This document shows positions 1 through 64,000 of a stretch of DNA of 64,000 bases, piece after piece; position 1 is the first letter of the stretch; every line of letters starts with the position of its first letter. The stretch covers positions 1,116,001 through 1,180,000 of the forward strand of contig NZ_RDSM01000002.1 in NCBI RefSeq assembly GCF_004115155.1, in the 5' to 3' direction. Source of the stretch: Granulicella sibirica. GTDB taxonomy: Bacteria; Acidobacteriota; Terriglobia; Terriglobales; Acidobacteriaceae. The translations under genes and the position numbers were made by a program. The notes beneath the pieces were generated by a model. That model ran no database searches and had not been told where the DNA came from. It was given only the letters and a program-made list of their open reading frames with translations.

Positions 1-1
1 C

Positions 2-892
2 GATAACGTCAAAGCTCCGACGAGTACCTATACCTACAGGATCCTCAACAACGCCGGCGCACAGACAGGAACGTACACCACGCCGATCTACACCGACAAC
101 GTCAACGATCCGCGTTACGGTGTTCTCAACCACATCTACAACGGCGGCCGTCTCTACTACGATGGCCTCGCGCTCACCGTGCATCGCCGCCAGTCGCGTT
201 ACACCGAGGCCTCGCTCGCCTACACATGGTCAAAGGCGATCGATCTCGGCCAGGGAGCTGGCGCAGACAACATCTACTACACCGATCCGCCGATCTCGGT
301 CTTCAACGGCAATCCGCGGTTTGAAAAAGGCCGTTCGCCACTCGATCAGCGCCATCGTCTCGTATTCAATGGTCTTGTCTCCGTCCCGAAGCACAGCTAC
401 GGATCTAAGCTGATGAACATCGCCGCAAACGGCTGGCAGTTCTCCGGTATCGAAACCTACGCGACGCCACAAGGTGTCGATCCGCAGGCTGTTATCAACG
501 GCCTGCCGTTCGCCAATCCCTACTCCACCTCTACGCTCGATGGCATCGGCATCGGGTTCGCAGCAACGCAGCGGGTTCCCTTCCTGCCACGCAGCAGCGT
601 CAACCTCGGCACGACGATCCGTACCGATGCCCGCCTGACAAAGGTCTTCGGGCTACCCAAAGAGCAGAGCGTGACCCTCAACTTCGAGGTCTTCAATGCC
701 TTCAACTACAGCACCATCACTTCCGTCCAGACGACGGCCGCGTTCGTCAACGCCGACGGCACTATTACACCGTATGACGCCAGCGGCGGCGGCCACATTC
801 TCGCAACCCCCGGTGTCGGCACGGCATCGGCAGGCTTCCCGGACGGCACAAACGCACGGCGTGCCCAGGTATCAGCTCGCTACACCTTCTAA
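2..892 (+). CDS. TonB-dependent receptor, C-terminal part (Oar-like), truncated by window start
   Basis: The reading frame is open from base 2 to the TAA at 890-892, so this is the 3' end of a gene that starts outside the window (about 296 residues visible). The chain is rich in alternating aromatic/polar strands and ends in Tyr-Thr-Phe, the terminal Phe typical of outer-membrane beta-barrels. Phrases such as YTWSKAID, RSPLDQRHRLVFNG and NFEVFNAFNYS match the C-terminal barrel of the carboxypeptidase-regulatory-domain TonB receptors (Oar type) that are numerous in Acidobacteria. These receptors move large ligands, probably glycans or siderophores, across the outer membrane. The plug and the N-terminal domain cannot be seen, and the ligand cannot be inferred. 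Confidence 0.85.
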   Translation, partial: DNVKAPTSTYTYRILNNAGAQTGTYTTPIYTDNVNDPRYGVLNHIYNGGRLYYDGLALTVHRRQSRYTEASLAYTWSKAIDLGQGAGADNIYYTDPPISVFNGNPRFEKGRSPLDQRHRLVFNGLVSVPKHSYGSKLMNIAANGWQFSGIETYATPQGVDPQAVINGLPFANPYSTSTLDGIGIGFAATQRVPFLPRSSVNLGTTIRTDARLTKVFGLPKEQSVTLNFEVFNAFNYSTITSVQTTAAFVNADGTITPYDASGGGHILATPGVGTASAGFPDGTNARRAQVSARYTF

Positions 893-922
893 TTCGATCG
901 AACGTTTTAAACTCCGCAAGAC

Positions 923-954
923 GAGGGCCTGGCAGCTTCCACTGCCAGGCCCTC
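923..954. terminator. Strong hairpin terminator between convergent genes
   Basis: A perfect 13-bp inverted repeat (GAGGGCCTGGCAG at 923-935 and its complement at 942-954) encloses a 6-base loop. It lies 30 bases after the receptor stop, and its distal arm touches the stop codon of the minus-strand gene that ends at 953. It probably ends transcription in both directions, although neither side has a long T run. Confidence 0.75.
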
Positions 955-1465
955 ACTTCTTCGGCATGAAGGCCACAACGACCCCGAAGGCCATCCACAC
1001 CACGCCCAAGGCATACGCAAGCTTCTCATCCAGCGCCAGCCAATCCCGGTAGACGTTGGCGGAGGACCGAGCCGCCTCGAGTCTCTTTCTCGCAGCGGCA
1101 ACCCGGTCATCTTCTGCCGCCGAAGCCAGCGCCTGCTGTTCTCTCAGGGTCGCCTGCAATTCTGACTGTTTCCTCTGATCCGCACTCAGTCGTCGTTCAG
1201 CCTCATCAACGCCGGTACCCTGAAGACGAGCGCTTTCGATCGCGACTTCGTCGTTTCGAACGTCAAAGCGGATCTTCTCAGCCTGTGACTCTGTCTTCAT
1301 CGCGTCCATCCGTACAGTCTCCTGCCAACTACGAATATCGTCGCGCGCCTTCGCGGAAGCCACTACGGCTTCCTGCAGGCCGTCCCTCGCCGCAAACCAG
1401 TTCACACCGAGTGGGCAGGATCCAATCAAAGCCGTCAAGCCCAACACCCAGGCCAGAATTTTCAT
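953..1465 (-). CDS. Small coiled-coil membrane protein of unknown function
   Basis: 170 residues if translation starts at the ATG at 1465; a longer GTG start at 1540 is open but would place a polar stretch before the hydrophobic segment. From the ATG start there is an N-terminal hydrophobic segment (ILAWVLGLTALIGSCPLGV). A charged, Ala/Arg/Glu/Gln-rich region of about 100 residues follows, likely coiled coil, then a second hydrophobic segment near the C-terminus (YALGVVWMAFGVVVAF) and a PKK end. The arrangement suggests an inner-membrane protein with both ends anchored and a helical middle. No family was recognised. It shares a terminator with the receptor gene and stands alone. Confidence 0.6.
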   Translation of the reverse strand: MKILAWVLGLTALIGSCPLGVNWFAARDGLQEAVVASAKARDDIRSWQETVRMDAMKTESQAEKIRFDVRNDEVAIESARLQGTGVDEAERRLSADQRKQSELQATLREQQALASAAEDDRVAAARKRLEAARSSANVYRDWLALDEKLAYALGVVWMAFGVVVAFMPKK

Positions 1466-1599
1466 GGTCGCAACAGAGTACCCCAGAAATGGAGGTCGAG
1501 ACGTCGGGTATGGCCGCCCCAAGAGAACGGAGGCAGCCACCCGGGCACGAGTCCTGAAATGCTGCGATGACTTGGAGGCAATAAGTGCCTTATTTGGGT

Positions 1600-1688
1600 T
1601 GGTGCCCGGAGGGGGACTTGAACCCCCACGGAGGGTTATCTCCTGCGGATTTTAAGTCCGCTGTGTCTGCCGATTTCACCATCCGGGC
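1600..1688 (-). tRNA. tRNA-Leu, anticodon UAA
   Basis: Read on the minus strand, the 7-bp acceptor stem GCCCGGA (1688-1682) pairs with TCCGGGC (1610-1604), followed by discriminator A and an encoded CCA (1602-1600). The anticodon stem GCGGA/TCCGC encloses loop CTTAAAA, giving anticodon TAA at 1654-1652. The T arm carries GGTTCAAGTCC. An extra paired variable arm (about 1631-1644) makes it a class II tRNA, as expected for leucine. It reads UUA, a rare codon in this GC-rich genome. Confidence 0.95.
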
Positions 1689-1707
1689 CCGTACTTCAGT
1701 CTACCTT

Positions 1708-4113
1708 CTAGTGCACAGGATAGAGCGCCCGGTACATCTCACGATTTCGCAGAATTGCCTGCACGTACTCCCGCGTCTCTGAATATGGAATCGACTCGAC
1801 GTACTCCGCGACATCCTTGTAGTCGTTCGTTGATAGCCAGCGGCGAACAGGCGTGTCGCCCGCGTTGTAGGCTGCCAACGCGTATTCCGCCTGGCCGCCG
1901 AAGCGATCCAGCACCTCGCGCAGATTAGTCGTCCCCAGCAGCAGATTCGTCGATGGATTGAAGAGCTGCCGGGCGTCAAACCCACGCAGACCATTTTTCT
2001 TCGCAGCGGCTTTCCCGACGGATGGGAGCAATTGCATCAGTCCGTAGGCGTTTGCCGGACTGATTGCTCCAGCATTAAACTCGGACTCCTGCCGGATCAG
2101 AGACGCGACGAGGTGTGGATCAAGTCCGTTCCTTTGTGAGTCAGCGACCAGGTCGCTCCAATACGGTTGCGGGAAGAGGAGCCGCCAATAAATCGAAGGA
2201 ACCTGGCTCATCGGGATCGAGAAGAACGAGATGCCGCTATGCTTCATCGACTGGAGCGCGCGCGTGTACTCGCCGAACGACGCGTAGATCTCCGCCTGCG
2301 CGAGCGCACCCCACTGCCCCGAGGTCGCACTCGCCTGGATCTCCGGACCGATGTACTCATTGAGCGCCGCATTGGCAAGCAGGCGAGCCTTGATTAAGTG
2401 CGGATCGTTCTCAGGCAACTCTCCCGTCAACTCCGGAACAGTTGGGGTCCTCACCGACGCGAGAGGCGCTGCCGCCGAAACGGTCACGGCCTTAGCCCCA
2501 ATCACGGCGAGCCTCTGCCGAGCGAGCACGGCGTAGTAGAAGTTCACATAGTTGGTCGTCAGTGATCGGTAATAGTTCGCCGCCTGGCCGAAGTCCCCAC
2601 CCTCATCCTCGTAGAGCCGCCCTCGCCAATACAACGCGCTAGGGGCCTCGATTCCTGCTGGATACATCGTGATCTGCTCATCCATCAACCGAGCCGCATC
2701 GGTATAGCGACGCAACCGGTAGCTCATCCATGCCGCCCGCCAATGAGCTGATGGCGCGTAAGTACTCTTCGGGAACAGACGCACCAGCGTCTGGTAGTTC
2801 GAGATCGCCTCCACCTGCTCGTGCTTCAGCAGGTGCATATTCCCGCCCGAATAGAGACCCTCTTCGGTCCACCGGCTCGCGGGGAACCGGCTCACCAACT
2901 CGGCTACCTGCCGATCGTTTCCCGTCACGTCATTCTCGTTACGAGCAAGCTCTGAAAGCAGATATAGCTTGAGCGCCGCGCTGTCATCATCCGTCTGCGG
3001 AAGCTTCTCCACGTCGTGACGGCTCAGGCGCTTCAGCTTCAAGTCGCAAACCGCAGCGTAGATCTCCAGTGCATCCTTGTCCCCCTGGCTCAGCCCTGGA
3101 TCATTCTTTTCAAGTGCGTGATACTCCTGGCTTGCCTCTCCGTAGCGCTTTGCGTTGTAGAGCGCGTCCGCATGGATCTTTCGTTCGCCCGCAGTCAATG
3201 GCACATTCATGGCAGCAAGCTGGGTTCTGGCTTGTGACGCTTCAGCGGTCAGAGGCTGGCTCAGAAAGATGGTGCGAAAGACCGGCGTCGCACGAGCGGT
3301 ATCGCCGTTCATCTGGTACGCGCGCCCGAGCGCATAGCGAAAGTCGGAGTGAACGGACTGCGGAGAACCATCAATCGGCGTGAGTACATTCAACGCGCCC
3401 TGGGGGTTGTTCTGCTGAAGATACAGATTGGCCAGAAGAACCGGGGCATTTGCCACGAAGATGCTTCCCGGATGCCTCTCGTCGAAGTGATCAAGCAGTC
3501 CATAGGCATCGGCTCCATGCCCGGCGGCGAGCGCGGCCTGCGCTCCCAGATAATCCGCATAATCGCTCAGCGCGTCGCCACTCGCACCCGCCTGCCGGTA
3601 CGTGTTGGCAGCCTCTGGATATCGCTTATCGAGCATGTATGCATGGCCCAGAGCGAGAAACGCCGTCGCCGCCCCGTCGCCCGGATGCCCCTTTGCGTAG
3701 CTCGAGACCCCGTCGTAGGCGGCAGCCGATCGAGTCGACGCAAGTTGCTGCGCCATCGGACGAAGCTGCGACGAGGCCAGAAACGCGCTCGTCAGACGAA
3801 TACTCTGCGCGGTGGCCACCGGCGCGGCGACAGGGTCTGCATGTCCAGCCAACCGTGGATGCTTGGTCGCCACACTCTTCCCTCCCTTCGTTGCGTGTTC
3901 TTTGGCGCCCGCCTTCGTAGGGCCTTTCTTTGGAGTTGAGGTCTTAGTTCCTGTCTTTGCCGTCTTCGCCTTGGAATGGGCGTGCACCGGTTTCTTGACC
4001 TCGGTGATTCCCATTGCCGGAAACGCCAGAAAAGAGATCAGCAGGGCCCCCGCCCGCATCCCAAGCCAACTTCCCAACCCAATCCTCTGCTTTCCAGCAC
4101 ACTGCATGATCAT
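1708..4113 (-). CDS. slt: Soluble lytic murein transglycosylase (GH23) with long helical-repeat region
   Basis: 801 residues from the ATG at 4113; an in-frame GTG at 4167 would add 18 polar residues before the signal peptide, and another ATG lies at 4107. A basic N-terminus and hydrophobic segment (ALLISFLAFPAMG) form an export signal. A Lys/Thr/Ala-rich linker and about 450 residues of TPR-like helical repeats follow. The C-terminal GH23 domain carries the catalytic glutamate about residue 676 in LIRQESEFN, then AYGLMQLLP and AAYNAG, the hallmarks of Slt-type enzymes. It cleaves the MurNAc-GlcNAc bond in peptidoglycan to form 1,6-anhydro-muropeptides in the periplasm. The gene is divergent from the sigma factor at 4333 and looks monocistronic. 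Confidence 0.9.
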   Translation of the reverse strand: MIMQCAGKQRIGLGSWLGMRAGALLISFLAFPAMGITEVKKPVHAHSKAKTAKTGTKTSTPKKGPTKAGAKEHATKGGKSVATKHPRLAGHADPVAAPVATAQSIRLTSAFLASSQLRPMAQQLASTRSAAAYDGVSSYAKGHPGDGAATAFLALGHAYMLDKRYPEAANTYRQAGASGDALSDYADYLGAQAALAAGHGADAYGLLDHFDERHPGSIFVANAPVLLANLYLQQNNPQGALNVLTPIDGSPQSVHSDFRYALGRAYQMNGDTARATPVFRTIFLSQPLTAEASQARTQLAAMNVPLTAGERKIHADALYNAKRYGEASQEYHALEKNDPGLSQGDKDALEIYAAVCDLKLKRLSRHDVEKLPQTDDDSAALKLYLLSELARNENDVTGNDRQVAELVSRFPASRWTEEGLYSGGNMHLLKHEQVEAISNYQTLVRLFPKSTYAPSAHWRAAWMSYRLRRYTDAARLMDEQITMYPAGIEAPSALYWRGRLYEDEGGDFGQAANYYRSLTTNYVNFYYAVLARQRLAVIGAKAVTVSAAAPLASVRTPTVPELTGELPENDPHLIKARLLANAALNEYIGPEIQASATSGQWGALAQAEIYASFGEYTRALQSMKHSGISFFSIPMSQVPSIYWRLLFPQPYWSDLVADSQRNGLDPHLVASLIRQESEFNAGAISPANAYGLMQLLPSVGKAAAKKNGLRGFDARQLFNPSTNLLLGTTNLREVLDRFGGQAEYALAAYNAGDTPVRRWLSTNDYKDVAEYVESIPYSETREYVQAILRNREMYRALYPVH

Positions 4114-4332
4114 GACTCTAGCTGTTCTTATCGCACCGTGCGTCAACGGAACCCGTGCACGAACCACAACGGATACGCAATCCGCACGCGCATTGTCCCA
4201 GCCTACACCGGCGTTACCGTTTCGGAGCCTCCCGCGTTGCCCTAGAAGCGGTAGCCATTTAGTATGGCCTTTGAGCGATGTAATCGGTTCGGCTTTCCAG
4301 CCGCTCTCGCCAGATCCCTCTCAGTGCCACTC

Positions 4333-4980
4333 ATGTCAGCAGCCTCGCCCACCATTCCGGTAGATACGCTCGTCCCGGTAGAGATTCATCCGGACGTCGC
4401 CCTCGTTGCGCGCGCCAAAGAAGGCGACACCGCAGCCTTCGAGCAACTCGTCCGCCAGTACGACCGTCAGGTCTTCCGCGTCGCCCAGCACATCACCCAG
4501 AACCGCGAAGACGCTGAAGACATCACGCAGGATGCCTTCCTCAAAGCCTACGAGAAGCTCGACCAGTTCCAAGGGAACTCCAAGTTTTCCACATGGCTCG
4601 TCCGCATCGCCGTAAACGAGAGCCTGATGCGCCTGCGCAAGCGTAAGACGAGCAAGACCGTCTCAATGGACGAAAATGTTCAGACCGATGAGGGTTCCAT
4701 CCCGCGCGACTTTGCCGATTGGAGCCCAAATCCGGAGCAGCAATTCGGGACTTCCGAGCTCGGTGACATCCTCCGGAAGACAATTCAGGGGTTACCGCCA
4801 GGTTTTCGAACCGTTTTCACTCTCCGCGACATCGAAAACCTGTCGACCGAAGAGACCGCCGAAGCCCTTGGCCTCAGCGTTCCCGCCGTCAAGTCGAGAC
4901 TTCTGAGAGCGCGTTTACAATTACGCGAACGTCTCAGCCGTTATTTCCGGCAGACTAAGACCGAGGGCCCCAAGCCGTGA
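4333..4980 (+). CDS. ECF-type RNA polymerase sigma factor
   Basis: 215 residues from the ATG at 4333; an upstream in-frame ATG at 4264 would add 23 residues unlike family N-termini. Region 2 is clear (FEQLVRQYDRQVFRVA, then AEDITQDAFLKAYEKL and FSTWLVRIAVNESL). Region 4 is the helix-turn-helix around LSTEETAEALGLSVPAVKSRL. A linker of about 40 residues separates them. It directs core RNA polymerase to a stress- or envelope-type regulon. The next gene overlaps by four bases and encodes a zinc-type anti-sigma factor, so the two form a regulatory pair. The large Ig-like lipoprotein that follows is on the opposite strand; whether it is a target is unknown. Confidence 0.9.
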   Translation: MSAASPTIPVDTLVPVEIHPDVALVARAKEGDTAAFEQLVRQYDRQVFRVAQHITQNREDAEDITQDAFLKAYEKLDQFQGNSKFSTWLVRIAVNESLMRLRKRKTSKTVSMDENVQTDEGSIPRDFADWSPNPEQQFGTSELGDILRKTIQGLPPGFRTVFTLRDIENLSTEETAEALGLSVPAVKSRLLRARLQLRERLSRYFRQTKTEGPKP

Positions 4981-5219
4981 CCTGCACTGATTTTCTCAGC
5001 CAGCTTACCGACTACTTCGACGGACAGATTGATGCCGAGCTCCTCGCGGAAGTGCAAGGACACATCGCCGAGTGCCATCACTGTCATGTAGTCCTCGACA
5101 CGACCAAGCAGACGATCGAAGTGTATCGGGATAACGAGATCTACGACTTCTCTCCCGAACTGCAGAGCCGCCTGCACGCCACGATCATGTCTCGCTGTCG
5201 CGAAGTAAAAGTTCGATAA
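4977..5219 (+). CDS. Short soluble zinc-binding anti-sigma factor
   Basis: 80 residues. The GTG start at 4977 overlaps the sigma-factor TGA stop (GTGA), indicating translational coupling. The zinc-binding anti-sigma signature Hx3Cx2C is present as H29, C33 and C36 (HIAECHHC), after a Cys-rich start (MTCTDFLSQLTDYFDG). There is no membrane segment, so this is a cytosolic anti-sigma of the ChrR/RsrA-like size class that would bind and hold the ECF factor encoded just upstream. Release by oxidation or metal change is a reasonable guess from the family but is not shown by the sequence. Confidence 0.85.
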   Translation: MTCTDFLSQLTDYFDGQIDAELLAEVQGHIAECHHCHVVLDTTKQTIEVYRDNEIYDFSPELQSRLHATIMSRCREVKVR

Positions 5220-5286
5220 GGCGCTCGGCCCCCTTCCTCCACGAGGAAAGAATCTGAACGAGGAGTTCTTTCGGCCAGAATCTTTA

Positions 5287-5324
5287 AGCCCGGACCCCAG
5301 CCCTCTTCGGCTAGGATCCGGGCT
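5287..5324. terminator. Hairpin terminator between anti-sigma gene and giant Ig-like gene
   Basis: A long imperfect hairpin has outer arms AGCCCGGA (5287-5294) and TCCGGGCT (5317-5324), an inner AGCC/GGCT pair and a short loop around CTCTTC. CAACTTTTTA follows on the plus strand, giving a T run for the plus-strand operon. The minus-strand gene ends eight bases away at 5332, so the hairpin can serve both. Confidence 0.75.
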
Positions 5325-5331
5325 CAACTTT

Positions 5332-8300
5332 TTACAGCACTGACACCACAAGGACGTTGGTCGATCCGGAGATAGCGCCGGACGTCGCCGTCACTGTGCC
5401 CAGGCCGACTCCGATTGGAGAGAACGTCCCGGTCTGTGTGATCGATCCGACCACGATCCCGGTAATCGCCCAGTGCACGCTGTTCGTGATGTTCTGCATG
5501 CTTCCATCGCTGTACTGTCCCGTTGCGGTGTACTGCACGCTATTTTGAAGCAGATTGACGACCGGCTGATTCGCCGGAGTAACGACGATCGATTGCAGAA
5601 CCGCGCTCGTGATCGTTACCGAGACGCTGCCAGTCACCGCTCCCTTCGTCGCCTTCGCCAGGAACGACCCGGTCGTAACACCAGTCGCTACACCGGTCGA
5701 GCTGACGACGCCGACAGCCGGTGTCTGCGAGGACCACGTCACCATCGAAGTGATGTCCTGCGTAGTCCCGTCCGTGTAGGTCCCGATCGCCTGCATCTGC
5801 TGCGACAGGCCAAGCGGAATGCTGGTACCCACCGGCAGGACCGCGATGCTCTGGAGCGCCGCCGCCGTGACCGTCGCCGGAACAGATTGGCTGATACCGT
5901 TGAGTGCAGCCGCGACCGTGGACGAGCCCGTCGCGACGCTGGTCAGCAGCCCCGTACTGCTGATCGTCGCCACAGAAGGTGCAGACGAGGTCCACTGCAC
6001 CTGGGAGCTGATGTTGGCCGTACTGCCGTCGGTGTACGTTCCCGTCGCGGTCAATTGTGTGTGCAGACCAAGCGCAAGGCTCGGCGCCGCGGGCGTAATG
6101 GCGATAGAGCTGAGCACCGCCGCTGTCACCGTCACCGGTACCGCAGCCGATACCCCCTGAACCGTGGCCGTAACAGTCGTCGACCCAGCCGATACGCCCT
6201 GAACGACTCCACTTCCACTCACCGCCGCAGTCGAAGGGCTCGCGCTTGTGAAGGTGGTCGAGACCGTCAGGTTCGCCGTGCTTCCGTCGGTATAGACGCC
6301 GGTCACAGTAAGCGCCTGCGTCGTTCCTGCAGGAAGTGAGATCGACTCCGGCCTGATCGTCAGTGAACTAAGCTGCGCAGGCTGAATCGTAACCGTAGCC
6401 GACCCGGTCACTCCACCGGAGGTGGCCTGCACCGTGATCGTTCCCGCCGCACTCGACGTCAGGAAGCCCTTGCTCGCGCCCGAGTCGCCGACCGTCGCTT
6501 TGGCCGGGTTCGAAACACTCCAGTGCGCCGAGGCCGTGATCGTTTGCTGCGTGCTGTCGCTCAAGGTCGCGGTCGCGGCAAACTGCTGCGTCTGCCCGGC
6601 AGCGAGGGTCACGGATACCGGACTCACGGAGATCGATGTCACCACCGCGCTTGTTCCCGTGACCATGACCGTACCGTTAGCACCTCCGCTGGCAGCCGTA
6701 ATCGTGGCGTTACCGGCCTGCGCTTGGATCACATTCCCCGTAGAGCTGACCGAGGCCGTCGCCGGAGCCGAACTGCTCCAGGTCGCGGTGTTCGTTAGAT
6801 CTTCCGTGCTTCCGTCCGAGAACGTTCCGGTAGCCGTAAGCTGCTGACTTGTACCAGCCGCGAGACTGACCGGAGAAGGCGTGATCGCAATCGAGGTCAG
6901 CACCGCATTGCTGATAGTCGCGGTCAGCGTAGCCGAGGCAGACCCAAGTGTCGCCGTGATCGTCGCCATGCCCGCTCCCGCCGCGGTCAACTTCCCATTC
7001 ACATCGACGGTGGCCACACCCGCATTCGACGTCGAGTAGGTCGCGCTCGTGGTCACATCCTGCGAGCTGCCATCGGTGAAGGTCGCCGTCGCCATGAGCT
7101 GCTGCACCCCACCAGCCGCCAGAGACACCGAAGACGGCGTAAGCTGCACGCTGACCACGGTCGCCGCGGTGACGTTCAGGGCAGCCGTGTTGCTCACCGT
7201 GCCCGATTGCGCCATGATCGTCGAAGAACCAACGCTCGTCGTCGAAGCCAGACCGGAAGCGCTGATCGTAGCCGCCGCCGTATTGCTCGAGGACCACGTG
7301 ACCGACGTCGTCAGATCCTGCGTCGAGCCATCGCTTAGGGTTCCAACCGCGCGATACTGCTGCCCGGTACCAGCCGCCACACTCACCGAGGCTGGCGTCA
7401 CGGCAAGCGACACAAGCGTAGCCGGGCTGACCGTCAGAGTCACCATCGTACTCTGCCCGAGGTAGGTGGCCGTGATTTGCGTGTTCCCCGCCCCGGTTCC
7501 CATAGCCGAGCCGCTGCTGTTGATGCTCGCCACGGAACCGGCCGACGAAGACCAGGTGACCTGTGTCGTAAGGTTCTGCGTGGAGGCATCCGAGTACGTT
7601 CCCGTGGCCGTGAACTGCTGTGCTGTCCCCTTCGCAATCGAAGCCGAAGCCGGCGTGATCGCGAGACTCACCAGCGTTACCGGGGCAGTCGTGACCGTAA
7701 GTCCGGTCGAACCGCTGATCAATCCCGAGGTAGCCTGAATCGTCGTCGTCCCGACGGCGATCCCCGTAGCCAGCCCAGCGGCGTTGATCGTGGCAGCGGC
7801 AGGCGTCGAACTCGACCAGGTCACCGATCCCGTCACGTCAGCCGTGCTCGTATCGGAGTACGTGCCAGTCGCATGGAACTGTAGATTCGTGGTCGCCGCA
7901 ACGCTTCCGTTCGCAGGGGTCACCGCGACCGACAGAAGCGTCGGCGCAAAGACCAGCGTCACCGTAAGCACTGTGGAACTCGAGAAACTCCCGGATACCG
8001 CTTGAATCGTTGTTGTCCCGGGCGCAAGCGCCTGAGCAAGCCCACTCGCGTTGACGGTGGCGACGGTCGTATTGCTGGAACTCCATGTACTTGTTCCGGT
8101 AACATCCGCCGTCGTTCCGTCGGTGTAGGTCGCCGTCGCAGTGAACTGTTGGCTCGCGATGCTCGTGATACTCGGATTACGAGGCGACACGGAGATCGAA
8201 GCCACCACCGCCGGAGTCACCGACACGCTCGGTGTCGTGGCGCTCCGACCCTGGTAGGTAGCCGTCAACTGCGCGGAGCCAACACCCGCACCCGTCGCCA

Positions 8301-11300
8301 GCCCATGGCTATCGACCGTGATCGCCGAAGCGTTCGAGGTCGTCCAGGTCGCCGACGAGGAGAGATTCTGCGTCGTTCCGTCCGAGTAGGTTCCGGTCGC
8401 GGTGAACTGCTGCGTGGTCCCCTTCGCAAAGGATGCGGGAGTCCCCGGCGTAATCGCAATCGAGACAAGGGTAGCGGTCGTCACATTCACCGTGAACGTG
8501 CTCGTCATCCCACCGGCCGTAACCGTCACCACGCTCGTGCCCGGAGCGACGCCGCTCACCAGGCCCGTCGCGCTGACCGTGGCCACCGTCGGGTCGGAAG
8601 AGCTATAGGTAGCGCTCCCGGAAAGATCCTGCGTGCTTCCATCCGAGAAGTTTCCCGTCGTCGTCACCTGCGCCGTTGTTCCCGCCGCGACACTCGGAGT
8701 TGCCGGGCTGAACGCGATCGAGACCAGCGTCGCCGGTGTCACAGTAAAGCTACTCGTGGACGCAGTCTGTCCCTGATAACTCGCCGTGAGTTGCGCTGCA
8801 CCCGTCCCCTCTCCAGTCGCCAGGCCGTTCGCGTTGATCGCAACGATGGCCCCGTTCGAGCTCGTCCAGGCCACGTTTGTCGATAGGTTCTGCGTCGACC
8901 CGTCGCTGAAGGTTCCCGTCGCGGTGAACTGCCGTGTGGTGCCCTTCGCAACCTGGGCATTCGCCGGGGAGATCGCAAGGCTGGTCAACGTCGCCGCTGT
9001 AATCGACACCGTTCCACTCGTAGCCGTCACGCCGTTCAGCATTGCGGAGACCGATCCGCTTCCCGTCCCGTCGCTGTCCGCAAGACCGTTCTGATCGATA
9101 GTCAGAATCTGCGGGTTGCTCGACGTCCAGGTCGCCTGCGTGGTCACATCCTGCGTCGTCCCATCCGAGAAGGTCGCAATCGCCGTGAACTGTGCAGTCG
9201 TACCATTCGCAAGGCTCGGGCTCGCCGGAGTGATCGCGATCGAGACGAGCGTCGCCGGCGTCACGGTGACCGACGGCGTCGTAACACTCTGCCCATCCAC
9301 CGTAGCCGTAATCTGGCTTGAGCCCGGCGCGACCCCGCGCGCGACCCCGCTCGCCGACACATCAAGAATCGAGACATTTGAACTCGCGAAGGTAGCAAGG
9401 TCGGTGAGATCGTGCGTCGATCCGTCCGAGAACGTGCCGATGACCTCGAACTGCTGGCTCGTTCCCGCCGCAAAGCTCGGACTCCCCGGAACGATGGAGA
9501 TCGAAGTCAGCGAAGCCGGCGTTACCTGCACAGCGGCCGTTGTCGCGCTCTGCCCCATATAGGTCGCAGTGAACTGAACGGCTCCGGGGGCCACTCCGAC
9601 CGCAAGCCCTGTCGAGGAGATAAAGGCTACGCCTGACGCCGAACTGCTCCAGGTGGCCGATGAGCTCAGATCCTGCGTGCTTCCGTCCGAGAACGTACCC
9701 TTAAGGGTGAACTGCTGCGTCACTCCTGCCGCAAAGCTCGCTCCGCTCGGGCTGATAGCCACCGAAGTAAGCACAGCGGCGGTCACATGGACCACCCCGC
9801 TATACTGCACGGTGCCCATCTGAGCCTCGATATCCACTAGCGCTGGCAGCAGGCCGGTCACAAGTCCCGTGCTGCTGACCGTCGCGTTCGCCGTATTCGC
9901 CGATGTCCACGTAACCGTCGCCGAGAGGTCCTTGCTGCTTCCATCCGAGTAGGTGCCAATCGCGGTCAACTGCTCCGTCGTTCCCGTAGCAACATGGCTG
10001 CTTGTCGGCTTGACCACGATCGAGTTCAGCGTGGGATTACCAGAGCCTATCGGCTGCACCGTCACCGTGTCGGTCGAGACAGTCGAACCCAATTGAGCCG
10101 TGATGGTCGCCGTCGCGATGGTAGCGGTCGTATGAGCCGTGGCAAGACCAGAGCTATCGATGCTCAACAGGGCAGCGTTGCTCGAACTCCAGGAAACGGT
10201 GTTCGAGATATCCTGCGTCGTCCCATCGGTATAGGTCGCGGTCGCGGTAAACTGCTGCGTCCCTCCCGCCGTTAAGCTCGGAGACGGTGGGGTGATCGCA
10301 ATCGACGCCACCGCCGCAGGAGTCACCTGGAAAGTAGACGTAGTCGCGGTCTGCCCCTGATAGGTAGCCGTCAAGTGCGCCGAACCAACACCCGTCGCGG
10401 TCGCCAGCCCATTCATGTCGACGGTGAATACTGTTGGATCTGAACTGATCCATACCACTCCAGTCGAAAGGGTCTGCGTCGACCCATCGGAGAAAGTTCC
10501 GGTAGCGGCGAACTGCTGCGTCGTCCCTTTGGCAAAGGCAGCCGGGCTGGAAGGAGCGATTGCAACCGAAACCAGGGTCACGACCCTTGCTGTTGCCGTG
10601 AACGTGCTCGTTACACCATCGACCTGCACGGTAATCGTACTTGTCCCCGAACTCACTCCAGAGATGAGTCCCGTCGGGCTCACGGTGACCGCCGTTGGAT
10701 TCGAAGAGCTATAGGCCGAGATGCTTGAGAGATCCTGCGTGCTCCCATCCGAGAACGTTCCGGTCACCGTAACCTGCGTGGTGCTTCCCACCGCAACGGT
10801 CGGGTTCGCAGGACTAAACGCCACCGAAACAAGCGTCGCCGGCGTAACCAAGAACGCCGTCGTCGACGCGCTCATACCCTGGTAGCTCGCCGTGACCTGC
10901 GCCGAGCCCACGCCCGTGCCCGTAGCCAGGCCGGCAGCGTTGATCATGACGACGCCGCCGTTCGAACTCGTCCAGGTCACGCTTGTCGAAAGGTTCTGTC
11001 TCGTACCATCGGCGAAGGTCCCGGTCGCGGTAAACTGCTGCGTCGTTCCCTTCGCAATCTGCACAGTCGTCGGAGAGATGGTCAGATTCGTCAGCGTGGT
11101 CGAGGTCACCGTGACCGCTCCGGTAGTGCCTGTCACCCCGTTGAACGTCGCCGTAACCTGCGCGCTCCCCACACCACGAGCAGTCGCCAGACCGTTCGTA
11201 TCGATGGTCAATACTTGCGGATTGTTCGAGGTCCAAAGGGTCTGCGTGCTGAGGTCTTGCGTGGAACCGTCCGAAAAAGTTCCAGTCGCAGTGAATTGCA

Positions 11301-14300
11301 GCGTCGTTCCATTCGCGAAACTGGGGCTGTTCGGGGTAATCGCAATCGAGGCAAGCGTGGCCGCAGTCACCGTCACAGACTGGGTCGTCGCGGCGAGGCC
11401 ACTGGCCGAGGCAGTGATCCGCACGTTCCCAGGTGCCACCCCAGTCGCCAGTCCGCTCCCGGAGACCACGACAACGGCCGGATTAGAACTGACAAAAGTC
11501 GCGTTTTCCGTGAGGTCCCGCGTCGTGCTATCGCTATACGTTCCCGTCAGCTTGAACTGCTGCTGCGTGCCCCTCGCGAAAGTCGGGTTCGAGGGCGTGA
11601 GAGCAACCGAAACTAGCGCTGCCGAACTCACCTGCACCGGAGTCGTCGTTGCTGTCTTCCCACCATACGACCCGGTAAATTGCACCGACCCCGTACTCAC
11701 GCCCGTAGCGAGCCCCGTGTTTGAGATCGTCGCCACCGCAGGCGCGGAACTCGTCCAAGCCGCAAACGCGCTTAGATTCTGCATGCTTCCGTCGGAGAAC
11801 GTTCCAGTCAGGGTGAACTGCTGCGGGCTTCCAATCGCCAGGTTCGCGCCGCTCGAGCTAATCGCGACCGAGGTGAGCGTCGCATTCGTCACCTGCACGA
11901 ACGCCGTGGCCTGCACCCCTCCCACCTGCGCCTGAACGCTCACGAGACCAGCCGCCTTGCCGGTCACCAGGCCCGTCGAGCTCACTGTGGCGAGGGTCGC
12001 ATTGGAAGTCGTCCACGTTGCGGTGGCGCTCAGGTTCTGCAAGCTTCCATCCGAGTAGGTTCCGAAAGCCGTCAACTGCACTGGCGTTCCGAAGGCGATC
12101 TGGCTGCTCGTGGGGCTCACGCTGATCTGCGTAAGCGTCGGACCCGTCGGCGGAACCGCTGCGGGTTGCACGGTCACCGTTGCGGCTGACGTCGTCGCCC
12201 CGGAGACACCGGTGATCGTCACCGTCAGCGCGCTGCTCACGCTCTGAGCCGTGGCAAGGCCCGTGGAGTCGATGCTGAGCACAGCGGGGTTGCTGGACGT
12301 CCATGTAGTCGAAGAAGAAACATCGTCGGTAGTGCCGTCGTCGTACGTGATGATGTCACTGAACTTCTGGGTCGTCCCGGCAGTGATAGTCGGATTAGCA
12401 GGCGTGACGCCCTGCGAGGTGACGACGTTGCTCTCAACCCGGAAGGTCGAGGAGGCTGCCAGGCCCTGGAAGGCAGCCGTGACGGTCGCGGTGCCGACTC
12501 CCACACCGTAGATGGGAGGAACACCGATGACGGCCGCCACCTGCGGATTGTCGACGGAGAAGAAGCCGTTGAAAACAGTCAGGTCTTGAACGTGTCCGTC
12601 GCTGAAGGTGCCGAGCAGCGTTATGGCCTTATTCTGGAGCTTGCGGATGGTGTTGCTCGCGGGTGTAAGCACGAGCGAACTCACCCTGGCGTTCGTGACG
12701 GTAATGTTCGTGGCCCCGCTGAACAGCCCACGTTGCGCCTGGACGAAGCCCGCCCCGGGGCTCACCCCCGCGACCTGGCCGTTCAGGATGACGTTGACGA
12801 TGGAGGGTGTGGGCGTGGACCAGACCGCATCCGCGCTGAGATCCTGCGTCGTTCCGTCCGAAAAGGTTCCCATCAGCTTCATCGCCAGGTTGACGCCTAC
12901 CGGCAGCTCGCTATCCGCAGGCGTCACGGAGACTGACGAGAGCGTGGCGTTCGTGGACGTGAGCGGGGCGGTGACAGTCTGTCCAAAGATGCTTGCCGAT
13001 ACCTGAACGGCACCCGCCTTCAGCCCAGTCACTGTGCCATCATTATCCGCAGTGGCGACCGTCGGGTCGGAAATAGAATAGATGGCATCGGGTGATAAAT
13101 CCTGGATCGTCCCATCGCTAAAGAAACCCGTCACGGTGTACTGCTGAGCGGTCTGGGCAGCGATCTGCGCCGTGCTGGGGGAGATCGCAAGGGTCTGCAG
13201 TGTGGCGGCAGAGACGGTAACTGGCACGCTAACCTGCGAGATTCCGAGAAGCGTCGCCGTGACCGTGGTGGTGCCCAGTTTTCCGCTCTTCGCTCTGCCA
13301 TTTCCATCAATCGTCAAAACCGCCGGATCGCTCGAGGTCCAGACCACCACGGGGCTGATATCGCCCTGAACGCCGCTGGAGAAGTTGCCAATCGCGATAA
13401 AGTCCATCGTGGTCCCAAGAGCGAAGCTGAAGTTCGCAGGCAGGACGATGATCGAGTTGAGTGTGAGCGGGACCCCGGAGACGCTTCTCACGGCTGTCTT
13501 ACCGAAAACAGTTGCCGAAATCTGTGTTGACCCCAGGCTTAGTGCTTGCGCCGCCCCAGTGGAGCTGACGTAAAACACGGACGGATCGTCCGAGACCCAC
13601 GTCGCGAGCGTGGTCAGATCCTGAATCGTACCGTCCGAGTAGTTCCCGATAAGGCGTGCATGCTGCGGGATGCCCACAACGGCCGCCGCGTCGTCCATAT
13701 CGATGATGGTCGAGATAAGCGTAGGAGGAAGAACTTGGAACACCGGAGATATTGCCGTCAGGCCGCCGAAACTCGCCGTGAAGTGCACGGCGCCTGCCGC
13801 AATGCCCAGCGCCCAGCCTGTACCGCTGTCGATCGTCGCAACAGAGGGATCGGAGCTCTGCCAGTTGCCGGACAGACTGAGATCCTGCGTAGTTCCATCG
13901 GAGAATTTCCCGATCAGCATGACCTGCTGCTTGGACCCGATGGGAAAGAGAGCGTCCGAGGACTGAATGCCCAGAGAAGAGATCGTCGCGGGGGTGACAA
14001 TCACGACGCTCGCAGACTGAACCGGCCCCATCGACGCCGTGACCTGCGTCGTCCCCGGGGAGAGTGCCTGGTCGATGCCCGCCTGATCGACGCTGGCGAC
14101 GGAATCACTGTCCACCGCACCTCGAACACTGCGCCCATGTGCTCCCAAGCCGCCGGCCACGTTGCTTGTAGCATTGACCGTCCCCGAGACACCCCAGGTA
14201 ACCAGGGAGCTGACATCCTGCTGGCTCCCGTCGGAGTAGATGGCGGTCGCGGTGTGCTGCTCGGCAGATCCCTGCGCAATGCTGCTGCTTGTTGGATTGA

Positions 14301-15194
14301 CGTAGAGCGAAGTAACGGTGGCCGCCGGAGTCACCTGCACGGGGACGTTCGACGTGATGGAGCCGAGCGTCGCGGTCAGGGTGACTGTCCCGGAGGTCGT
14401 GACTGCGGCGGCCGTGGCGAGGCCCGTGGAGGTGATGGTCAGCAGGGAGGGGTTGCTCGAGCTCCACGTGACGCTCCCGCTAAGGTCGATCATGCTGCCG
14501 TCGGCATACCTTCCAGTGGCAGTAAACTGTTGCGTCTTTCCCCCCGCGACGCTCGCCGTAACGGGAGTAATCGCGATGGATGAGGGGAGGGCGGTGTTCA
14601 CCGTTCCAGGCGCAGTCGCGGTCTGCCCCCCGGCTACGCAAGTGACGTTGTAGGAGCCGTTCGCAACAGCCGTCAGTAATCCTGTGGTCGCGTTGATGGT
14701 AGCGACGCTTGTTGGAGAGACGCTCCATGTAGCTCCGGAAGGTGCTCCGGTGGTCTTGTCCGTGTAGCTGGCGCTTGCGGTGTACGCCTGGGTTTGCCCT
14801 GCGGAGAGCGCGGCATTCTGCGGACTAACGGTAAGAGCGGTCACAGTGGCAGCTCCCACCGAGACGCCGAAGGTCCCTTTATCACTGGAGACAACAGCGG
14901 TAATCGTGACGCTTCCGGAAGCCACGCCCGTCAGGAGACCCGTGCTGCTTACCGTGGCCACGGCAGGGCTTGACGAGGTCCAGGTCGCCGTCCCCGTTAC
15001 ATCGGATGTCTGTTTCGAAAAGCTCGTGTCGATCGCGTGCAGCTGCATCGTAGTTCCGGCCACCACGAACTACCGCTGCCCGTAATCGTTACATACCCCG
15101 GATCAGTCCGCGGACCACACCCAAGGACGAGCACACCAAGAAGCAGCGCCACGAGAGACAAATAAACGCGTGAGACGGTGTGCCGCTGGACCAT
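5332..15194 (-). CDS. Giant lipoprotein of 37 tandem Ig-like (BIG2-type) domains, with an apparent frameshift near its N-terminus
   Basis: The long frame (5332-15066) gives 3,244 residues built from 37 repeats of about 86 residues. Each repeat has the pattern SIAITP...AKGTTQQFTATGTFSDGS..DLS...TWTSSN...TVS.TGLATG...G...ITA, the bacterial Ig-like group 2 fold. It opens at GTG GTG right after an in-frame TAG and has no signal peptide. Directly upstream, in another frame, the ATG at 15194 (preceded by GGAGG six bases away) starts a lipoprotein signal with lipobox LVLGC, then GYVTITGSGSS. That stretch aligns as the missing first strand of repeat 1, so the gene is one unit broken by a missing base at about 15066/15067. 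The joined product would be about 3,287 residues, anchored by lipid and exposed or periplasmic, probably an adhesin or surface scaffold. Domains 3-26 form three copies of an eight-domain block. Confidence 0.85.
8200..10305 (-). repeat. Eight-domain superrepeat, copy C (Ig-like domains 19-26)
   Basis: Domains 19-26 (about residues 1588-2289) are the best match to copy B. Paired examples are ISPSGASFAAGVTQQFTL against ISSSGANLAIGSPQQFTL, and ISPANAQVAKGTTRQFTA against ISPTTVQIAKGTTQQFTA. Domain lengths also agree one by one (94/86/87/87/87/87/86/88). Domains 27-37 beyond it do not continue the eight-domain period. Confidence 0.75.
10306..12417 (-). repeat. Eight-domain superrepeat, copy B (Ig-like domains 11-18)
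   Basis: Domains 11-18 (about residues 884-1587) parallel domains 19-26 closely. Both blocks open with a long domain (96 and 94 residues) that ends in a VTVQP linker with Pro/Gly. A domain containing GTYSDGS and TVSSTGLVTG follows, and each block closes with a domain whose extra Ala gives PAAFAKGTTQQF or PASFAKGTTQQF. Confidence 0.75.
12418..14580 (-). repeat. Eight-domain superrepeat, copy A (Ig-like domains 3-10)
   Basis: Domains 3-10 (about residues 163-883 of the long frame) match domains 11-18 and 19-26 position by position. For example, the A(A/G)xVxFTA strand is in domains 5, 13 and 21, VLTID.NG is in 7, 15 and 23, and IxPxxxQIA is in 8 and 16. Copy A is the most diverged of the three and carries an extra segment of about 25 residues in domain 4. 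The total is about 720 residues. Confidence 0.65.
15066..15068 (-). other. Frameshift site (missing base) in the Ig-like lipoprotein gene
   Basis: On the minus strand the signal-peptide frame reads GGC AGC GGT AGT TC and the repeat frame resumes GTG GTG GCC GGA. Aligning repeat 1 with its 36 siblings places a Ser codon TCN exactly where only TC is present. One lost base therefore explains the break. No canonical X-XXY-YYZ slippery heptamer is present, so programmed frameshifting is not favoured. A real mutation and a sequencing error cannot be told apart here. Confidence 0.7.
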
Positions 15195-15333
15195 AAGGAG
15201 CCTCCAGCGCGTTCATCGGATCAGGCAGGTAATACTTTAGAAGCAGCCCGTGGAACCTTTAGTCACCCTTTTTGGAACGGTAACTCTCGTCCCGGGTGCC
15301 AATTTAGGAATCGCGAGGACACGGCAGGTGTGC

Positions 15334-15356
15334 GCGATGGCAAGCCTTGCCATCGC
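15334..15356. other. Short perfect hairpin in the 267-base gap upstream of the Ig-like lipoprotein gene
   Basis: GCGATGGCAA (15334-15343) and TTGCCATCGC (15347-15356) form a 10-bp stem with a 3-base loop, about 105 bases downstream of the efflux adaptor stop. No T run follows on either strand, so it may be a weak or Rho-assisted terminator or an unrelated palindrome. The rest of 15195-15461 holds the leader of the lipoprotein gene and no convincing gene. Confidence 0.4.
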
Positions 15357-15461
15357 ATCAGACGTTCCTGCGCCATGTCCTCCATTCCCGTATCGGCAGA
15401 GCTTGCAAATACATCAGCAAACCAAACATCCAGAGACCGCACGATTGCGTAAACCGTCCCG

Positions 15462-16700
15462 CTACTGCTTCGAGACACGAACTTCGGTGCCATTCGTCAG
15501 CGAATCCGACGGATTCACGATCACCTGGTCACTCGCTCGCAGGCCGGCTATCACCTCGACCGTTGAGCCAAAATCACGGCCAATCGTAATCGGGATCAGA
15601 GCCGCCTTCCCATCCCTCACCACGCCAACTCGAAGCCCCTCTGACCGGAATAGAAGTGTATTTGCGGGCACCACAAGCGCTTCAGCTGCAGTCGGCGCAA
15701 CGCGCGGCATCTTTAGATGTACAAAGGCATAAGCCCCTGTCTTCACCCGGCCATTTCCGTTGTTCAGGTCCACCTCAACATTCAACGTACGAGACGCCGG
15801 ATCGATCGAATCCGAATCCCGCACAATCGTCCCTTCGAACGTCTCACCCGGAAACTCATCGAACGTCAGCGTAGCCTTTGCGCCCGTCTCGGCAGCGCGG
15901 CTGTCAACCTCTGGAACCGCGACATAGACGCGAAGCCTGTCCGTCGCCGATATATGAAACAGCTCTTTCGGAGCCGAAGCCGAACCCGCATCGATCAGCG
16001 CCCCGATGTCCGTGTTACGCGCCGTAATTACACCCGTAAATGGCGCATATACCTTTTCAAAAGATTGAAGTTGCTGAATGCGATCGACGTTAGCCTTCAT
16101 CGAAGCCACCGTGGCCTGCCTGGCACTCAGTTCGTGCACGTACTGATCCGTCTCCTGTTTCGACACGGAGTTCGTCTTCAGCAATCCGTTCCAGCGGTCA
16201 GCCGTGATCTGCGCAAGCTCTTCCGTCGTTTGCGCGTTCTTCAAATCCGATTTTGCCTGCTCCAGCTGCTGATCCACCTCAGGACTATCGATCACAGCAA
16301 GCAGTTGCCCCTGCTTCACATGCGCGCCAATATCGAAGTACCACTTCTTGAGATATCCATTAGTCCGCGCATAAATCGCCGCATCGTTGAGTGGTTGCGT
16401 GTTGCCCGGCAGAACGACCTCCTCCGCGGAGGTATTCGACTTCGGCTGAATCACGCTCACGATCGGCACCGCGGACGACTCTGTTTCGCTCCCAAGCTCA
16501 CTCGCCGCAGCCGACCGGCTATGAATGCCGAGGAAGATGACCACGAAAAGCGCTACTGCTGCGATCGCAGCAAGAACAAGAAACCCCCGTGGTCTTGCCG
16601 GAGGTGCCTGCGTGGGCGCCGTCTCTTTCGCTCTTTGATCCTGCTTACCGTCTTCGATCACGCTCATGCTCATCACTCCATCTGTCTGCTCGGTCATCAT
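15462..16700 (-). CDS. RND efflux periplasmic adaptor (membrane fusion protein, HlyD/AcrA type)
   Basis: 412 residues from the ATG at 16700, whose ATGA overlaps the stop of the permease gene; ATGs at 16697 and 16673 are also possible. A cytoplasmic tail rich in Pro/Gln is followed by one membrane anchor (FLVLAAIAAVALFVVIFLGI). The barrel-sandwich hybrid half-motifs (ARTNGYLKKWYFDIGAHVKQ and VYAPFTGVITARNTDIGALI) flank an alpha-helical hairpin rich in Ala/Gln. The C-terminal beta-barrel and membrane-proximal domains follow. It bridges the inner-membrane RND pump and an outer-membrane channel. No TolC-like gene lies beside it, so the channel must be encoded elsewhere. The unusual membrane anchor instead of a lipid anchor is seen in some MexH-like adaptors. 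Confidence 0.9.
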   Translation of the reverse strand: MMTEQTDGVMSMSVIEDGKQDQRAKETAPTQAPPARPRGFLVLAAIAAVALFVVIFLGIHSRSAAASELGSETESSAVPIVSVIQPKSNTSAEEVVLPGNTQPLNDAAIYARTNGYLKKWYFDIGAHVKQGQLLAVIDSPEVDQQLEQAKSDLKNAQTTEELAQITADRWNGLLKTNSVSKQETDQYVHELSARQATVASMKANVDRIQQLQSFEKVYAPFTGVITARNTDIGALIDAGSASAPKELFHISATDRLRVYVAVPEVDSRAAETGAKATLTFDEFPGETFEGTIVRDSDSIDPASRTLNVEVDLNNGNGRVKTGAYAFVHLKMPRVAPTAAEALVVPANTLLFRSEGLRVGVVRDGKAALIPITIGRDFGSTVEVIAGLRASDQVIVNPSDSLTNGTEVRVSKQ

Positions 16701-19700
16701 GCGTGCCGAGATACTTCCATCTGGTCTGTCGTGGTCTGCCCATCCGCCATAGGACGTAGGTACTTGCGATGCAGAAGGCTGAACACCGAAGGCACGAAGA
16801 ACAAGGTCGCAACGGTGGCGCACATCAAGCCGCCGATCACAGCGCGCCCAAGCGGCGCATTCTGCTCACCGCCATCCCCGAGTCCAAGTGCCATCGGAAT
16901 CATGCCAATGATCATCGCCAGCGCGGTCATCACAACCGGCCGGAAACGAGTCGTTCCGGCCTCAATCGCGGCGCTCACCGAATCGCCATGATGCTCCAGC
17001 CTCTCCTTGGCGAAGGACACCACAAGAATACTATTTGCCGTCGCGACGCCCATGCACATGATCGCGCCCATCAGCGCCGGAACGCTCAATGTCGTATGCG
17101 TGATGAAGAGAAACAGCACGATACCCGCGAGCGCCGCCGGCAGCGCTGTCACGATAATGAACGGATCGAGCCACGACTGGAAGTTCACCACGATCAGCAT
17201 GTACACCAGAACAATCGCGAAACCCAGTCCGCCGATCAGCCCGATGTAGGAGCTCCGCATCGTCCCATACTGCCCGCGCAGCGTGATGAAGCTTCCACGC
17301 GGCAGAAGTTTACGGTTTTCATCAATGATCCGGTTCACATCTCGCCCAACAGACCCAAGGTCGCGGTCCTGCACCGCACCATAGATGTCGACGGTACGCC
17401 GGATATTGTAGTGATTGATGGACGCCATCTCGTCGTTTCTCTGGATGGAGGCAATATCGTCCAGGATCTCCGTTTTCTTCGCGGTCGGCCCGCTAATGGT
17501 CATGTTTTTCAGATCGGCCGATGACTGCATGTCGTACTGCGGTGTCTGCGTCACAAGGTTGTAGTTCACGCCGTTCTTCGTATTCAGGTAGAACATTGGC
17601 GTCACCTGAAAACTTCCGCTCAGCGAAATCAGCATGCTGTTCGCCACGTCGCGCTCGGTGAACCCGGCCTGCGCCGCCTTCGTTCGATCCACCGCGATAT
17701 GCAGCTTCGGATAATCGAACTGCTGCTGAATCCTGAGATCCGCAAGCCCCGGAACATGTCGCAGCTCACTCAGCATCTTCTCCGCGACTTTGTGGTTCCC
17801 TTCCACATCCGCCCCATCGATCTGCACATCGATCGGCGCTGGCAGACCAAAGTTCAACGTCTGCGTCACGATGTCTGCCGGCAAGAAATAGAACGTAACT
17901 CCGGGATACTTCGAAGCGAGGCCATTCCGCAGGCGGCGCACGTAGTCTGCGGTCGCGTGGTGCTTCTCCTTCAACGAAACAAGCACATCCGCATCCGCCG
18001 CGCCCGTCAGTCCCGAACGGCTGTAGATGTAGTTGATCGAGCTGAACGGAAGCCCTATGTTATCCAATACATTCTCAAGCTCCCCAGCCGGAATCACCTG
18101 CCGGATCGAACCTTCTACCTCATCCGCAAGCCGCGCTGTCTCCTCGATACGTGTACCAGTCTTCGCCCGAATATGAAGGATGAATTGCCCGCTATCGGTA
18201 TCGGGAAAGAAGTCCTGTCCAAGCCATGGAACAAGCAGAAACGCACAGAGACATACTCCAAGAAAGCCCGGGATGAACACTACGCGCATCGATACAAGCC
18301 ATCGCAGAAGCCGCTCATACGAAAGCCTTGTAGCTTCAAAAACACGCTCAAACCCACGCTGAAAGCGTGTAAACGGATTCCGTGTCTCCTTCGGAGCTTC
18401 GTGCTTCGCCTTCAACAGGTACATCGCAAGTGTTGGCACAAGCGTACGCGAAAGCAGGTACGACGCAATCATCGCGAACACAACCGCCTCGGCCAGAGGC
18501 ACGAACAGATAACGCGCCACACCCGACAGAAAAAACATCGGCAGGAAGACGATGCAGATACACAGCGTCGAAACAAGCGCAGGCACCGCAATCTGCGCGG
18601 CTCCTTCAAAAATCCCCTCTCGCAGCGGCGCCCCATCCTCCAAATGCCGTTCAATGTTCTCGATCGTCACCGTCGCATCGTCGACCAGGATGCCCACGGC
18701 CAAGGCAAGCCCGCCCAGCGTCATGATGTTGATCGTCTCGTGCAAAAAGCTCAGCACCATCACCGACGTGAGGATCGAAAGCGGAATCGAAACCGCAATA
18801 ATGATCGTGCTGCGCCAGCTACCCAGGAACAGCAGAATCATGATCCCCGTGAGCGCCGCCGCAATAATCGCCTCGCGCACCACACCGGAGACTGCCCCAC
18901 GCACAAATACTGACTGGTCCGACAGAGGCTGAATCTTCAGATCCGGCGGGAGAGTCTGCGCGACCCTCGGCAGAATTGCCCGAATCCCTTTCACCACATC
19001 GATTGTCGAAGCATCGCCGGCCTTGAAGATCGTTACCAACCCACCGCGATTCCCATCCTGACGCACCACGTTGGTCTGCGGTGCGAACCCATCACTCACC
19101 GTCGCCACATCCCGCACATACACCGTCGACGACCCCGTCGTCTTCAGCGGGATATCGTTCAACTCTTGCACCGTCTTCGCGTCCGCGTTCAGATCGACGT
19201 CATACTCAAACTGCCCGATCTTCGCCGTGCCGCCCGGCAGGATAAGGTTCTGCTGCCCAATCACGTTCAGCACATCCGTCGGTGAAAGCCCCTTCGCCTG
19301 CAGCAAATGCGGATTGAGATTCACCATCACCTGCCGCGTCCGACCGCCAAACGGATACGGCACCGCCGCCCCCGGAACTGTCACTAACTGCGTACGCAAG
19401 AAGTTCAACGCGAGGTCGTTGAGCTGCGACTCCGTAAGGTTCTTCCCCGAAAGCCCAAGCTGCAGAATCGGCACCGTCGACGCGTTGTAGTTAATGATCA
19501 GCGGAGGCAGGGATCCCGGTGGCATCTGCCGCAAAATCAACTGCGACACAGCCGTGATCTGCGCGTTCGCCCGGTCGATACTCGCCTTCGGCTGAAGGAA
19601 GACCTTCACGATCGACGTCCCGTTAATCGTCGTCGACTCGATGTGCTCGATGTTATCGACCGTGGTCGTCAACACCCGCTCATAGACCGTCGTAACGCGC

Positions 19701-19882
19701 CCTTCCATCTGCTCCGGGCTCAACCCCGTGTACGTCCAGGCCACCGCGATGACGGGAATATTGATGCTCGGAAAAATGTCCGTTGGTGTCCCCAGAATCA
19801 CCACGGGGCTGAGGATCAGGATCAGCAGCGCCAACACGATGAAGGTGTAGGGTCGGTCGAGCGCGATCTTGACAATCCACAT
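16697..19882 (-). CDS. RND efflux permease (HAE1/AcrB-like)
   Basis: 1,061 residues, the usual length for hydrophobe/amphiphile RND pumps. The N-terminus MWIVKIALDRPYTFIVLALL begins TM1, followed by two large periplasmic loops and twelve TM segments in all. The proton-relay aspartate pair is visible in TM4 (LAVGILVDDATVTIENIERH). SIPLSILTSVMVLS and FVPLAEAVVFAMIASYLLS follow family pattern. It exports drugs, solvents or metabolites using the proton gradient. The adaptor overlaps its 3' end by four bases, so they form one operon. The 194-base gap 19883-20076 upstream should hold the promoter; no repressor gene is adjacent. Confidence 0.92.
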   Translation of the reverse strand: MWIVKIALDRPYTFIVLALLILILSPVVILGTPTDIFPSINIPVIAVAWTYTGLSPEQMEGRVTTVYERVLTTTVDNIEHIESTTINGTSIVKVFLQPKASIDRANAQITAVSQLILRQMPPGSLPPLIINYNASTVPILQLGLSGKNLTESQLNDLALNFLRTQLVTVPGAAVPYPFGGRTRQVMVNLNPHLLQAKGLSPTDVLNVIGQQNLILPGGTAKIGQFEYDVDLNADAKTVQELNDIPLKTTGSSTVYVRDVATVSDGFAPQTNVVRQDGNRGGLVTIFKAGDASTIDVVKGIRAILPRVAQTLPPDLKIQPLSDQSVFVRGAVSGVVREAIIAAALTGIMILLFLGSWRSTIIIAVSIPLSILTSVMVLSFLHETINIMTLGGLALAVGILVDDATVTIENIERHLEDGAPLREGIFEGAAQIAVPALVSTLCICIVFLPMFFLSGVARYLFVPLAEAVVFAMIASYLLSRTLVPTLAMYLLKAKHEAPKETRNPFTRFQRGFERVFEATRLSYERLLRWLVSMRVVFIPGFLGVCLCAFLLVPWLGQDFFPDTDSGQFILHIRAKTGTRIEETARLADEVEGSIRQVIPAGELENVLDNIGLPFSSINYIYSRSGLTGAADADVLVSLKEKHHATADYVRRLRNGLASKYPGVTFYFLPADIVTQTLNFGLPAPIDVQIDGADVEGNHKVAEKMLSELRHVPGLADLRIQQQFDYPKLHIAVDRTKAAQAGFTERDVANSMLISLSGSFQVTPMFYLNTKNGVNYNLVTQTPQYDMQSSADLKNMTISGPTAKKTEILDDIASIQRNDEMASINHYNIRRTVDIYGAVQDRDLGSVGRDVNRIIDENRKLLPRGSFITLRGQYGTMRSSYIGLIGGLGFAIVLVYMLIVVNFQSWLDPFIIVTALPAALAGIVLFLFITHTTLSVPALMGAIMCMGVATANSILVVSFAKERLEHHGDSVSAAIEAGTTRFRPVVMTALAMIIGMIPMALGLGDGGEQNAPLGRAVIGGLMCATVATLFFVPSVFSLLHRKYLRPMADGQTTTDQMEVSRHA

Positions 19883-20076
19883 ACGGGCAAGTCCTCTTGA
19901 TCAAGTGTCGGATGGTTTCCTGGGTCGTGCGGCGATCAGGAGTTGTCTGATACCCATTGTAAGGTTTCGCGAGCAAAGGCAGGCAGACACACACGACCTC
20001 AGGACCTTTGCCCTTCGCTCGCGCGACCGCACATTTCTGATGCTCCACCACACCCGCGGGTCGCAGAAACGACCAT

Positions 20077-21300
20077 CTATCGCCGTCCATGCGCCCCAGG
20101 AAACCAAAGAAGAGGCTGCCGCACCGGATAGTTCCGGATCACCTCCGCATCCGTCGGATCAGCGTTCATGCCCTTCCAAAGCTGCACATAGTCCTCGCGA
20201 CTGCACGCAATTCCCGCGAACAGCAGCCCCGGCGATCGCACAGGAAGCGCGTCGAAGTGCTCCACGTCCTTCGCATAGGGCCACGCGTCTTTATCCTTCA
20301 AATAGGGATACAGAAACGCCGCTCCCTTGCAGATGCCGCGTCCGTCAGCCGTTACAAATCCAAACAGATCGTTCCCGCCATCCGCCAGCGATTGACAAAT
20401 CATCGCCATCACATCGAAGTTGAAGATCGAATAGCTGTAGGGCTTCGTCCGAACCAGTTCCTTCGGAAAGCTCCCATCCTGCCCCATCTGGTCCGGTAGC
20501 AGAACCCGCTCATATTGCTCCCGCGCCTCACCCCGAGTCGTACCGTCCCCGATCAGCCGCGCGAACTCCGCGACCTGCAGCGCCCAGCAGGCCGCGTGGT
20601 TATTGAGCGCCTTGCCCTCGGTCTTCCCCTTCTCACTCGTCTTCAGCCAGTGGAGATAGTCTCGAAACCATCCATGCAGCGCAGTCTGCTCGGCCGGTGT
20701 CATCATGACCGGAGCAACATGACTCGCTGCCCGCGCCACCTCCACAAGATGGAGCGTATCGATGATCCCGTACGACCTCCCCGTCGACACGCCGTGCACG
20801 CCCTGCGAATACTCAAGGTTCGGCGTCATCCGCGTAGCCTCGGTCACAAACCATGCCCTCAGATGATCCGCAGCAGCCGCTCCATACCTCCGTTCGCCAG
20901 TCAAGACCCAACCCGCCGTCAATGCTGGCATCTGGATCGACAGGGCAATCATCGCCTTCCGATGGCCGCTAAAGTTATCCGGATTGCTCTGCCCATCCCG
21001 ATTGACATAAGGTCCGTCCGGATGCGCAGGATCCGGCCAGAAGTAGTCCGCCTGCGAAAAGAAGTCGTGCGGACCACCCGGACTCTTCGGCGAAGGGAAA
21101 TCCGTCAACGTCTTCGGCTTCTCCAAAACATACCTGTTCGCAGCCGCAAGAATCCTCCCACGATCCATCTTCGCGACCAACGCATATCCACTGCGCTCCC
21201 CACCCGGTAGAGCCCACCCATGCCCCCCCGAACTCAGGAGCACAGCGCCCGCCCCAGCGCAAAACGTCCTCCGCGAAACCCCCTGCCACTTCTCCGGCAT
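20077..21300 (-). CDS. Secreted alginate-lyase-like protein (PL5-type alpha/alpha toroid)
   Basis: 407 residues; the ATG at 21300 is preceded by GGGAG six bases away. The N-terminus SRRTFCAGAGAVLLSSGG resembles a Tat signal (twin Arg, then a hydrophobic core). The mature chain has the alginate-lyase superfamily landmarks: DYFWPDPAHPDGPYVNRDG, then HLRAWFVTEATRMTPNLEYS, then the conserved NNHAACW with the catalytic Asn-His, and later TKPYSYSIFNFD. It would cleave uronate-containing polysaccharide by beta-elimination in the periplasm or outside. True alginate specificity cannot be told from sequence; many acidobacterial relatives act on other glycans. It is not obviously in an operon with the efflux genes. 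Confidence 0.85.
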   Translation of the reverse strand: MPEKWQGVSRRTFCAGAGAVLLSSGGHGWALPGGERSGYALVAKMDRGRILAAANRYVLEKPKTLTDFPSPKSPGGPHDFFSQADYFWPDPAHPDGPYVNRDGQSNPDNFSGHRKAMIALSIQMPALTAGWVLTGERRYGAAAADHLRAWFVTEATRMTPNLEYSQGVHGVSTGRSYGIIDTLHLVEVARAASHVAPVMMTPAEQTALHGWFRDYLHWLKTSEKGKTEGKALNNHAACWALQVAEFARLIGDGTTRGEAREQYERVLLPDQMGQDGSFPKELVRTKPYSYSIFNFDVMAMICQSLADGGNDLFGFVTADGRGICKGAAFLYPYLKDKDAWPYAKDVEHFDALPVRSPGLLFAGIACSREDYVQLWKGMNADPTDAEVIRNYPVRQPLLWFPGAHGRR

Positions 21301-21384
21301 ACCTTGCTCCCAGAGCGATCTTAACCGCCGATCATCACAATACTCGGCACCAGCCTAAACAAGGAAGCAACGCTGAAAACAGAA

Positions 21385-21413
21385 AGCCCCCACTCTCATC
21401 GAGAGTGGGGGCT
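21385..21413 (-). terminator. Rho-independent terminator of the YceI gene
   Basis: A perfect 13-bp stem (AGCCCCCACTCTC at 21385-21397 and its complement at 21401-21413) has a 3-base loop. On the minus strand it is followed by TTTCTGTTTTC. It lies 24 bases after the YceI stop codon. Confidence 0.9.
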
Positions 21414-21436
21414 CTGGAACGGCCGAAACGTGAAGC

Positions 21437-22015
21437 TTACTTACCCGCTTCTACGTCGATCGTAAACTGGACATCATCGCCAAGCACCGGTGCGGTGAAC
21501 TTCTGTCCGAAGCCGAAGTCGCTCCGCTTGATCTGCCCCGTCACGGAGAGTCCGGTTACTACCTTGCCGTTCTGACCAGGCTGCGGAGCCGACGGTCCAT
21601 CCACCTCAAGCGTCGTGCTCTTCGTCACACCGCCAAGCGTTAGATCGCCAATCACCTTCAGCTTGCCACCCTCGCTGAAGACCTTGGTCGACTTGAAGGT
21701 CAGCGTTGGGGACTTCTCCACGTTGAAAAAGTCAGGCGACTTCAGGTGCGCATCGCGCTTCTCGTTGTTCGTCGTTACCGTCGAGGTCGTGGCGGTCGCG
21801 GTCACACTGTCCTTCGAAGGATCCTTCTCGTCCCACACGATCTCACCGGTTACGCCGCTGATCGAGCCGCGAACGTTGCTCACGCCCATGTGGCGGATCT
21901 GGAAGTTGATCTGTGAGTGGTTCTTGTCGATGGTCCAGGTAGAACTCTGCGCAAAAGCGCTCGTTCCCGAAAGCAGAAGAGCAGCGAAGGTAGCGGTAAA
22001 AAGGCGGCGGTTCAT
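21437..22015 (-). CDS. YceI family periplasmic lipid-binding-like protein
   Basis: 192 residues from the ATG at 22015, chosen because AAGGAG sits upstream at the right distance and the signal peptide MNRRLFTATFAALLLSGTSAFA begins there. The mature protein begins WTIDKNHSQINFQIRHMGVSNVRG, the classic YceI opening, and keeps the SVTATATTSTVTTNNEKRDAHLKS and LTLGGVTKSTTLEVDG blocks of the lipocalin-like barrel. Family members bind isoprenoid lipids such as polyprenyl or ubiquinone-like chains in the periplasm. No enzymatic role is visible. It is transcribed toward a strong terminator as a single gene and lies downstream of, and in the same direction as, the MarR gene. Confidence 0.9.
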   Translation of the reverse strand: MNRRLFTATFAALLLSGTSAFAQSSTWTIDKNHSQINFQIRHMGVSNVRGSISGVTGEIVWDEKDPSKDSVTATATTSTVTTNNEKRDAHLKSPDFFNVEKSPTLTFKSTKVFSEGGKLKVIGDLTLGGVTKSTTLEVDGPSAPQPGQNGKVVTGLSVTGQIKRSDFGFGQKFTAPVLGDDVQFTIDVEAGK

Positions 22016-22080
22016 TGGTATTTCTCCTTGCATGGTTGATCGTCGAAATGGTTTGGGTGTCGATCCACTATAGCTCCGGC

Positions 22081-22096
22081 ACCAATGAATATTGGT
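22081..22096. promoter_or_regulatory. Inverted repeat upstream of the YceI gene, possible operator
   Basis: ACCAAT and ATTGGT form 6-bp arms around GAAT in the 130-base gap upstream of the YceI start. A CTATAG element at about 22069-22074 could form part of a -10 box. Both the site and the regulator are guesses. Confidence 0.3.
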
Positions 22097-22145
22097 AACA
22101 AGTGACAACAAAATGACATTCGTTCTCAGCCGCTTCCCGTTGGAG

Positions 22146-22613
22146 CTAAGCAACCTGTTTCTTCTCCGGAGGGTTCCCGGCATCTTTCGCAAGATGCCCC
22201 ATCGTCCTCAGCCCCTCATACATCATGGTCCGCTGCTCTTCGGAAAAGCTCTTCATCAGAAACTCAAGATCCTTCTCATGACGAGCGAACAGCTTCGTGA
22301 TCAACCTGCGTCCCTGCGGCGTCAGAGACACCAGCCGAGCCCGCCTGTCTTCCTTGCTGTCCTTGCGCACCACGAACCCAAGCTTCTCCAGCCCATCGAT
22401 CGCCGACGTCATCGAAGCACTTGCAAGCGACACCTTCTCCCCGATCGTGGAAATCGGCAGCGGCCCCTTGTGCAGCAGAACCTCGAGTATCATGAATTTG
22501 CTGAAACAGAGCCCATACTCCGTGATTGAGCGCTCGAGATACGGGACGATCGCCGCGTGAGCCCGGGTCATCACGAGCCACAGGCGAGCATCCGGGATTT
22601 CCTTTTCCTTCAT
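22146..22613 (-). CDS. MarR family transcriptional regulator
   Basis: 155 residues from the ATG at 22613; the frame stays open further upstream, but that stretch lies in the operator region and is not coding-like. The winged-helix pattern is clear: ILEVLLHKGPLPISTIGEKV, then SMTSAIDGLEKLGFVVRKDS with the wing KEDRRARLVSLTPQGRRLI. It is flanked by dimerisation helices. MarR proteins bind palindromic operators as dimers and release them on binding phenolic or redox ligands. It is divergent from the NAD(P)H-binding reductase at 22768, and two related inverted repeats lie in the 154-base gap. Autorepression and control of that reductase are therefore likely. Confidence 0.9.
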   Translation of the reverse strand: MKEKEIPDARLWLVMTRAHAAIVPYLERSITEYGLCFSKFMILEVLLHKGPLPISTIGEKVSLASASMTSAIDGLEKLGFVVRKDSKEDRRARLVSLTPQGRRLITKLFARHEKDLEFLMKSFSEEQRTMMYEGLRTMGHLAKDAGNPPEKKQVA

Positions 22614-22650
22614 CACATCCGAACTCCTGACCACTACGACATAAGATATC

Positions 22651-22660
22651 TCGACACCGA
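22651..22660. promoter_or_regulatory. MarR operator candidate, distal half
   Basis: The core TCG-ACAC-CGA is the same 3-4-3 palindrome as in the larger site at 22697-22722 (TCG-ATAC-CGA). The centres are 54 bases apart, close to five helical turns, so both would face the same side of the DNA. It lies about 40 bases upstream of the MarR start. Confidence 0.5.
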
Positions 22661-22677
22661 AAGAAGATCCAGAAATT

Positions 22678-22706
22678 TTGGAATAAACTTCGAGCCAAAG
22701 TATTTC
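22678..22706 (+). promoter_or_regulatory. Promoter candidate for the NAD(P)H-binding reductase
   Basis: TTGGAA (22678-22683), a 17-base spacer and TATTTC (22701-22706). The -10 box lies inside the inverted repeat at 22697-22722, so a bound repressor would block RNA polymerase. The -10 match is weak. Confidence 0.4.
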
Positions 22707-22722
22707 GATACCGAAGTACTTT
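22697..22722. promoter_or_regulatory. MarR operator candidate, 11-bp inverted repeat
   Basis: Arms AAAGTATTTCG and CGAAGTACTTT differ from a perfect palindrome at one position and are separated by ATAC. The site lies between two divergent genes, one of them a MarR regulator, and overlaps the likely -10 box of the other. Confidence 0.7.
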
Positions 22723-22767
22723 CCGTTGCATCTCAACAGATGCGAATTGATCGCAGGAGGAACACCC

Positions 22768-23397
22768 ATGAAAGTCGTACTCTACGGAGCTACCGGAAAG
22801 TCCGGAGCCGTTATCCTCAAGGAACTCGTTGACCGTGGTCACACCGTCGTAGCCGCGGCCCGCAAGCCGGAAAATGTCGACAAACTCCCCAACGTCACCG
22901 CGGTTCAGGACGATCTCACGGACCTCGCCACCACCACCTCTATCATCCAGGGAGCAGACGCCGTTGTCTCCGCCCTTGGCCCTCCGCCCGAAAATACAGA
23001 CGCCCTTCTCGCTCCCAGCGCCCTTCTCGTTAGCGCCATCGAGCAGGCAGGCGGCCCCCGCCTCATCGTCGTCGGCGGAGCAGGCAGCCTTTTCGTCGCC
23101 CCCGGTGTCACCCTGCATGAGTCCGGCTACCTGCCCGCTCCCTACCTGCCCATCAGCGCCACCCATGTCCAACTCCTTGAATCCATCAAGAAGAGCAGCA
23201 TCGACTGGACCTACTTCAGCCCTGCGGGCTTCTTCGAGCCAGGCGAGCGCACCGGCAAGTTCCGCCTCGGCAAGGATGACCTCATCGCCGACGCCACCGG
23301 CACAAGCCGCATCTCGTTCGAGGACTACGCCATCGCCCTGGTCGACGAACTCGAAAAGCCGCGGCACCACAAAGCCCGCTTCACCATCGGCTATTAA
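22768..23397 (+). CDS. NAD(P)H-binding oxidoreductase (atypical short-chain, SDR_a5/YwnB-like)
   Basis: 209 residues from the ATG at 22768, preceded by AGGAGG at good spacing; the upstream in-frame ATG at 22726 lies in the operator and is rejected. The N-terminus MKVVLYGATGKSGAVILKEL contains the GxTGxxG dinucleotide-binding loop. VVAAARKPENV follows at the end of strand 2, and DLTDLATTTSIIQGADAVVS follows later. This is the NAD(P)H-binding family that includes NmrA-like and quinone-reductase-like proteins. The substrate is unknown. It is divergent from a MarR regulator and appears to be its target, which suggests a role in detoxifying electrophiles or quinones. Confidence 0.85.
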   Translation: MKVVLYGATGKSGAVILKELVDRGHTVVAAARKPENVDKLPNVTAVQDDLTDLATTTSIIQGADAVVSALGPPPENTDALLAPSALLVSAIEQAGGPRLIVVGGAGSLFVAPGVTLHESGYLPAPYLPISATHVQLLESIKKSSIDWTYFSPAGFFEPGERTGKFRLGKDDLIADATGTSRISFEDYAIALVDELEKPRHHKARFTIGY

Positions 23398-23402
23398 CAC
23401 GC

Positions 23403-23438
23403 TTGCGCCTCACGACTTTCCAGCAGCGTGAGGCGCAA
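23403..23438 (+). terminator. Hairpin terminator after the reductase gene
   Basis: A perfect 12-bp stem, TTGCGCCTCACG (23403-23414) with its complement at 23427-23438, encloses a 12-base loop. It starts five bases after the stop codon. No T run follows, so it may be only partly effective. Confidence 0.6.
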
Positions 23439-23540
23439 CCCCTTCACATGGAGGCGACCATTAATCCGCATCTCACCCGATAGGTATAGCGTCGAAGGAA
23501 GAAGACCTCCAGGCACACGCTTCTCCCAAAGGACGGCAGG

Positions 23541-24734
23541 ATGCACATACTGGTCGTAAACAGCGGATCGTCCTCGATCAAGTTCTCGATGTTCGAAACC
23601 TCGAGCCGCGAGCCGCAAACACTCTATGACGGTGAGATCAGCGGCATTGGCACACCGGCGGCCCACCTCGCCATCCACGGTATCGATCACCCTGTACCCT
23701 CGGACCCTAGCGCCGCCGATCCAATCGCCGCCACCCGCATCATCCTCGACACTGTATCCGCCCCTCGCATGCCCCCGGTCGAAGCCGTAGGCTATCGGGT
23801 CGTCCACCCCGGCCCCAAACTCAGCGACCACCAGAAGATAACCCCGGAGGTCCTCCACGACCTCGCGGAGGCAGTCTCCTTCGCGCCACTCCACGACCCC
23901 GCCGTCCTCGACGTCATCCGCGAGGGCCAGAAGCACTTCCCCGAAGTCTCCCACTACGCGTGCTTCGACACCGTCTTTCACCTCACCATGCCCGAGGAAG
24001 CAACCACATACCCCATCCCAAAGTCCTATCGCGATCAAGGTGTCCGCCGCTACGGCTTCCACGGCCTGAGCTGCGAGTCCATCGTCCGCCAGCTCCGCGC
24101 CTCGAATCTTCCCTTCCCAAAGCGCATGGTCATCTGTCATCTCGGCAGCGGATGCAGCGTCACCGCCCTCATAGACGGCCAGTCCGTCGACACTTCCATG
24201 GGCCTCACACCCACCGGGGGCGTCGTCATGGGAACCCGTCCCGGCGACCTTGATCCCGGCCTCCTCCTCTATCTCCTCCGTCAGCAACAGGGAGACCGCG
24301 AATCCGCAACCGCCGCAGTTGAAAAGCTTCTCAATCACGACGCCGGAATGATCGCCCTCACCAGCATGCCCAACGACGTAAAAGCCATCCGTGAGGCTTC
24401 GGCGAAGGGCAACAAAGAAGCCACCCTCGCCCTGAAGGTCTTTACCCGAAGCCTCACCAAAGCCATCGGCGGCTTCTCCTGGCTCTTAGGTGGTCTAGAC
24501 GCCATCGTCTTCGCCGGAGGCATCGGAGAACACGACCCACTCACCCGCTACGAAACTCTCGCCTGCCTTGAGCCCCTAGGGGTTGCCATCAATTCTGCAT
24601 TAAATCAGCAGAAAACGAATGGCGTGCGCGCCATCAGCGCATCAGACTGTAGGACAACCGTTTTTGTCATTCCGGCACAGGAAGATCTCACGATCGCCAT
24701 GCACGTCGATCGCCTGGCCCGTTCCAACCAGTAA
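23541..24734 (+). CDS. ackA: Acetate kinase
   Basis: 397 residues, the normal length. The N-terminus MHILVVNSGSSSIKFSMFE has the acetokinase signature (NSGSSSIKF). VGYRVVHPG, YGFHGLSCESI and CHLGSGCSVTAL follow. The second signature is DTSMGLTPTGGVVMGTRPGD, and the C-terminal FAGGIGEHDPLTR binds nucleotide. It interconverts acetyl phosphate plus ADP with acetate plus ATP in the cytoplasm. A phosphoketolase gene starts 45 bases downstream, so here the acetyl phosphate most likely comes from sugar phosphates rather than from acetyl-CoA. No phosphotransacetylase gene is next to it. Confidence 0.93.
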   Translation: MHILVVNSGSSSIKFSMFETSSREPQTLYDGEISGIGTPAAHLAIHGIDHPVPSDPSAADPIAATRIILDTVSAPRMPPVEAVGYRVVHPGPKLSDHQKITPEVLHDLAEAVSFAPLHDPAVLDVIREGQKHFPEVSHYACFDTVFHLTMPEEATTYPIPKSYRDQGVRRYGFHGLSCESIVRQLRASNLPFPKRMVICHLGSGCSVTALIDGQSVDTSMGLTPTGGVVMGTRPGDLDPGLLLYLLRQQQGDRESATAAVEKLLNHDAGMIALTSMPNDVKAIREASAKGNKEATLALKVFTRSLTKAIGGFSWLLGGLDAIVFAGGIGEHDPLTRYETLACLEPLGVAINSALNQQKTNGVRAISASDCRTTVFVIPAQEDLTIAMHVDRLARSNQ

Positions 24735-24779
24735 ACATTCGACCGAACGCCACACTCACGGTACCGCACGAGGTAACGA

Positions 24780-27206
24780 ATGAGCACCATGACCGCCCCC
24801 GCCCCATCCTCCTCCTCCAAAAACGTCGAAACCACTCCCCTGACCGCCGAAGAAGCACGAAAAATGAACGCCTACTGGCGCGCGTGCAACTACCTCTGCG
24901 CCGGCATGATCTATCTCCGCGACAACCCTCTTCTCCGCGAGCCGCTCAAGGTTGAGCACATCAAGAACCGCCTCCTCGGCCACTGGGGTTCCGATCCAGG
25001 CCAGACCTTCACCTGGGTCCACCTGAACCGCCTGATCAAAAAGTACGATCTCGAACTCATGTACATCGCCGGCCCCGGTCACGGCGCACCAGCAACCCTT
25101 TCCAACTCCTACCTCGAAGGTGTCTATTCCGAGGTCTACCCCGCGATGAGCCAGGACATCACGGGCATGCAGAAGTTCTTCAAGCAGTTCTCCTTCCCCG
25201 GCGGCATCGGAAGCCACTGCACTCCCGAAACCCCAGGCTCGATCCACGAGGGCGGCGAACTCGGCTACAGCATCTCCCACGCCTTCGGAGCAGCCTTCGA
25301 CAACCCGAACCTCATCGTCGCCTGCATGGTCGGCGACGGCGAAGCCGAAACCGGCCCGCTTGCCACATCCTGGCACTCCAACAAATTTCTCAACCCCATC
25401 TACGACGGCGCCGTCCTTCCGATCCTTCACCTCAACGGCTACAAGATCGCGAACCCCACCATCCTCGCCCGCATCTCGCCCGAGGAACTCGAAAGCCTCC
25501 TCAAGGGCTACGGCTGGACCCCATACTTTGTCGAGGGCAGCGATCCCGACACCATGCACCAGAAGATGGCCGGCATCCTCGAGCACGTCATCCTCGACAT
25601 TCGCGCAATTCAGCAAAAGGCCCGCTCCGCGGCTCCCGGCACCCCCACCGAGCGTCCCCGTTGGCCCATGATCGTTCTGCGCACTCCCAAGGGCTGGACA
25701 GACCCCACCGAGATCGACGGCCACAAGCTCGAAGGCTCCTGGCGCTCCCACCAGGTTCCCATCACCGACCCCCTCACCAACCCCGCGCACCTCGCTCTCG
25801 TCGAGGCTTGGCTCCGCAGCTACAAGCCCGAGGAACTCTTCGACGAGTCCGGCGCCCTCATCCCCGAGTTACAGGAACTCCCCCCCAAAGGCACAAGCCG
25901 CATCAGCGGAAGTCCCCACGCCAACGGCGGTGCCCTTCGTAAGCCTCTCCACATGCCGGACTTCCGCGACTACGCCGAGACGTTCGAACTTCCCGGCCAG
26001 CTCGAAGTCTCCTCCACCGAGCGCCTCGGCGCATTCCTTCGTGACGTCATGCGCGCCAACATGACCAACTTTCGCGTCTTCGGTCCCGACGAAACCGCCT
26101 CCAACAAGCTCCAGGTCATCTACGAAGCCAGCGGCAAAACCTGGATGAACGCGATGCTCCCCGAAGATGCGGACGGCGGCGATCTCTCCACCTCCGGCCG
26201 TGTCATGGAGATGCTCAGCGAACACACTCTCGAAGGCTGGTTCGAAGGCTACGTCCTCACCGGACGTCACGGCTTCTTCTCCAGCTACGAGGCCTTCGTC
26301 CACATCATCGACTCCATGTTCAACCAGCACGCCAAGTGGCTCGAAAAGAGCAAGCTCGAACTCCGCTGGCGCGCCCCCGTCTCTTCCATCAACCTGCTCA
26401 TCACGTCGCTCGTCTGGCGTCAGGACCACAACGGCTTCACCCACCAGGATCCCGGCTTCCTGGACATCGTCACCAACAAGAGCCCCGAGATCACTCGCAT
26501 CTACCTCCCGCCAGACGCCAACTGCCTCCTCAGCGTCGCCGACCACTGCCTCCGCTCCGTCGACTACGTCAACGTGATCGTCGCCGACAAAGCCGCCCAC
26601 CTCCAGTACCTCAACATGGATGACGCCGTCCGACACTGCACCAAGGGCATCGGCATATGGGATTTCGCCAGTAACGACACCGGCCAGGAACCAGACGTCG
26701 TCATGGCCTGTGCCGGAGACATTCCCACCTCGGAGTCTCTGGCCGCAGTAGCCATCCTGCGCGAAAAATGCCCGTCGCTGAAGATCCGCTTCATCAACGT
26801 GGTCGATCTCTTCCGCCTGATGCCCGAACGCGAACACCCTCACGGCCTCTCGGAACGAGAGTTCGACTCCCTCTTCACCGTCGACAAGCCGGTCATCTTC
26901 AACTTCCACGCCTACGCATCACTCATCCACAAGCTGACGTACAAGCGCACCAACCACGATAACTTCCACGTTCGCGGCTACAAGGAGAAGGGCAACATCA
27001 ACACGCCCCTGGAGCTAGCCATCCTCAATCAGGTCGATCGCTTCAACCTCGCCATCGACGTCATCGACCGTGTTCCGTCACTGCAAGTCACAGCCGCCCA
27101 CACGAAGGAATGGCTGAAGGATCAGATCACCGACTCCATCAGCTACTCCCACGACAACGGCATCGACCGGCCCGAAATTCGCAACTGGAAGTGGCCCATC
27201 GCCTGA
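24780..27206 (+). CDS. xfp: Xylulose-5-phosphate/fructose-6-phosphate phosphoketolase
   Basis: 808 residues, the standard size. Landmarks in order: [55 protein letters not shown], the thiamine-diphosphate motif (GDGEAETGP ... LNGYKI) and, later, [12 protein letters not shown] and [15 protein letters not shown]. Using thiamine diphosphate and phosphate, it splits xylulose 5-phosphate or fructose 6-phosphate to acetyl phosphate plus glyceraldehyde 3-phosphate or erythrose 4-phosphate. The start at 24780 follows GAGGTAACGA. Pairing with ackA gives a carbon-saving route from sugar phosphate to acetate and ATP. Whether it prefers the five- or six-carbon substrate cannot be told. A hairpin terminator follows. 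Confidence 0.95.
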
Positions 27207-27212
27207 AGCTAG

Positions 27213-27241
27213 AGTGTCGCGGCTAGGATCGCCGCGACACT
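27213..27241 (+). terminator. Terminator of the ackA-xfp operon
   Basis: An 11-bp perfect stem, AGTGTCGCGGC (27213-27223) with its complement at 27231-27241, has a 7-base loop and is followed by TTAGTTGTC. It starts seven bases after the xfp stop. Confidence 0.85.
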
Positions 27242-27245
27242 TTAG

Positions 27246-27270
27246 TTGTCATTCCCGAAGGGAATCTGCG
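27246..27270. repeat. Dispersed palindromic element, copy 1
   Basis: A TTGTC lead, then the near-palindrome ATTCCCGAAGGGAAT (27251-27265), then CTGCG. The same arrangement recurs at 37872-37896 and 41461-41482, each time in a gap just after a gene end. Confidence 0.6.
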
Positions 27271-27328
27271 TTTCTGTTCTTGCTCCCGTTAACTGTCCGA
27301 AGTAACTCCCGACACATCTCCCACCGAA

Positions 27329-28705
27329 TCATCCCCCCTCAACCAAGGCATCCGCGATCGAGAGATGCCGATCCAGCGCGTCTATCCCAAAATCAATCTG
27401 TACCTTCGTGATGATGAGCGGCGGCGCAATGATGAAGTGCGACACCCACGCTTGGATCGTCACTCCGTCCGCTAGGATCTTCCCCGCAATCTGATCGACA
27501 AGAAGTGGCCGTCCCGCGACCTTGTCCGAGTAAGTCCCAAACGGCTCCTTCGTCGTCCGATTCTTGACAAGATCGACAGCCCAGAAAAGCCCCTTGCCCC
27601 GCACATCCCCCACGCTGGGATGCTTCGCCTTTAGCTCCTCGAGCTTACCCCGCAGATAAGGCTCAAGCCCCTTCGCCCGCGCCACCAGATCCATCCTCTG
27701 CATCTCTCTAATCGCAGCTACTGCAGGCGCCAGCGTCATCGGATGCGCCTCATAGGTATGCCCATGTGCGAAGTAATGGTCCTCAAAGAAATCCGCGATC
27801 TTTCCACTCGTAGCGCATAGCCCAAGCGGCACATAAGCCCCCGTGATGCCTTTTGCCGTCGTAAGAATGTCCGGCACCACACCCCAGTGATTCATCGCGA
27901 ACCACTCGCCCGTTCTGCCCCATCCACTCATCACCTCATCCGCGATCAGCAACACGCCATACTCATCGCAGATCTTCCGCAGCTTCGGCATGTACTCATC
28001 CGGCGGGACAAGCACGCCGTTCGTCCCAACCACCGGCTCAATAAGCACAGCCGCCACATCCGACTCGTTCCGGATCATGTGCTCGAGATAGTCCGCACAC
28101 GCAATCCCGCAACCGGGATATGTGTGCCTAATCGGACACTTATAGCAGTTAACTTCAGGCCCGAAGATCACTCCCGGCCCTTTTCCCCCAGGCTCCATCG
28201 CCCATCGGCGAGGATCCCCCGTAGCCGCAATCGATCCCGTCGTCGACCCATGGTACGACCTGTACCGCGCAATGATCTTCGTCTTCCCCGTATACATCCG
28301 GGCGATCTTGAACGCGGCTTCATTGGCCTCCGTCCCCGAGGTCGTAAAGAAGAACTTGCTCAACCCTGCCGGCAGCACCTCCACCAGCAGCTTGGATAAC
28401 TCGGCCCGCACCTCCGTCGCATATCCAGGCATTGCATAGCTCAACTGCTGCGCCTGCTTCGCGATCGCATCGATCACCACCTGGTTCTTATGCCCCAGGT
28501 TCGAGCACATCAACTGCGCGGAAAAATCGAGATACCGCTTGCCCTTCCCATCGACGATGTAGCACCCTTCCGCGTCGACGATATGCATCGGGTTCCAACC
28601 CTTCTGGAACCGCCACGTACCGTAGTTATGCTTCCGCGTCAGCTCGACGATCTGCTCACTCGTCAACGTTTCGCTCTTCTCCAACATCATCTCGTTCGGG
28701 CTCAT
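27329..28705 (-). CDS. Class III PLP-dependent aminotransferase, probably beta-alanine/omega-amino acid transaminase
   Basis: 458 residues. The ATG at 28705 overlaps the permease stop (ATGA). Fold-type I class III features are present: TTSGTEANEAAFKIAR, YRSYHGSTTGS, IEPVVGTNG, LLIADEVMSGWGRTG (Asp256 contacts the PLP ring) and the Schiff-base lysine K285 in TTAKGITGAYVPLG. It transfers the amino group of an omega-amino acid to pyruvate or 2-oxoglutarate. As the last gene of a pyrimidine catabolic operon, its likely substrate is beta-alanine (or 3-aminoisobutyrate), giving malonate semialdehyde. An unusual CYKC-x8-CGIAC cluster (C187, C190, C199, C203) could bind a metal. A GABA or taurine substrate is possible. 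Confidence 0.88.
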   Translation of the reverse strand: MSPNEMMLEKSETLTSEQIVELTRKHNYGTWRFQKGWNPMHIVDAEGCYIVDGKGKRYLDFSAQLMCSNLGHKNQVVIDAIAKQAQQLSYAMPGYATEVRAELSKLLVEVLPAGLSKFFFTTSGTEANEAAFKIARMYTGKTKIIARYRSYHGSTTGSIAATGDPRRWAMEPGGKGPGVIFGPEVNCYKCPIRHTYPGCGIACADYLEHMIRNESDVAAVLIEPVVGTNGVLVPPDEYMPKLRKICDEYGVLLIADEVMSGWGRTGEWFAMNHWGVVPDILTTAKGITGAYVPLGLCATSGKIADFFEDHYFAHGHTYEAHPMTLAPAVAAIREMQRMDLVARAKGLEPYLRGKLEELKAKHPSVGDVRGKGLFWAVDLVKNRTTKEPFGTYSDKVAGRPLLVDQIAGKILADGVTIQAWVSHFIIAPPLIITKVQIDFGIDALDRHLSIADALVEGG

Positions 28706-30192
28706 GAGGGCGATCCAATCTCTTCTGGACTTACATCGTCATTCGTTAACACCATGCCTGTTCTCACTGCAGCATCGGCACGATAACCAAGCATCAGCAC
28801 GTAGTACATCGCCGCTGAAAGAAAGAAACCGGCGAACCACGCATAGTCATAAAGAAACCGCACCGAGGGCACCACGAGGCCAATCAGCGCGATCACCACA
28901 CCCACCACAAGCGCAACAATCGCCCGCGGATTGATTCCCTTCGAGTACTCATACTCCCCACCGCGATGGTAGAGCGAGACAACATTCAGCTTAGTCCCGC
29001 GAATCAGAAAGTAATCCGCCACCATGATGCCAGCCACCGGCCCAAGCAGTCCCGAATACCCCACAAGCCATCCAAAGATATAACTCCCAAAGGTAGCCAT
29101 CAGCTTCCACGGCATCATCGCCAAGCCAAGAAAGCCAGTAATCAACCCACCCGTGCGAAAGCTGATCAGTCGAGGATTCAGATTGGAGAAATCGTTCGAA
29201 GGCGAAACGACATTTGCCCCGATATTCACATTTAACGTAGCAATCAGCACCGTAATCAAAGCCAGAAATGCCACACCCGGCTGATGAAATCTTCCGAGCA
29301 ACGTAATCGGCGACCACACCGGCTCCCCAAAGATCACCACCGAAGCCGAAGTGCAGGCGATCCCGATAAACGAATAAAGCGTCATCGCCACCGGAAGCCC
29401 AAACGCCTGTCCCACAACCTGCGAATCCTGCGACTTCGCATACCGAGTAAAGTCAGGAATATTCAGCGACAACGTCGCCCAGTACCCAACCATCGCGGTA
29501 AGTGAAGGAAAGAAGAAGTGCAGAAAACTCCCGGTCGAGGTGAACTTACTTGGCGCTGAGAGCATAGGCCCAAACCCACCCGCCTTATGCACCATCCAGA
29601 ATAGAAGAGTCAGCGACATCACTAGCATGAACGGAGCCGAGAACCCCTGCAAGAAACGTATTGACTCCACACCACGCCAAACCACCGCCATGTTAAGCAG
29701 CCAGAACCCAAGGAAGCTCGCCCACAACACTGAAGGCATCGCCGCCGTATGCGGCCAAAGCACAGCAATCATCGCTGCGATCGCCTGCCCACCAAGCCAC
29801 GACTGAATCCCGAACCATCCACAAGCCACCAGCGCCCGCAGGATAGCCGGAAGATTCGCCCCTCGCGTCCCAAAACTCGCCCGCACAAACACAGGAAACG
29901 GAATCCCGTACTTCGCCCCCGCATGAGCATTCAAAATCATCGGAACCAACACAATCAGGTTACCAAGTAGGATCGTAAACACCGCCTGTTTCCAGTTCAT
30001 CCCACCCGCGATCAACGATGAAGCCAGCATGTACGTCGTCACCTCCATCGACATCGAGAACCACAACGCAATGTAGTTGTAAGTCCCCCACGTTCGATGA
30101 GCCGATGTCGTCGGAGCAAGATCCTCGTTATAAAGCCGCGGATCGTGCTCGATCACCGCCACATCCCCACCGGCCTTGGCAGGCGTCAGCAT
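28702..30192 (-). CDS. NCS1-family nucleobase/hydantoin:cation symporter
   Basis: 496 residues with about twelve hydrophobic segments. The N-terminal NEDLAPTTSAHRTWGTYNYI and WFSMSMEVTTYMLASSLI are typical of the NCS1 (Mhp1/PyrP) family, as are YGIPFPVFVRASFGTRGAN, GYWATLSLNIPDFTRYAKSQ and the C-terminal ADYFLIRG. It takes up a nucleobase, hydantoin or allantoin with Na+ or H+ across the inner membrane. The ATG at 30192 shares one base with the dihydropyrimidinase stop (TGATG), and its own stop overlaps the aminotransferase start, so translation is coupled. Operon content favours uracil/thymine as cargo. The family cannot be split further by eye. Confidence 0.9.
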   Translation of the reverse strand: MLTPAKAGGDVAVIEHDPRLYNEDLAPTTSAHRTWGTYNYIALWFSMSMEVTTYMLASSLIAGGMNWKQAVFTILLGNLIVLVPMILNAHAGAKYGIPFPVFVRASFGTRGANLPAILRALVACGWFGIQSWLGGQAIAAMIAVLWPHTAAMPSVLWASFLGFWLLNMAVVWRGVESIRFLQGFSAPFMLVMSLTLLFWMVHKAGGFGPMLSAPSKFTSTGSFLHFFFPSLTAMVGYWATLSLNIPDFTRYAKSQDSQVVGQAFGLPVAMTLYSFIGIACTSASVVIFGEPVWSPITLLGRFHQPGVAFLALITVLIATLNVNIGANVVSPSNDFSNLNPRLISFRTGGLITGFLGLAMMPWKLMATFGSYIFGWLVGYSGLLGPVAGIMVADYFLIRGTKLNVVSLYHRGGEYEYSKGINPRAIVALVVGVVIALIGLVVPSVRFLYDYAWFAGFFLSAAMYYVLMLGYRADAAVRTGMVLTNDDVSPEEIGSPS

Positions 30193-31592
30193 CAGGCATA
30201 CCCTCCCGCATTCGCTTTCCGCTTCACAAAGCGGCCCCGCCCGGTCTCACCCACCCACGTGCCATCCTCAACCACTAACTCCCCCCGCGAGAAGACATGC
30301 TTGACATTCCCCTTCACCGTCCAACCTTCGAACATCGAGTAGTCCGTCGCCATGCACTGCGTCGCCGCCGAAATCGTATAGTCCTTCGCAGGATCCCACA
30401 GCAGCACATCCGCATCTTTCCCCACCGCGATTTCGCCCTTATTCGCCATGCCAAAGATCCGCGCCGGAGCCGTGCAACTCAACTCCACAAATCTCTCCGG
30501 AGTTATCCGTCCGCTGTTGACTCCAAAATGCCACAAAATTTGTAGCCTGTTCTCAACCCCCGGACCACCATTCGGAATCTTCCGGAAATCATCCTTCCCC
30601 AGCGACTTCTGATCCGCGAACCGGAATGGGCAATGATCTGTCGAGACCACGGCCAACGACCCATCCTCAAGCGCTCCCCAAAGCGGCTCCTGGTTCTTCT
30701 TCTCCCTCAGCGGAGGAGTAAACACATACTTCGCCTCCTCCCAACTCTTGCCCGGCATCTGCTCTTCAATCGACAGCACAAGATACTGCGTGCAAGTCTC
30801 CGCGATCGCTCGCAGCCCACGCTCCTGCGCATGCTTCAACTCGCGCAGCGCATCCTCATTCGAAAGGTGAACGATGTAAACCGTAGCCCCCGCCATCTCC
30901 GCCAGCGCAATCGACCGATGCGTCGCCTCCGCCTCAGCCTTGGTAGACCGGCTCAGCGCATGGTAGTGCGGCGCAGTCTTACCCTCGGCGACCATCTGCT
31001 CGACAACAATGTCGATCGCGCTTCCATTCTCCGCATGGATACAGCACAGCGCATTCAGCGCTCCCGCCTTCTGCATCACCCGAAACATCAACCCATCGTC
31101 GATCATCAGCACATTGGGATAAGCCATGAAGAGCTTGAACGAAGAGATCCCCTCGCTCACCATCTCCTCCATCTCCTTCAGCCCCGAATGCCCATCGCCC
31201 GGCCCAAGATCCGTAATCGCCATATGCAGCGAGTAATCGATACAAGCCTTCCCACGCGACTTCGCAAGCCATATATCCAAAGCCTCGCGCATCGAATGAC
31301 CCTTCGCCTGCAGCGCAAAGTCGATCACGGTCGTCGTCCCACCAACCGCAGCCGCGATCGTGCCCGTCCGATAGTCATCCGCCGAAACAGTTCCCCCAAA
31401 CGGCATATCGAGATGCGTATGCACATCGATGCCACCCGGCATCACAAGCAGTCCAGTCGCATCGACAACGCTATGCCCCGCCGCCTCGAGCCCCAGCCCC
31501 ACAGCGGCGATGCTCTCCCCTTCCAGCAGCACATCCGCCTTCACCGCGCCGGTAGCATGCACCACGGTCCCATGCTGAATCAAAACTCCCAT
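30192..31592 (-). CDS. hydA: Dihydropyrimidinase (D-hydantoinase)
   Basis: 466 residues from the ATG at 31592, preceded by GGGAG; a TTG two codons earlier is rejected. The binuclear zinc site of the cyclic amidohydrolases is complete: H58 and H60 (GIDVHTHLD), the carboxylated lysine K153 (SSFKLFMAY), H186 (IHAENG), H242 (VHLSNE) and D319 (STDHCPF). It hydrolyses dihydrouracil or dihydrothymine to N-carbamoyl-beta-alanine or its 2-methyl form in the cytoplasm. It follows preA by 15 bases and is followed by the permease with a one-base overlap. Its position between dihydropyrimidine dehydrogenase and an N-carbamoyl hydrolase makes the pyrimidine assignment firm compared with hydantoinase or allantoinase. 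Confidence 0.92.
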   Translation of the reverse strand: MGVLIQHGTVVHATGAVKADVLLEGESIAAVGLGLEAAGHSVVDATGLLVMPGGIDVHTHLDMPFGGTVSADDYRTGTIAAAVGGTTTVIDFALQAKGHSMREALDIWLAKSRGKACIDYSLHMAITDLGPGDGHSGLKEMEEMVSEGISSFKLFMAYPNVLMIDDGLMFRVMQKAGALNALCCIHAENGSAIDIVVEQMVAEGKTAPHYHALSRSTKAEAEATHRSIALAEMAGATVYIVHLSNEDALRELKHAQERGLRAIAETCTQYLVLSIEEQMPGKSWEEAKYVFTPPLREKKNQEPLWGALEDGSLAVVSTDHCPFRFADQKSLGKDDFRKIPNGGPGVENRLQILWHFGVNSGRITPERFVELSCTAPARIFGMANKGEIAVGKDADVLLWDPAKDYTISAATQCMATDYSMFEGWTVKGNVKHVFSRGELVVEDGTWVGETGRGRFVKRKANAGGYA

Positions 31593-31607
31593 AAGCAACT
31601 CCCAAAA

Positions 31608-33035
31608 TTACACATTCGGATTGATAACCTCCGAAGCCGCACCCTCCGCCACAAGCCCCGCAGCCGACCGCTCCGCCCACGTCTCCGGTGCCAATCCATT
31701 CTCAATCCGCTCCATCGTGATGCACCCATCTACCGGGCACACCAGGGAGCAAAGATTGCAACCCACGCAATGATGCTCATCCACCCGAGGCACACGCTCC
31801 AGCGGAGTCACCTTGCTCGACCTTCCCAGTCCACCCGCATCCAGCTTCGGGATCGGAGTCGTCGAAATCTTCCGCGCACTCTCCGCCGTCACCATATCCG
31901 GAGTCCGAGTAATATCCTGCACCGCCGCCGTCCGGTCAAGATGAATGCACTGATGCGCCCCATCCCAGCAAGCCGTATAGCAAAGCTGGCACCCGATACA
32001 TAGATCCTCATGGATCCGCGCCACCACCTGGTAGTTCAGGTTGAGGTTCTTCCACTCCCTCACATTCGGCAGCGACAGCCCCAAAAAGTCATCGATAGTC
32101 CGATAGCCCTTCGTGCCCATCCACTCCAGCAACCCATCCTGCAGGTCTTCGATAATCCGATACCCGTAGTGCATCACCGCCGTACAAACCTGCACCGTTC
32201 CACACCCAAGCAGGATGAACTCGGCCGCATCCCGCCAGTTCCCCACCCCGCCAATCCCCGAAAGCGGCAGCGTCGAAGCCGCATCCGATTGCACCTGCTG
32301 CACCATGTTCAGCGCAATCGGTTTCACCGCAGGCCCGCAGTACCCCCCATGCGAGCTCTTCCCATCCACATTCGGCCTAGGCTCCAGCGTATCCAGGTCG
32401 ATCCCCGTGATCGAGTTGATCGTATTGATCGCCGACAGCGCATCCGCCCCCGCTCTCTTCGCCGCCCGCGCCGGCATCCGAATATCCGAGATATTCGGCG
32501 TCAGCTTCACGATCACCGGAGTCCGAGCCTTCTCCTTCACCCACCCCGTAATCTGCTCGCAGTACTCTGGCACCTGCCCCACCGCCGACCCCATACCCCG
32601 CTCGCTCATCCCATGCGGACACCCGAAGTTCAGCTCAAGCCCATCCGCCCCGGCATCTTCCACCTTCTGCACAATGTCGTGCCACGTCTCCCGCTTGCTC
32701 TCCACCATCAGCGAGGCAATCACCACATGCTTCGGATACCGCCTCTTCACCTCGGCGATCTCGCGTAGATTCACCTCGGTCGGCCGATCCGAAATCAGCT
32801 CAATATTATTGAGCCCCATCATCCGACGCCCATCCCAGTCGATAGACGAGTACCGCGAGCTCACGTTTGTAATCGGGGCCCCGATCGTCTTCCACACCGC
32901 CCCACCCCATCCCGCATCGAACGCCCGCATAATCTGCTCGCCGCAGTTCGTCGGCGGAGCCGAAGCCAGCCAGAAGGGATTGATACACGGAATCCCGCAA
33001 AAGTTCGTCTCAAGCGTCGGAGTCACCTTAGCCAT
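31608..33035 (-). CDS. preA: Dihydropyrimidine dehydrogenase, catalytic FMN/Fe-S subunit
   Basis: 475 residues from the ATG at 33035, which lies eight bases inside the end of preT. The N-terminal two thirds is a dihydroorotate-dehydrogenase-like FMN barrel (NPFWLASAPPTNC, GLELNFGCPHGMSERGMGSA, PVIVKLTPNISD, LSGIGGVGNWRDAAEFILLG). The C-terminus holds two [4Fe-4S] motifs, CIGCQLCYTAC and CVGCNLCSLVCPVDGC, for electron transfer. With PreT it reduces uracil or thymine to the 5,6-dihydro form. CPHGMSERGMG supplies the active-site loop of the family. A short C-terminal tail (about 30 residues) extends past the last cluster. Confidence 0.93.
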   Translation of the reverse strand: MAKVTPTLETNFCGIPCINPFWLASAPPTNCGEQIMRAFDAGWGGAVWKTIGAPITNVSSRYSSIDWDGRRMMGLNNIELISDRPTEVNLREIAEVKRRYPKHVVIASLMVESKRETWHDIVQKVEDAGADGLELNFGCPHGMSERGMGSAVGQVPEYCEQITGWVKEKARTPVIVKLTPNISDIRMPARAAKRAGADALSAINTINSITGIDLDTLEPRPNVDGKSSHGGYCGPAVKPIALNMVQQVQSDAASTLPLSGIGGVGNWRDAAEFILLGCGTVQVCTAVMHYGYRIIEDLQDGLLEWMGTKGYRTIDDFLGLSLPNVREWKNLNLNYQVVARIHEDLCIGCQLCYTACWDGAHQCIHLDRTAAVQDITRTPDMVTAESARKISTTPIPKLDAGGLGRSSKVTPLERVPRVDEHHCVGCNLCSLVCPVDGCITMERIENGLAPETWAERSAAGLVAEGAASEVINPNV

Positions 33036-34365
33036 GCTGTCCCTCCAGCCAGGCCGCAATCCCCAGCCCTGCCCGTTTTCCATCGGCGACGGCGTCCACG
33101 ACCTCTCGCCCTCCGTTTGTACAATCCCCACCCGCAAAATACTTCGCATGCGATGTCTGCCCCGTAACCCGGTCGATCAAAACGCGCCCCCGCTCCAACT
33201 CCACCTTGGCCCCCGCAAGAAATCCCGTATGTGTCCCCTGCCCGATCGCCATCACTACCATCTCCACCGGCACCGAAAACTCCGATCCGGCAACGGGCAG
33301 CAACGACCCGTCCTCCGAAGTCTCCAACTGCCCTAACCTCAACCCCTCGACTGCCTCATCTCCAACAAGCCCCACCGGCTGCACATACCAAAGGAACCGC
33401 ACGCCCTCGGCCTTGGCATGCTCATATTCAAACCCGAACGCGGACATCTGCTCCACCCCACGCCGGTACACCATCGTGACTTCCTGAGCCCCAAGCCGCA
33501 CAGCCGCAATCGCCGCGTCGATCGCCGTATTCCCCGCCCCGATCACCGCGACCCTCGCCGGAACACTCGTAATCGATCCCGACTTATACCCCTCGATCAG
33601 GTCGAGTGCATTCGTCACCCCGGCCATCTCTTCCCCGGCAATCCCCAACCGGTGAATTGCCCCGAGCCCCATCCCAAGAAACACCGCATCGGACCCGGCC
33701 TCGATCTCCGCAAGCTGAGCCGCATCCACCGTCACCCCGAAGCGGAACTCCACCCCCATCCCAGCCACCAACTCAATCTCTCGCAAGCTCTCCAGCAAAG
33801 GCAGCTTGTACTCCGCGATCCCGTACGTGTTCAACCCACCCGGCAGCTTGCGGGCGTCGTAGATCGTCGCCCGAATCCCCCGCTTGCGAAGCTCCACCGC
33901 GCAAGCCAGCGAAGCCGGCCCAGCCCCGATCAGCGCAACAGACTTACCCGTCTCCGCCCCAACCTCGAACGGCAGTCCAGCCCCCGTCGCATGAAACGCA
34001 TCCATCGCAAACCGCTGCAGCCGCCCAATCTCGATCGGCTGCCGGTTGTACCGGTGCATCACGCAGGCCCCCTCGCACAGCACCTCCACCGGACAAGCCC
34101 GCGAGCAGCTAGCCCCAAGTACATTCGCCTCAAGAATTGTCTTCGCCGACCCCGAAAGATTCCCACTCGCAATCTTCTTGATGAACTTCGGCACATCGAT
34201 ATGCGTCGGGCAAGCCCCCGTGCACGGCGCATCGAAGCAGAACAGACACCGGTTCGCCTCCGGCACAGCCGCCTGCAAATCAAACGCAGGATGCAGATCG
34301 CCAAACCGCGCCACAATCTCAGGCTGAACCTGAACCTGCTCAAAAAAAGAAACTCGCTCACTCAT
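33028..34365 (-). CDS. preT: Dihydropyrimidine dehydrogenase, NAD(P)H/FAD subunit
   Basis: 445 residues. The N-terminal Fe-S part has CLFCFDAPCTGACPTHIDVP and CSRACPVEVLCEGACV, the cysteine pattern of glutamate-synthase-like beta subunits. The FAD site is VALIGAGPASLACAVEL, and PGGLNTYGIAEYKLP follows. The NAD(P)H site is VAVIGAGNTAIDAAIAAVRL. The C-terminal FAGGDCTNGGREVVDAVADG closes the flavin domain. It passes electrons from NAD(P)H through FAD and Fe-S clusters to PreA. The 145-base gap to the upstream hydrolase gene (34366-34510) could carry an internal promoter; GGAGG lies before the start. No regulator gene is obvious. Confidence 0.92.
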   Translation of the reverse strand: MSERVSFFEQVQVQPEIVARFGDLHPAFDLQAAVPEANRCLFCFDAPCTGACPTHIDVPKFIKKIASGNLSGSAKTILEANVLGASCSRACPVEVLCEGACVMHRYNRQPIEIGRLQRFAMDAFHATGAGLPFEVGAETGKSVALIGAGPASLACAVELRKRGIRATIYDARKLPGGLNTYGIAEYKLPLLESLREIELVAGMGVEFRFGVTVDAAQLAEIEAGSDAVFLGMGLGAIHRLGIAGEEMAGVTNALDLIEGYKSGSITSVPARVAVIGAGNTAIDAAIAAVRLGAQEVTMVYRRGVEQMSAFGFEYEHAKAEGVRFLWYVQPVGLVGDEAVEGLRLGQLETSEDGSLLPVAGSEFSVPVEMVVMAIGQGTHTGFLAGAKVELERGRVLIDRVTGQTSHAKYFAGGDCTNGGREVVDAVADGKRAGLGIAAWLEGQHG

Positions 34366-34510
34366 CCGGACAGTCCCGCCTCCAGCGTGATCAAAATGGA
34401 GTACAAATCCACCCTGTCATCTCCCAGGGCAGCAGAACCAGCTTTTCTCTTCAATCGGAGAGTTGATTATGCACCATCGCGCCGCAAAAGTGGTTGCCGC
34501 CTGCGAGTCC

Positions 34511-35752
34511 CTACGCCTCTACCACCCACGCCATCGTCTTCCCGGCCAGCCGTCCAAACGCTTCACAAGCCATCCCCAGATCTTCCTTCCGCGTATCCTC
34601 CGCGCTGTTATGGCTCAACCCAGCCAGCGACTGCACAAACATCATCACCGTAGGAATCCCCGCCCGCGCCACCTCCGCCGCGTCATGCAACGGACCCGAA
34701 GGCAACCGGTGCGACACCCCCGCGACCTCCCGCACCGCCTCATCACACATCTCGACCAGCCGCGCATCGAATGGAATCGGCTCAATACTCCAGATCCTCG
34801 ACCACTCGACCGTACATCCTTCCTCCCCCGCGAACTTCCGGCTCGCCCCATCCGCCCGTGCCAGCATCTCAGCCAGCACCTCCGCATCGAGATCCCGCAT
34901 ATCCAGCGTCGTCTCGCATCGCCCGACAACAGCAGTCACGATCCCCGGAAATGTCTTTACGCTCCCCATCGTCGCCACCGCATCCGCATGCTTCTTCGCA
35001 ATCGGCCGAATCTCGAGCGCAAGCTTCGCAGCCGCAGCCAGCGCGTCTCGCCTCACCCCCATCGGGGTCGATCCCGAATGCGCCTCCTGCCCATAAAACG
35101 TGATCGCATGCCGCTCCACGCCTTTGGTTCCCGTCACCGCGCCAAGCGGAAGCCCCATCGCCTCCAGCACCGGCCCCTGCTCGATATGCAATTCAAGATA
35201 GGCCACCGCCCCAGCCTTCTCGACCGCAGCATCGCCAATCCGCTCGATATCGATCCCACACTCCCGCAGCGCATCCTCGAGCTTCACCCCATCCCGATCC
35301 GTCCGTACCCGATCCGCCGCGACCGTATGCGTCCCAGCGAACGCCGAAGACCCAAACAGGCTCCGCCCAAACCGGGCCCCTTCCTCATCCGCCCAATCCA
35401 CCACCCGAACCGTAACCGGAGGGCGCCCGCCGTACTCCTCGTTTAAACTCCGCACAACCTCCAGCGAAGCCAGCACCCCAAGGCATCCATCCAGCCACCC
35501 ACCGTTCGGCACCGAATCCAGATGCCCCCCAAGCAGCAGCACCTTCTCCGATTCACCCGCCAGCGTAGACCACGAGTTCCCCGCCGCATCCAGGTGATGC
35601 TCGAGCCCAAGCGCCTTCACCTTGTCCTGAAACCACCCTCGCGCCTTCAGCCACACCGGCGTCCACGCCACCCTCTGCGCCCCACGCGCATCCGCCGTCA
35701 AAGCCTTCAGTTCCTCTAAATCCGCAATCATCCTTCGTGCATCAAGCGCCAA
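34511..35752 (-). CDS. Zn-dependent N-carbamoyl amidohydrolase (M20 family), probable beta-ureidopropionase
   Basis: 413 residues. The start is a TTG at 35752, chosen because GGAGG lies five bases upstream; the ATG at 35731 has no room for a proper ribosome site. Metal ligands typical of M20 carbamoylases are visible: GGHLDSVPNGGWLDGCLG (His and Asp), DEEGARFG (Glu pair) and HIEQGPVLE (His). The lid-domain dimer contact is GQEAHSGSTPMGVRRDA and the final histidine lies in LSHNSAEDTRKEDL. It hydrolyses N-carbamoyl-beta-alanine to beta-alanine, CO2 and ammonia. Family members also act on N-carbamoyl-L-amino acids or allantoate; the operon favours the pyrimidine role. Confidence 0.9.
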   Translation of the reverse strand: MALDARRMIADLEELKALTADARGAQRVAWTPVWLKARGWFQDKVKALGLEHHLDAAGNSWSTLAGESEKVLLLGGHLDSVPNGGWLDGCLGVLASLEVVRSLNEEYGGRPPVTVRVVDWADEEGARFGRSLFGSSAFAGTHTVAADRVRTDRDGVKLEDALRECGIDIERIGDAAVEKAGAVAYLELHIEQGPVLEAMGLPLGAVTGTKGVERHAITFYGQEAHSGSTPMGVRRDALAAAAKLALEIRPIAKKHADAVATMGSVKTFPGIVTAVVGRCETTLDMRDLDAEVLAEMLARADGASRKFAGEEGCTVEWSRIWSIEPIPFDARLVEMCDEAVREVAGVSHRLPSGPLHDAAEVARAGIPTVMMFVQSLAGLSHNSAEDTRKEDLGMACEAFGRLAGKTMAWVVEA

Positions 35753-35820
35753 GGTGTCCTCCGAAAAGAAGCTGGCTCGAAAGGACAGACTACTTTACCC
35801 GGCACATTCCACAAACCCGC

Positions 35821-36279
35821 CTAGCTGAGTTCGAGCACTTCCCGCACCTTGAGGCATAAGGCCATCGGTGTATACGGCTTTTCCAGAAACCGCATATCCT
35901 CCTCACGCCGAAGCACCTCCAGCATCTCCAGCGTCTCCATCGATCCTGACACCAGCAGAACCTTGATCCCGCGCCGCCAGCCCAGCACCTTCAGCGCCAG
36001 CTCCTGACCATTGATCCCCGGCATATTCATGTCCGTGATCAAAAGGTCGAAATCATCCGGCCGTTCCTGAATCCAATGCAGCGCCTCATCCCCATCACAT
36101 ACAGCGAGGACCGTATACCCCTTCTTCTCAAGGATCGTGGCGGTCAACATCCTCACCGCTCTATCGTCGTCCGCCAGCAGAATCGTCTCCGTCCCGCACG
36201 GTACGCTCGTCCAATCCACTGCCCGTTTGTTTTCTGAAACAACACCAGCCTGGTCTAATCCCAAAGACTTACCTTCCAT
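35821..36279 (-). CDS. Stand-alone response-regulator receiver protein
   Basis: 152 residues with a single CheY-like receiver domain after a leader of about 30 residues. The acidic pocket is LLADDD, the phosphoacceptor Asp lies in LLITDMNMPGING, the Thr/Ser switch is LLVSGS and the conserved Lys is in FLEKPYTP. There is no output domain, so it must act through protein contact, for example with a hybrid kinase encoded elsewhere. The start at 36279 follows CGAGGAGCGAGG. It is 68 bases upstream of the carbamoyl hydrolase on the same strand and could be co-transcribed with the pyrimidine genes, but no functional link is shown. It is divergent from the fluoride riboswitch. Confidence 0.88.
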   Translation of the reverse strand: MEGKSLGLDQAGVVSENKRAVDWTSVPCGTETILLADDDRAVRMLTATILEKKGYTVLAVCDGDEALHWIQERPDDFDLLITDMNMPGINGQELALKVLGWRRGIKVLLVSGSMETLEMLEVLRREEDMRFLEKPYTPMALCLKVREVLELS

Positions 36280-36408
36280 CCTCGCTCCTCGAACGTTTTA
36301 GCGGAACTCTGACGTTTCCTCCATCGTTCACATCACATCGTGCCTGCCCGGGATACGCGAGAGCATACTCGCCTCGCGCCAAACCTGCCAACTTTTACCC
36401 CTATCCGA

Positions 36409-36438
36409 TTGACCCTGACTCTCGCGTCGCGGTATCGT
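36409..36438 (+). promoter_or_regulatory. Promoter candidate for the fluoride riboswitch transcript
   Basis: TTGACC (36409-36414), an 18-base spacer and TATCGT (36433-36438). The expected start point near 36445 falls just before the first aptamer base at 36453, which fits a short leader. Confidence 0.55.
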
Positions 36439-36452
36439 TACGACATAATCTT

Positions 36453-36522
36453 GGCGATGGGGTTCGCCGACGACGCTCGCCCTCCAAGGTGAAGCTGATG
36501 ACTCCTACTTACGATAGGAGTC
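36453..36522 (+). promoter_or_regulatory. Fluoride riboswitch (crcB motif) with translational expression platform
   Basis: The aptamer begins GGCGATGGGGTTCGCC (36453-36468) and ends GCTGATGACTCCTAC (36494-36508), the conserved halves of the crcB motif. P1 is GGCG/CGCC. P2 is GCT-CGCC (36475-36481) with GGTG-A-AGC (36488-36495). The pseudoknot pairs loop GGGGT (36459-36463) with ACTCC (36501-36505). The same ACTCC belongs to an 8-bp hairpin, GACTCCTA (36500-36507) with TAGGAGTC (36515-36522), that buries the ribosome site AGGAG of the next gene. Fluoride binding would favour the pseudoknot and free the site, turning translation on. Confidence 0.95.
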
Positions 36523-36524
36523 CC

Positions 36525-37826
36525 GTGCCCGAAACCTCTTCGACCTCGCACAAGTCCGCTACTCACAGCCTCACTATCGGCAGCTCTACAACTTTTGTGC
36601 AGCTTTTGCGGTGGATTCCCCTTGCGACCCTCGCTGGAATCCTCGCTGGCACCGCCTCCGCTCTCCTCCTCGTCTCGCTCAACCTAGCCACCACCCTGCG
36701 CGAGAATCATCCGTGGCTCCTCTATCTCCTCGCGCCAGCGGGGTTGGTCGTTGGCCTCCTGTATCGACACTTCGGAGCCTCCGTCGAGGCAGGCAGCAAT
36801 CTCATCATCGACGAGATCCACAACCCCCAGGCAGTCATTCCCCTCCGCATGACGCCTCTCATCCTCCTTGGGACCTTCATCACCCACCTCTTCGGTGGCT
36901 CCGCTGGCCGTGAAGGCACCGCCATACAAACCGGAGCTTCCCTCGCCGACCAACTCTCCATCCCCCTTCGTCTCGCCCCCGCCAACCGCCGCATCCTCCT
37001 CATGGCCGGAGTCAGTGCAGGCTTCGCCTCCGTCTTCGGAACCCCGCTCGCCGGAGCCGTCTTCGGCCTCGAGGTCCTCGCCATCGGTTCCCTCAGCTAC
37101 GAAGCCCTCTTCCCCTGCTTCATCGCCGCCTTCGCCGGAGACCTCACCACCCGCGCCTGGCACGTCCACCACACTCTCTACCAAGTCTCCTCCGTGCCCG
37201 CCGTCGACGTGCGCGGCATCCTCTCCTCCATCGCCGCCGGAATCGTCTTCGGCCTCATCGCAATGGCCTTCGCCCGAACAACTCACGCCGTCTCCGCCTT
37301 CGCCAAACGCCATATCGCCTACGCGCCTTTACGCCCGTTCGCCGGAGGCATCCTCGTCACTTTGGCCGTGCTCGCCATCGGCACGACCAGGTACATCGGC
37401 CTCGGCATTCCCACCATCGTCGCCTCCTTCCAAACCCGCCTCCCCATCTATGACTTCGCGGCTAAGTTCCTCTTCACCGCCCTCACCCTCGGCACGGGAT
37501 TCAAAGGTGGAGAAGTAACCCCCCTCTTCTTCATCGGCTCAACCCTCGGCAACGCCCTCTCGAACCTCCTCCCGCTTCCTCCATCGCTGCTCGCCGGAAT
37601 GGGCTTCGTAGCTGTCTTCGCCGGAGCCGCCAATACCCCGATAGCCTCCACCCTCATGGCGGTAGAGCTCTTCGGAGCCGAAGCCGGAGCCTACGCCGGC
37701 ATAGCCTGCGTCGTCAGCTACCTCTTTTCGGGCCACTCCGGCATCTACCACGCCCAACGCATCGGCAACTCCAAATACCCGCAGCAGAACCTCCCCGCTG
37801 CTCTCGAAGCAAAACTCCCCGAATAG
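36525..37826 (+). CDS. eriC: ClC-F type fluoride/proton antiporter
   Basis: 433 residues from the GTG at 36525, which sits four bases after AGGAG; an apparent earlier GTG at 36489 lies inside the riboswitch and is rejected. It has ClC architecture with about ten to twelve hydrophobic helices. The canonical GSGIP anion motif is replaced by AGSNLIIDEIH, and the helix-F motif reads GGSAGREGTAIQTG (gating Glu about residue 130, Thr in place of Pro). GFKGGEVTPLFFIG follows. These departures from chloride ClCs match the fluoride-specific ClC-F clade, and the fluoride riboswitch in front confirms the role. It exports F- in exchange for protons. There is no CBS domain at the C-terminus. Confidence 0.92.
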   Translation: MPETSSTSHKSATHSLTIGSSTTFVQLLRWIPLATLAGILAGTASALLLVSLNLATTLRENHPWLLYLLAPAGLVVGLLYRHFGASVEAGSNLIIDEIHNPQAVIPLRMTPLILLGTFITHLFGGSAGREGTAIQTGASLADQLSIPLRLAPANRRILLMAGVSAGFASVFGTPLAGAVFGLEVLAIGSLSYEALFPCFIAAFAGDLTTRAWHVHHTLYQVSSVPAVDVRGILSSIAAGIVFGLIAMAFARTTHAVSAFAKRHIAYAPLRPFAGGILVTLAVLAIGTTRYIGLGIPTIVASFQTRLPIYDFAAKFLFTALTLGTGFKGGEVTPLFFIGSTLGNALSNLLPLPPSLLAGMGFVAVFAGAANTPIASTLMAVELFGAEAGAYAGIACVVSYLFSGHSGIYHAQRIGNSKYPQQNLPAALEAKLPE

Positions 37827-37871
37827 CCCGAACCCGCCCCCAAGTCTGCTATCCCCGCCGTTGCCTTCTGG

Positions 37872-37896
37872 CTGTCGTTCCCGGAGGGAACCTGCG
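37872..37896. repeat. Dispersed palindromic element, copy 2
   Basis: CTGTC lead, palindrome GTTCCCGGAGGGAAC (37877-37891), then CTGCG. Compensatory change in both arms (G..C instead of A..T) keeps the palindrome relative to copy 1. It lies 46 bases after the fluoride antiporter stop. Confidence 0.6.
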
Positions 37897-37980
37897 TCTG
37901 CGGTTGCCCGTCCCACCCGCACCAAAAAAATAAACCGCCCCAACCTAACCGCTCGCCCAACCCATTGTCTAATCGGGCGA

Positions 37981-38595
37981 ATGGAACTTACGGACCAAAA
38001 TGCGATCGACCAAGTCCTCTCCGGCGACCGTGACGCCTACCGCACGCTCATGGATCGCCACTTCCAATACGTCTTCCGGATCGCCTTCCGCATCACCGGC
38101 AACGAGTCCGACGCGGAAGACGTCGCCCAGGAATCCTTCCTCCGCGCCTACAACAAGCTCTCCACCTTCCGCCACGACGCCACCTTCTCCACTTGGATCA
38201 GCCGAATCGCCATGAACACCGCCATTAACCTCATCGAACGCCGCAAACGCGACCTCACCGAGCGCGCCGACCGCATCGCCGACGAGCCCACCCCCGAAGA
38301 ACAGACCCGCCAGATACCCGACCACAAAGCCGGCCCTGAGCGCCTCCTTCTCGACAGCGAATCCACCACCATCCGCCAAGCCGCCATGGACTCTCTCACC
38401 CCAATGGAGCGCACCGCCTTCACCCTCCGCCACATGGAAGAACTTCCCATCGCCGAGATCGCCACCGCCCTCAACATCCCGGCCAACTCCGCCAAGCAGG
38501 CCGTCTTCCGCGCCGTCGGCAAGCTCCGCCGCGCCCTCGCCCCAACCCTTCGCCCGCTCACGCCCCGCCCGCTGACACAAGGAGGCACCCGATGA
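37981..38595 (+). CDS. ECF-type RNA polymerase sigma factor
   Basis: 204 residues from the ATG at 37981; the upstream open frame is intergenic. Region 2 is RTLMDRHFQYVFRIAFRITG, AEDVAQESFLRAYNKL and FSTWISRIAMNTAIN. The linker is long and charged (about 45 residues, with PTPEEQTRQIPDHKAGPE). Region 4 is LTPMERTAFTLRHMEELPIA followed by EIATALNIPANSAKQAVFRA. Its stop overlaps the start of a membrane anti-sigma gene, and two secreted HEAT-repeat genes follow on the same strand with gaps of 24 and 41 bases. This suggests an envelope-sensing operon. Signal and targets are unknown. Confidence 0.9.
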   Translation: MELTDQNAIDQVLSGDRDAYRTLMDRHFQYVFRIAFRITGNESDAEDVAQESFLRAYNKLSTFRHDATFSTWISRIAMNTAINLIERRKRDLTERADRIADEPTPEEQTRQIPDHKAGPERLLLDSESTTIRQAAMDSLTPMERTAFTLRHMEELPIAEIATALNIPANSAKQAVFRAVGKLRRALAPTLRPLTPRPLTQGGTR

Positions 38596-39305
38596 CGCAC
38601 CCCACCGAAGAACACCTCATCGCCTATCACCTGCACGAGGCCGCCGACGAACACGTAATCCGCCAGCATCTCGAGTCCTGCGACCCCTGCGCCGTGCTCT
38701 CCGAGTCCATCGCCGAGACCCTCCGCGTCTTCTCCGCCGAGCCCGTCCCCGAGGCCAACCTCGAGCGCAACTGGCACCGCCTCCGTATCAACCTTCCCGC
38801 GATCACTCCCGCGCGGAAACGCAGCCTCATCTCGTGGCGCCGGATGGTCCCCTCTGCTGCCTTCGCCGTGGCCACCCTTGTCCTCGTTACCTTCCTCGGA
38901 CTCCACACCAAGCAAGTCAAACCAGCTCTTCGCCCCAACCTGGCCATCAACGGCCACGGCCCCCTCACCACCGAGCCCGTAGATCCCGCTATCGCCAACC
39001 ACCTCGACACCGCCGAGCGTCTGCTCACCGAGGTAAATCACACCTCTGGTCCGCTTGACGCCGCCACCCGCATGGAAACCCGCGATCTTCTCCTCAAGAA
39101 CGCCGTCTACGTCAAGACCGCTCGCCAGAGCGGCAACATCTCCGAAGCCGCTGTCCTCGAAAATCTCGGCCGCGTCCTCACCACCCTCGACCACGAGCCC
39201 GAGCACGAGGTCGACGCCGGCAACTGGCAGCTTCGCTTCGCCCTCAACACCGACGGCCTCCTCCTCGACATCCGCATTCTTCGCCAGAACGACCAACGCC
39301 AGTAA
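38592..39305 (+). CDS. Membrane-spanning zinc-finger anti-sigma factor
   Basis: 237 residues; the ATG at 38592 overlaps the sigma-factor stop (ATGA). The cytosolic N-terminus has the anti-sigma zinc signature Hx3Cx2C (H26, C30, C33 in RQHLESCDPC). One membrane helix follows at about residues 88-106 (SAAFAVATLVLVTFLGLHTK). The C-terminal 130 residues are periplasmic and contain a helical segment (DTAERLLTEVNH ... DLLLKNAVYVKTARQSG). It would hold the ECF factor at the membrane until an envelope signal triggers release. The periplasmic part resembles no sensor known to me. Confidence 0.88.
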   Translation: MTHPTEEHLIAYHLHEAADEHVIRQHLESCDPCAVLSESIAETLRVFSAEPVPEANLERNWHRLRINLPAITPARKRSLISWRRMVPSAAFAVATLVLVTFLGLHTKQVKPALRPNLAINGHGPLTTEPVDPAIANHLDTAERLLTEVNHTSGPLDAATRMETRDLLLKNAVYVKTARQSGNISEAAVLENLGRVLTTLDHEPEHEVDAGNWQLRFALNTDGLLLDIRILRQNDQRQ

Positions 39306-39329
39306 CCAGTCAAGCAAAGGACCCCAGCC

Positions 39330-40265
39330 ATGAACCCCACCCGCAAGCCAATCCTTACCACCGCCGTTCTTCTCCTCCTCGCCGCTGCCCCCATCGCCCG
39401 CGCCGAGTTCCTCCCCAACCCCGCGGCCAACGACAAGACCGCATACGCCGCCGGCACTCGCGCCATGAACGACCACCGCTGGCAGGACGCCGTCGCCTCC
39501 TTCGACCAGGTCGTCAACGCCCACGGCAAGCAGGTCGACGCCGCCCTCTATTGGAAGGCGTACTCCCTCAACAAGATGGGTAACAGGCCCCTGGCCCTGG
39601 CCACCTGCTTCCAGCTCCGCTCCCAGTACACCTCCAGCTCCTGGAATAAGGACTGCGACGCCCTCTCCATCGACCTGAACCCGCAGGAGGCAGTCGGCCC
39701 TGTCGGGCCTGTGGGACCAGTCGGTCCCGTTGGACCTGTTGGGCCTGTTGGTCCAATAGGCCCCATCAATGTTCACATCGACGGCCCCCGTCCCGGCTCG
39801 GACGAAGATCTCAAGCTTCTCGCCCTCAACTCCCTCCTCAACCAGGATCCCGCCAGGGCAATCCCGCTACTCCGCGGGATCCTAGCCGGTAACCAGCCTG
39901 ACAGCGTCAAGAAGCACGCCATCTTTGTCCTCGCCCAGAGCAAGTCCCCCGAAGCTCAGTCCATCCTCAACGACGCCGTAACCGGCAAGATGAGTCCCGA
40001 GCTCCAACGCCAGGCCATCCAGATGATGGCCGTCTTCGAAGGCAAGCGCGCCAACGACAGCCTCGCACGCGTCTACAGCTCCACTGGCGACCGGCAGATC
40101 AAGAAATCCATCATCAGCGCCTTCTTTATCACCCAGGACGCACCCCGCATGGTCGACCTTGCCCGCAATGAGAAGGACCTCGACCTCAAGCGATCGATCG
40201 TCTCCCAGCTTGCCCTCATGCACGATAAAGCCGCCGAAGACTACATGCTCGAACTCCTCAAGTAA
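39330..40265 (+). CDS. Secreted TPR / collagen-like / HEAT-repeat protein
   Basis: 311 residues; AAAGGA precedes the ATG at 39330. In order: signal peptide ([20 protein letters not shown]), a TPR-like pair (about residues 35-110: [39 protein letters not shown]), a collagen-like tract of six GPV plus GPI and GP (residues 123-145), and four to five HEAT-type helical repeats (about 158-311). There are no catalytic residues, so it is a binding or scaffold protein in the periplasm. It belongs to an ECF sigma/anti-sigma operon and is followed by a second HEAT protein, so it may be a partner or sensor for the anti-sigma factor. Function is unknown. Confidence 0.8.
39696..39764 (+). repeat. Collagen-like GPV tract within the HEAT-repeat gene
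   Basis: Seven and two thirds Gly-Pro-X triplets in a row. The triplets use many different synonymous codons (GGC/GGG/GGA/GGT, CCT/CCA/CCC, GTC/GTG/GTT), so the protein repeat is kept while the DNA is not a simple repeat. Confidence 0.85.
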
Positions 40266-40306
40266 GTCCCCCAAACATCCCAGCGCACTGCCCAAGGAGA
40301 GCACCC

Positions 40307-41344
40307 ATGCCCCGCCTGACGCCCCTTCTCGCCCTCACGACATTCCTTCTCGCAGCCGCCGCGCTGCAAGCCCAGCAGCCCACCATCGTCCACGCTCAGC
40401 TCACAACCGAACCCGTAGGAACAAGTCTCGCCACGCGCCTCGACGAACTCAGGCACTCGTCAACCCCCGTCTGGGTCGGCTACTCCATCCCCGTAGCCCC
40501 CGGCTTCGACAAGAGCAACGAAAGCGACCAGACGTCGTTCCTCGAGGGCGACCACGAAAGCCATACCTACCGCAACGACGACAGTCACCCGGGTCAGTCG
40601 ATCGACCACGAGACCGTCCTCCTGCGCCTGGCCAACAACGCTATCGAGAAGGTCCGCCTCGAACGCCCAGCCCGCACCCTCGATGCCGGGAACCAGCGTT
40701 TCGTCTGGCTCACCGGCGTCTCCGAAACCGACAGCATCCATACCTTCGCAGCCCTAGCCCACGAACCAGCAATGGAAGGTATCGCCTCGACCGCCATCTT
40801 CATCATCGCCGTACACCGCTCGCCCGAAGCGACCATAAGCCTCATCGGTCTGGCCGCCCCCGCAAGCCCACTTGCCATACGCGAGAAAGCGGCTTTCTGG
40901 TTGGCGAATCAGCGCGGCAAGGAAGGCTTCGAAGCCATCCAACGTCTCGCCCGCGAGGACGCCGACCCAAAGTTCCGCCAAAAGCTCACCTTCGATCTCA
41001 CCCTCACCAGGGAACCCGGCGGCCTCGACGAAATCATCCGCATGGCCCACTCCGACAGCTCGCCAGAGGTCCGCAAACAAGCCCAGTTCTGGATGGCCGT
41101 CAAAGGTGGCAAGAAGGTATCCGGTGATCTCCGCAACCTCGCCGAGAACGACCCCGACGACCAGATACGCAAATCCGCCGTCTTCGCTCTAAGCCGCCTG
41201 CCCAGCGAAGAAGCCGCCACCCAACTCATCCAGGTAGCGAGCAGCAGCAAAGACCCCGCCGTCCGCAAGCAAGCCGTCTTCTGGCTGGGAGAGTCCAAAG
41301 ATCCCCGCGCCCTCGACTACCTCACCGCCCTCCTCAGGCAATAG
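40307..41344 (+). CDS. Secreted HEAT-repeat protein
   Basis: 345 residues; AAGGAG lies before the ATG at 40307. A signal peptide (PLLALTTFLLAAAALQAQ) is followed by a region of about 130 residues with charged loops (FDKSNESDQTSFLEGDHESH), then helical HEAT repeats from about residue 150. Recurring phrases are IREKAAFWLANQRG, VRKQAQFWMAVKGG, IRKSAVFALSRLPSEEA and VRKQAVFWLGESKDPRAL. It probably acts as a periplasmic protein-binding scaffold. It is the last gene of the sigma/anti-sigma/HEAT operon. The repeats are closer to each other than to those of the preceding gene. Confidence 0.82.
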   Translation: MPRLTPLLALTTFLLAAAALQAQQPTIVHAQLTTEPVGTSLATRLDELRHSSTPVWVGYSIPVAPGFDKSNESDQTSFLEGDHESHTYRNDDSHPGQSIDHETVLLRLANNAIEKVRLERPARTLDAGNQRFVWLTGVSETDSIHTFAALAHEPAMEGIASTAIFIIAVHRSPEATISLIGLAAPASPLAIREKAAFWLANQRGKEGFEAIQRLAREDADPKFRQKLTFDLTLTREPGGLDEIIRMAHSDSSPEVRKQAQFWMAVKGGKKVSGDLRNLAENDPDDQIRKSAVFALSRLPSEEAATQLIQVASSSKDPAVRKQAVFWLGESKDPRALDYLTALLRQ

Positions 41345-41362
41345 CACTCCGACAACAGGGTC

Positions 41363-41399
41363 CCCACCTTCGCCGCAGCTTCATCGCCGCTAAGGTGGG
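41363..41399. terminator. Hairpin between convergent HEAT and Fe-S oxidoreductase genes
   Basis: Arms CCCACCTT (41363-41370) and AAGGTGGG (41392-41399) enclose 21 bases. It lies 18 bases after the HEAT-repeat gene stop. No T run is adjacent, so strength is uncertain. Confidence 0.45.
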
Positions 41400-41460
41400 A
41401 ACCCATACCGCCCACGTGCCGCCTGCCTTTGCCGTTGTCGTTGACGTTGCTTATTTGGAC

Positions 41461-41482
41461 GTCCTTCCCGAAGGGAACTGCG
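41461..41482. repeat. Dispersed palindromic element, copy 3
   Basis: GTCC lead, palindrome TTCCCGAAGGGAA (41465-41477), then CTGCG. It lies in the gap between the convergent HEAT and Fe-S oxidoreductase genes and has the same layout as the copies at 27246 and 37872. Confidence 0.55.
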
Positions 41483-41506
41483 TGTGCACTTGTCATCGCC
41501 TTCCAG

Positions 41507-43891
41507 CTAAACATCTCCAGCCCTTTTAGGACTCCACTTTTTCCGCGCCGGGGCCGCCGGACCAGCAGGGTCCACCTCAACGACCGGAGCCACCACGGCC
41601 TCATCAACCAAAACCTCAGCAACCTTCCCCTTAGGCTCCCACTTCTTACGCACCGGCGGCTCCACTGATTCCGCCGCACTCTCCTGGACAATCGGCAACC
41701 TGGCTTCCACCTCAACCAACTTCTTAGACTCCCACTTCTTCCTCTCCGAAAACACAACCACGTCAGGAGAAGTCGCTTCCATCAAAGGCGTCACCACCTC
41801 CGGCACAACCACCGGCAGTTCGACCGGCGCGACAACCTCAGCAACCACCCTCACAGGCGGCTCAACAACCCCACCCCCACCCCGCAAAACCCCCTCCCAA
41901 AGCAACTCCGCCACATCCTTCACAACAACATCCTCCCCCTTCCCGGGAGTACTCCCAAGCATGCTCTTACAAAACGGACACCCAACCGCCAGCACCTTCT
42001 CCCCCTCACCCTCTCCGAGCACCCCCCGAGCCTCCCGCACCCGGTTCTCCGAGATCCTCTCCTCCCCCGCCTCCTCTTCCTTCCAGAACTGAGCCCCACC
42101 CGCCCCGCAGCAAAACGAGCCCTCCCGCGACCGCCCCATCTCCACCACATCGTTCGAAAGCACCTTCAGCAGATTCCGCGGCGCGTCATACACCCCGTTG
42201 TGCCGCCCCAGGTAGCAAGGATCGTGATACGTCACCTTCGCCCCCGAAGACACCGCCTCCAGCTTCCCCGCCGTCACTAGGGTCTCCAGATACTCCGTAT
42301 GGTGAACGACCCGGAACTCCCCCCCGATCTGCCCATACTCCTTCCCAATCGCATTCATGCAATGCGGACAACTAGCCACAATCAGCTTCGGCTTCACGTC
42401 ATGGAGCGTGGCGACATTCTCATCCGCAAGCTGCCGATACAGAAGCTCATTCCCCGCCCGCCGCGCGCTATCCCCCGTGCAGCACTCCCGCTTCCCAAGC
42501 ACCGCATAGTCCACGCCCGCATGATCGAGCAACTGCACAAATGCCCGCGCCGTCTTCTGCGCCGAAGGATCATAGCTAGCCGCGCACCCCACCCAGTACA
42601 AGACCTCCGGCTCCGGATTCTCCTCCGTCGTCCGAACCTTCAACCCCTCCGCCCAATCCAGCCTCTTCCCCCGGTTGATCCCCCACGGATTCTGCGCCCT
42701 CTCCATCCCTCGAAACGCCGTCTGCAACTGCTGCGGAAACTCCCCTTCGATCAACACCTGATTCCGCCGGATATCGAGGATATCGAGCATCTGCTCATCC
42801 CCCACCGGGCAAACCTCGACGCATGCCCCACACGTCGTACAAGCCCACGCCGCCTCCGGCGAAATCGCAAATTGCAGCAACCCTCGCGGGCTATCCCCAC
42901 CCAGTTCAAACGCCGTCCCCAGCCGGTTCAACTCCATCCGCTTATTGATCTCGAGCGCCGCGGGACTCAGCGCCTTCCCCGTAGCCGCCGCCGGACAAAC
43001 ATCCTGGCACCGGTTGCATTGGATACATGCATACGCATCCAGCATCCTCGGCCAAGCCAGGTCCTCGAGCTTCGCCGCCCCAACAACCCCACCCTCCTCC
43101 AGGTTCAACTCCAACGGGGGCATAACCCCAGAAGAAGCCTTCCGCTCCACCACATACTTCAACGGAGCCATGAATAAATGAACATGCTTCGTATAGGGAA
43201 AGTAAGCCAGAAACAGAAGCACGCTCCCCAGCGCTCCCCAATAACCAAACACCATGACAACCTGCGCATGCGCCGCCGGAACCAACCCAGCTAGCAACGA
43301 AGCAAACGGCTGATACCGATCCGGGCCATCTACGACGATCTTCGCTGCAGCCCCCAGAGCCCGGCTCCCCACATGAAACAGGATGAACCCCGACACAATC
43401 ACCGAGTCCCGCGAGATCCTCCCGCGCCTCACATCCTCATGCAGCAGTGTCCGCTCATGGAACTGAAAGTCCCTCCGGCTCGGCAGCAGAAATCTCCTCG
43501 CAACGAGCGCCACCACGCCCACCAGCACCAGAAAACTGAACACATCCGCCAGCAAAAGGTAACCCGCAGTGAATACATTCGCAGGCCGCAGATCCAGCGA
43601 ATAAAACCCCTCAACTGCATCCACCAGGTTCACCAGCCCATACAGCACGAACCCATAGAAAATGAACGAGTGAAACACCCCCACCACCGGTCGCCTCTTG
43701 AACGTCCGGCTCTGTGCCAGCGTCGTAACCAGCGCAGCCCCAACCCGGCCCGCCAGCCCATCGAAGCGCGCCTCGGTATCCCGCCGCCCCCGCCTGATCT
43801 TCCGATACAGCCGGTAAAACCCCCACAGCCCCCAGGCCCCGGTCATCACCGCAAAGACAACAAACCCGACCTTGCTTGAGAGTGGAAGCAT
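41507..43891 (-). CDS. Membrane Fe-S oxidoreductase, probable EtfAB:menaquinone oxidoreductase (EMO-like), with repetitive basic tail
   Basis: 794 residues. The N-terminus holds about six hydrophobic helices of a NarI/heterodisulfide-reductase-like cytochrome domain with several histidines (VVGVFHSFIFYGF, GFILFHVGSRALG). Two [4Fe-4S] motifs follow, CIQCNRCQDVCP and CTTCGACVEVCP. Two CCG-type cysteine domains come next (WVGCAA ... CCTGDSARRAGNE ... SCPHC, and DPCYLGRHNGVYDAPR ... CCGAGGAQFW ... GCPFC). The gene lies 30 bases after etfA, so its likely job is to move electrons from reduced EtfAB to menaquinone during acyl-CoA oxidation. The last 110 residues are Val/Pro-rich and repeat RKKW(E/S)(S/P)K three times at about residues 717, 748 and 783. 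Confidence 0.85.
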   Translation of the reverse strand: MLPLSSKVGFVVFAVMTGAWGLWGFYRLYRKIRRGRRDTEARFDGLAGRVGAALVTTLAQSRTFKRRPVVGVFHSFIFYGFVLYGLVNLVDAVEGFYSLDLRPANVFTAGYLLLADVFSFLVLVGVVALVARRFLLPSRRDFQFHERTLLHEDVRRGRISRDSVIVSGFILFHVGSRALGAAAKIVVDGPDRYQPFASLLAGLVPAAHAQVVMVFGYWGALGSVLLFLAYFPYTKHVHLFMAPLKYVVERKASSGVMPPLELNLEEGGVVGAAKLEDLAWPRMLDAYACIQCNRCQDVCPAAATGKALSPAALEINKRMELNRLGTAFELGGDSPRGLLQFAISPEAAWACTTCGACVEVCPVGDEQMLDILDIRRNQVLIEGEFPQQLQTAFRGMERAQNPWGINRGKRLDWAEGLKVRTTEENPEPEVLYWVGCAASYDPSAQKTARAFVQLLDHAGVDYAVLGKRECCTGDSARRAGNELLYRQLADENVATLHDVKPKLIVASCPHCMNAIGKEYGQIGGEFRVVHHTEYLETLVTAGKLEAVSSGAKVTYHDPCYLGRHNGVYDAPRNLLKVLSNDVVEMGRSREGSFCCGAGGAQFWKEEEAGEERISENRVREARGVLGEGEGEKVLAVGCPFCKSMLGSTPGKGEDVVVKDVAELLWEGVLRGGGGVVEPPVRVVAEVVAPVELPVVVPEVVTPLMEATSPDVVVFSERKKWESKKLVEVEARLPIVQESAAESVEPPVRKKWEPKGKVAEVLVDEAVVAPVVEVDPAGPAAPARKKWSPKRAGDV

Positions 43892-43921
43892 AGCGAACGC
43901 AAACTCCGTGACGCGACCAGC

Positions 43922-44872
43922 TTACTTCGTCAACTCATCCAGAATCGCCGGAAGCACTGCACCTACATCACCAACAATCCCATAATCCGCCACCTTGAAG
44001 ATCGGAGCCTCGGCGTCCTTATTGATCGCCACGATCAACTTACTCTTATTCATCCCCGAAAGGTGCTGCACCGCCCCGGAGATCCCCACCGCCACATACA
44101 CCTTCGGCTGCACCGTCTTCCCTGTCTGCCCTACCTGCTCCGCATAGGGCCGCCACCCGGCATCGACAACCGCCCGCGTAGCCCCTACCGCCGCCCCAAG
44201 CTTATCCGCCAGCGGCTCGATCAGCTTCGCGAACCCCTCCGCCGTCCCCACCCCGCGCCCACCGGCCACAACAATATCCGCCTCGGTCAGCGAAACCCGT
44301 TCCGTTTTCTCCGAGATCTTACCCGTCACTACCACTCGCGCCTTCGGCAGACTCAGATCAACATCGAACTGCTCCGCAGCGACAGCCAGCGGAGCAGCCG
44401 CCCCATAGGCCCCCGGCTTGACCGTCACCACAACAACCGGCCCCTTCGCCTCAATCGTCTCCGTCACCCTAGCCAGAAACGTATACCTCTGCGCCGCCAG
44501 CGCCCCACCCTCATCCTTCAGCGAGATCACATCCTCGAGCAGCGGCGCGTCCAGCTTCACCGCAACACGGGGACTATACTCCCGCCCACTCCGGCTCCCC
44601 CCAATCAGAACCGTATGCGCCTCCCCTTCGGTAGCAATCTGCGCCACCGCCGCCGCCCAGACCTCCGGATCATATTGCGCCAACTCCGGCACATCCCCCA
44701 CCAGCACCTGGTCCACATACCGAGCCACATCCACCGCCACGGCGGCCACGCCGCTCCCAAGCACAAGCGCCGTCACCCCACCCGCACGCCCTGTCTCCCG
44801 AGCCGCCGCCACCATCTCCAGCGTGCTCTTCGCGACCTTTCCCCCACCGTGCTCGACGAGCACCAGGATCAT
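43922..44872 (-). CDS. etfA: Electron transfer flavoprotein, alpha subunit
   Basis: 316 residues; the ATG at 44872 overlaps the etfB stop (ATGA). It starts [20 protein letters not shown]. The FAD domain is at the C-terminus: [20 protein letters not shown], then [37 protein letters not shown] and [23 protein letters not shown], the alpha-subunit signature. With EtfB it forms a soluble heterodimer that collects electrons from acyl-CoA dehydrogenases. The neighbouring membrane Fe-S protein is the likely acceptor. Confidence 0.95.
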
Positions 44873-45627
44873 GCGATCACCCGCGCTTCATGCCGCAGCA
44901 GATCCACAAGCTGCGCCGCCGCCCCCTGCGCATCCTTGCCATCGAGAATCTTCCCCAGCCGACTCTTCACCTGTATCTCCGCACCCTGGAACACCACCGC
45001 CGGAGCCACGCCAAACCTCTCCAGCGTCTCCTTCCGCGTCTCTTTCTTCTTCGCCTTCATAATCCCCGGCAGCGTCGGATACCGTGGCTCATTCAACCCC
45101 TGCTGCGTCGTCACCACCGCCGGCAGCGCAACCGAAAACGACTCGCTCCCCGCATCCACATCATGCTTCCCCGTCAGCGTCCCTTCAGCCAGTTCAAGCC
45201 CATTTACCCACGTCACCTGAGCCCACCCGAGCCTCTCCGCCGTAGCCGCCCCAAGCGCGTGACTATCCCAATCCGCCTGCTGCCCACCCGACAAAATCAA
45301 CTCCGCTCCCTCTTCCGTCGCGATCGCAGCCACCACCCGGCTCAGCGCCATCGCGTCCAGCACCACATCTGTCTCCACATGGATAGCCCGATCCGCCCCC
45401 ATCGCCAGCGCCGTCCTCAGCGCATCCTGCATCCTCGCTGGCCCCACCGCCACCGCCACAATCTCCGCGTCCGCCCCACGCTCCCGCAGCCGCAACGCCT
45501 CTTCGACCCCATATTCATCCATGGTGTCCATCACCAGCTTGCTCGCCCCCAAAGCGACCGCGCCACCCTCCACCCGCACACTCTCCTCGGCATCCAGCAC
45601 CTGCCGAATCAAAGTCAAAACCCGCAT
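44869..45627 (-). CDS. etfB: Electron transfer flavoprotein, beta subunit
   Basis: 252 residues from the ATG at 45627, where the typical [12 protein letters not shown] opening begins and GGAG precedes it; the frame is open to 45684 but that part overlaps the promoter. The AMP-binding and signature features are [38 protein letters not shown] and the recognition-loop stretch [20 protein letters not shown]. It is the first gene of etfBA plus the Fe-S oxidoreductase. A promoter with an operator-like inverted repeat in its spacer lies at 45680-45709, so induction by fatty acids is a sensible guess. Confidence 0.95.
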
Positions 45628-45679
45628 CCGCCCAGCTCCAATCCACGTCCGGCGATCCTGCCCGTAGATCGCCATACGG

Positions 45680-45709
45680 AGCATACTGAATGACCATTCA
45701 TTCCGTCAA
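45680..45709 (-). promoter_or_regulatory. Promoter of the etfBA operon
   Basis: On the minus strand TTGACG (45709-45704), an 18-base spacer and TATGCT (45685-45680), about 53 bases before the etfB start. The -35 box is near consensus. The spacer is almost filled by an inverted repeat (45687-45703). Confidence 0.65.
45687..45703. promoter_or_regulatory. FadR-like operator in the etfBA promoter spacer
   Basis: TGAATGA and TCATTC form nearly symmetric arms around CCAT. From memory this resembles the Bacillus subtilis TetR-type FadR box (TGAATGA, four bases, TCATTCA), which also controls etfBA there. Its position between -35 and -10 is ideal for repression. The cognate regulator is not in the window; the adjacent XRE-cupin protein is an alternative binder. 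Confidence 0.55.
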
Positions 45710-45734
45710 CGAATCAAGCCGTCCTCAAGCTATC

Positions 45735-46388
45735 CTAAAGCCGCCCACCCCGAGGAACATCCCGATCCGACCGCGCAGGCATACTGACAATCAGCGCCGT
45801 TGCAGACACCTCGCCCGAACACCGAAAGCTCCGTGTCGTCTCCGCATCCAGGAACGCCACATCCCCGCCCTCAAGCCGTTCGTTCCGGCTCCCGAAAACC
45901 ACATCCAGAGCACCCGAGATCATGTAAACCATCTCGTGCCCTTGATAAATCCTCGGCTGAAACGGCGGAGTATCCGTGTTCGGGAAAAACTCCGCAAGAC
46001 AAGGCCCTAGACTCCGATCCGGAACCAGGATGCCGAAGCTCTCCGCGATGTGCGACGGGTTTGTCGGCCGAGGCTGCGGCAGACGGATTCTGTCCTTCCG
46101 TCTCTGGATTCGAAAGAAACTATGTTTCTCCGGCTGAAAAAAGTATGAAAGGTCCTTGCCGAAGGCCAGCCCAAGCCGAGCCAAATTCCGCAGAGTAGGA
46201 ACCACCCGGCCCGTCTCCAACTGCGAAAGAAAGCTGGCGGAAAGCCCCGTGGCCTGGCCCAACTCCACAAGGCCCATAGAGCGCTTGAGACGTAACTGCT
46301 TAATGCGGCTGCCGATCTGACTCTCCGCAAGAATCAGTTCCACTGCATTCGGGTCAACTTCGTCGAAATCAATAGCCGGAGTATCCAT
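45735..46388 (-). CDS. XRE-family transcriptional regulator with C-terminal cupin sensor
   Basis: 217 residues; AAGGAATC precedes the ATG at 46388. The helix-turn-helix spans about residues 25-80 (IGSRIKQLRLKRSMGLVELG, then GLSASFLSQLETGRVVPTL). A beta-rich cupin domain follows at about 110-205 (FQPRIYQGHEMVYMISGALD, then RLEGGDVAFLDAETTRSFRC). Such proteins sense small molecules in the cupin barrel and usually repress metabolic or stress genes. It lies 107 bases upstream of etfB on the same strand. It could act on the operator in that gap, but could equally control distant genes. Confidence 0.88.
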   Translation of the reverse strand: MDTPAIDFDEVDPNAVELILAESQIGSRIKQLRLKRSMGLVELGQATGLSASFLSQLETGRVVPTLRNLARLGLAFGKDLSYFFQPEKHSFFRIQRRKDRIRLPQPRPTNPSHIAESFGILVPDRSLGPCLAEFFPNTDTPPFQPRIYQGHEMVYMISGALDVVFGSRNERLEGGDVAFLDAETTRSFRCSGEVSATALIVSMPARSDRDVPRGGRL

Positions 46389-46439
46389 GATTCCTTGGAT
46401 GCCACCTCCGGGCTTGAAGGAAGCCGCAGCGTCTCGCGC

Positions 46440-47294
46440 CTAGCCCGCTTCCAGCATCATCCCTTCCGTTGCCGCGCAGGTATTCGGAAAATAAGTTCGC
46501 GCCCGTTCAACGATCTCATCCATATGCTCGTCATCATGACCCGGGTCATGATGAAACAGCACAAGCTGCTTTACCCCCGCCCGTTTCGCCACGTTCACGG
46601 CTTCGAGCCACGTACCATGCCCCCACCCCGCATGGGTCGGATACTCCTCCGGAGTAAACTGCGCGTCATAGATCAGCACCTCGGCGCCTTTCGCAGCTTC
46701 CAGAAGCCTTTCGTCCGCCGCATCAATCCCGTGCTCGTGGTCCGTCGCGTATACCACCGTCTTGCCGCCGATCGACACCTTGTACCCGTTCGCGCCCTCA
46801 GGATGCGTCAGCGCAAACGAAGAGATATGCACTCCTTCCTCGAAGGACGTCCCCTTTCCTGTAATCTGCGCGAACTGCATCTCTGCCGCAAGCAGGTCGA
46901 AATGAACGGGAAAGTAGGGCGTGGCCATCTGCCCCCGCAGGATCTCCCGCAACTGCGCAACCGGACGAGCCGAGTGGAAGGTAATCGTGTTCGCCTTCGC
47001 ATACAGCGGAAGAAAGAACGGCAGCCCCTGCAGATGGTCCCAGTGGAAGTGCGTGAGAAAGATGTTCACGTTCTCGCACGGCCGGCGATTCTTCAGAAGG
47101 TCGATCCCCAGGTTCCGTATCCCGGTCCCAGCGTCGAAAATAAAGCATTCGCCGGTTGAAAGTGCGATCTCAACACACGGCGTGTTGCCGCCATACCCGA
47201 GGTTTCCGGGGGTCGGGGTTGGTATCGAGCCGCGTACACCCCAAAACCGCACCTGCATCGAAGGGGCAGGAGGTGCTCCCCCGGAATCCTGCAT
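46440..47294 (-). CDS. MBL-fold metallo-hydrolase, phosphodiesterase-like
   Basis: 284 residues from the ATG at 47294 (GGAG upstream); a TTG five codons earlier is less likely. It begins with MQVRFWGVRGSIPTPTPG shortly after a short leader and has CVEIALSTGECFIFDAGTG. The zinc motif HFHWDHLQGLPFF follows, then a metal-ligand histidine in LTHPEGANGYKV, Asp in YATDHEHG, and LFHHDPGHDDEHMD. This pattern belongs to the class that includes cyclic-nucleotide phosphodiesterase-like and RNase Z-like MBL proteins. It lies downstream of a secreted protein gene and a CHASE2 cyclase gene on the same strand. A role in cyclic-nucleotide turnover is an attractive but untested idea. Confidence 0.85.
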   Translation of the reverse strand: MQDSGGAPPAPSMQVRFWGVRGSIPTPTPGNLGYGGNTPCVEIALSTGECFIFDAGTGIRNLGIDLLKNRRPCENVNIFLTHFHWDHLQGLPFFLPLYAKANTITFHSARPVAQLREILRGQMATPYFPVHFDLLAAEMQFAQITGKGTSFEEGVHISSFALTHPEGANGYKVSIGGKTVVYATDHEHGIDAADERLLEAAKGAEVLIYDAQFTPEEYPTHAGWGHGTWLEAVNVAKRAGVKQLVLFHHDPGHDDEHMDEIVERARTYFPNTCAATEGMMLEAG

Positions 47295-47313
47295 GAGTTT
47301 CTTCTCCAAAGAT

Positions 47314-48030
47314 CTAGTGCTGCGCCTTGCTCATATCCGCATCCGCCAGCGGTTGCGTCTGCTGGAACTGGTCATACAGTTCCGCACGACCTTTGTAATA
47401 CTCCCCATGACTCGGATCGCTCGCAATGAGCGAGCTATACGTCGCAACCGCGTCGTACCAAAGTCTCTTGTCCACGTACACCTTGGCATCCGCGGCGGTC
47501 ATCCCCGGCTTTCCATGCAGCGCCGCGTCCACCGCTTCGCGCTCCGCACCACCCACGATCAGAATATTGGCCGAAGCGGGTCCACCAAACATATCGTTGG
47601 CTGGCGTCACCTGCCACACATAAGTCGCACCCGGCATCAATGCCGGGGCGTCCGCCGGATACATGAACGTCCCACCCATCACCTTCGTCTCGAACATCTG
47701 TCCCTGCCCGGCCGATAGCACCGACAGCCGAAACGTGTATTCTGCCGTCGCATCGTCCGCGCTCCACATGAACGTCGGCGTCAGCGTATACGCCTTGCCC
47801 ATCTTCGGCGCATAGAGCGTCAATCCGCCGATTCCACGCGAAGCCCCGCCAATCTGGTTCGGTGCCTTCCCCGACTTCGGTTCGATGTCAAAGCCATCCA
47901 GCTTCGCTCGAACCCGAACCGGTTTCTGAGCACCAGGCGCCTGCGCACAAGCGGTAAACGAAGAGGAGGATAGACCGAAACTAAGACAAAACGTCAGAAC
48001 ACAAACCGAAGGCACTTTCAGGATCGACAC
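47314..48030 (-). CDS. Secreted protein of unknown function next to a CHASE2 cyclase (DUF928-like layout)
   Basis: 238 residues from the GTG at 48030, placed after AAAGGA; a TTG at 48057 is possible. The signal peptide is VCVLTFCLSFGLSSSSFTAC with a Cys near the cleavage point, so it may be a lipoprotein. The middle part has LYAPKMGKAYTLTPTFMWSA, EYTFRLSVLSAGQGQMFETK and MPGATYVWQVTPAND, a fibronectin-like pattern. It resembles in layout the DUF928 proteins that accompany CHASE2 proteins in cyanobacteria, but I cannot confirm membership. A helical C-terminal part (about 70 residues, TPR-like) contains DKRLWYDAVATYSSLIASDP. It is 19 bases upstream of the MBL gene. Confidence 0.7.
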   Translation of the reverse strand: MSILKVPSVCVLTFCLSFGLSSSSFTACAQAPGAQKPVRVRAKLDGFDIEPKSGKAPNQIGGASRGIGGLTLYAPKMGKAYTLTPTFMWSADDATAEYTFRLSVLSAGQGQMFETKVMGGTFMYPADAPALMPGATYVWQVTPANDMFGGPASANILIVGGAEREAVDAALHGKPGMTAADAKVYVDKRLWYDAVATYSSLIASDPSHGEYYKGRAELYDQFQQTQPLADADMSKAQH

Positions 48031-48122
48031 GGAAATTCCTTTCACAACACAACTCAAAGCGGTTGTAAGGTTTACGTCATGCTAGCTCACGCGGATTAGT
48101 CTACGGCAAAAAAATCCCTTGT

Positions 48123-50039
48123 CTACAGTAACGACGCCTTGATGGTGAAAACCGGAATCGGCTGATGGAAACCTGCAACTTTCGCGTCACCAAGGCTCTC
48201 GAACCCGGTAAAATCCGCAGCCAGAATGTCATGCGTCGCTTGGCTCATCAGGATCTCGGTCTTGTACTGCTTGTTCAAACTCTCCAGCCGCGAAGCCAGG
48301 TTCACCGTCTCGCCAATCACCGAATACTCCTGCCGGTTCGCTGATCCGATACTCCCCGCCATCAACGATCCCGTGTGAATCCCCACCCCGATCCGCAACT
48401 GCGGCCTCTCCGGATACTTCGCATTCTCCTGGTTCAGCTCGTCGACTCGACGCAGCATCGCCTGTGCCGCATGCAGCCCGCGCCCCGCATCCTGCCTCAC
48501 TCCATGGCTCAGCGGCAGCCCGAAGATGATCATCAGGCCATCCCCGATGAACTTGTTCAAGAAGCCGCCGTGCAGCCGGATAACCTCATCCATCGCCGTC
48601 ATGTACTGGTTCAGCCACTTCAACACCTGCGCCGGAGGCTTGCCCGCGCTCAAAGCCGTAAAGCTTCGGATATCCGTAAACATGACCGTGGCAATCCGCT
48701 CCTCACCCGTCAGCGAAACCTCGTCCCTCCGATCCCAGATCGTCCCCGCCACCAGAGGATCGACGTAGCTCGAGAACAGAGTCATCAACTGCATCCTCTG
48801 TTGCCGCGCCTCCTGCGCCAACACCCGCTCCGAGAGGAACTGCACGAACAACGTAATCGGCAGCGTGATCACAAGCCCAAGCTCCTGCCCAAGGAACGGC
48901 ATCCAGAACCGCACCTTGTGAAACAACACAAGCGACACCAGGCAAGGAATCGTCACAATGACTGCGGTCGCCGTCACCGCCATCTTCGTCCGCAACCAGA
49001 GAATCATGAACGAAGAAATCCAACATATAACCGCCACGAGAGTCCACCGCAGCCACTGCGGACACGGCCTCACCACCGTCCCCTCCAGCAGACTCCGGAT
49101 CGCTGCCGCGTGGACCTGCGTCCCACCCATGCTCAACCGGCTCCCATCCGGCTGCGCGTACCGAAACAGCGGAGTGAAGTGCCGATCACGCGCCGCATCA
49201 CTCGACTGCCCCATCAGCACCAGCTTGTCTGTGAATGCGTTCGACGGAAACCCCGGCTCGAGCACCTTCCAGGCCGGCACCGTCGATACCGGCTCCCGCC
49301 CCCACGATCCCACCAGGATCTCTTTTTCATCGGGGTTCGAGTAATAAAGCGTCTTCCCCAGGAAGCTGAACCGCTCATGGTCCACCGACTTCACCGCCTC
49401 GCCCGTGTACTGCTCCGCCAGCTTCAGCGCAAAGCCCTCCGACGGAACCGCGCCACCGTAAAACATGTTGGCCTGTCGAACGAACCCATCCACGTCCCGT
49501 GGCAGGTCGATCGCGACATACCCCAGCGCACCCGGCTGCCCTTCCTTGCAGAACCCGCTCGCAGCCCGCGTATCCTCCGGCTGGCAGAACATCGGCAACG
49601 GATCCTCGGTCGGGATATCCTCAACCCCCTCCTGCCGCGCCAGCATGAACACACTCGCCCCCGTGAGCGCGTCCTGCATCGCCTTGTCTTCCGCCTCGGT
49701 CCGCGTCTCCGAAAGCAGAATATCCATGCCCGCCACCCGCGGCCTCTGCTTCCCGACCTCGGTCACCACCCGCGCGATATAGTCCCGAGGAATCGGATAC
49801 TTCTTCACCTTCGCAAACGTCTCGTCGTCGAAGTCCACAAGCACGATCTGCTGGCTCGGAGGCGTCAGACCCGCGTGCACGACCACGAAGTCGTACGTCC
49901 ACATATAAAAGTCTTCAAATGGAGTCGTCTTCGAAGCTCCATACACAAGCGCCCCAGCCGCAAGCGCGATCAGGGCCGACTGCCACACATATCGAAAGAT
50001 CAAACCGGATTGAGAACCTTCGAACCGTAGTACACGCAT
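48123..50039 (-). CDS. CHASE2-domain adenylate/guanylate cyclase
   Basis: 638 residues from the ATG at 50039; the open frame upstream is not coding-like. In order: one TM helix (SALIALAAGALVYGA), a large periplasmic CHASE2 sensor (about residues 35-330, with QIVLVDFDDETFAKVKKYPI and LVLMGQSSDAARDRHFTP), two or three TM helices (ALVAVICW-like segments, then FLGQELGLVITLPITLFVQF), and a class III cyclase domain (VMFTDIRSFTALSA, FIGDGLMIIFGLPL, RIGVGIHTGSLMAGSIGSAN, EYSVIGETVNLASRLE). The metal Asp in MFTDIRSF and the Asp in FIGDGLM are present, so it should be active. It makes a cyclic nucleotide in response to a periplasmic signal. Confidence 0.92.
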   Translation of the reverse strand: MRVLRFEGSQSGLIFRYVWQSALIALAAGALVYGASKTTPFEDFYMWTYDFVVVHAGLTPPSQQIVLVDFDDETFAKVKKYPIPRDYIARVVTEVGKQRPRVAGMDILLSETRTEAEDKAMQDALTGASVFMLARQEGVEDIPTEDPLPMFCQPEDTRAASGFCKEGQPGALGYVAIDLPRDVDGFVRQANMFYGGAVPSEGFALKLAEQYTGEAVKSVDHERFSFLGKTLYYSNPDEKEILVGSWGREPVSTVPAWKVLEPGFPSNAFTDKLVLMGQSSDAARDRHFTPLFRYAQPDGSRLSMGGTQVHAAAIRSLLEGTVVRPCPQWLRWTLVAVICWISSFMILWLRTKMAVTATAVIVTIPCLVSLVLFHKVRFWMPFLGQELGLVITLPITLFVQFLSERVLAQEARQQRMQLMTLFSSYVDPLVAGTIWDRRDEVSLTGEERIATVMFTDIRSFTALSAGKPPAQVLKWLNQYMTAMDEVIRLHGGFLNKFIGDGLMIIFGLPLSHGVRQDAGRGLHAAQAMLRRVDELNQENAKYPERPQLRIGVGIHTGSLMAGSIGSANRQEYSVIGETVNLASRLESLNKQYKTEILMSQATHDILAADFTGFESLGDAKVAGFHQPIPVFTIKASLL

Positions 50040-50186
50040 TGCTGGCCCAATGGTATAGCGAAAAGTCACCCGCTGGAGAGAAGTTGCGTTAAGCTTGGTG
50101 CGAGAGTCCAAACAGCCAAGCCAGACGTACCAGATACGAACTGTTCGCAACCGATGAGACGGACTCTGAAAGATCGAGGAGTGTCG

Positions 50187-51788
50187 ATGTTGAGGTGGCT
50201 CTTACCCCGTACTGCACGCACGCCGAACAGCCCTGCGAGCACCATCACCAGAGCCTCCGCCCGGCTTCTGTGCGGCACCATCCTCCTCCTCACTCTCGCC
50301 TCCTGTGGCAGCAGCGTGAACACCGCAGCAGTTCCTGTCACTACGCCAAACGACGACAGCAACATCCTCACCCAGTCCGACGTCATCAACATCGTGAGCG
50401 TCGCCGCGGCGTCAGTAAACACTCCCATGGTTATCGCCGTCAGCGATCGCCGGGGCGTCATCCTCGCTGTCTATAAGAAGGCCAGCGCACCAGTCACCAC
50501 GCTCGCCAACTTCAAGCTCGTCGCCCCATCCGACGAGGTCGCCGCAGCCCTCGCCCGCACCGCCGCCTTCTTCTCCAACGATCAGGCTCCCATCGGGAGC
50601 CGCACCGTCCGCTTCATCTCCGGCATCCACTTCCCCCCCGGCGTCATCAACACCGAGTCCGCCCCCCTCTACGGCATCGAAAACACCAACCGAGGCTGCG
50701 GATTCAACACCAACTACCTTCCCGGCCAGAGCTTCGCCTCCACCACGCTCCTGCACAGCACTGCCCCCGGCCTCGGCATCATCACCGGCAAAGGCGACAT
50801 CTACGATTCCGATCCAAACGCAGTGAACCCCGGCGGTGTCCCCATCTTTAAGAACAACCGGGTAGCCGGAGCGATCGGCGTCGTCGCCGACCCCAGCATC
50901 CCCAATTACAACGGCGTTGTCGAGTACGCCGCCGTCGCCGGCACCGTCCTCAACGGCTTCGCCCCCGTCGTGCCCTATCCCGGGGCCGTCGTCGTCAACG
51001 GCATCACCCTGCCCTTCGTCAATCAGACCACGATACCCACCGGCTACTCACTCGGTATCTCCGACGGCAGCTACACCCTCGGACCCTTCGCCGGCTCTGG
51101 CGCCGCACCCGAGGGCGACCTCATTCAGGAACACGCCAGCTCCCTCGGCGGACTCACCCTCGCCCAGGTCAACCAGATCGTCCAGAACGCCGTCGCCACC
51201 GGCAACACCACCCGCGCCGCCATCCGTCTCCCCGTCGGAGCCCGCGCCCGCTTCGTCATCGCCGTCGCCGACCTCGACGGCAGCCTCCTAGCCCTCTACC
51301 GCATGCCCGACGCCACCATCTTTTCCGTCGACGTCGCCGTCGCCAAATCCCGCAACGTCATCTACTTCAGCGGGACCCCCAACCCCGCCGACCTTCCCGG
51401 CGTCCCCACCGGAACCGCCGTCACCAATCGCACCCTCGACTTCGCCTCCCAACCCCTCTACCCCGAGGGCATCGACTTCACCAGCCCCGGCCCCTTCTTC
51501 ACCCCGCTCTTTCTCAAGGACCTCCACAATCCCTGCACCCAGGGCTCTCAGCCGAAAAACGCGAACCAGAACGGCATCGTCTTCTTCCCCGGAAGCGTAC
51601 CCCTCTACCTCAACGGCAAACTCGTCGGCGGTCTGGGTGTCTCCGGAGACGGCGTCGATCAGGACGACTACGCCACGGCAGGCGGAGCCGTCGGCTTCGA
51701 AGCTCCCACCGCCATCCGCGCCGACAACTACTTCGACCAGGGCGTCCGCCTCACCTACCAGAAGTTCCCACCGAACCCCACGGACTAA
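50187..51788 (+). CDS. Lipoprotein with two HbpS/GlcG-type heme-binding-like domains
   Basis: 533 residues from the ATG at 50187, which has GAGGAG five bases upstream; an ATG at 50154 lacks one. The N-terminus carries a lipoprotein signal (LLCGTILLLTLASC). The first GlcG/HbpS-like domain spans about residues 60-270 (LTQSDVINIVSVAAASVNTP, MVIAVSDRRGVILAVYKKAS). The second runs from about 320 (LTLAQVNQIVQNAVATGNTT, RFVIAVADLDGSLLALYRMP). Each has a long loop insertion. HbpS-type domains bind heme or act in extracellular redox sensing. A tandem arrangement in a lipoprotein is unusual. The gene is divergent from the CHASE2 cyclase and converges on the GNAT gene, with overlapping stops. Confidence 0.82.
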   Translation: MLRWLLPRTARTPNSPASTITRASARLLCGTILLLTLASCGSSVNTAAVPVTTPNDDSNILTQSDVINIVSVAAASVNTPMVIAVSDRRGVILAVYKKASAPVTTLANFKLVAPSDEVAAALARTAAFFSNDQAPIGSRTVRFISGIHFPPGVINTESAPLYGIENTNRGCGFNTNYLPGQSFASTTLLHSTAPGLGIITGKGDIYDSDPNAVNPGGVPIFKNNRVAGAIGVVADPSIPNYNGVVEYAAVAGTVLNGFAPVVPYPGAVVVNGITLPFVNQTTIPTGYSLGISDGSYTLGPFAGSGAAPEGDLIQEHASSLGGLTLAQVNQIVQNAVATGNTTRAAIRLPVGARARFVIAVADLDGSLLALYRMPDATIFSVDVAVAKSRNVIYFSGTPNPADLPGVPTGTAVTNRTLDFASQPLYPEGIDFTSPGPFFTPLFLKDLHNPCTQGSQPKNANQNGIVFFPGSVPLYLNGKLVGGLGVSGDGVDQDDYATAGGAVGFEAPTAIRADNYFDQGVRLTYQKFPPNPTD

Positions 51789-52234
51789 CCCACAACCACT
51801 CTCCGGTAAGCCAGCCCATCCATTCCCGCCCCATAAAACCCAGGAACCAGCCCCACCAGCTCGAACCCGCAACTCTCATAGAACCGAACAGCCTCAAGAT
51901 TCTCCGCGAACACATGGAGTTCCCAGATCTCCGCCCCGCCTTGCTCTTCGAGCCACCGCAGCATTCGCCGCGCGATCCCCAGCCGCCGCCGATCCGGATC
52001 CACATCGAGAGTAATGAGGTAAGCCGTCCCGCCTTCGACCTCGGCAATGGCAAATCCCACCATCGCCCCGTCTATCTCGGCGACCACCGAAACCGAAAAG
52101 TCACCCTCGGCAAAGTCCCGCATCGAATGCAGACTGAAGCGGAACCGCCGGTCGAAGCACCTCTGGTCCATCAGGAACATCGGGAGCTCATCTCCCTCCT
52201 GATACGCCCGAAGCGTCACCCCATCAGACCGCAA
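51785..52234 (-). CDS. GNAT-family N-acetyltransferase (RimI-like)
   Basis: 149 residues if a TTG at 52234 is used, 144 from a GTG at 52219; neither has a clear ribosome site, and either places the start at or just after the mqnE stop, so translational coupling is likely. The GNAT core is clear: AEIDGAMVGFAIAEVEGGTA, the acetyl-CoA loop LDVDPDRRRLGIARRMLRWL, then ELHVFAENLEAVRFYESCGF. It acetylates an unknown amine, possibly a ribosomal protein N-terminus. Its stop codon is interleaved with that of the convergent lipoprotein gene (CTAA at 51785-51788). Confidence 0.82.
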   Translation of the reverse strand: MRSDGVTLRAYQEGDELPMFLMDQRCFDRRFRFSLHSMRDFAEGDFSVSVVAEIDGAMVGFAIAEVEGGTAYLITLDVDPDRRRLGIARRMLRWLEEQGGAEIWELHVFAENLEAVRFYESCGFELVGLVPGFYGAGMDGLAYRRVVVG

Positions 52235-53375
52235 CCGTGAACGAGTCCTCGCTCCGCGTTACCGCCCGATACATCGTGTCCCGCTCCACCGGAACGCGCC
52301 CCGCCTCGGTAATCAGCCGGACCAGGTCCGCCCGCCTCATCCCCTGCGGAGTCGTGGCACCCGCATCGTGGTAGATCTTCTCTTCAACGACAGTGCCGTC
52401 GATATCGTCGGCACCGAAGCGGAGCGAGATCTGCGCCATCTTCGGCGTCACCATCTGCCAGTAGCTCTTGATGTGGCTGAAGTTATCCAGCATCAGCCGG
52501 CCAACCGCAATCTGTCGCATATCCAGCATGCCCGTCGACTTCGGAATATGCGCAAGCGCCGTATGATCCGGATGAAACGACAGCGGGATGAACGTCTGAA
52601 ACCCGCCCGTCTCATCCTGAACCTCGCGCAGCTTCACCAGGTGGTCAACGCGATCCTCATCGTTCTCGACGTGCCCGTAAAGCATCGTCGCATTCGAACG
52701 AAAACCCATCTTGTGCGCCAGCCGAGCCGTCTCGAGCCACTCGCTTCCGTCAATCTTGTGGTCGCAGATGATGTGCCGAACGCGATCCGCGAAGATCTCC
52801 GCTCCGCCACCCGGCATCGAGTCCACCCCGGCAACCTTCATCCGCTCCAGCGCTTCGGGAATCGTCATCTTTCCCCGCTTCGCAAGGAACGCGACCTCGA
52901 CCATCGTGAACGCCTTGATGTGAACCTTGGGAAACCGCTCCTTCAGCCCGCTCACGAGATCCATGAAGTATTCGAACGGTAGATCCGGATGAAGTCCGCC
53001 CACGATATGGAATTCGGTCACAGCCTCCGAGTACCCCGAAGCTGCGGTCTCGTAGGCCTCTTCGAGCGCCATCGTATACGTCCCGGCCTCACCCTTCTTT
53101 CGCCCGAACGCACACAACCGGCACGAAGCCACACACACATTCGTCGGATTGATATGCCGATTGACGTTGAAGTACGCCAGATCCCCATGCAGCCGTTCCC
53201 GGACAAGGTTCGCCAGCCAGCCGACCGCCAGAATGTCTCCGCTCCGGTACAGCGCCACCCCATCATCGAAGCTCAGCCGCTCGCCCGCCTGCACCTTCTC
53301 AGCAATCGGAAGGAGTGCACTGTCATCAGTCTGGAAAGAATGCCGGGGGCGCGAGGAAGCGGACGTATAGCTCAT
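52224..53375 (-). CDS. mqnE: Aminofutalosine synthase (radical SAM), menaquinone biosynthesis
   Basis: 383 residues. The radical SAM cluster motif is Cx3Cx2C at C81, C85 and C88 (NVCVASCRLCAF). VTEFHIVGGLHPDLPFEYFM, VDSMPGGGAEIFADRVRHII and TFIPLSFHPDHT are characteristic of the MqnE/MqnC group. The HxxGGLHP form and the SMPGGGAEIF loop favour MqnE. It joins the 3-enolpyruvyl ether of benzoate to S-adenosylmethionine in the futalosine pathway to menaquinone. No other mqn gene is adjacent. Menaquinone is the expected acceptor for the Etf:quinone oxidoreductase encoded nearby. Confidence 0.92.
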   Translation of the reverse strand: MSYTSASSRPRHSFQTDDSALLPIAEKVQAGERLSFDDGVALYRSGDILAVGWLANLVRERLHGDLAYFNVNRHINPTNVCVASCRLCAFGRKKGEAGTYTMALEEAYETAASGYSEAVTEFHIVGGLHPDLPFEYFMDLVSGLKERFPKVHIKAFTMVEVAFLAKRGKMTIPEALERMKVAGVDSMPGGGAEIFADRVRHIICDHKIDGSEWLETARLAHKMGFRSNATMLYGHVENDEDRVDHLVKLREVQDETGGFQTFIPLSFHPDHTALAHIPKSTGMLDMRQIAVGRLMLDNFSHIKSYWQMVTPKMAQISLRFGADDIDGTVVEEKIYHDAGATTPQGMRRADLVRLITEAGRVPVERDTMYRAVTRSEDSFTVAV

Positions 53376-53415
53376 ATACCCTAAATTCTAGTCCTCTTCC
53401 TCACCCCAGCCAACA

Positions 53416-55428
53416 TCAACGCGCCGCTGACTCAACCATCCGTGGCTGAATCACCACCCCGTCATAAAGCGTAGCTCCTAGCAGATGATCCCCGACGGGG
53501 CGCACGAACCGCAGCGTCCATCCCGTATCCCAGAAGCTCACCTTCCGGTCAGACACCTTGACGGCGAACGCAATCGTCGCCTCGCCATTAGCTGTCACCA
53601 GCACCTGATCCGCCTGCCTGTCGTAGTACAGGCTATCAACGTCGCGGACGTAAAGGTTCCTCAGCGTCTGCCAGCTCGATCCCTTGTCGCTCGAGAGATA
53701 AACTCCCTCTCGGCCGCCAACCCAGATCTCACCCCGCCCATCGACCGCAAGCGCACTCACCTGCGTGACGGCCGACGGAGTTGTCACCTGCGTCCATGTC
53801 TCCCCGCCATCAGTCGACAACATGATCCGCGCGAGCCCTGCAGCCACGATTGTCTGCTTCTCCGCCGCAACGAACCGCAACTCATCCTTACCCAGCGCCG
53901 GAACCGTCATCCATGTCCGCCCCGAGTCCACGCTCAGGAGCATTCCCGAGGATGTCCCGGCAAACATCTTGTCCCCAACCGTTGCAATGCCGTAGACACG
54001 CCCATCCAGCTCATCCGGAGAGTATGTCGGCTTCGCGATAACTTTCCGAACAGTAGGCTTCGCGGGAGTAGCACCCTTGCGCACACCCTTCTTCGCAACC
54101 ACCTTCACCGGAACTTCCACTTCAATCGGCGTCTCCTTCACCGAAGCCTTCGTCCAGGCTCCAGCCTGGTAGAACAGCCCATGCCCCGTGCCCGCGACGA
54201 TCGTGCCATCTGCCGCCTGCCCAAGGCCGAACACATCTCGTCCACCCAGCCCATCGCTCCGCTGCGCCCAGGAAAGCCCGCCATCCTGGCTCATGAAAAC
54301 CCCACCCCACTCCTTGTCGTTCACGACGCCCGCGTAGAGAACCCCGGACTTTTGCCCATCTTCCTGGAATGCAGTAATCTGCCGGGCGGAGAAGCCGGTA
54401 TTCGATGCCGCAAAGCTGTTCCCGCCATCCTCGCTGATCAGAACCCCGCCCCGGTCCGTCGCAAGCATCACGTGCTTCGTGTCCGTCGGATCAACGAACA
54501 CATCATTGATGATGACCTCAGGCCCGGTTGTCCGGATCCATGTCTTGCCCGAATCCATCGTCCGAAACAACCCCTCCGTCGTCCCAGCGAACACCGTGTC
54601 AAGATGCCCCGGGTCCTGCATCAACACACGCGTCCTCCGCGCCGTCGAAGGAATTCCCTGAACCTTGTGGAACATCTCTCCACCGTTATCGCTCTTGTAG
54701 ATTCCCGAGCAAGCGCTGGCAAACATCGTCTTCGGCGTCTTTGGATCGACGATGATCGAGAATACATCCGAGTCCTCGATAATCCCCTGCTTCATGTTCG
54801 TCCAATTCGCCCCACCGTCGAGTGACCTCCAGGGCAGATGCCACGTCCCGATATAGATCACGTCCGGGTTCACCGGATCGATCGCGACCGACTCCACCTC
54901 GTGGATCTCCCTGTTCTCCGGAGGGCTGATCAGGTCCCAGTGCTGCCCGGAATCCTTCGTCCGAAAAACGCCTTTCAACGTCCCAGCGATCACCAGCTTC
55001 GGGTTCGAAGGCGCAGCTGTCAGCGAACGAATCGACTGCCCTTTCATCTGCTCCTGCTCGGCCCAATGAGCTCCACCATCCTGGCTCTGAAACAGTCCCC
55101 CGCCATCCTGTCCAAGCACCCACGCGCCCACCATCACATGCTTCGGATTCGAGGCATCCACAACGATGTTGTCGAGAACGAGATCATCACGCATCCCTAC
55201 CCGAGCCAGCCGCCTCCATCTCTTACCCGAGTCGAACGACTCATACACCCAGCCATTCACTGCACCGAGATAGAGATGAGCATGGTTGCTCGGATCCATC
55301 GCAAATGCACGCGCATCGCCTCCATCCGGACCATAAGGAAGCCAATTCACAGCCATCGCCGGAATCGTGAAAAGGAGAGAAAGAAGGCAGGAAAGGCTAA
55401 CGGAGCGACGCAGAGAAAAAGTTGACAT
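53416..55428 (-). CDS. Secreted Asp-box (BNR/sortilin-like) beta-propeller protein
   Basis: 670 residues from the ATG at 55428; an ATG ten codons upstream adds residues before the signal peptide (LSCLLSLLFTIPAMAV). About eleven Asp-box motifs SxDxGxxW are spread along the chain (SFDSGKRW, SQDGGAHW, TKDSGQHW, SLDGGANW, TMDSGKTW, SQDGGLSW, SVDSGRTW, STDGGETW and others). Between the eighth and ninth lies a Lys/Val/Pro-rich linker of about 60 residues (VPVKVVAKKGVRKGATPAKP), separating two propellers. Such proteins, often named Ycf48-like, bind partners or glycans; no sialidase active-site residues are apparent. It is 40 bases upstream of mqnE, with no evident link. Confidence 0.82.
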   Translation of the reverse strand: MSTFSLRRSVSLSCLLSLLFTIPAMAVNWLPYGPDGGDARAFAMDPSNHAHLYLGAVNGWVYESFDSGKRWRRLARVGMRDDLVLDNIVVDASNPKHVMVGAWVLGQDGGGLFQSQDGGAHWAEQEQMKGQSIRSLTAAPSNPKLVIAGTLKGVFRTKDSGQHWDLISPPENREIHEVESVAIDPVNPDVIYIGTWHLPWRSLDGGANWTNMKQGIIEDSDVFSIIVDPKTPKTMFASACSGIYKSDNGGEMFHKVQGIPSTARRTRVLMQDPGHLDTVFAGTTEGLFRTMDSGKTWIRTTGPEVIINDVFVDPTDTKHVMLATDRGGVLISEDGGNSFAASNTGFSARQITAFQEDGQKSGVLYAGVVNDKEWGGVFMSQDGGLSWAQRSDGLGGRDVFGLGQAADGTIVAGTGHGLFYQAGAWTKASVKETPIEVEVPVKVVAKKGVRKGATPAKPTVRKVIAKPTYSPDELDGRVYGIATVGDKMFAGTSSGMLLSVDSGRTWMTVPALGKDELRFVAAEKQTIVAAGLARIMLSTDGGETWTQVTTPSAVTQVSALAVDGRGEIWVGGREGVYLSSDKGSSWQTLRNLYVRDVDSLYYDRQADQVLVTANGEATIAFAVKVSDRKVSFWDTGWTLRFVRPVGDHLLGATLYDGVVIQPRMVESAAR

Positions 55429-55555
55429 TGTTTCCAGTCTGACACCAGGACTCATCATCGTTACTCACACGTCACTACTTGGTAACGCAGAGTGTTCAGG
55501 GTTTCACTGGCTTGGCGATGAAGCCGTTTCGTATTGCGTGTGGCAGTCAGCACAA

Positions 55556-55584
55556 AGGCTGACTGGAAACATCCCAGTCAGCCT
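55556..55584 (-). terminator. Terminator of the OmpA-like gene
   Basis: An 11-bp perfect stem, AGGCTGACTGG (55556-55566) with its complement at 55574-55584, has a 7-base loop. It lies 22 bases after the stop. On the minus strand TTTGTG follows. Confidence 0.8.
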
Positions 55585-55606
55585 CTGTACCGTTACAGGG
55601 TGCGTA

Positions 55607-57223
55607 CTACTTCTTGTGGTGCTTCTTCTTCTTTGGTTCCGGTGCGGTTACCGCCGACTCGTCAACCGCGGTGGTTCCGGTCGAATCCATCGTGGCGCCC
55701 GTCGGGATCAACGTGGTGGCAACCGACTTGGCATCCTGCGTTCCGGTGTAGACCGAGATGCGGCTTCCATCGACGCCCTTCTCCTTCACCAGGTAAGCCT
55801 TCGTGTTGACAGCGCGCTCAGCAGCCTTCTTCGGAGCCATCTTCTCGGTGCTGGCTGCGTTGCCCACGAGAGCGAGCTTCGCATCCGGCGTGCGCTGCAG
55901 GTTGAGTGCGACGTCATCGAGGCAGGCCTTCGCTTCGTTGTCGACGCGGGTAGGACGCTTTGCATCGCGATCGAAGCTGACCGAGCAGAGGCTGGTCGTC
56001 TTCGGAGCCGGAGGCGCAGGAGGAGCAGCGACGGTGACGGTGGTCATCTGCGAGGCAGTCTGGCCCTTATCGTCAACAACGTTGCAGGTTACAGTGATCG
56101 TGCCAGGAGCCACACCGGTCGTCGACAGGGTCGCCGTCGAGGTGCTTCCACTTACCGAACCAGCCGTCGAGCTGTAGCTGTAGGTCAGAGGACGGTTCTG
56201 CGGGCTGACGCCGCTTGCGGTGATCGTGGACGAATCGCCCGGGTTCACCGTGGACGGGTTAGCCGAGCAGCCGATGGTCGGCGGCTCGAAGGCCTTGACC
56301 GTGAACTGCGCAGAGCAGTCTGCCATCTGGCCAGGCTTGTTGCCTTCCGTGACATGACCCTTCACAGTGAACGTTCCAGCAGAGAGAGTCTTGGTGTCGA
56401 TATTGGCAACGTTCGAAGTGCCGGTGATCGTGCCGCCATCTGAAGTCCAGGTGTAGGTTGCGGTCTTCTTCGGATCCAGGTTCGACGCTGTTCCAGTCGC
56501 CGTGACAGGGTCACCCGGGAAGATCGTCGTCGGAGCAACGACGCAGGCGTAGGTAACAGGAGGAGGAGGAATGATGTGGCCGAAGTGCGTCACGATACCC
56601 GTGCTGAGATCCACACCGCTCAGGTTCGCGCGACCGCCGGTGACGCCGAAGCTCGCGGGACCGAAGTCGACGTGAACATAGCGGTAGTCAGCCTCGAACA
56701 AGCGAAGCGAGAAGCGGTTGTTGAAGAACGGAAGATCGTAGTCCATGCCACCACCGACCGTGAGGGTCGGGCCCCAGGTGTAGGGGTTGTGATAATTCGG
56801 AGTCGCGGTGCTGCTGTTCGGACCAACCAGCTTCGCACCGCCGGCCAGGCCGTGAGCGAAGAGCGTGAAGTTCTGCATCGGAGCGCGGAAGATCGGACCG
56901 GCCGAAGCGGAGTACAGGCCATCGTTGTTACCGTCCGGGTGTGCCACAAAATTGATCTCGCCGCCGACGTACTTGCTGAAGTAGTACGCGCCGCTCCCAA
57001 TGGCTCCCTCGTCGATCGACGAGTACTGGATGCCGACAGGCTTATCCTGCCCGTGGGCGCCAAAATAGGAATAGCCCGTGAAAACGTCAATGCGCGACGG
57101 GTTGGGCCCAAGGGGGGCTGTGGTGCTGGGTGCAGTCTGTGCACCCAGGCTTGCGACCCCAAGACTGACTGCACATGCAGCCAGTGCGAACCGGCCAAGA
57201 CTGCGAAACGGGCGATAAACCAT
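55607..57223 (-). CDS. Outer-membrane beta-barrel protein with Ig/PKD-like domains and OmpA-like C-terminus
   Basis: 538 residues; GGAGG lies before the ATG at 57223. Signal peptide (FALAACAVSLGVASLGAQ), then an eight-strand-like barrel of about 190 residues opening with SRIDVFTGYSYFGAHGQ. Two Ig/PKD-like domains follow (about 225-400; ATYTWTSDGGTITGTSNVAN and CSANPSTVNPGDSSTITASG). The C-terminal OmpA-like part is CSVSFDRDAKRPTRVDNEAK, then LALVGNAASTE and AAERAVNTKAYLV, usually binding peptidoglycan. The final EPKKKKHHKK tail is strongly basic. It should link the outer membrane to the wall. The OmpA motif is looser than in classic family members. Confidence 0.82.
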   Translation of the reverse strand: MVYRPFRSLGRFALAACAVSLGVASLGAQTAPSTTAPLGPNPSRIDVFTGYSYFGAHGQDKPVGIQYSSIDEGAIGSGAYYFSKYVGGEINFVAHPDGNNDGLYSASAGPIFRAPMQNFTLFAHGLAGGAKLVGPNSSTATPNYHNPYTWGPTLTVGGGMDYDLPFFNNRFSLRLFEADYRYVHVDFGPASFGVTGGRANLSGVDLSTGIVTHFGHIIPPPPVTYACVVAPTTIFPGDPVTATGTASNLDPKKTATYTWTSDGGTITGTSNVANIDTKTLSAGTFTVKGHVTEGNKPGQMADCSAQFTVKAFEPPTIGCSANPSTVNPGDSSTITASGVSPQNRPLTYSYSSTAGSVSGSTSTATLSTTGVAPGTITVTCNVVDDKGQTASQMTTVTVAAPPAPPAPKTTSLCSVSFDRDAKRPTRVDNEAKACLDDVALNLQRTPDAKLALVGNAASTEKMAPKKAAERAVNTKAYLVKEKGVDGSRISVYTGTQDAKSVATTLIPTGATMDSTGTTAVDESAVTAPEPKKKKHHKK

Positions 57224-57425
57224 TCGACTTCCTCCGCGGAAAATTCAAGCTTGGTGAAACTTCGGATATAGGTGAATCCGGGTTACTTTTATCTGGACTA
57301 ACGAAGTTTACCGCAGTTGCCGAACGTGTCGAGAACAAAATCACTGCGGTGCCGATTTGAGAGAAATCTAACAGCAATCCTGAACAATCTCTGAGAGAAT
57401 CGCCGCCGAACCTGTGAAGTAACCA

Positions 57426-57450
57426 AACCCTGTCTGCCCTAAGACAGGTT
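57426..57450 (-). terminator. Possible terminator overlapping the nuoB stop codon
   Basis: AACCCTGTCT (57426-57435) and AGACAGGTT (57442-57450) pair with one bulged base, and the nuoB stop (57439-57441) lies in the loop. There is no T run, so this is a weak candidate. Confidence 0.35.
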
Positions 57451-58056
57451 CAACGTCTTACGCATCGTTCCGCGCTCCTGCTGAATCTTCTCCTGCAAAA
57501 GAGTAATCGCGTATAAAAGCTGCTCTGGCCGTGGAGGGCATCCCGGAACATAGATGTCCACCGGAATGATTTGGTTGACACCCTGCAGCAACGCATAGTT
57601 ATTGAAGACGCCGCCCGATGTAGCGCAAGCACCCATTGAGATCACCCACTTGGGCTCTGGCATCTGCTCATAAAGCCTGCGAATCACCGGCGCCATCTTC
57701 TGCGACACCCGCCCGGCGATAATCATCAGGTCACTCTGCCGTGGAGAGGGTCGAAACACCTCGGCGCCAAAACGGGCAATGTCGTACCGCGATCCGCCCA
57801 TGGACATCATCTCGATGGCGCAGCAGGCCAGGCCAAAGGTCATCGGCCAGATCGAGTTCTTGCGTACCCAGTTGATCGCCGCATCCATCGACGCCAGTAC
57901 GATCCCCTCCGGCTGCTCATACCCCCAACTCACCTCGCGCAGCTTCTCATTGTTCTTGCCGGAGCTGTCGAGCGATCCGAAAAAATAACGGTCGTCTCTC
58001 TGGGGCGTCGCGGTCGGGCGCCCATTGCTTGTCGTCTGGTTTGGGTCGGAGCTCAT
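57439..58056 (-). CDS. nuoB: NADH-quinone oxidoreductase subunit B, unaccompanied by other nuo genes
   Basis: 205 residues from the ATG at 58056; the open frame upstream lacks family similarity. All four ligands for the N2 [4Fe-4S] cluster are present: C78-C79 ([11 protein letters not shown]), C144 (MGACATSGG) and C173 ([15 protein letters not shown]). [20 protein letters not shown] is the conserved quinone-site region. In complex I the subunit passes electrons from the peripheral arm to quinone. No nuoA, C or D flanks it within this window, so it is either a detached subunit of the main complex or a second copy. It is downstream of pilT by 307 bases. Confidence 0.92.
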
Positions 58057-58363
58057 AAAGTCAGTATACGGTCGCACCGGAAACACATTTTGTAAAGACG
58101 CCGGATATTGCGATGGATGCACCGTTAGTTCAAGGAGTTGGCTATCGTGTCTGGCACGCGACAGAATCAACGGTCGAAACGCCAGCCAGGAACAAACGCA
58201 GTGGCAATCCAGCACGAACCGGAGGCGCATTCCCCTCGCGTACGCTCCACCGGTCGTCCACTTGCTCCACTGGGTGCGTTGTTGTCGTCGAAGTCATTAC
58301 CTTGGCATGGACGCACAGGCAGGCTTTGCCTCAATCGCGAGTCGACATCGCCTTCCCCAAGCC
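58057..58363. other. 307-base gap between pilT and nuoB with no convincing gene
   Basis: Open frames here are low-complexity or antisense continuations of pilT and lack coding character. The gap should contain the nuoB promoter, but no clear -35/-10 pair, terminator or RNA motif was found. Confidence 0.5.
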
Positions 58364-59503
58364 CTACGCACGGGCCAGGTAGGACCGCAGTTCCTCGGCG
58401 TGATAGCTATGCGCCATCGCCGTATCCCTCGAGATTCTACGGGCATGTACAAGATCGGCAAGCGACTGATCCATCGTCATCATGCCCTCCCGTTTACCCG
58501 TCGAGATCTCCGAACGCAACAGGTGGTCCTGCCCGGTCCGGATCAGGTTCCTCACCGCCATTGTCGCGACCATCACCTCCACCGCCGGATACACCCCCGC
58601 GTGATCCATCGCCGAAACAAGCTGCTGCGCCACCACCGCAAGCAGCGCCAGCGAAAGCTGCTGCCGGATCTGCGATTGCCGATTCGAAGGAAAGCTGTCT
58701 ACCAGCCGGGACATCGTCTGCGCCGCATCGTTCGTATGCAGCGACGAGAGCACCAGGTGCCCCGTCTCGGCAGCCGTCAGCGCAGCCGCCATGGTCTCCT
58801 GGTCGCGCATCTCTCCAACCAGGATCACATCCGGGTTCTGTCGCAGCACAGCCCGCACCGCATGGGCAAAGCTCGGCGTATCATGGCCCACCTCGATCTG
58901 TTCCACAATCGAGTACCGATTCGGATGCTGGTACTCGACAGGATCTTCAATCGTGATGATGTGATCCCGCCGCTTCGAGTTGATCAGGTCGACGAACGCC
59001 GCCATCGTCGACGTCTTCCCGGATCCCGTCGGCCCGGTCAGCAACACAAGCCCCTGCCGCCTCTCCATCAGCCGCGCCAGAACCGGGGGCAGATGCAGCG
59101 ACTCAATCGTAGGCACCTGCGAGGGCAGCAACCGTATGCTCGCCGCAAGCGTCCCCCGCTGATAGTGAAGGTTGGCGCGGAACCTCCCGATCGATCCATG
59201 CGCGAAGCAGAAGTCCAACGATCGGTTGCTCTCCAACTCCTTCGACTGATCGCTCGTCAGCAGCGGCTGAAGCGCCTTGCGCAGATCGTCCGAAGACATC
59301 GGCCTTCCAATCCCAGCCGTGAGCGATCCGTTGATCCGAAACGTAACCGCTGACCCGGCGATCAGGATGATATCCGTCGCTCGTTGCTCCACCGCGGCAG
59401 CCAGAAGCGCATCAAGTGAGGAGCTCCGTTCCCTCTTCGCAACCGCGGTTGACGAGTTCAGCTCATAGACCAGCTCCGACAGGTCGTTCTCATAGGCTGC
59501 CAT
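58364..59503 (-). CDS. pilT: Type IV pilus retraction ATPase
   Basis: 379 residues from the ATG at 59503, preceded by GGAG at five bases; a TTG seven codons upstream is rejected. Walker A is GPTGSGKT at residues 157-164. The Asp box is IITIEDPVEYQH, the Walker B is LRQNPDVILVGEMRDQET and the His box is GHLVLSSLHTNDAAQT. It powers pilus retraction for twitching motility or DNA uptake as a hexamer at the inner-membrane base. An N-terminal extension of about 25 residues precedes the usual PilT start (LDALLAAAVEQRATDI). No other pil gene is in the window. Confidence 0.92.
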   Translation of the reverse strand: MAAYENDLSELVYELNSSTAVAKRERSSSLDALLAAAVEQRATDIILIAGSAVTFRINGSLTAGIGRPMSSDDLRKALQPLLTSDQSKELESNRSLDFCFAHGSIGRFRANLHYQRGTLAASIRLLPSQVPTIESLHLPPVLARLMERRQGLVLLTGPTGSGKTSTMAAFVDLINSKRRDHIITIEDPVEYQHPNRYSIVEQIEVGHDTPSFAHAVRAVLRQNPDVILVGEMRDQETMAAALTAAETGHLVLSSLHTNDAAQTMSRLVDSFPSNRQSQIRQQLSLALLAVVAQQLVSAMDHAGVYPAVEVMVATMAVRNLIRTGQDHLLRSEISTGKREGMMTMDQSLADLVHARRISRDTAMAHSYHAEELRSYLARA

Positions 59504-59572
59504 GCAGTCTCCAGTTCGTATCAAGCATAAGACTCCCCTGCCGCCGGATCGTGTGCGGCAGGCAAGCCCTAC

Positions 59573-62224
59573 CTAGCGCGCATTCTCCTCCATCGCCGCC
59601 AGCAGGTCCGTCCCAAGCTTCTTCTGCTCCGCCCGATCGAGCTTCGCGCCATCCTTCGTCAGGTAGAAAACGTCAATTGCCATCTCTCCTTCGGTATCCA
59701 CCAGCGCAACCTCGACATTGCATCCATGGCCAGCCAGGGTGAGACTCAACGCCCGCAACAACCCCGGCGTATCCTGTGCGACGACCTGCAGCAGCGTGCT
59801 CTGCGATGACGCATTCGCATCGAAATCAACCCGCGCACTCACTACCACCTTAGGAGCCTTGCGCCGTCCCCTGCGCCTCGCCGCCAGCAGCTTCTCCACC
59901 GACTGCTCTCCCGTCAGCACCGCATGCACGCTTGCCACAAACGTTCCCCGCTCTGACTCATTCATCTCGAGCGTCTTGAACCCATCCGTAAAGCGAAAGC
60001 TGTCGACCACCACACCCTGCTTGTTCGAGAACGCATCCGCCGTCACGATGTTCATCCCCCAGGCCGCCAGCACCCCCGCCATGGTCGCGAACAGCAACTC
60101 CCGGTCCCGCGTCACTAGCGTAATCTCGCTGGCCTCAGCCGCATACCGGAAGTCCAACTGCACCGGATCCAACCCGAACCGCGTCGACATCTCGAACTGC
60201 GTCCGAATCTGTTCCGGCGTCCTCGTCCTCAGATATCGCTCCGGGAACCCCTCAAGGTAAGCCTCGACCTCACCGCGCCGCCCAGGCGCAAACGCCACCA
60301 CGCGATGAACAAGCTCGTTTCCTCCGCCGGTACTTACCCTGTCCTCATCCACACTGCGGTCAAGGTAGTTGGCCGTGGCAATGTACAAGCGCCAGAGGTT
60401 CTCCGCCTTCCACGGAGTCAATGCATCCGGATGCACCGCGTTGATGTCCGCATACGTAAACAGCGTCAACATACGCAAAGCCTCCGGCGTCCCCACCTTC
60501 GCCGCAAATGCCCTTACCGTCTCCGCATCGAAGATATCCCGCCTCAGCGCAGCCGACATCTCCAGGTGATGCCGGATCAGCCCAGCCACCAGCTCCGTCT
60601 CATGAACATCGACCTCCAGCCGCGCAAGCACGCTCCTTGCCATGCGCTCGCTCTCCACTGCATGCACCTCCGCGCTCCGGCCCTTGCCCGTGTCGTGCAT
60701 CAGCGCCGCAAGATAAAGCAACTCCGGATGTGGCAAATCCTTTAGGATCTGCGCGAACTTCGCCGCCCACTCCCCCGTCTGCTTGCCCAGGTTATGCAGC
60801 GTATCGATCACCACGAACGTATGCTCATCGACCGTATACCGGTGATACGCATCCCGCACCACCAGCGCATCGATCCCATGGAACTCCGGAATCAGCAGTT
60901 CCAGCAAACCCAGCGCATGCATCGCCCTGAGCGCATCCCCGGCGAACGCACCCGTCAGAACCTCCCGCAACAAATGCCAGAGCGCTGGCCCCTCTTCAAG
61001 TTGCGACGACATCGCCGGAAGCGCATTTGAAAGCCGGTCCTCCGTCTCCCGCGTCAGCACAAACCCGAACCGCGCCATCTCGGCAAACAGCCGAAGCACC
61101 ACGTGCGGTTCCCCAGCCGGGTCCCCGTTCGGCCCCATCGGATCATCCAGGATCGCCCGCCCGTTCTCAACCTGGAACCCCTCAACCTCCGGCTCAACCG
61201 CCTTACGCAGCCGAGGCAGACGAAGCCCCTTCGGCGCCGGCACCTCGCTCAACGCCTGCAGAGCCCGCCGGTTCACAATCCGCGCATGCCGAAAGTAGAT
61301 CCGCATCCAGTACGAAGCATCTCCCGTCACCGCCGGGCGCCACCCACTCCCCACTCCAATTCCAACCCCACGCCCCGCCGCCTCATCCTGCGCCTGCCAG
61401 TCGAGCGTATTGTCATCCCGCTCCCGTCGGTAGTGCAGAAAGCAACGCACCGTCGCCAGGAATGCAAATGCCTCCTGAAACTCCTCATCCGCCTCCGCAA
61501 CCTGCGTCTTCCCAACCGCCGCCTGCAGCCGCGCCATCCACCCGCACACGTGCACATCCCGCAGCCCACCGGGACAGTCCTTGATATTTGGCTCCAGGTG
61601 AAACAGCGTCCCGCCATACTTCGCATAGCGAGCCCGCACCAGCTCCGCCACCTTCGCCATCATGACCCGGCCGTCTTTCGAAGCATGCTTCGCCGCGAGC
61701 GCCGTCTTCAGCCTCCCAAACAGCCCCGCATCCCCGCAAATAATCCGCGCGTCCATCAGCGCCAGCGCCGACTCCACGTTCTCCGGATCCAGCCGCTCGC
61801 ACTCCGCCAGCCCACGCGTCACCGGAGCCGCCCGCGCTCCCGTATCCCAAAGCCTCTGGCTCACCCGCCGGATCGCATCCTTCGCATCCCGCTCCGCCAG
61901 CTTCCCATCCAGAAGAAACAGCAGGTCTACATCGGAAGACGGAAACAACTCCCGCCGCCCATACCCACCCACGGCAACCACCGAAACCTGTTTCGCCAGT
62001 CGGGCATCCAACGCCGTTTCGATCTCCCAGAAACTGGCAATCAGCGCATCCATTGCGTCCGAGCGAGCCGCAATCGCAGCCGCGCCCGCGCCGAGCGTTC
62101 CCGCCGAAGCCTCGAAGCCCCCACGAATCCTAAGCAGTCCGCGCTGATACTCGCCGCGCGCAGAATCTCCCCGATCCCCGCTGCCTTCGCCTTCCGCCGG
62201 TGCTTTCGTCAGCTCTTTACCCAC
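59573..62224 (-). CDS. glnD: Bifunctional [protein-PII] uridylyltransferase / uridylyl-removing enzyme
   Basis: 883 residues. The start is a GTG at 62224 with GGGAG upstream; the N-terminus is poorly conserved. The nucleotidyltransferase domain has VGGYGRRELFPSSDVDLLFL. The HD hydrolase domain follows (MHDTGKGRSAEVHAVES, LIRHHLEMS), then two ACT domains (VTRDRELLFATMAGVLAAWG and VVAQDTPGLLRALSLTLAGH) that sense glutamine. It adds UMP to PII when nitrogen is short and removes it when glutamine is plentiful. It lies 35 bases downstream of the PII gene on the same strand, and its substrate there has Tyr51. Confidence 0.93.
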   Translation of the reverse strand: MGKELTKAPAEGEGSGDRGDSARGEYQRGLLRIRGGFEASAGTLGAGAAAIAARSDAMDALIASFWEIETALDARLAKQVSVVAVGGYGRRELFPSSDVDLLFLLDGKLAERDAKDAIRRVSQRLWDTGARAAPVTRGLAECERLDPENVESALALMDARIICGDAGLFGRLKTALAAKHASKDGRVMMAKVAELVRARYAKYGGTLFHLEPNIKDCPGGLRDVHVCGWMARLQAAVGKTQVAEADEEFQEAFAFLATVRCFLHYRRERDDNTLDWQAQDEAAGRGVGIGVGSGWRPAVTGDASYWMRIYFRHARIVNRRALQALSEVPAPKGLRLPRLRKAVEPEVEGFQVENGRAILDDPMGPNGDPAGEPHVVLRLFAEMARFGFVLTRETEDRLSNALPAMSSQLEEGPALWHLLREVLTGAFAGDALRAMHALGLLELLIPEFHGIDALVVRDAYHRYTVDEHTFVVIDTLHNLGKQTGEWAAKFAQILKDLPHPELLYLAALMHDTGKGRSAEVHAVESERMARSVLARLEVDVHETELVAGLIRHHLEMSAALRRDIFDAETVRAFAAKVGTPEALRMLTLFTYADINAVHPDALTPWKAENLWRLYIATANYLDRSVDEDRVSTGGGNELVHRVVAFAPGRRGEVEAYLEGFPERYLRTRTPEQIRTQFEMSTRFGLDPVQLDFRYAAEASEITLVTRDRELLFATMAGVLAAWGMNIVTADAFSNKQGVVVDSFRFTDGFKTLEMNESERGTFVASVHAVLTGEQSVEKLLAARRRGRRKAPKVVVSARVDFDANASSQSTLLQVVAQDTPGLLRALSLTLAGHGCNVEVALVDTEGEMAIDVFYLTKDGAKLDRAEQKKLGTDLLAAMEENAR

Positions 62225-62259
62225 CTGATCGCTCCCTCTAAGGGACGCCCAAAGCGATC

Positions 62260-62631
<372 letters not shown>

Positions 62632-62647
62632 CTATTCCCTGCTCCCT

Positions 62648-62683
62648 GTCTCTAGTGAGCCCAGTGTCTCTAGTGAGCCCAGT
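62648..62683. repeat. Tandem 18-base duplication across the amtB stop codon
   Basis: GTCTCTAGTGAGCCCAGT occurs twice without a break (62648-62665 and 62666-62683). The second copy holds the last codons and the TAG stop of amtB; the first is an exact downstream echo. Confidence 0.9.
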
Positions 62684-64000
62684 CGTAACCCTCTTCTCCA
62701 TGCTGAGACAAGTCAAGTCCGATCCGCTCGGATTCTTCATCTACACGCAGCCCAATCGTCTTATCGACCAGGAAGAGAATGATCAACGTCCCGATAATCG
62801 AGATCGTCCACGCAATCGCAACGCCCGTAAGCTGGTTCAGCAACTGGTGCGCATTCCCTTCGAGCAGCCCGGTCGCGTTGCCCGCTCCAAAGATCGGGTT
62901 GATCGCACTGTTCGCAAACACACCCGTAAGAATCGCCCCAAGCGTCCCGCCCGCGCCATGCACACCGAACGCGTCGAGCGAGTCATCATACCCGAACGTA
63001 GCCTTCACCTTCACGACCATGAAGTAGCAGAACACCCCCACGATCAGTCCAAGCCAGAGCGCGCTCATCGGCGACACGAACCCAGCCGCCGGCGTAATTC
63101 CCACCAGCCCAGCCACCGCTCCCGAAATAGCACCCAGCGCCGACACCTTACCCTGCCGCAGCCACTCCGCCGCGCTCCAGCCAATCGCCGCCGCCGCCGC
63201 GCCAAAATGCGTCGCCACGAATGCCGAAGTAGCCAGCGTACCGGCCGCCAGCGCACTGCCAGCATTGAATCCAAACCAGCCTACCCAGAGCAGGCAAGCC
63301 CCGATAAAGCTCAACACCACCGAGTGCGGAGGCATCGGAACCTTCGGATACCCAAGCCGCTTGCCCAGGTAGAGCGCCGTCACCAGCGCCGAAACTCCCG
63401 AAGTCACATGCACCACCGTCCCACCCGCAAAATCAAGGCACGGGAACCGTCCACCCAGCGAAGCGTTCAACAGTCCACCCTTACCCCAAACCATGTGCGC
63501 CATCGGGCTATACACAAACAGCGCCCACAGCACCATGAAGATGAGCATCGCCGAAAACTTCATCCTCTCCGCAAACGCGCCCGTAATCAGCGCCGGAGTA
63601 ATGATCGCAAACATCAGTTGATACACCATGAACGTCTGCAGCGGAATCGTCGCCGCATACTTGATATCCGGAGCCAGCCCAACCCCACGCAGAAACACGT
63701 TATGCAGCCCACCGATAAACGCATTCCCCTCGCCGAACGCAAGCGAGTAGCTCACTAGCGCCCAAAGCACCGTGATCACCGCCATCATCGCGAACGTCTG
63801 CATCATCGTCCCGAGGATGTTCTTCTTCCGCACCAGACCGCCGTAGAACAGCGCCAGACCCGGCCCGCTCATCATCAACACAAGCGCCGCCGAAACGAGC
63901 ATCCAGCCATTGTCGCCCGCGGTCTGCGCGGCAGCAATCGCGGCAACATTATCCGCGTTCTGCTTCTCAAGCGCAGCAATGCGGTCCGCCTGCGACCCCG
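62670..64000 (-). CDS. amtB: Ammonium transporter (AmtB), 5' end cut by the window
   Basis: The frame is open from the TAG at 62670-62672 to the last base of the window, at least 442 residues. The AmtB core begins NGWMLVSAALVLMMSGPGLA with FYGGLVRKKN. DFAGGTVVHVTSG, LGWFGFNAGSALAA-like and DAFGVHGAGGTLGAILTGVF carry the conserved pore histidines. The C-terminal tail SQHGEEGYDWAH is the usual PII-contact region. Before the first TM helix at least 32 residues are visible, Ala/Gln/Glu-rich (IAALEKQNADNVAAIAAAQ), probably a coiled coil after a signal sequence outside the window. It imports ammonium. PII and GlnD follow on the same strand. Confidence 0.93.
   Translation of the reverse strand, partial: GSQADRIAALEKQNADNVAAIAAAQTAGDNGWMLVSAALVLMMSGPGLALFYGGLVRKKNILGTMMQTFAMMAVITVLWALVSYSLAFGEGNAFIGGLHNVFLRGVGLAPDIKYAATIPLQTFMVYQLMFAIITPALITGAFAERMKFSAMLIFMVLWALFVYSPMAHMVWGKGGLLNASLGGRFPCLDFAGGTVVHVTSGVSALVTALYLGKRLGYPKVPMPPHSVVLSFIGACLLWVGWFGFNAGSALAAGTLATSAFVATHFGAAAAAIGWSAAEWLRQGKVSALGAISGAVAGLVGITPAAGFVSPMSALWLGLIVGVFCYFMVVKVKATFGYDDSLDAFGVHGAGGTLGAILTGVFANSAINPIFGAGNATGLLEGNAHQLLNQLTGVAIAWTISIIGTLIILFLVDKTIGLRVDEESERIGLDLSQHGEEGYDWAH

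Follow-up and report, generated by a model that had tools for sequence, protein, structure and literature searches.

Upstream of a CLC-type antiporter gene in the soil bacterium Granulicella sibirica lies a short leader that raises the question of whether, and at which step, fluoride controls production of the protein. The leader was studied within a window of 64,000 nt (the whole stretch of DNA that was analysed). An Rfam scan over this entire window returned two matches above the cut-offs, one tRNA and one fluoride riboswitch aptamer, the latter directly preceding the antiporter gene. The sequence of this leader, together with its relatives across the bacterial family, makes it very probable that the element is a fluoride riboswitch acting on the translation of a CLC-F fluoride/proton antiporter, which it turns on when fluoride is present.

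The leader and its shared strand

The first-pass annotation had proposed, from the letters of the DNA, that the two halves of the aptamer correspond to the crcB motif. The Rfam covariance model agreed, with the aptamer scoring 37.3 bits against a gathering score of 34, which is the value that decides membership of RF01734 (Table 1). A search of the whole genome found no other match over this cut-off, as the other 10 of 11 matches all fell below it. The pseudoknot can be read from the sequence as five pairs between GGGGT (36459-36463) and ACTCC (36501-36505), the middle pair being a G.U. Given the candidate promoter upstream, transcription would start near the 5' end of the aptamer.

Table 1. 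Features of the putatively fluoride-responsive leader and its gene (positions in the window)
Feature	Position	Strand	Basis
Probable sigma-70 type promoter, TTGACC (36409-36414), 18-nt spacer, TATCGT (36433-36438)	36409-36438	+	Pattern scan, 9/12 matches
Fluoride riboswitch aptamer, RF01734	36444-36514	+	37.3 bits, gathering score 34, E 1e-6
Stem P1, GGCG/CGCC, with pseudoknot 5' strand GGGGT (36459-36463) in its loop	36453-36468	+	Sequence and model alignment
Stem P3 (variable), following a joining strand without consensus AACCG	about 36475-36495	+	Model alignment, fold
Sequestering hairpin over AGGAG, 8-bp arms 36500-36507 / 36515-36522	36500-36522	+	Local fold, pairing in relatives
ACTCC, pseudoknot 3' strand and anti-Shine-Dalgarno strand (shared)	36501-36505	+	Model alignment, local fold
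Shine-Dalgarno site AGGAG	36516-36520	+	Sequence
CLC-F type fluoride/proton antiporter gene, GTG start, 433 aa	36525-37826	+	Structure match 6d0j, Pfam, motifs

The same ACTCC strand also takes part in a second structure. That it serves the pseudoknot and also an 8-bp hairpin with AGGAG, as claimed in the first-pass annotation, was confirmed by the sequence and by local folding. The arms GACTCCTA (36500-36507) and TAGGAGTC (36515-36522) form eight pairs plus one more across a bulge, and this hairpin is the minimum-energy fold of 36495-36530 (-10.8 kcal/mol, z -3.28, 0 of 200 shuffles as good). It also appears in the fold of the whole leader (36444-36560), although the z of that fold is only -1.59. 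AGGAG begins ten bases past ACTCC, is separated by a 4-nt spacer from the GTG at 36525 and falls within the 3' arm, and the hairpin does therefore cover the ribosome site of that start, again as annotated. Because both the pseudoknot and the hairpin use ACTCC, the two pairings are mutually exclusive, a point that the annotation had rightly made.

From this arrangement we infer that the aptamer binds fluoride, that binding switches expression on and that control falls on translation rather than transcription. When fluoride is absent, ACTCC would pair with the Shine-Dalgarno site in the hairpin at 36500-36522, and the closed hairpin would block ribosomes from the GTG at 36525. Binding of fluoride and magnesium to the aptamer would keep ACTCC in the pseudoknot with GGGGT; the hairpin would then not form, the Shine-Dalgarno site would be free, and the exporter would be made. 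The off-state pairing is predicted by folding both to hide the Shine-Dalgarno site and to exclude the aptamer fold.

Conservation among CLC-F leaders

Across 398 genomes of the host's bacterial family, CLC-F was found in 68 genomes, amounting to 70 genes with that of the window included. Leaders could be read for 69 of the 70 (L093, at a contig end, was left out throughout), L105 was left out of the stem counts, and the alignment comprised 67 distinct leaders. The aptamer is present in all 69 readable leaders, 62 of them recovered with a first pattern and seven carrying small changes in the UGAUGA stretch. In 68 of these 69, a stem of 5 bp or more can form between the Shine-Dalgarno site and the 3' strand of the pseudoknot; the exception, L105, lacks the GGAG pairing and reads GUAGGAA. 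Stems of at least 7 bp occur in 60 of 68 leaders when the loop is required to hold at least 3 nt, or in 61 of 68 if loops of 2 nt (five leaders) are allowed. Both ACTCCT and AGG are invariant in the 67 aligned leaders, with AGGAG complete in 66, while the three counted P1 pairs are kept in 67/67 and pairing is retained in 99.7% of the pseudoknot cells. Upstream of P1, 42 of 68 leaders have an exact TTGAC no more than 65 nt away, 40 of them at 43-47 nt, against 3.8 leaders expected from shuffles; the other 26 lack it.

The complementarity behind the hairpin exceeds chance. In CLC-F leaders, the aptamer 3' strand finds within the following 62 nt a longest Watson-Crick run of 7.2 on average, compared to 4.5 in dinucleotide shuffles. 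Part of this complementarity comes free, as a Shine-Dalgarno site pairs with CTCC in any case, and the Shine-Dalgarno core was therefore held fixed in a second shuffle. Runs of at least 7 are present in 56 of the 68 natural leaders, whereas 200 rounds of shuffling around the fixed core gave 8 such leaders on average and never more than 15. Over the 69 CLC-F leaders, downstream pairing of the 3' strand has a predicted probability of 0.95, which drops to 0.32 when the downstream DNA is shuffled. RNAalifold, run on 67 leaders, chose P1 and the sequestering hairpin unprompted, with a covariation term of only -0.12. Pair counts for the hairpin gave no more covariation than shuffles (136 of 500 reached the observed percentage), and covariation is nearly absent because the letters of the hairpin core hardly vary. 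One loop-side pair covaries modestly (paired in 48 of 68 leaders, permuted mean 40.6, 6 of 2000 permutations as high), in a count from which relatedness was not removed.

Beyond the family, 0 of 6 loci of CLC-F relatives had a riboswitch in the DNA surveyed (seven loci, the partial L121 being left out), and none of these loci entered the leader comparison. A set of 30 further loci included 22 from outside the family that were tried, of which 19 were parsed, counting L190 and L193, whose parses look wrong. Among these 19 outside-family leaders, ten have a run of at least 7 between the 3' strand and downstream DNA, and one has a run of at least 8 to the aptamer 5' strand. L192 carries the pseudoknot strand ACGCC and downstream GGCGUC, a compensatory change as read by eye.

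The layout also bears on where the protein begins. In 65 of 68 leaders, the window's included, the first in-frame start codon lies 4-7 nt downstream of GGAG, and the start codons are TTG in 37, ATG in 17 and GTG in 14. Such TTG or GTG starts, found in 51 of 68 CLC-F leaders, may lower basal expression. The first-pass annotation had moved the start to 36525 from a longer frame beginning inside the aptamer. That frame exists (GTG at 36489, 445 aa) and does start within the aptamer, but among relatives it is ruled out in 37 of 68 leaders by an in-frame stop that lies past the position corresponding to 36489 and before the start; the frame is open in the other 31. The proposed start at 36525 fits the layout of the relatives, whereas the 445-aa model that it was meant to correct is absent among 120 listed proteins (of 7994 matches). 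The two protein models listed for this contig are of 433 aa (start 36525) and 409 aa (36597, by its length), and the start in real dispute is therefore 36597 rather than 36489. For annotation, the riboswitch layout favours 36525 over either.

Alternative readings and a variant joining strand

The off-state might involve more of the mRNA than the hairpin: while the Shine-Dalgarno site captures ACTCC, codons 2-7 might capture the other pseudoknot strand, the 5' one, which would make the early coding sequence part of the switch. The minimum-energy fold of 36444-36560 does pair the 5' strand of the window's aptamer with 36530-36545 (predicted probability 0.99), and a nested fold that takes up both strands is evident in crcB leaders, for example L137 (z -3.77). 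However, the z of the window's whole-leader fold is weak, as given above, and the 69 CLC-F leaders are about as complementary to the 5' strand as shuffles are, with a mean run of 4.71 compared to 4.67. Likewise, the predicted pairing probability of the 5' strand is 0.38 in these leaders against 0.26 when shuffled, and exceeds 0.5 in 25 of 69. Because the CLC-F relatives are at chance level, we keep pairing of the 5' strand with early codons only as an alternative, and consider it unlikely for this leader.

Blocked translation can trigger Rho-dependent termination, and the same switch could in principle act mainly on transcription, with either the hairpin or the resulting untranslated mRNA leading to termination (intrinsic or Rho-dependent) as in Bacillus cereus. 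The resemblance to that system is real, in that the pseudoknot 3' strand is common to the aptamer and the expression platform in both (PMC11077080, in excerpt), and in transcriptional fluoride riboswitches the terminator hairpin has this strand at its base (same source, in excerpt). The competing hairpin of B. cereus is an intrinsic terminator, whereas that of the window encloses a Shine-Dalgarno site; a simple pattern scan of 36280-36650 found no terminator-like site, and no run of T follows the hairpin. In addition, the 3' arm of the hairpin is itself the Shine-Dalgarno site, at the conserved distance from the start codon seen in 65 of 68 leaders. We regard mainly transcriptional control as quite improbable here, and translational control by sequestration of the Shine-Dalgarno site as the preferred reading.

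One feature of the aptamer departs from its family. The stretch that joins P1 to P3 lacks the consensus AACCG; these letters are conserved in the RF01734 model but stand outside Rfam's membership test, which is the score. The AACCG-less joining strand may explain why the window's aptamer reaches 37.3 bits while the best family matches exceed 60. AACCG is absent in 23 of 69 CLC-F leaders (the window's and 22 others) and in 5 of 93 other leaders among the matches listed. On a tree of 33 CLC-F proteins, the AACCG-less form requires 3 changes compared to 11.2 in shuffles, a clustering of the kind that near-copies raise. Because it is clustered on the protein tree, the AACCG-less aptamer looks like an inherited variant. 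The G.U at the middle pseudoknot pair is found in 53 of 69 CLC-F leaders as opposed to 6 of 75 crcB leaders, two groups whose ancestry may differ. The low score, the missing AACCG and the G.U could suggest a degenerate or fluoride-insensitive aptamer whose hairpin merely lowers basal translation, but this is very unlikely, since AACCG-less leaders cluster and keep both pseudoknot and hairpin, which points to a variant that still works and not to one in decay, and G.U is the commoner form of that pair in CLC-F leaders.

Many leaders at crcB in the same family show a different wiring. We compared 93 other leaders of the family among the matches listed, mostly higher-scoring, of which 75 have a downstream crcB match by tblastn; this search misses some crcB genes, as L045, L046 and L155 resemble crcB by eye and are counted as having none. 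In these 93 listed leaders, downstream DNA is complementary to the aptamer 5' strand over a mean run of 6.9, compared to 4.6 when shuffled, while CLC-F leaders have no such excess. Runs of at least 8 to the 5' strand occur in 38 of the 75 crcB leaders among the matches listed, and 21 of the 75 contain the exact 11-mer GAACTCCATCG, a complement of the aptamer 5' strand that sits between the Shine-Dalgarno site and the GTG start and runs into the latter (e.g., L137, L147, L149, L156, L158, L168 and L171, among others). Leaders with GAACTCCATCG would, judging from their complementarity, capture both pseudoknot strands in the off state. The 5' strand has a pairing probability of 0.59 in crcB leaders against 0.08 in shuffles, and in L137 the predicted off-state nests P3 and the Shine-Dalgarno hairpin within a long helix that joins the aptamer 5' strand to the start codon.

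Matches to the fluoride riboswitch model (E <= 0.01) number up to 14 per genome among the matches listed, as in G114, G169, G159, G067 and G088. Examined examples from these multi-match genomes precede genes that resemble, by eye, subunits of membrane hydrogenase/formate-hydrogenlyase and a CheB/CheR-type sensor kinase, and further examples precede what look by eye like TolC/membrane-fusion efflux and dynamin-like GTPase genes.

The antiporter and its place among fluoride switches

The product of the gene was expected from the first-pass annotation to be a ClC-F antiporter, and its best solved relative is indeed the CLC-type fluoride/proton antiporter 6d0j (E 2.8e-61), with chloride CLC proteins ranking behind; it also matches Pfam Voltage_CLC (E 2.3e-73). 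The CLC-F signature consists of GREGT and GEVTP together with GNNLI or GMGLI (PMC11139923, with a table in PMC5100911, both in excerpt). The window's protein has GREGT and GEVTP, shared with 6d0j, and so do the other 32 full-length proteins examined, making the GREGT/V and GEVTP pair complete in 33 of 33. The annotation had described the anion motifs as altered. This is fair for the first motif, GSNLI (codons 36792-36806), which is one letter off GNNLI/GMGLI; GREGT, on the other hand, is a signature of the CLC-F family and not an alteration. The second letter of the first motif is Asn in all 32 other full-length family proteins examined, and the serine occurs in 8 of 120 listed proteins (of 7994 matches), two of which are models of the window's own gene and six are others; it is a genuine minority form. 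Placed onto the solved CLC-F through alignment with 6d0j, the serine falls where the solved protein has methionine, and where CLC-ec1 and canonical CLC proteins have a conserved, chloride-coordinating serine (PMC12035849, in excerpt).

The protein is a putative fluoride-selective F-/H+ exchanger. No CrcB match was found in the genome, and the one other CLC that the genome encodes shares 26% identity and lacks the fluoride motifs, so that the CLC-F gene appears to be the only recognised fluoride exporter of this genome. Many CLC-F relatives are about 590 aa long (P0003, P0010, P0035 and others), some of them named or annotated with an extra PII-like (DUF190) part; the window's 433-aa protein has no Pfam match to such a part.

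Members of CLC-F are said to have been described under riboswitch control by Stockbridge in 2012. About 30% of CLC-F genes are stated to be riboswitch-controlled (PMC11139923, in excerpt). Those fluoride riboswitches found in Pseudomonas syringae and Burkholderia pseudomallei belong to the same aptamer family and are presumed to control translation (PMC13273304, in excerpt); the comparison covers the aptamer and the presumed level of control, and the window's aptamer differs in its non-consensus joining strand. Covariation models of whole fluoride riboswitches have been built from terminator-type members, and their authors take the widened model to include translational platforms (PMC13273304, in excerpt). 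Among publications on fluoride riboswitches with Acidobacteri-, anti-Shine-Dalgarno or Granulicella, none was about the window's leader, as judged by titles and the beginnings of abstracts. Fluoride riboswitches that act on translation are already known, as are CLC-F genes under riboswitch control, and the window's leader is therefore a further, well-supported example. Less usual are the non-consensus joining strand, the serine at the selectivity site and, in the same family, the distinct platform with which many crcB leaders engage two strands.

It is possible, though we offer this only tentatively, that the family uses one aptamer with two translational readouts, namely capture of the 3' strand at CLC-F and capture of both strands at many crcB genes, and that in the window's system, which has both the joining-strand variant and the serine antiporter, sensor and exporter have drifted together in fluoride affinity or selectivity. 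The leader offers a compact natural case of a fluoride switch whose two states are legible down to the single pair, with some 70 natural variants for comparison, and the family supplies a directly translational set beside the terminator-type members. Between CLC-F and crcB leaders, the wiring of one aptamer to two off-states becomes testable.
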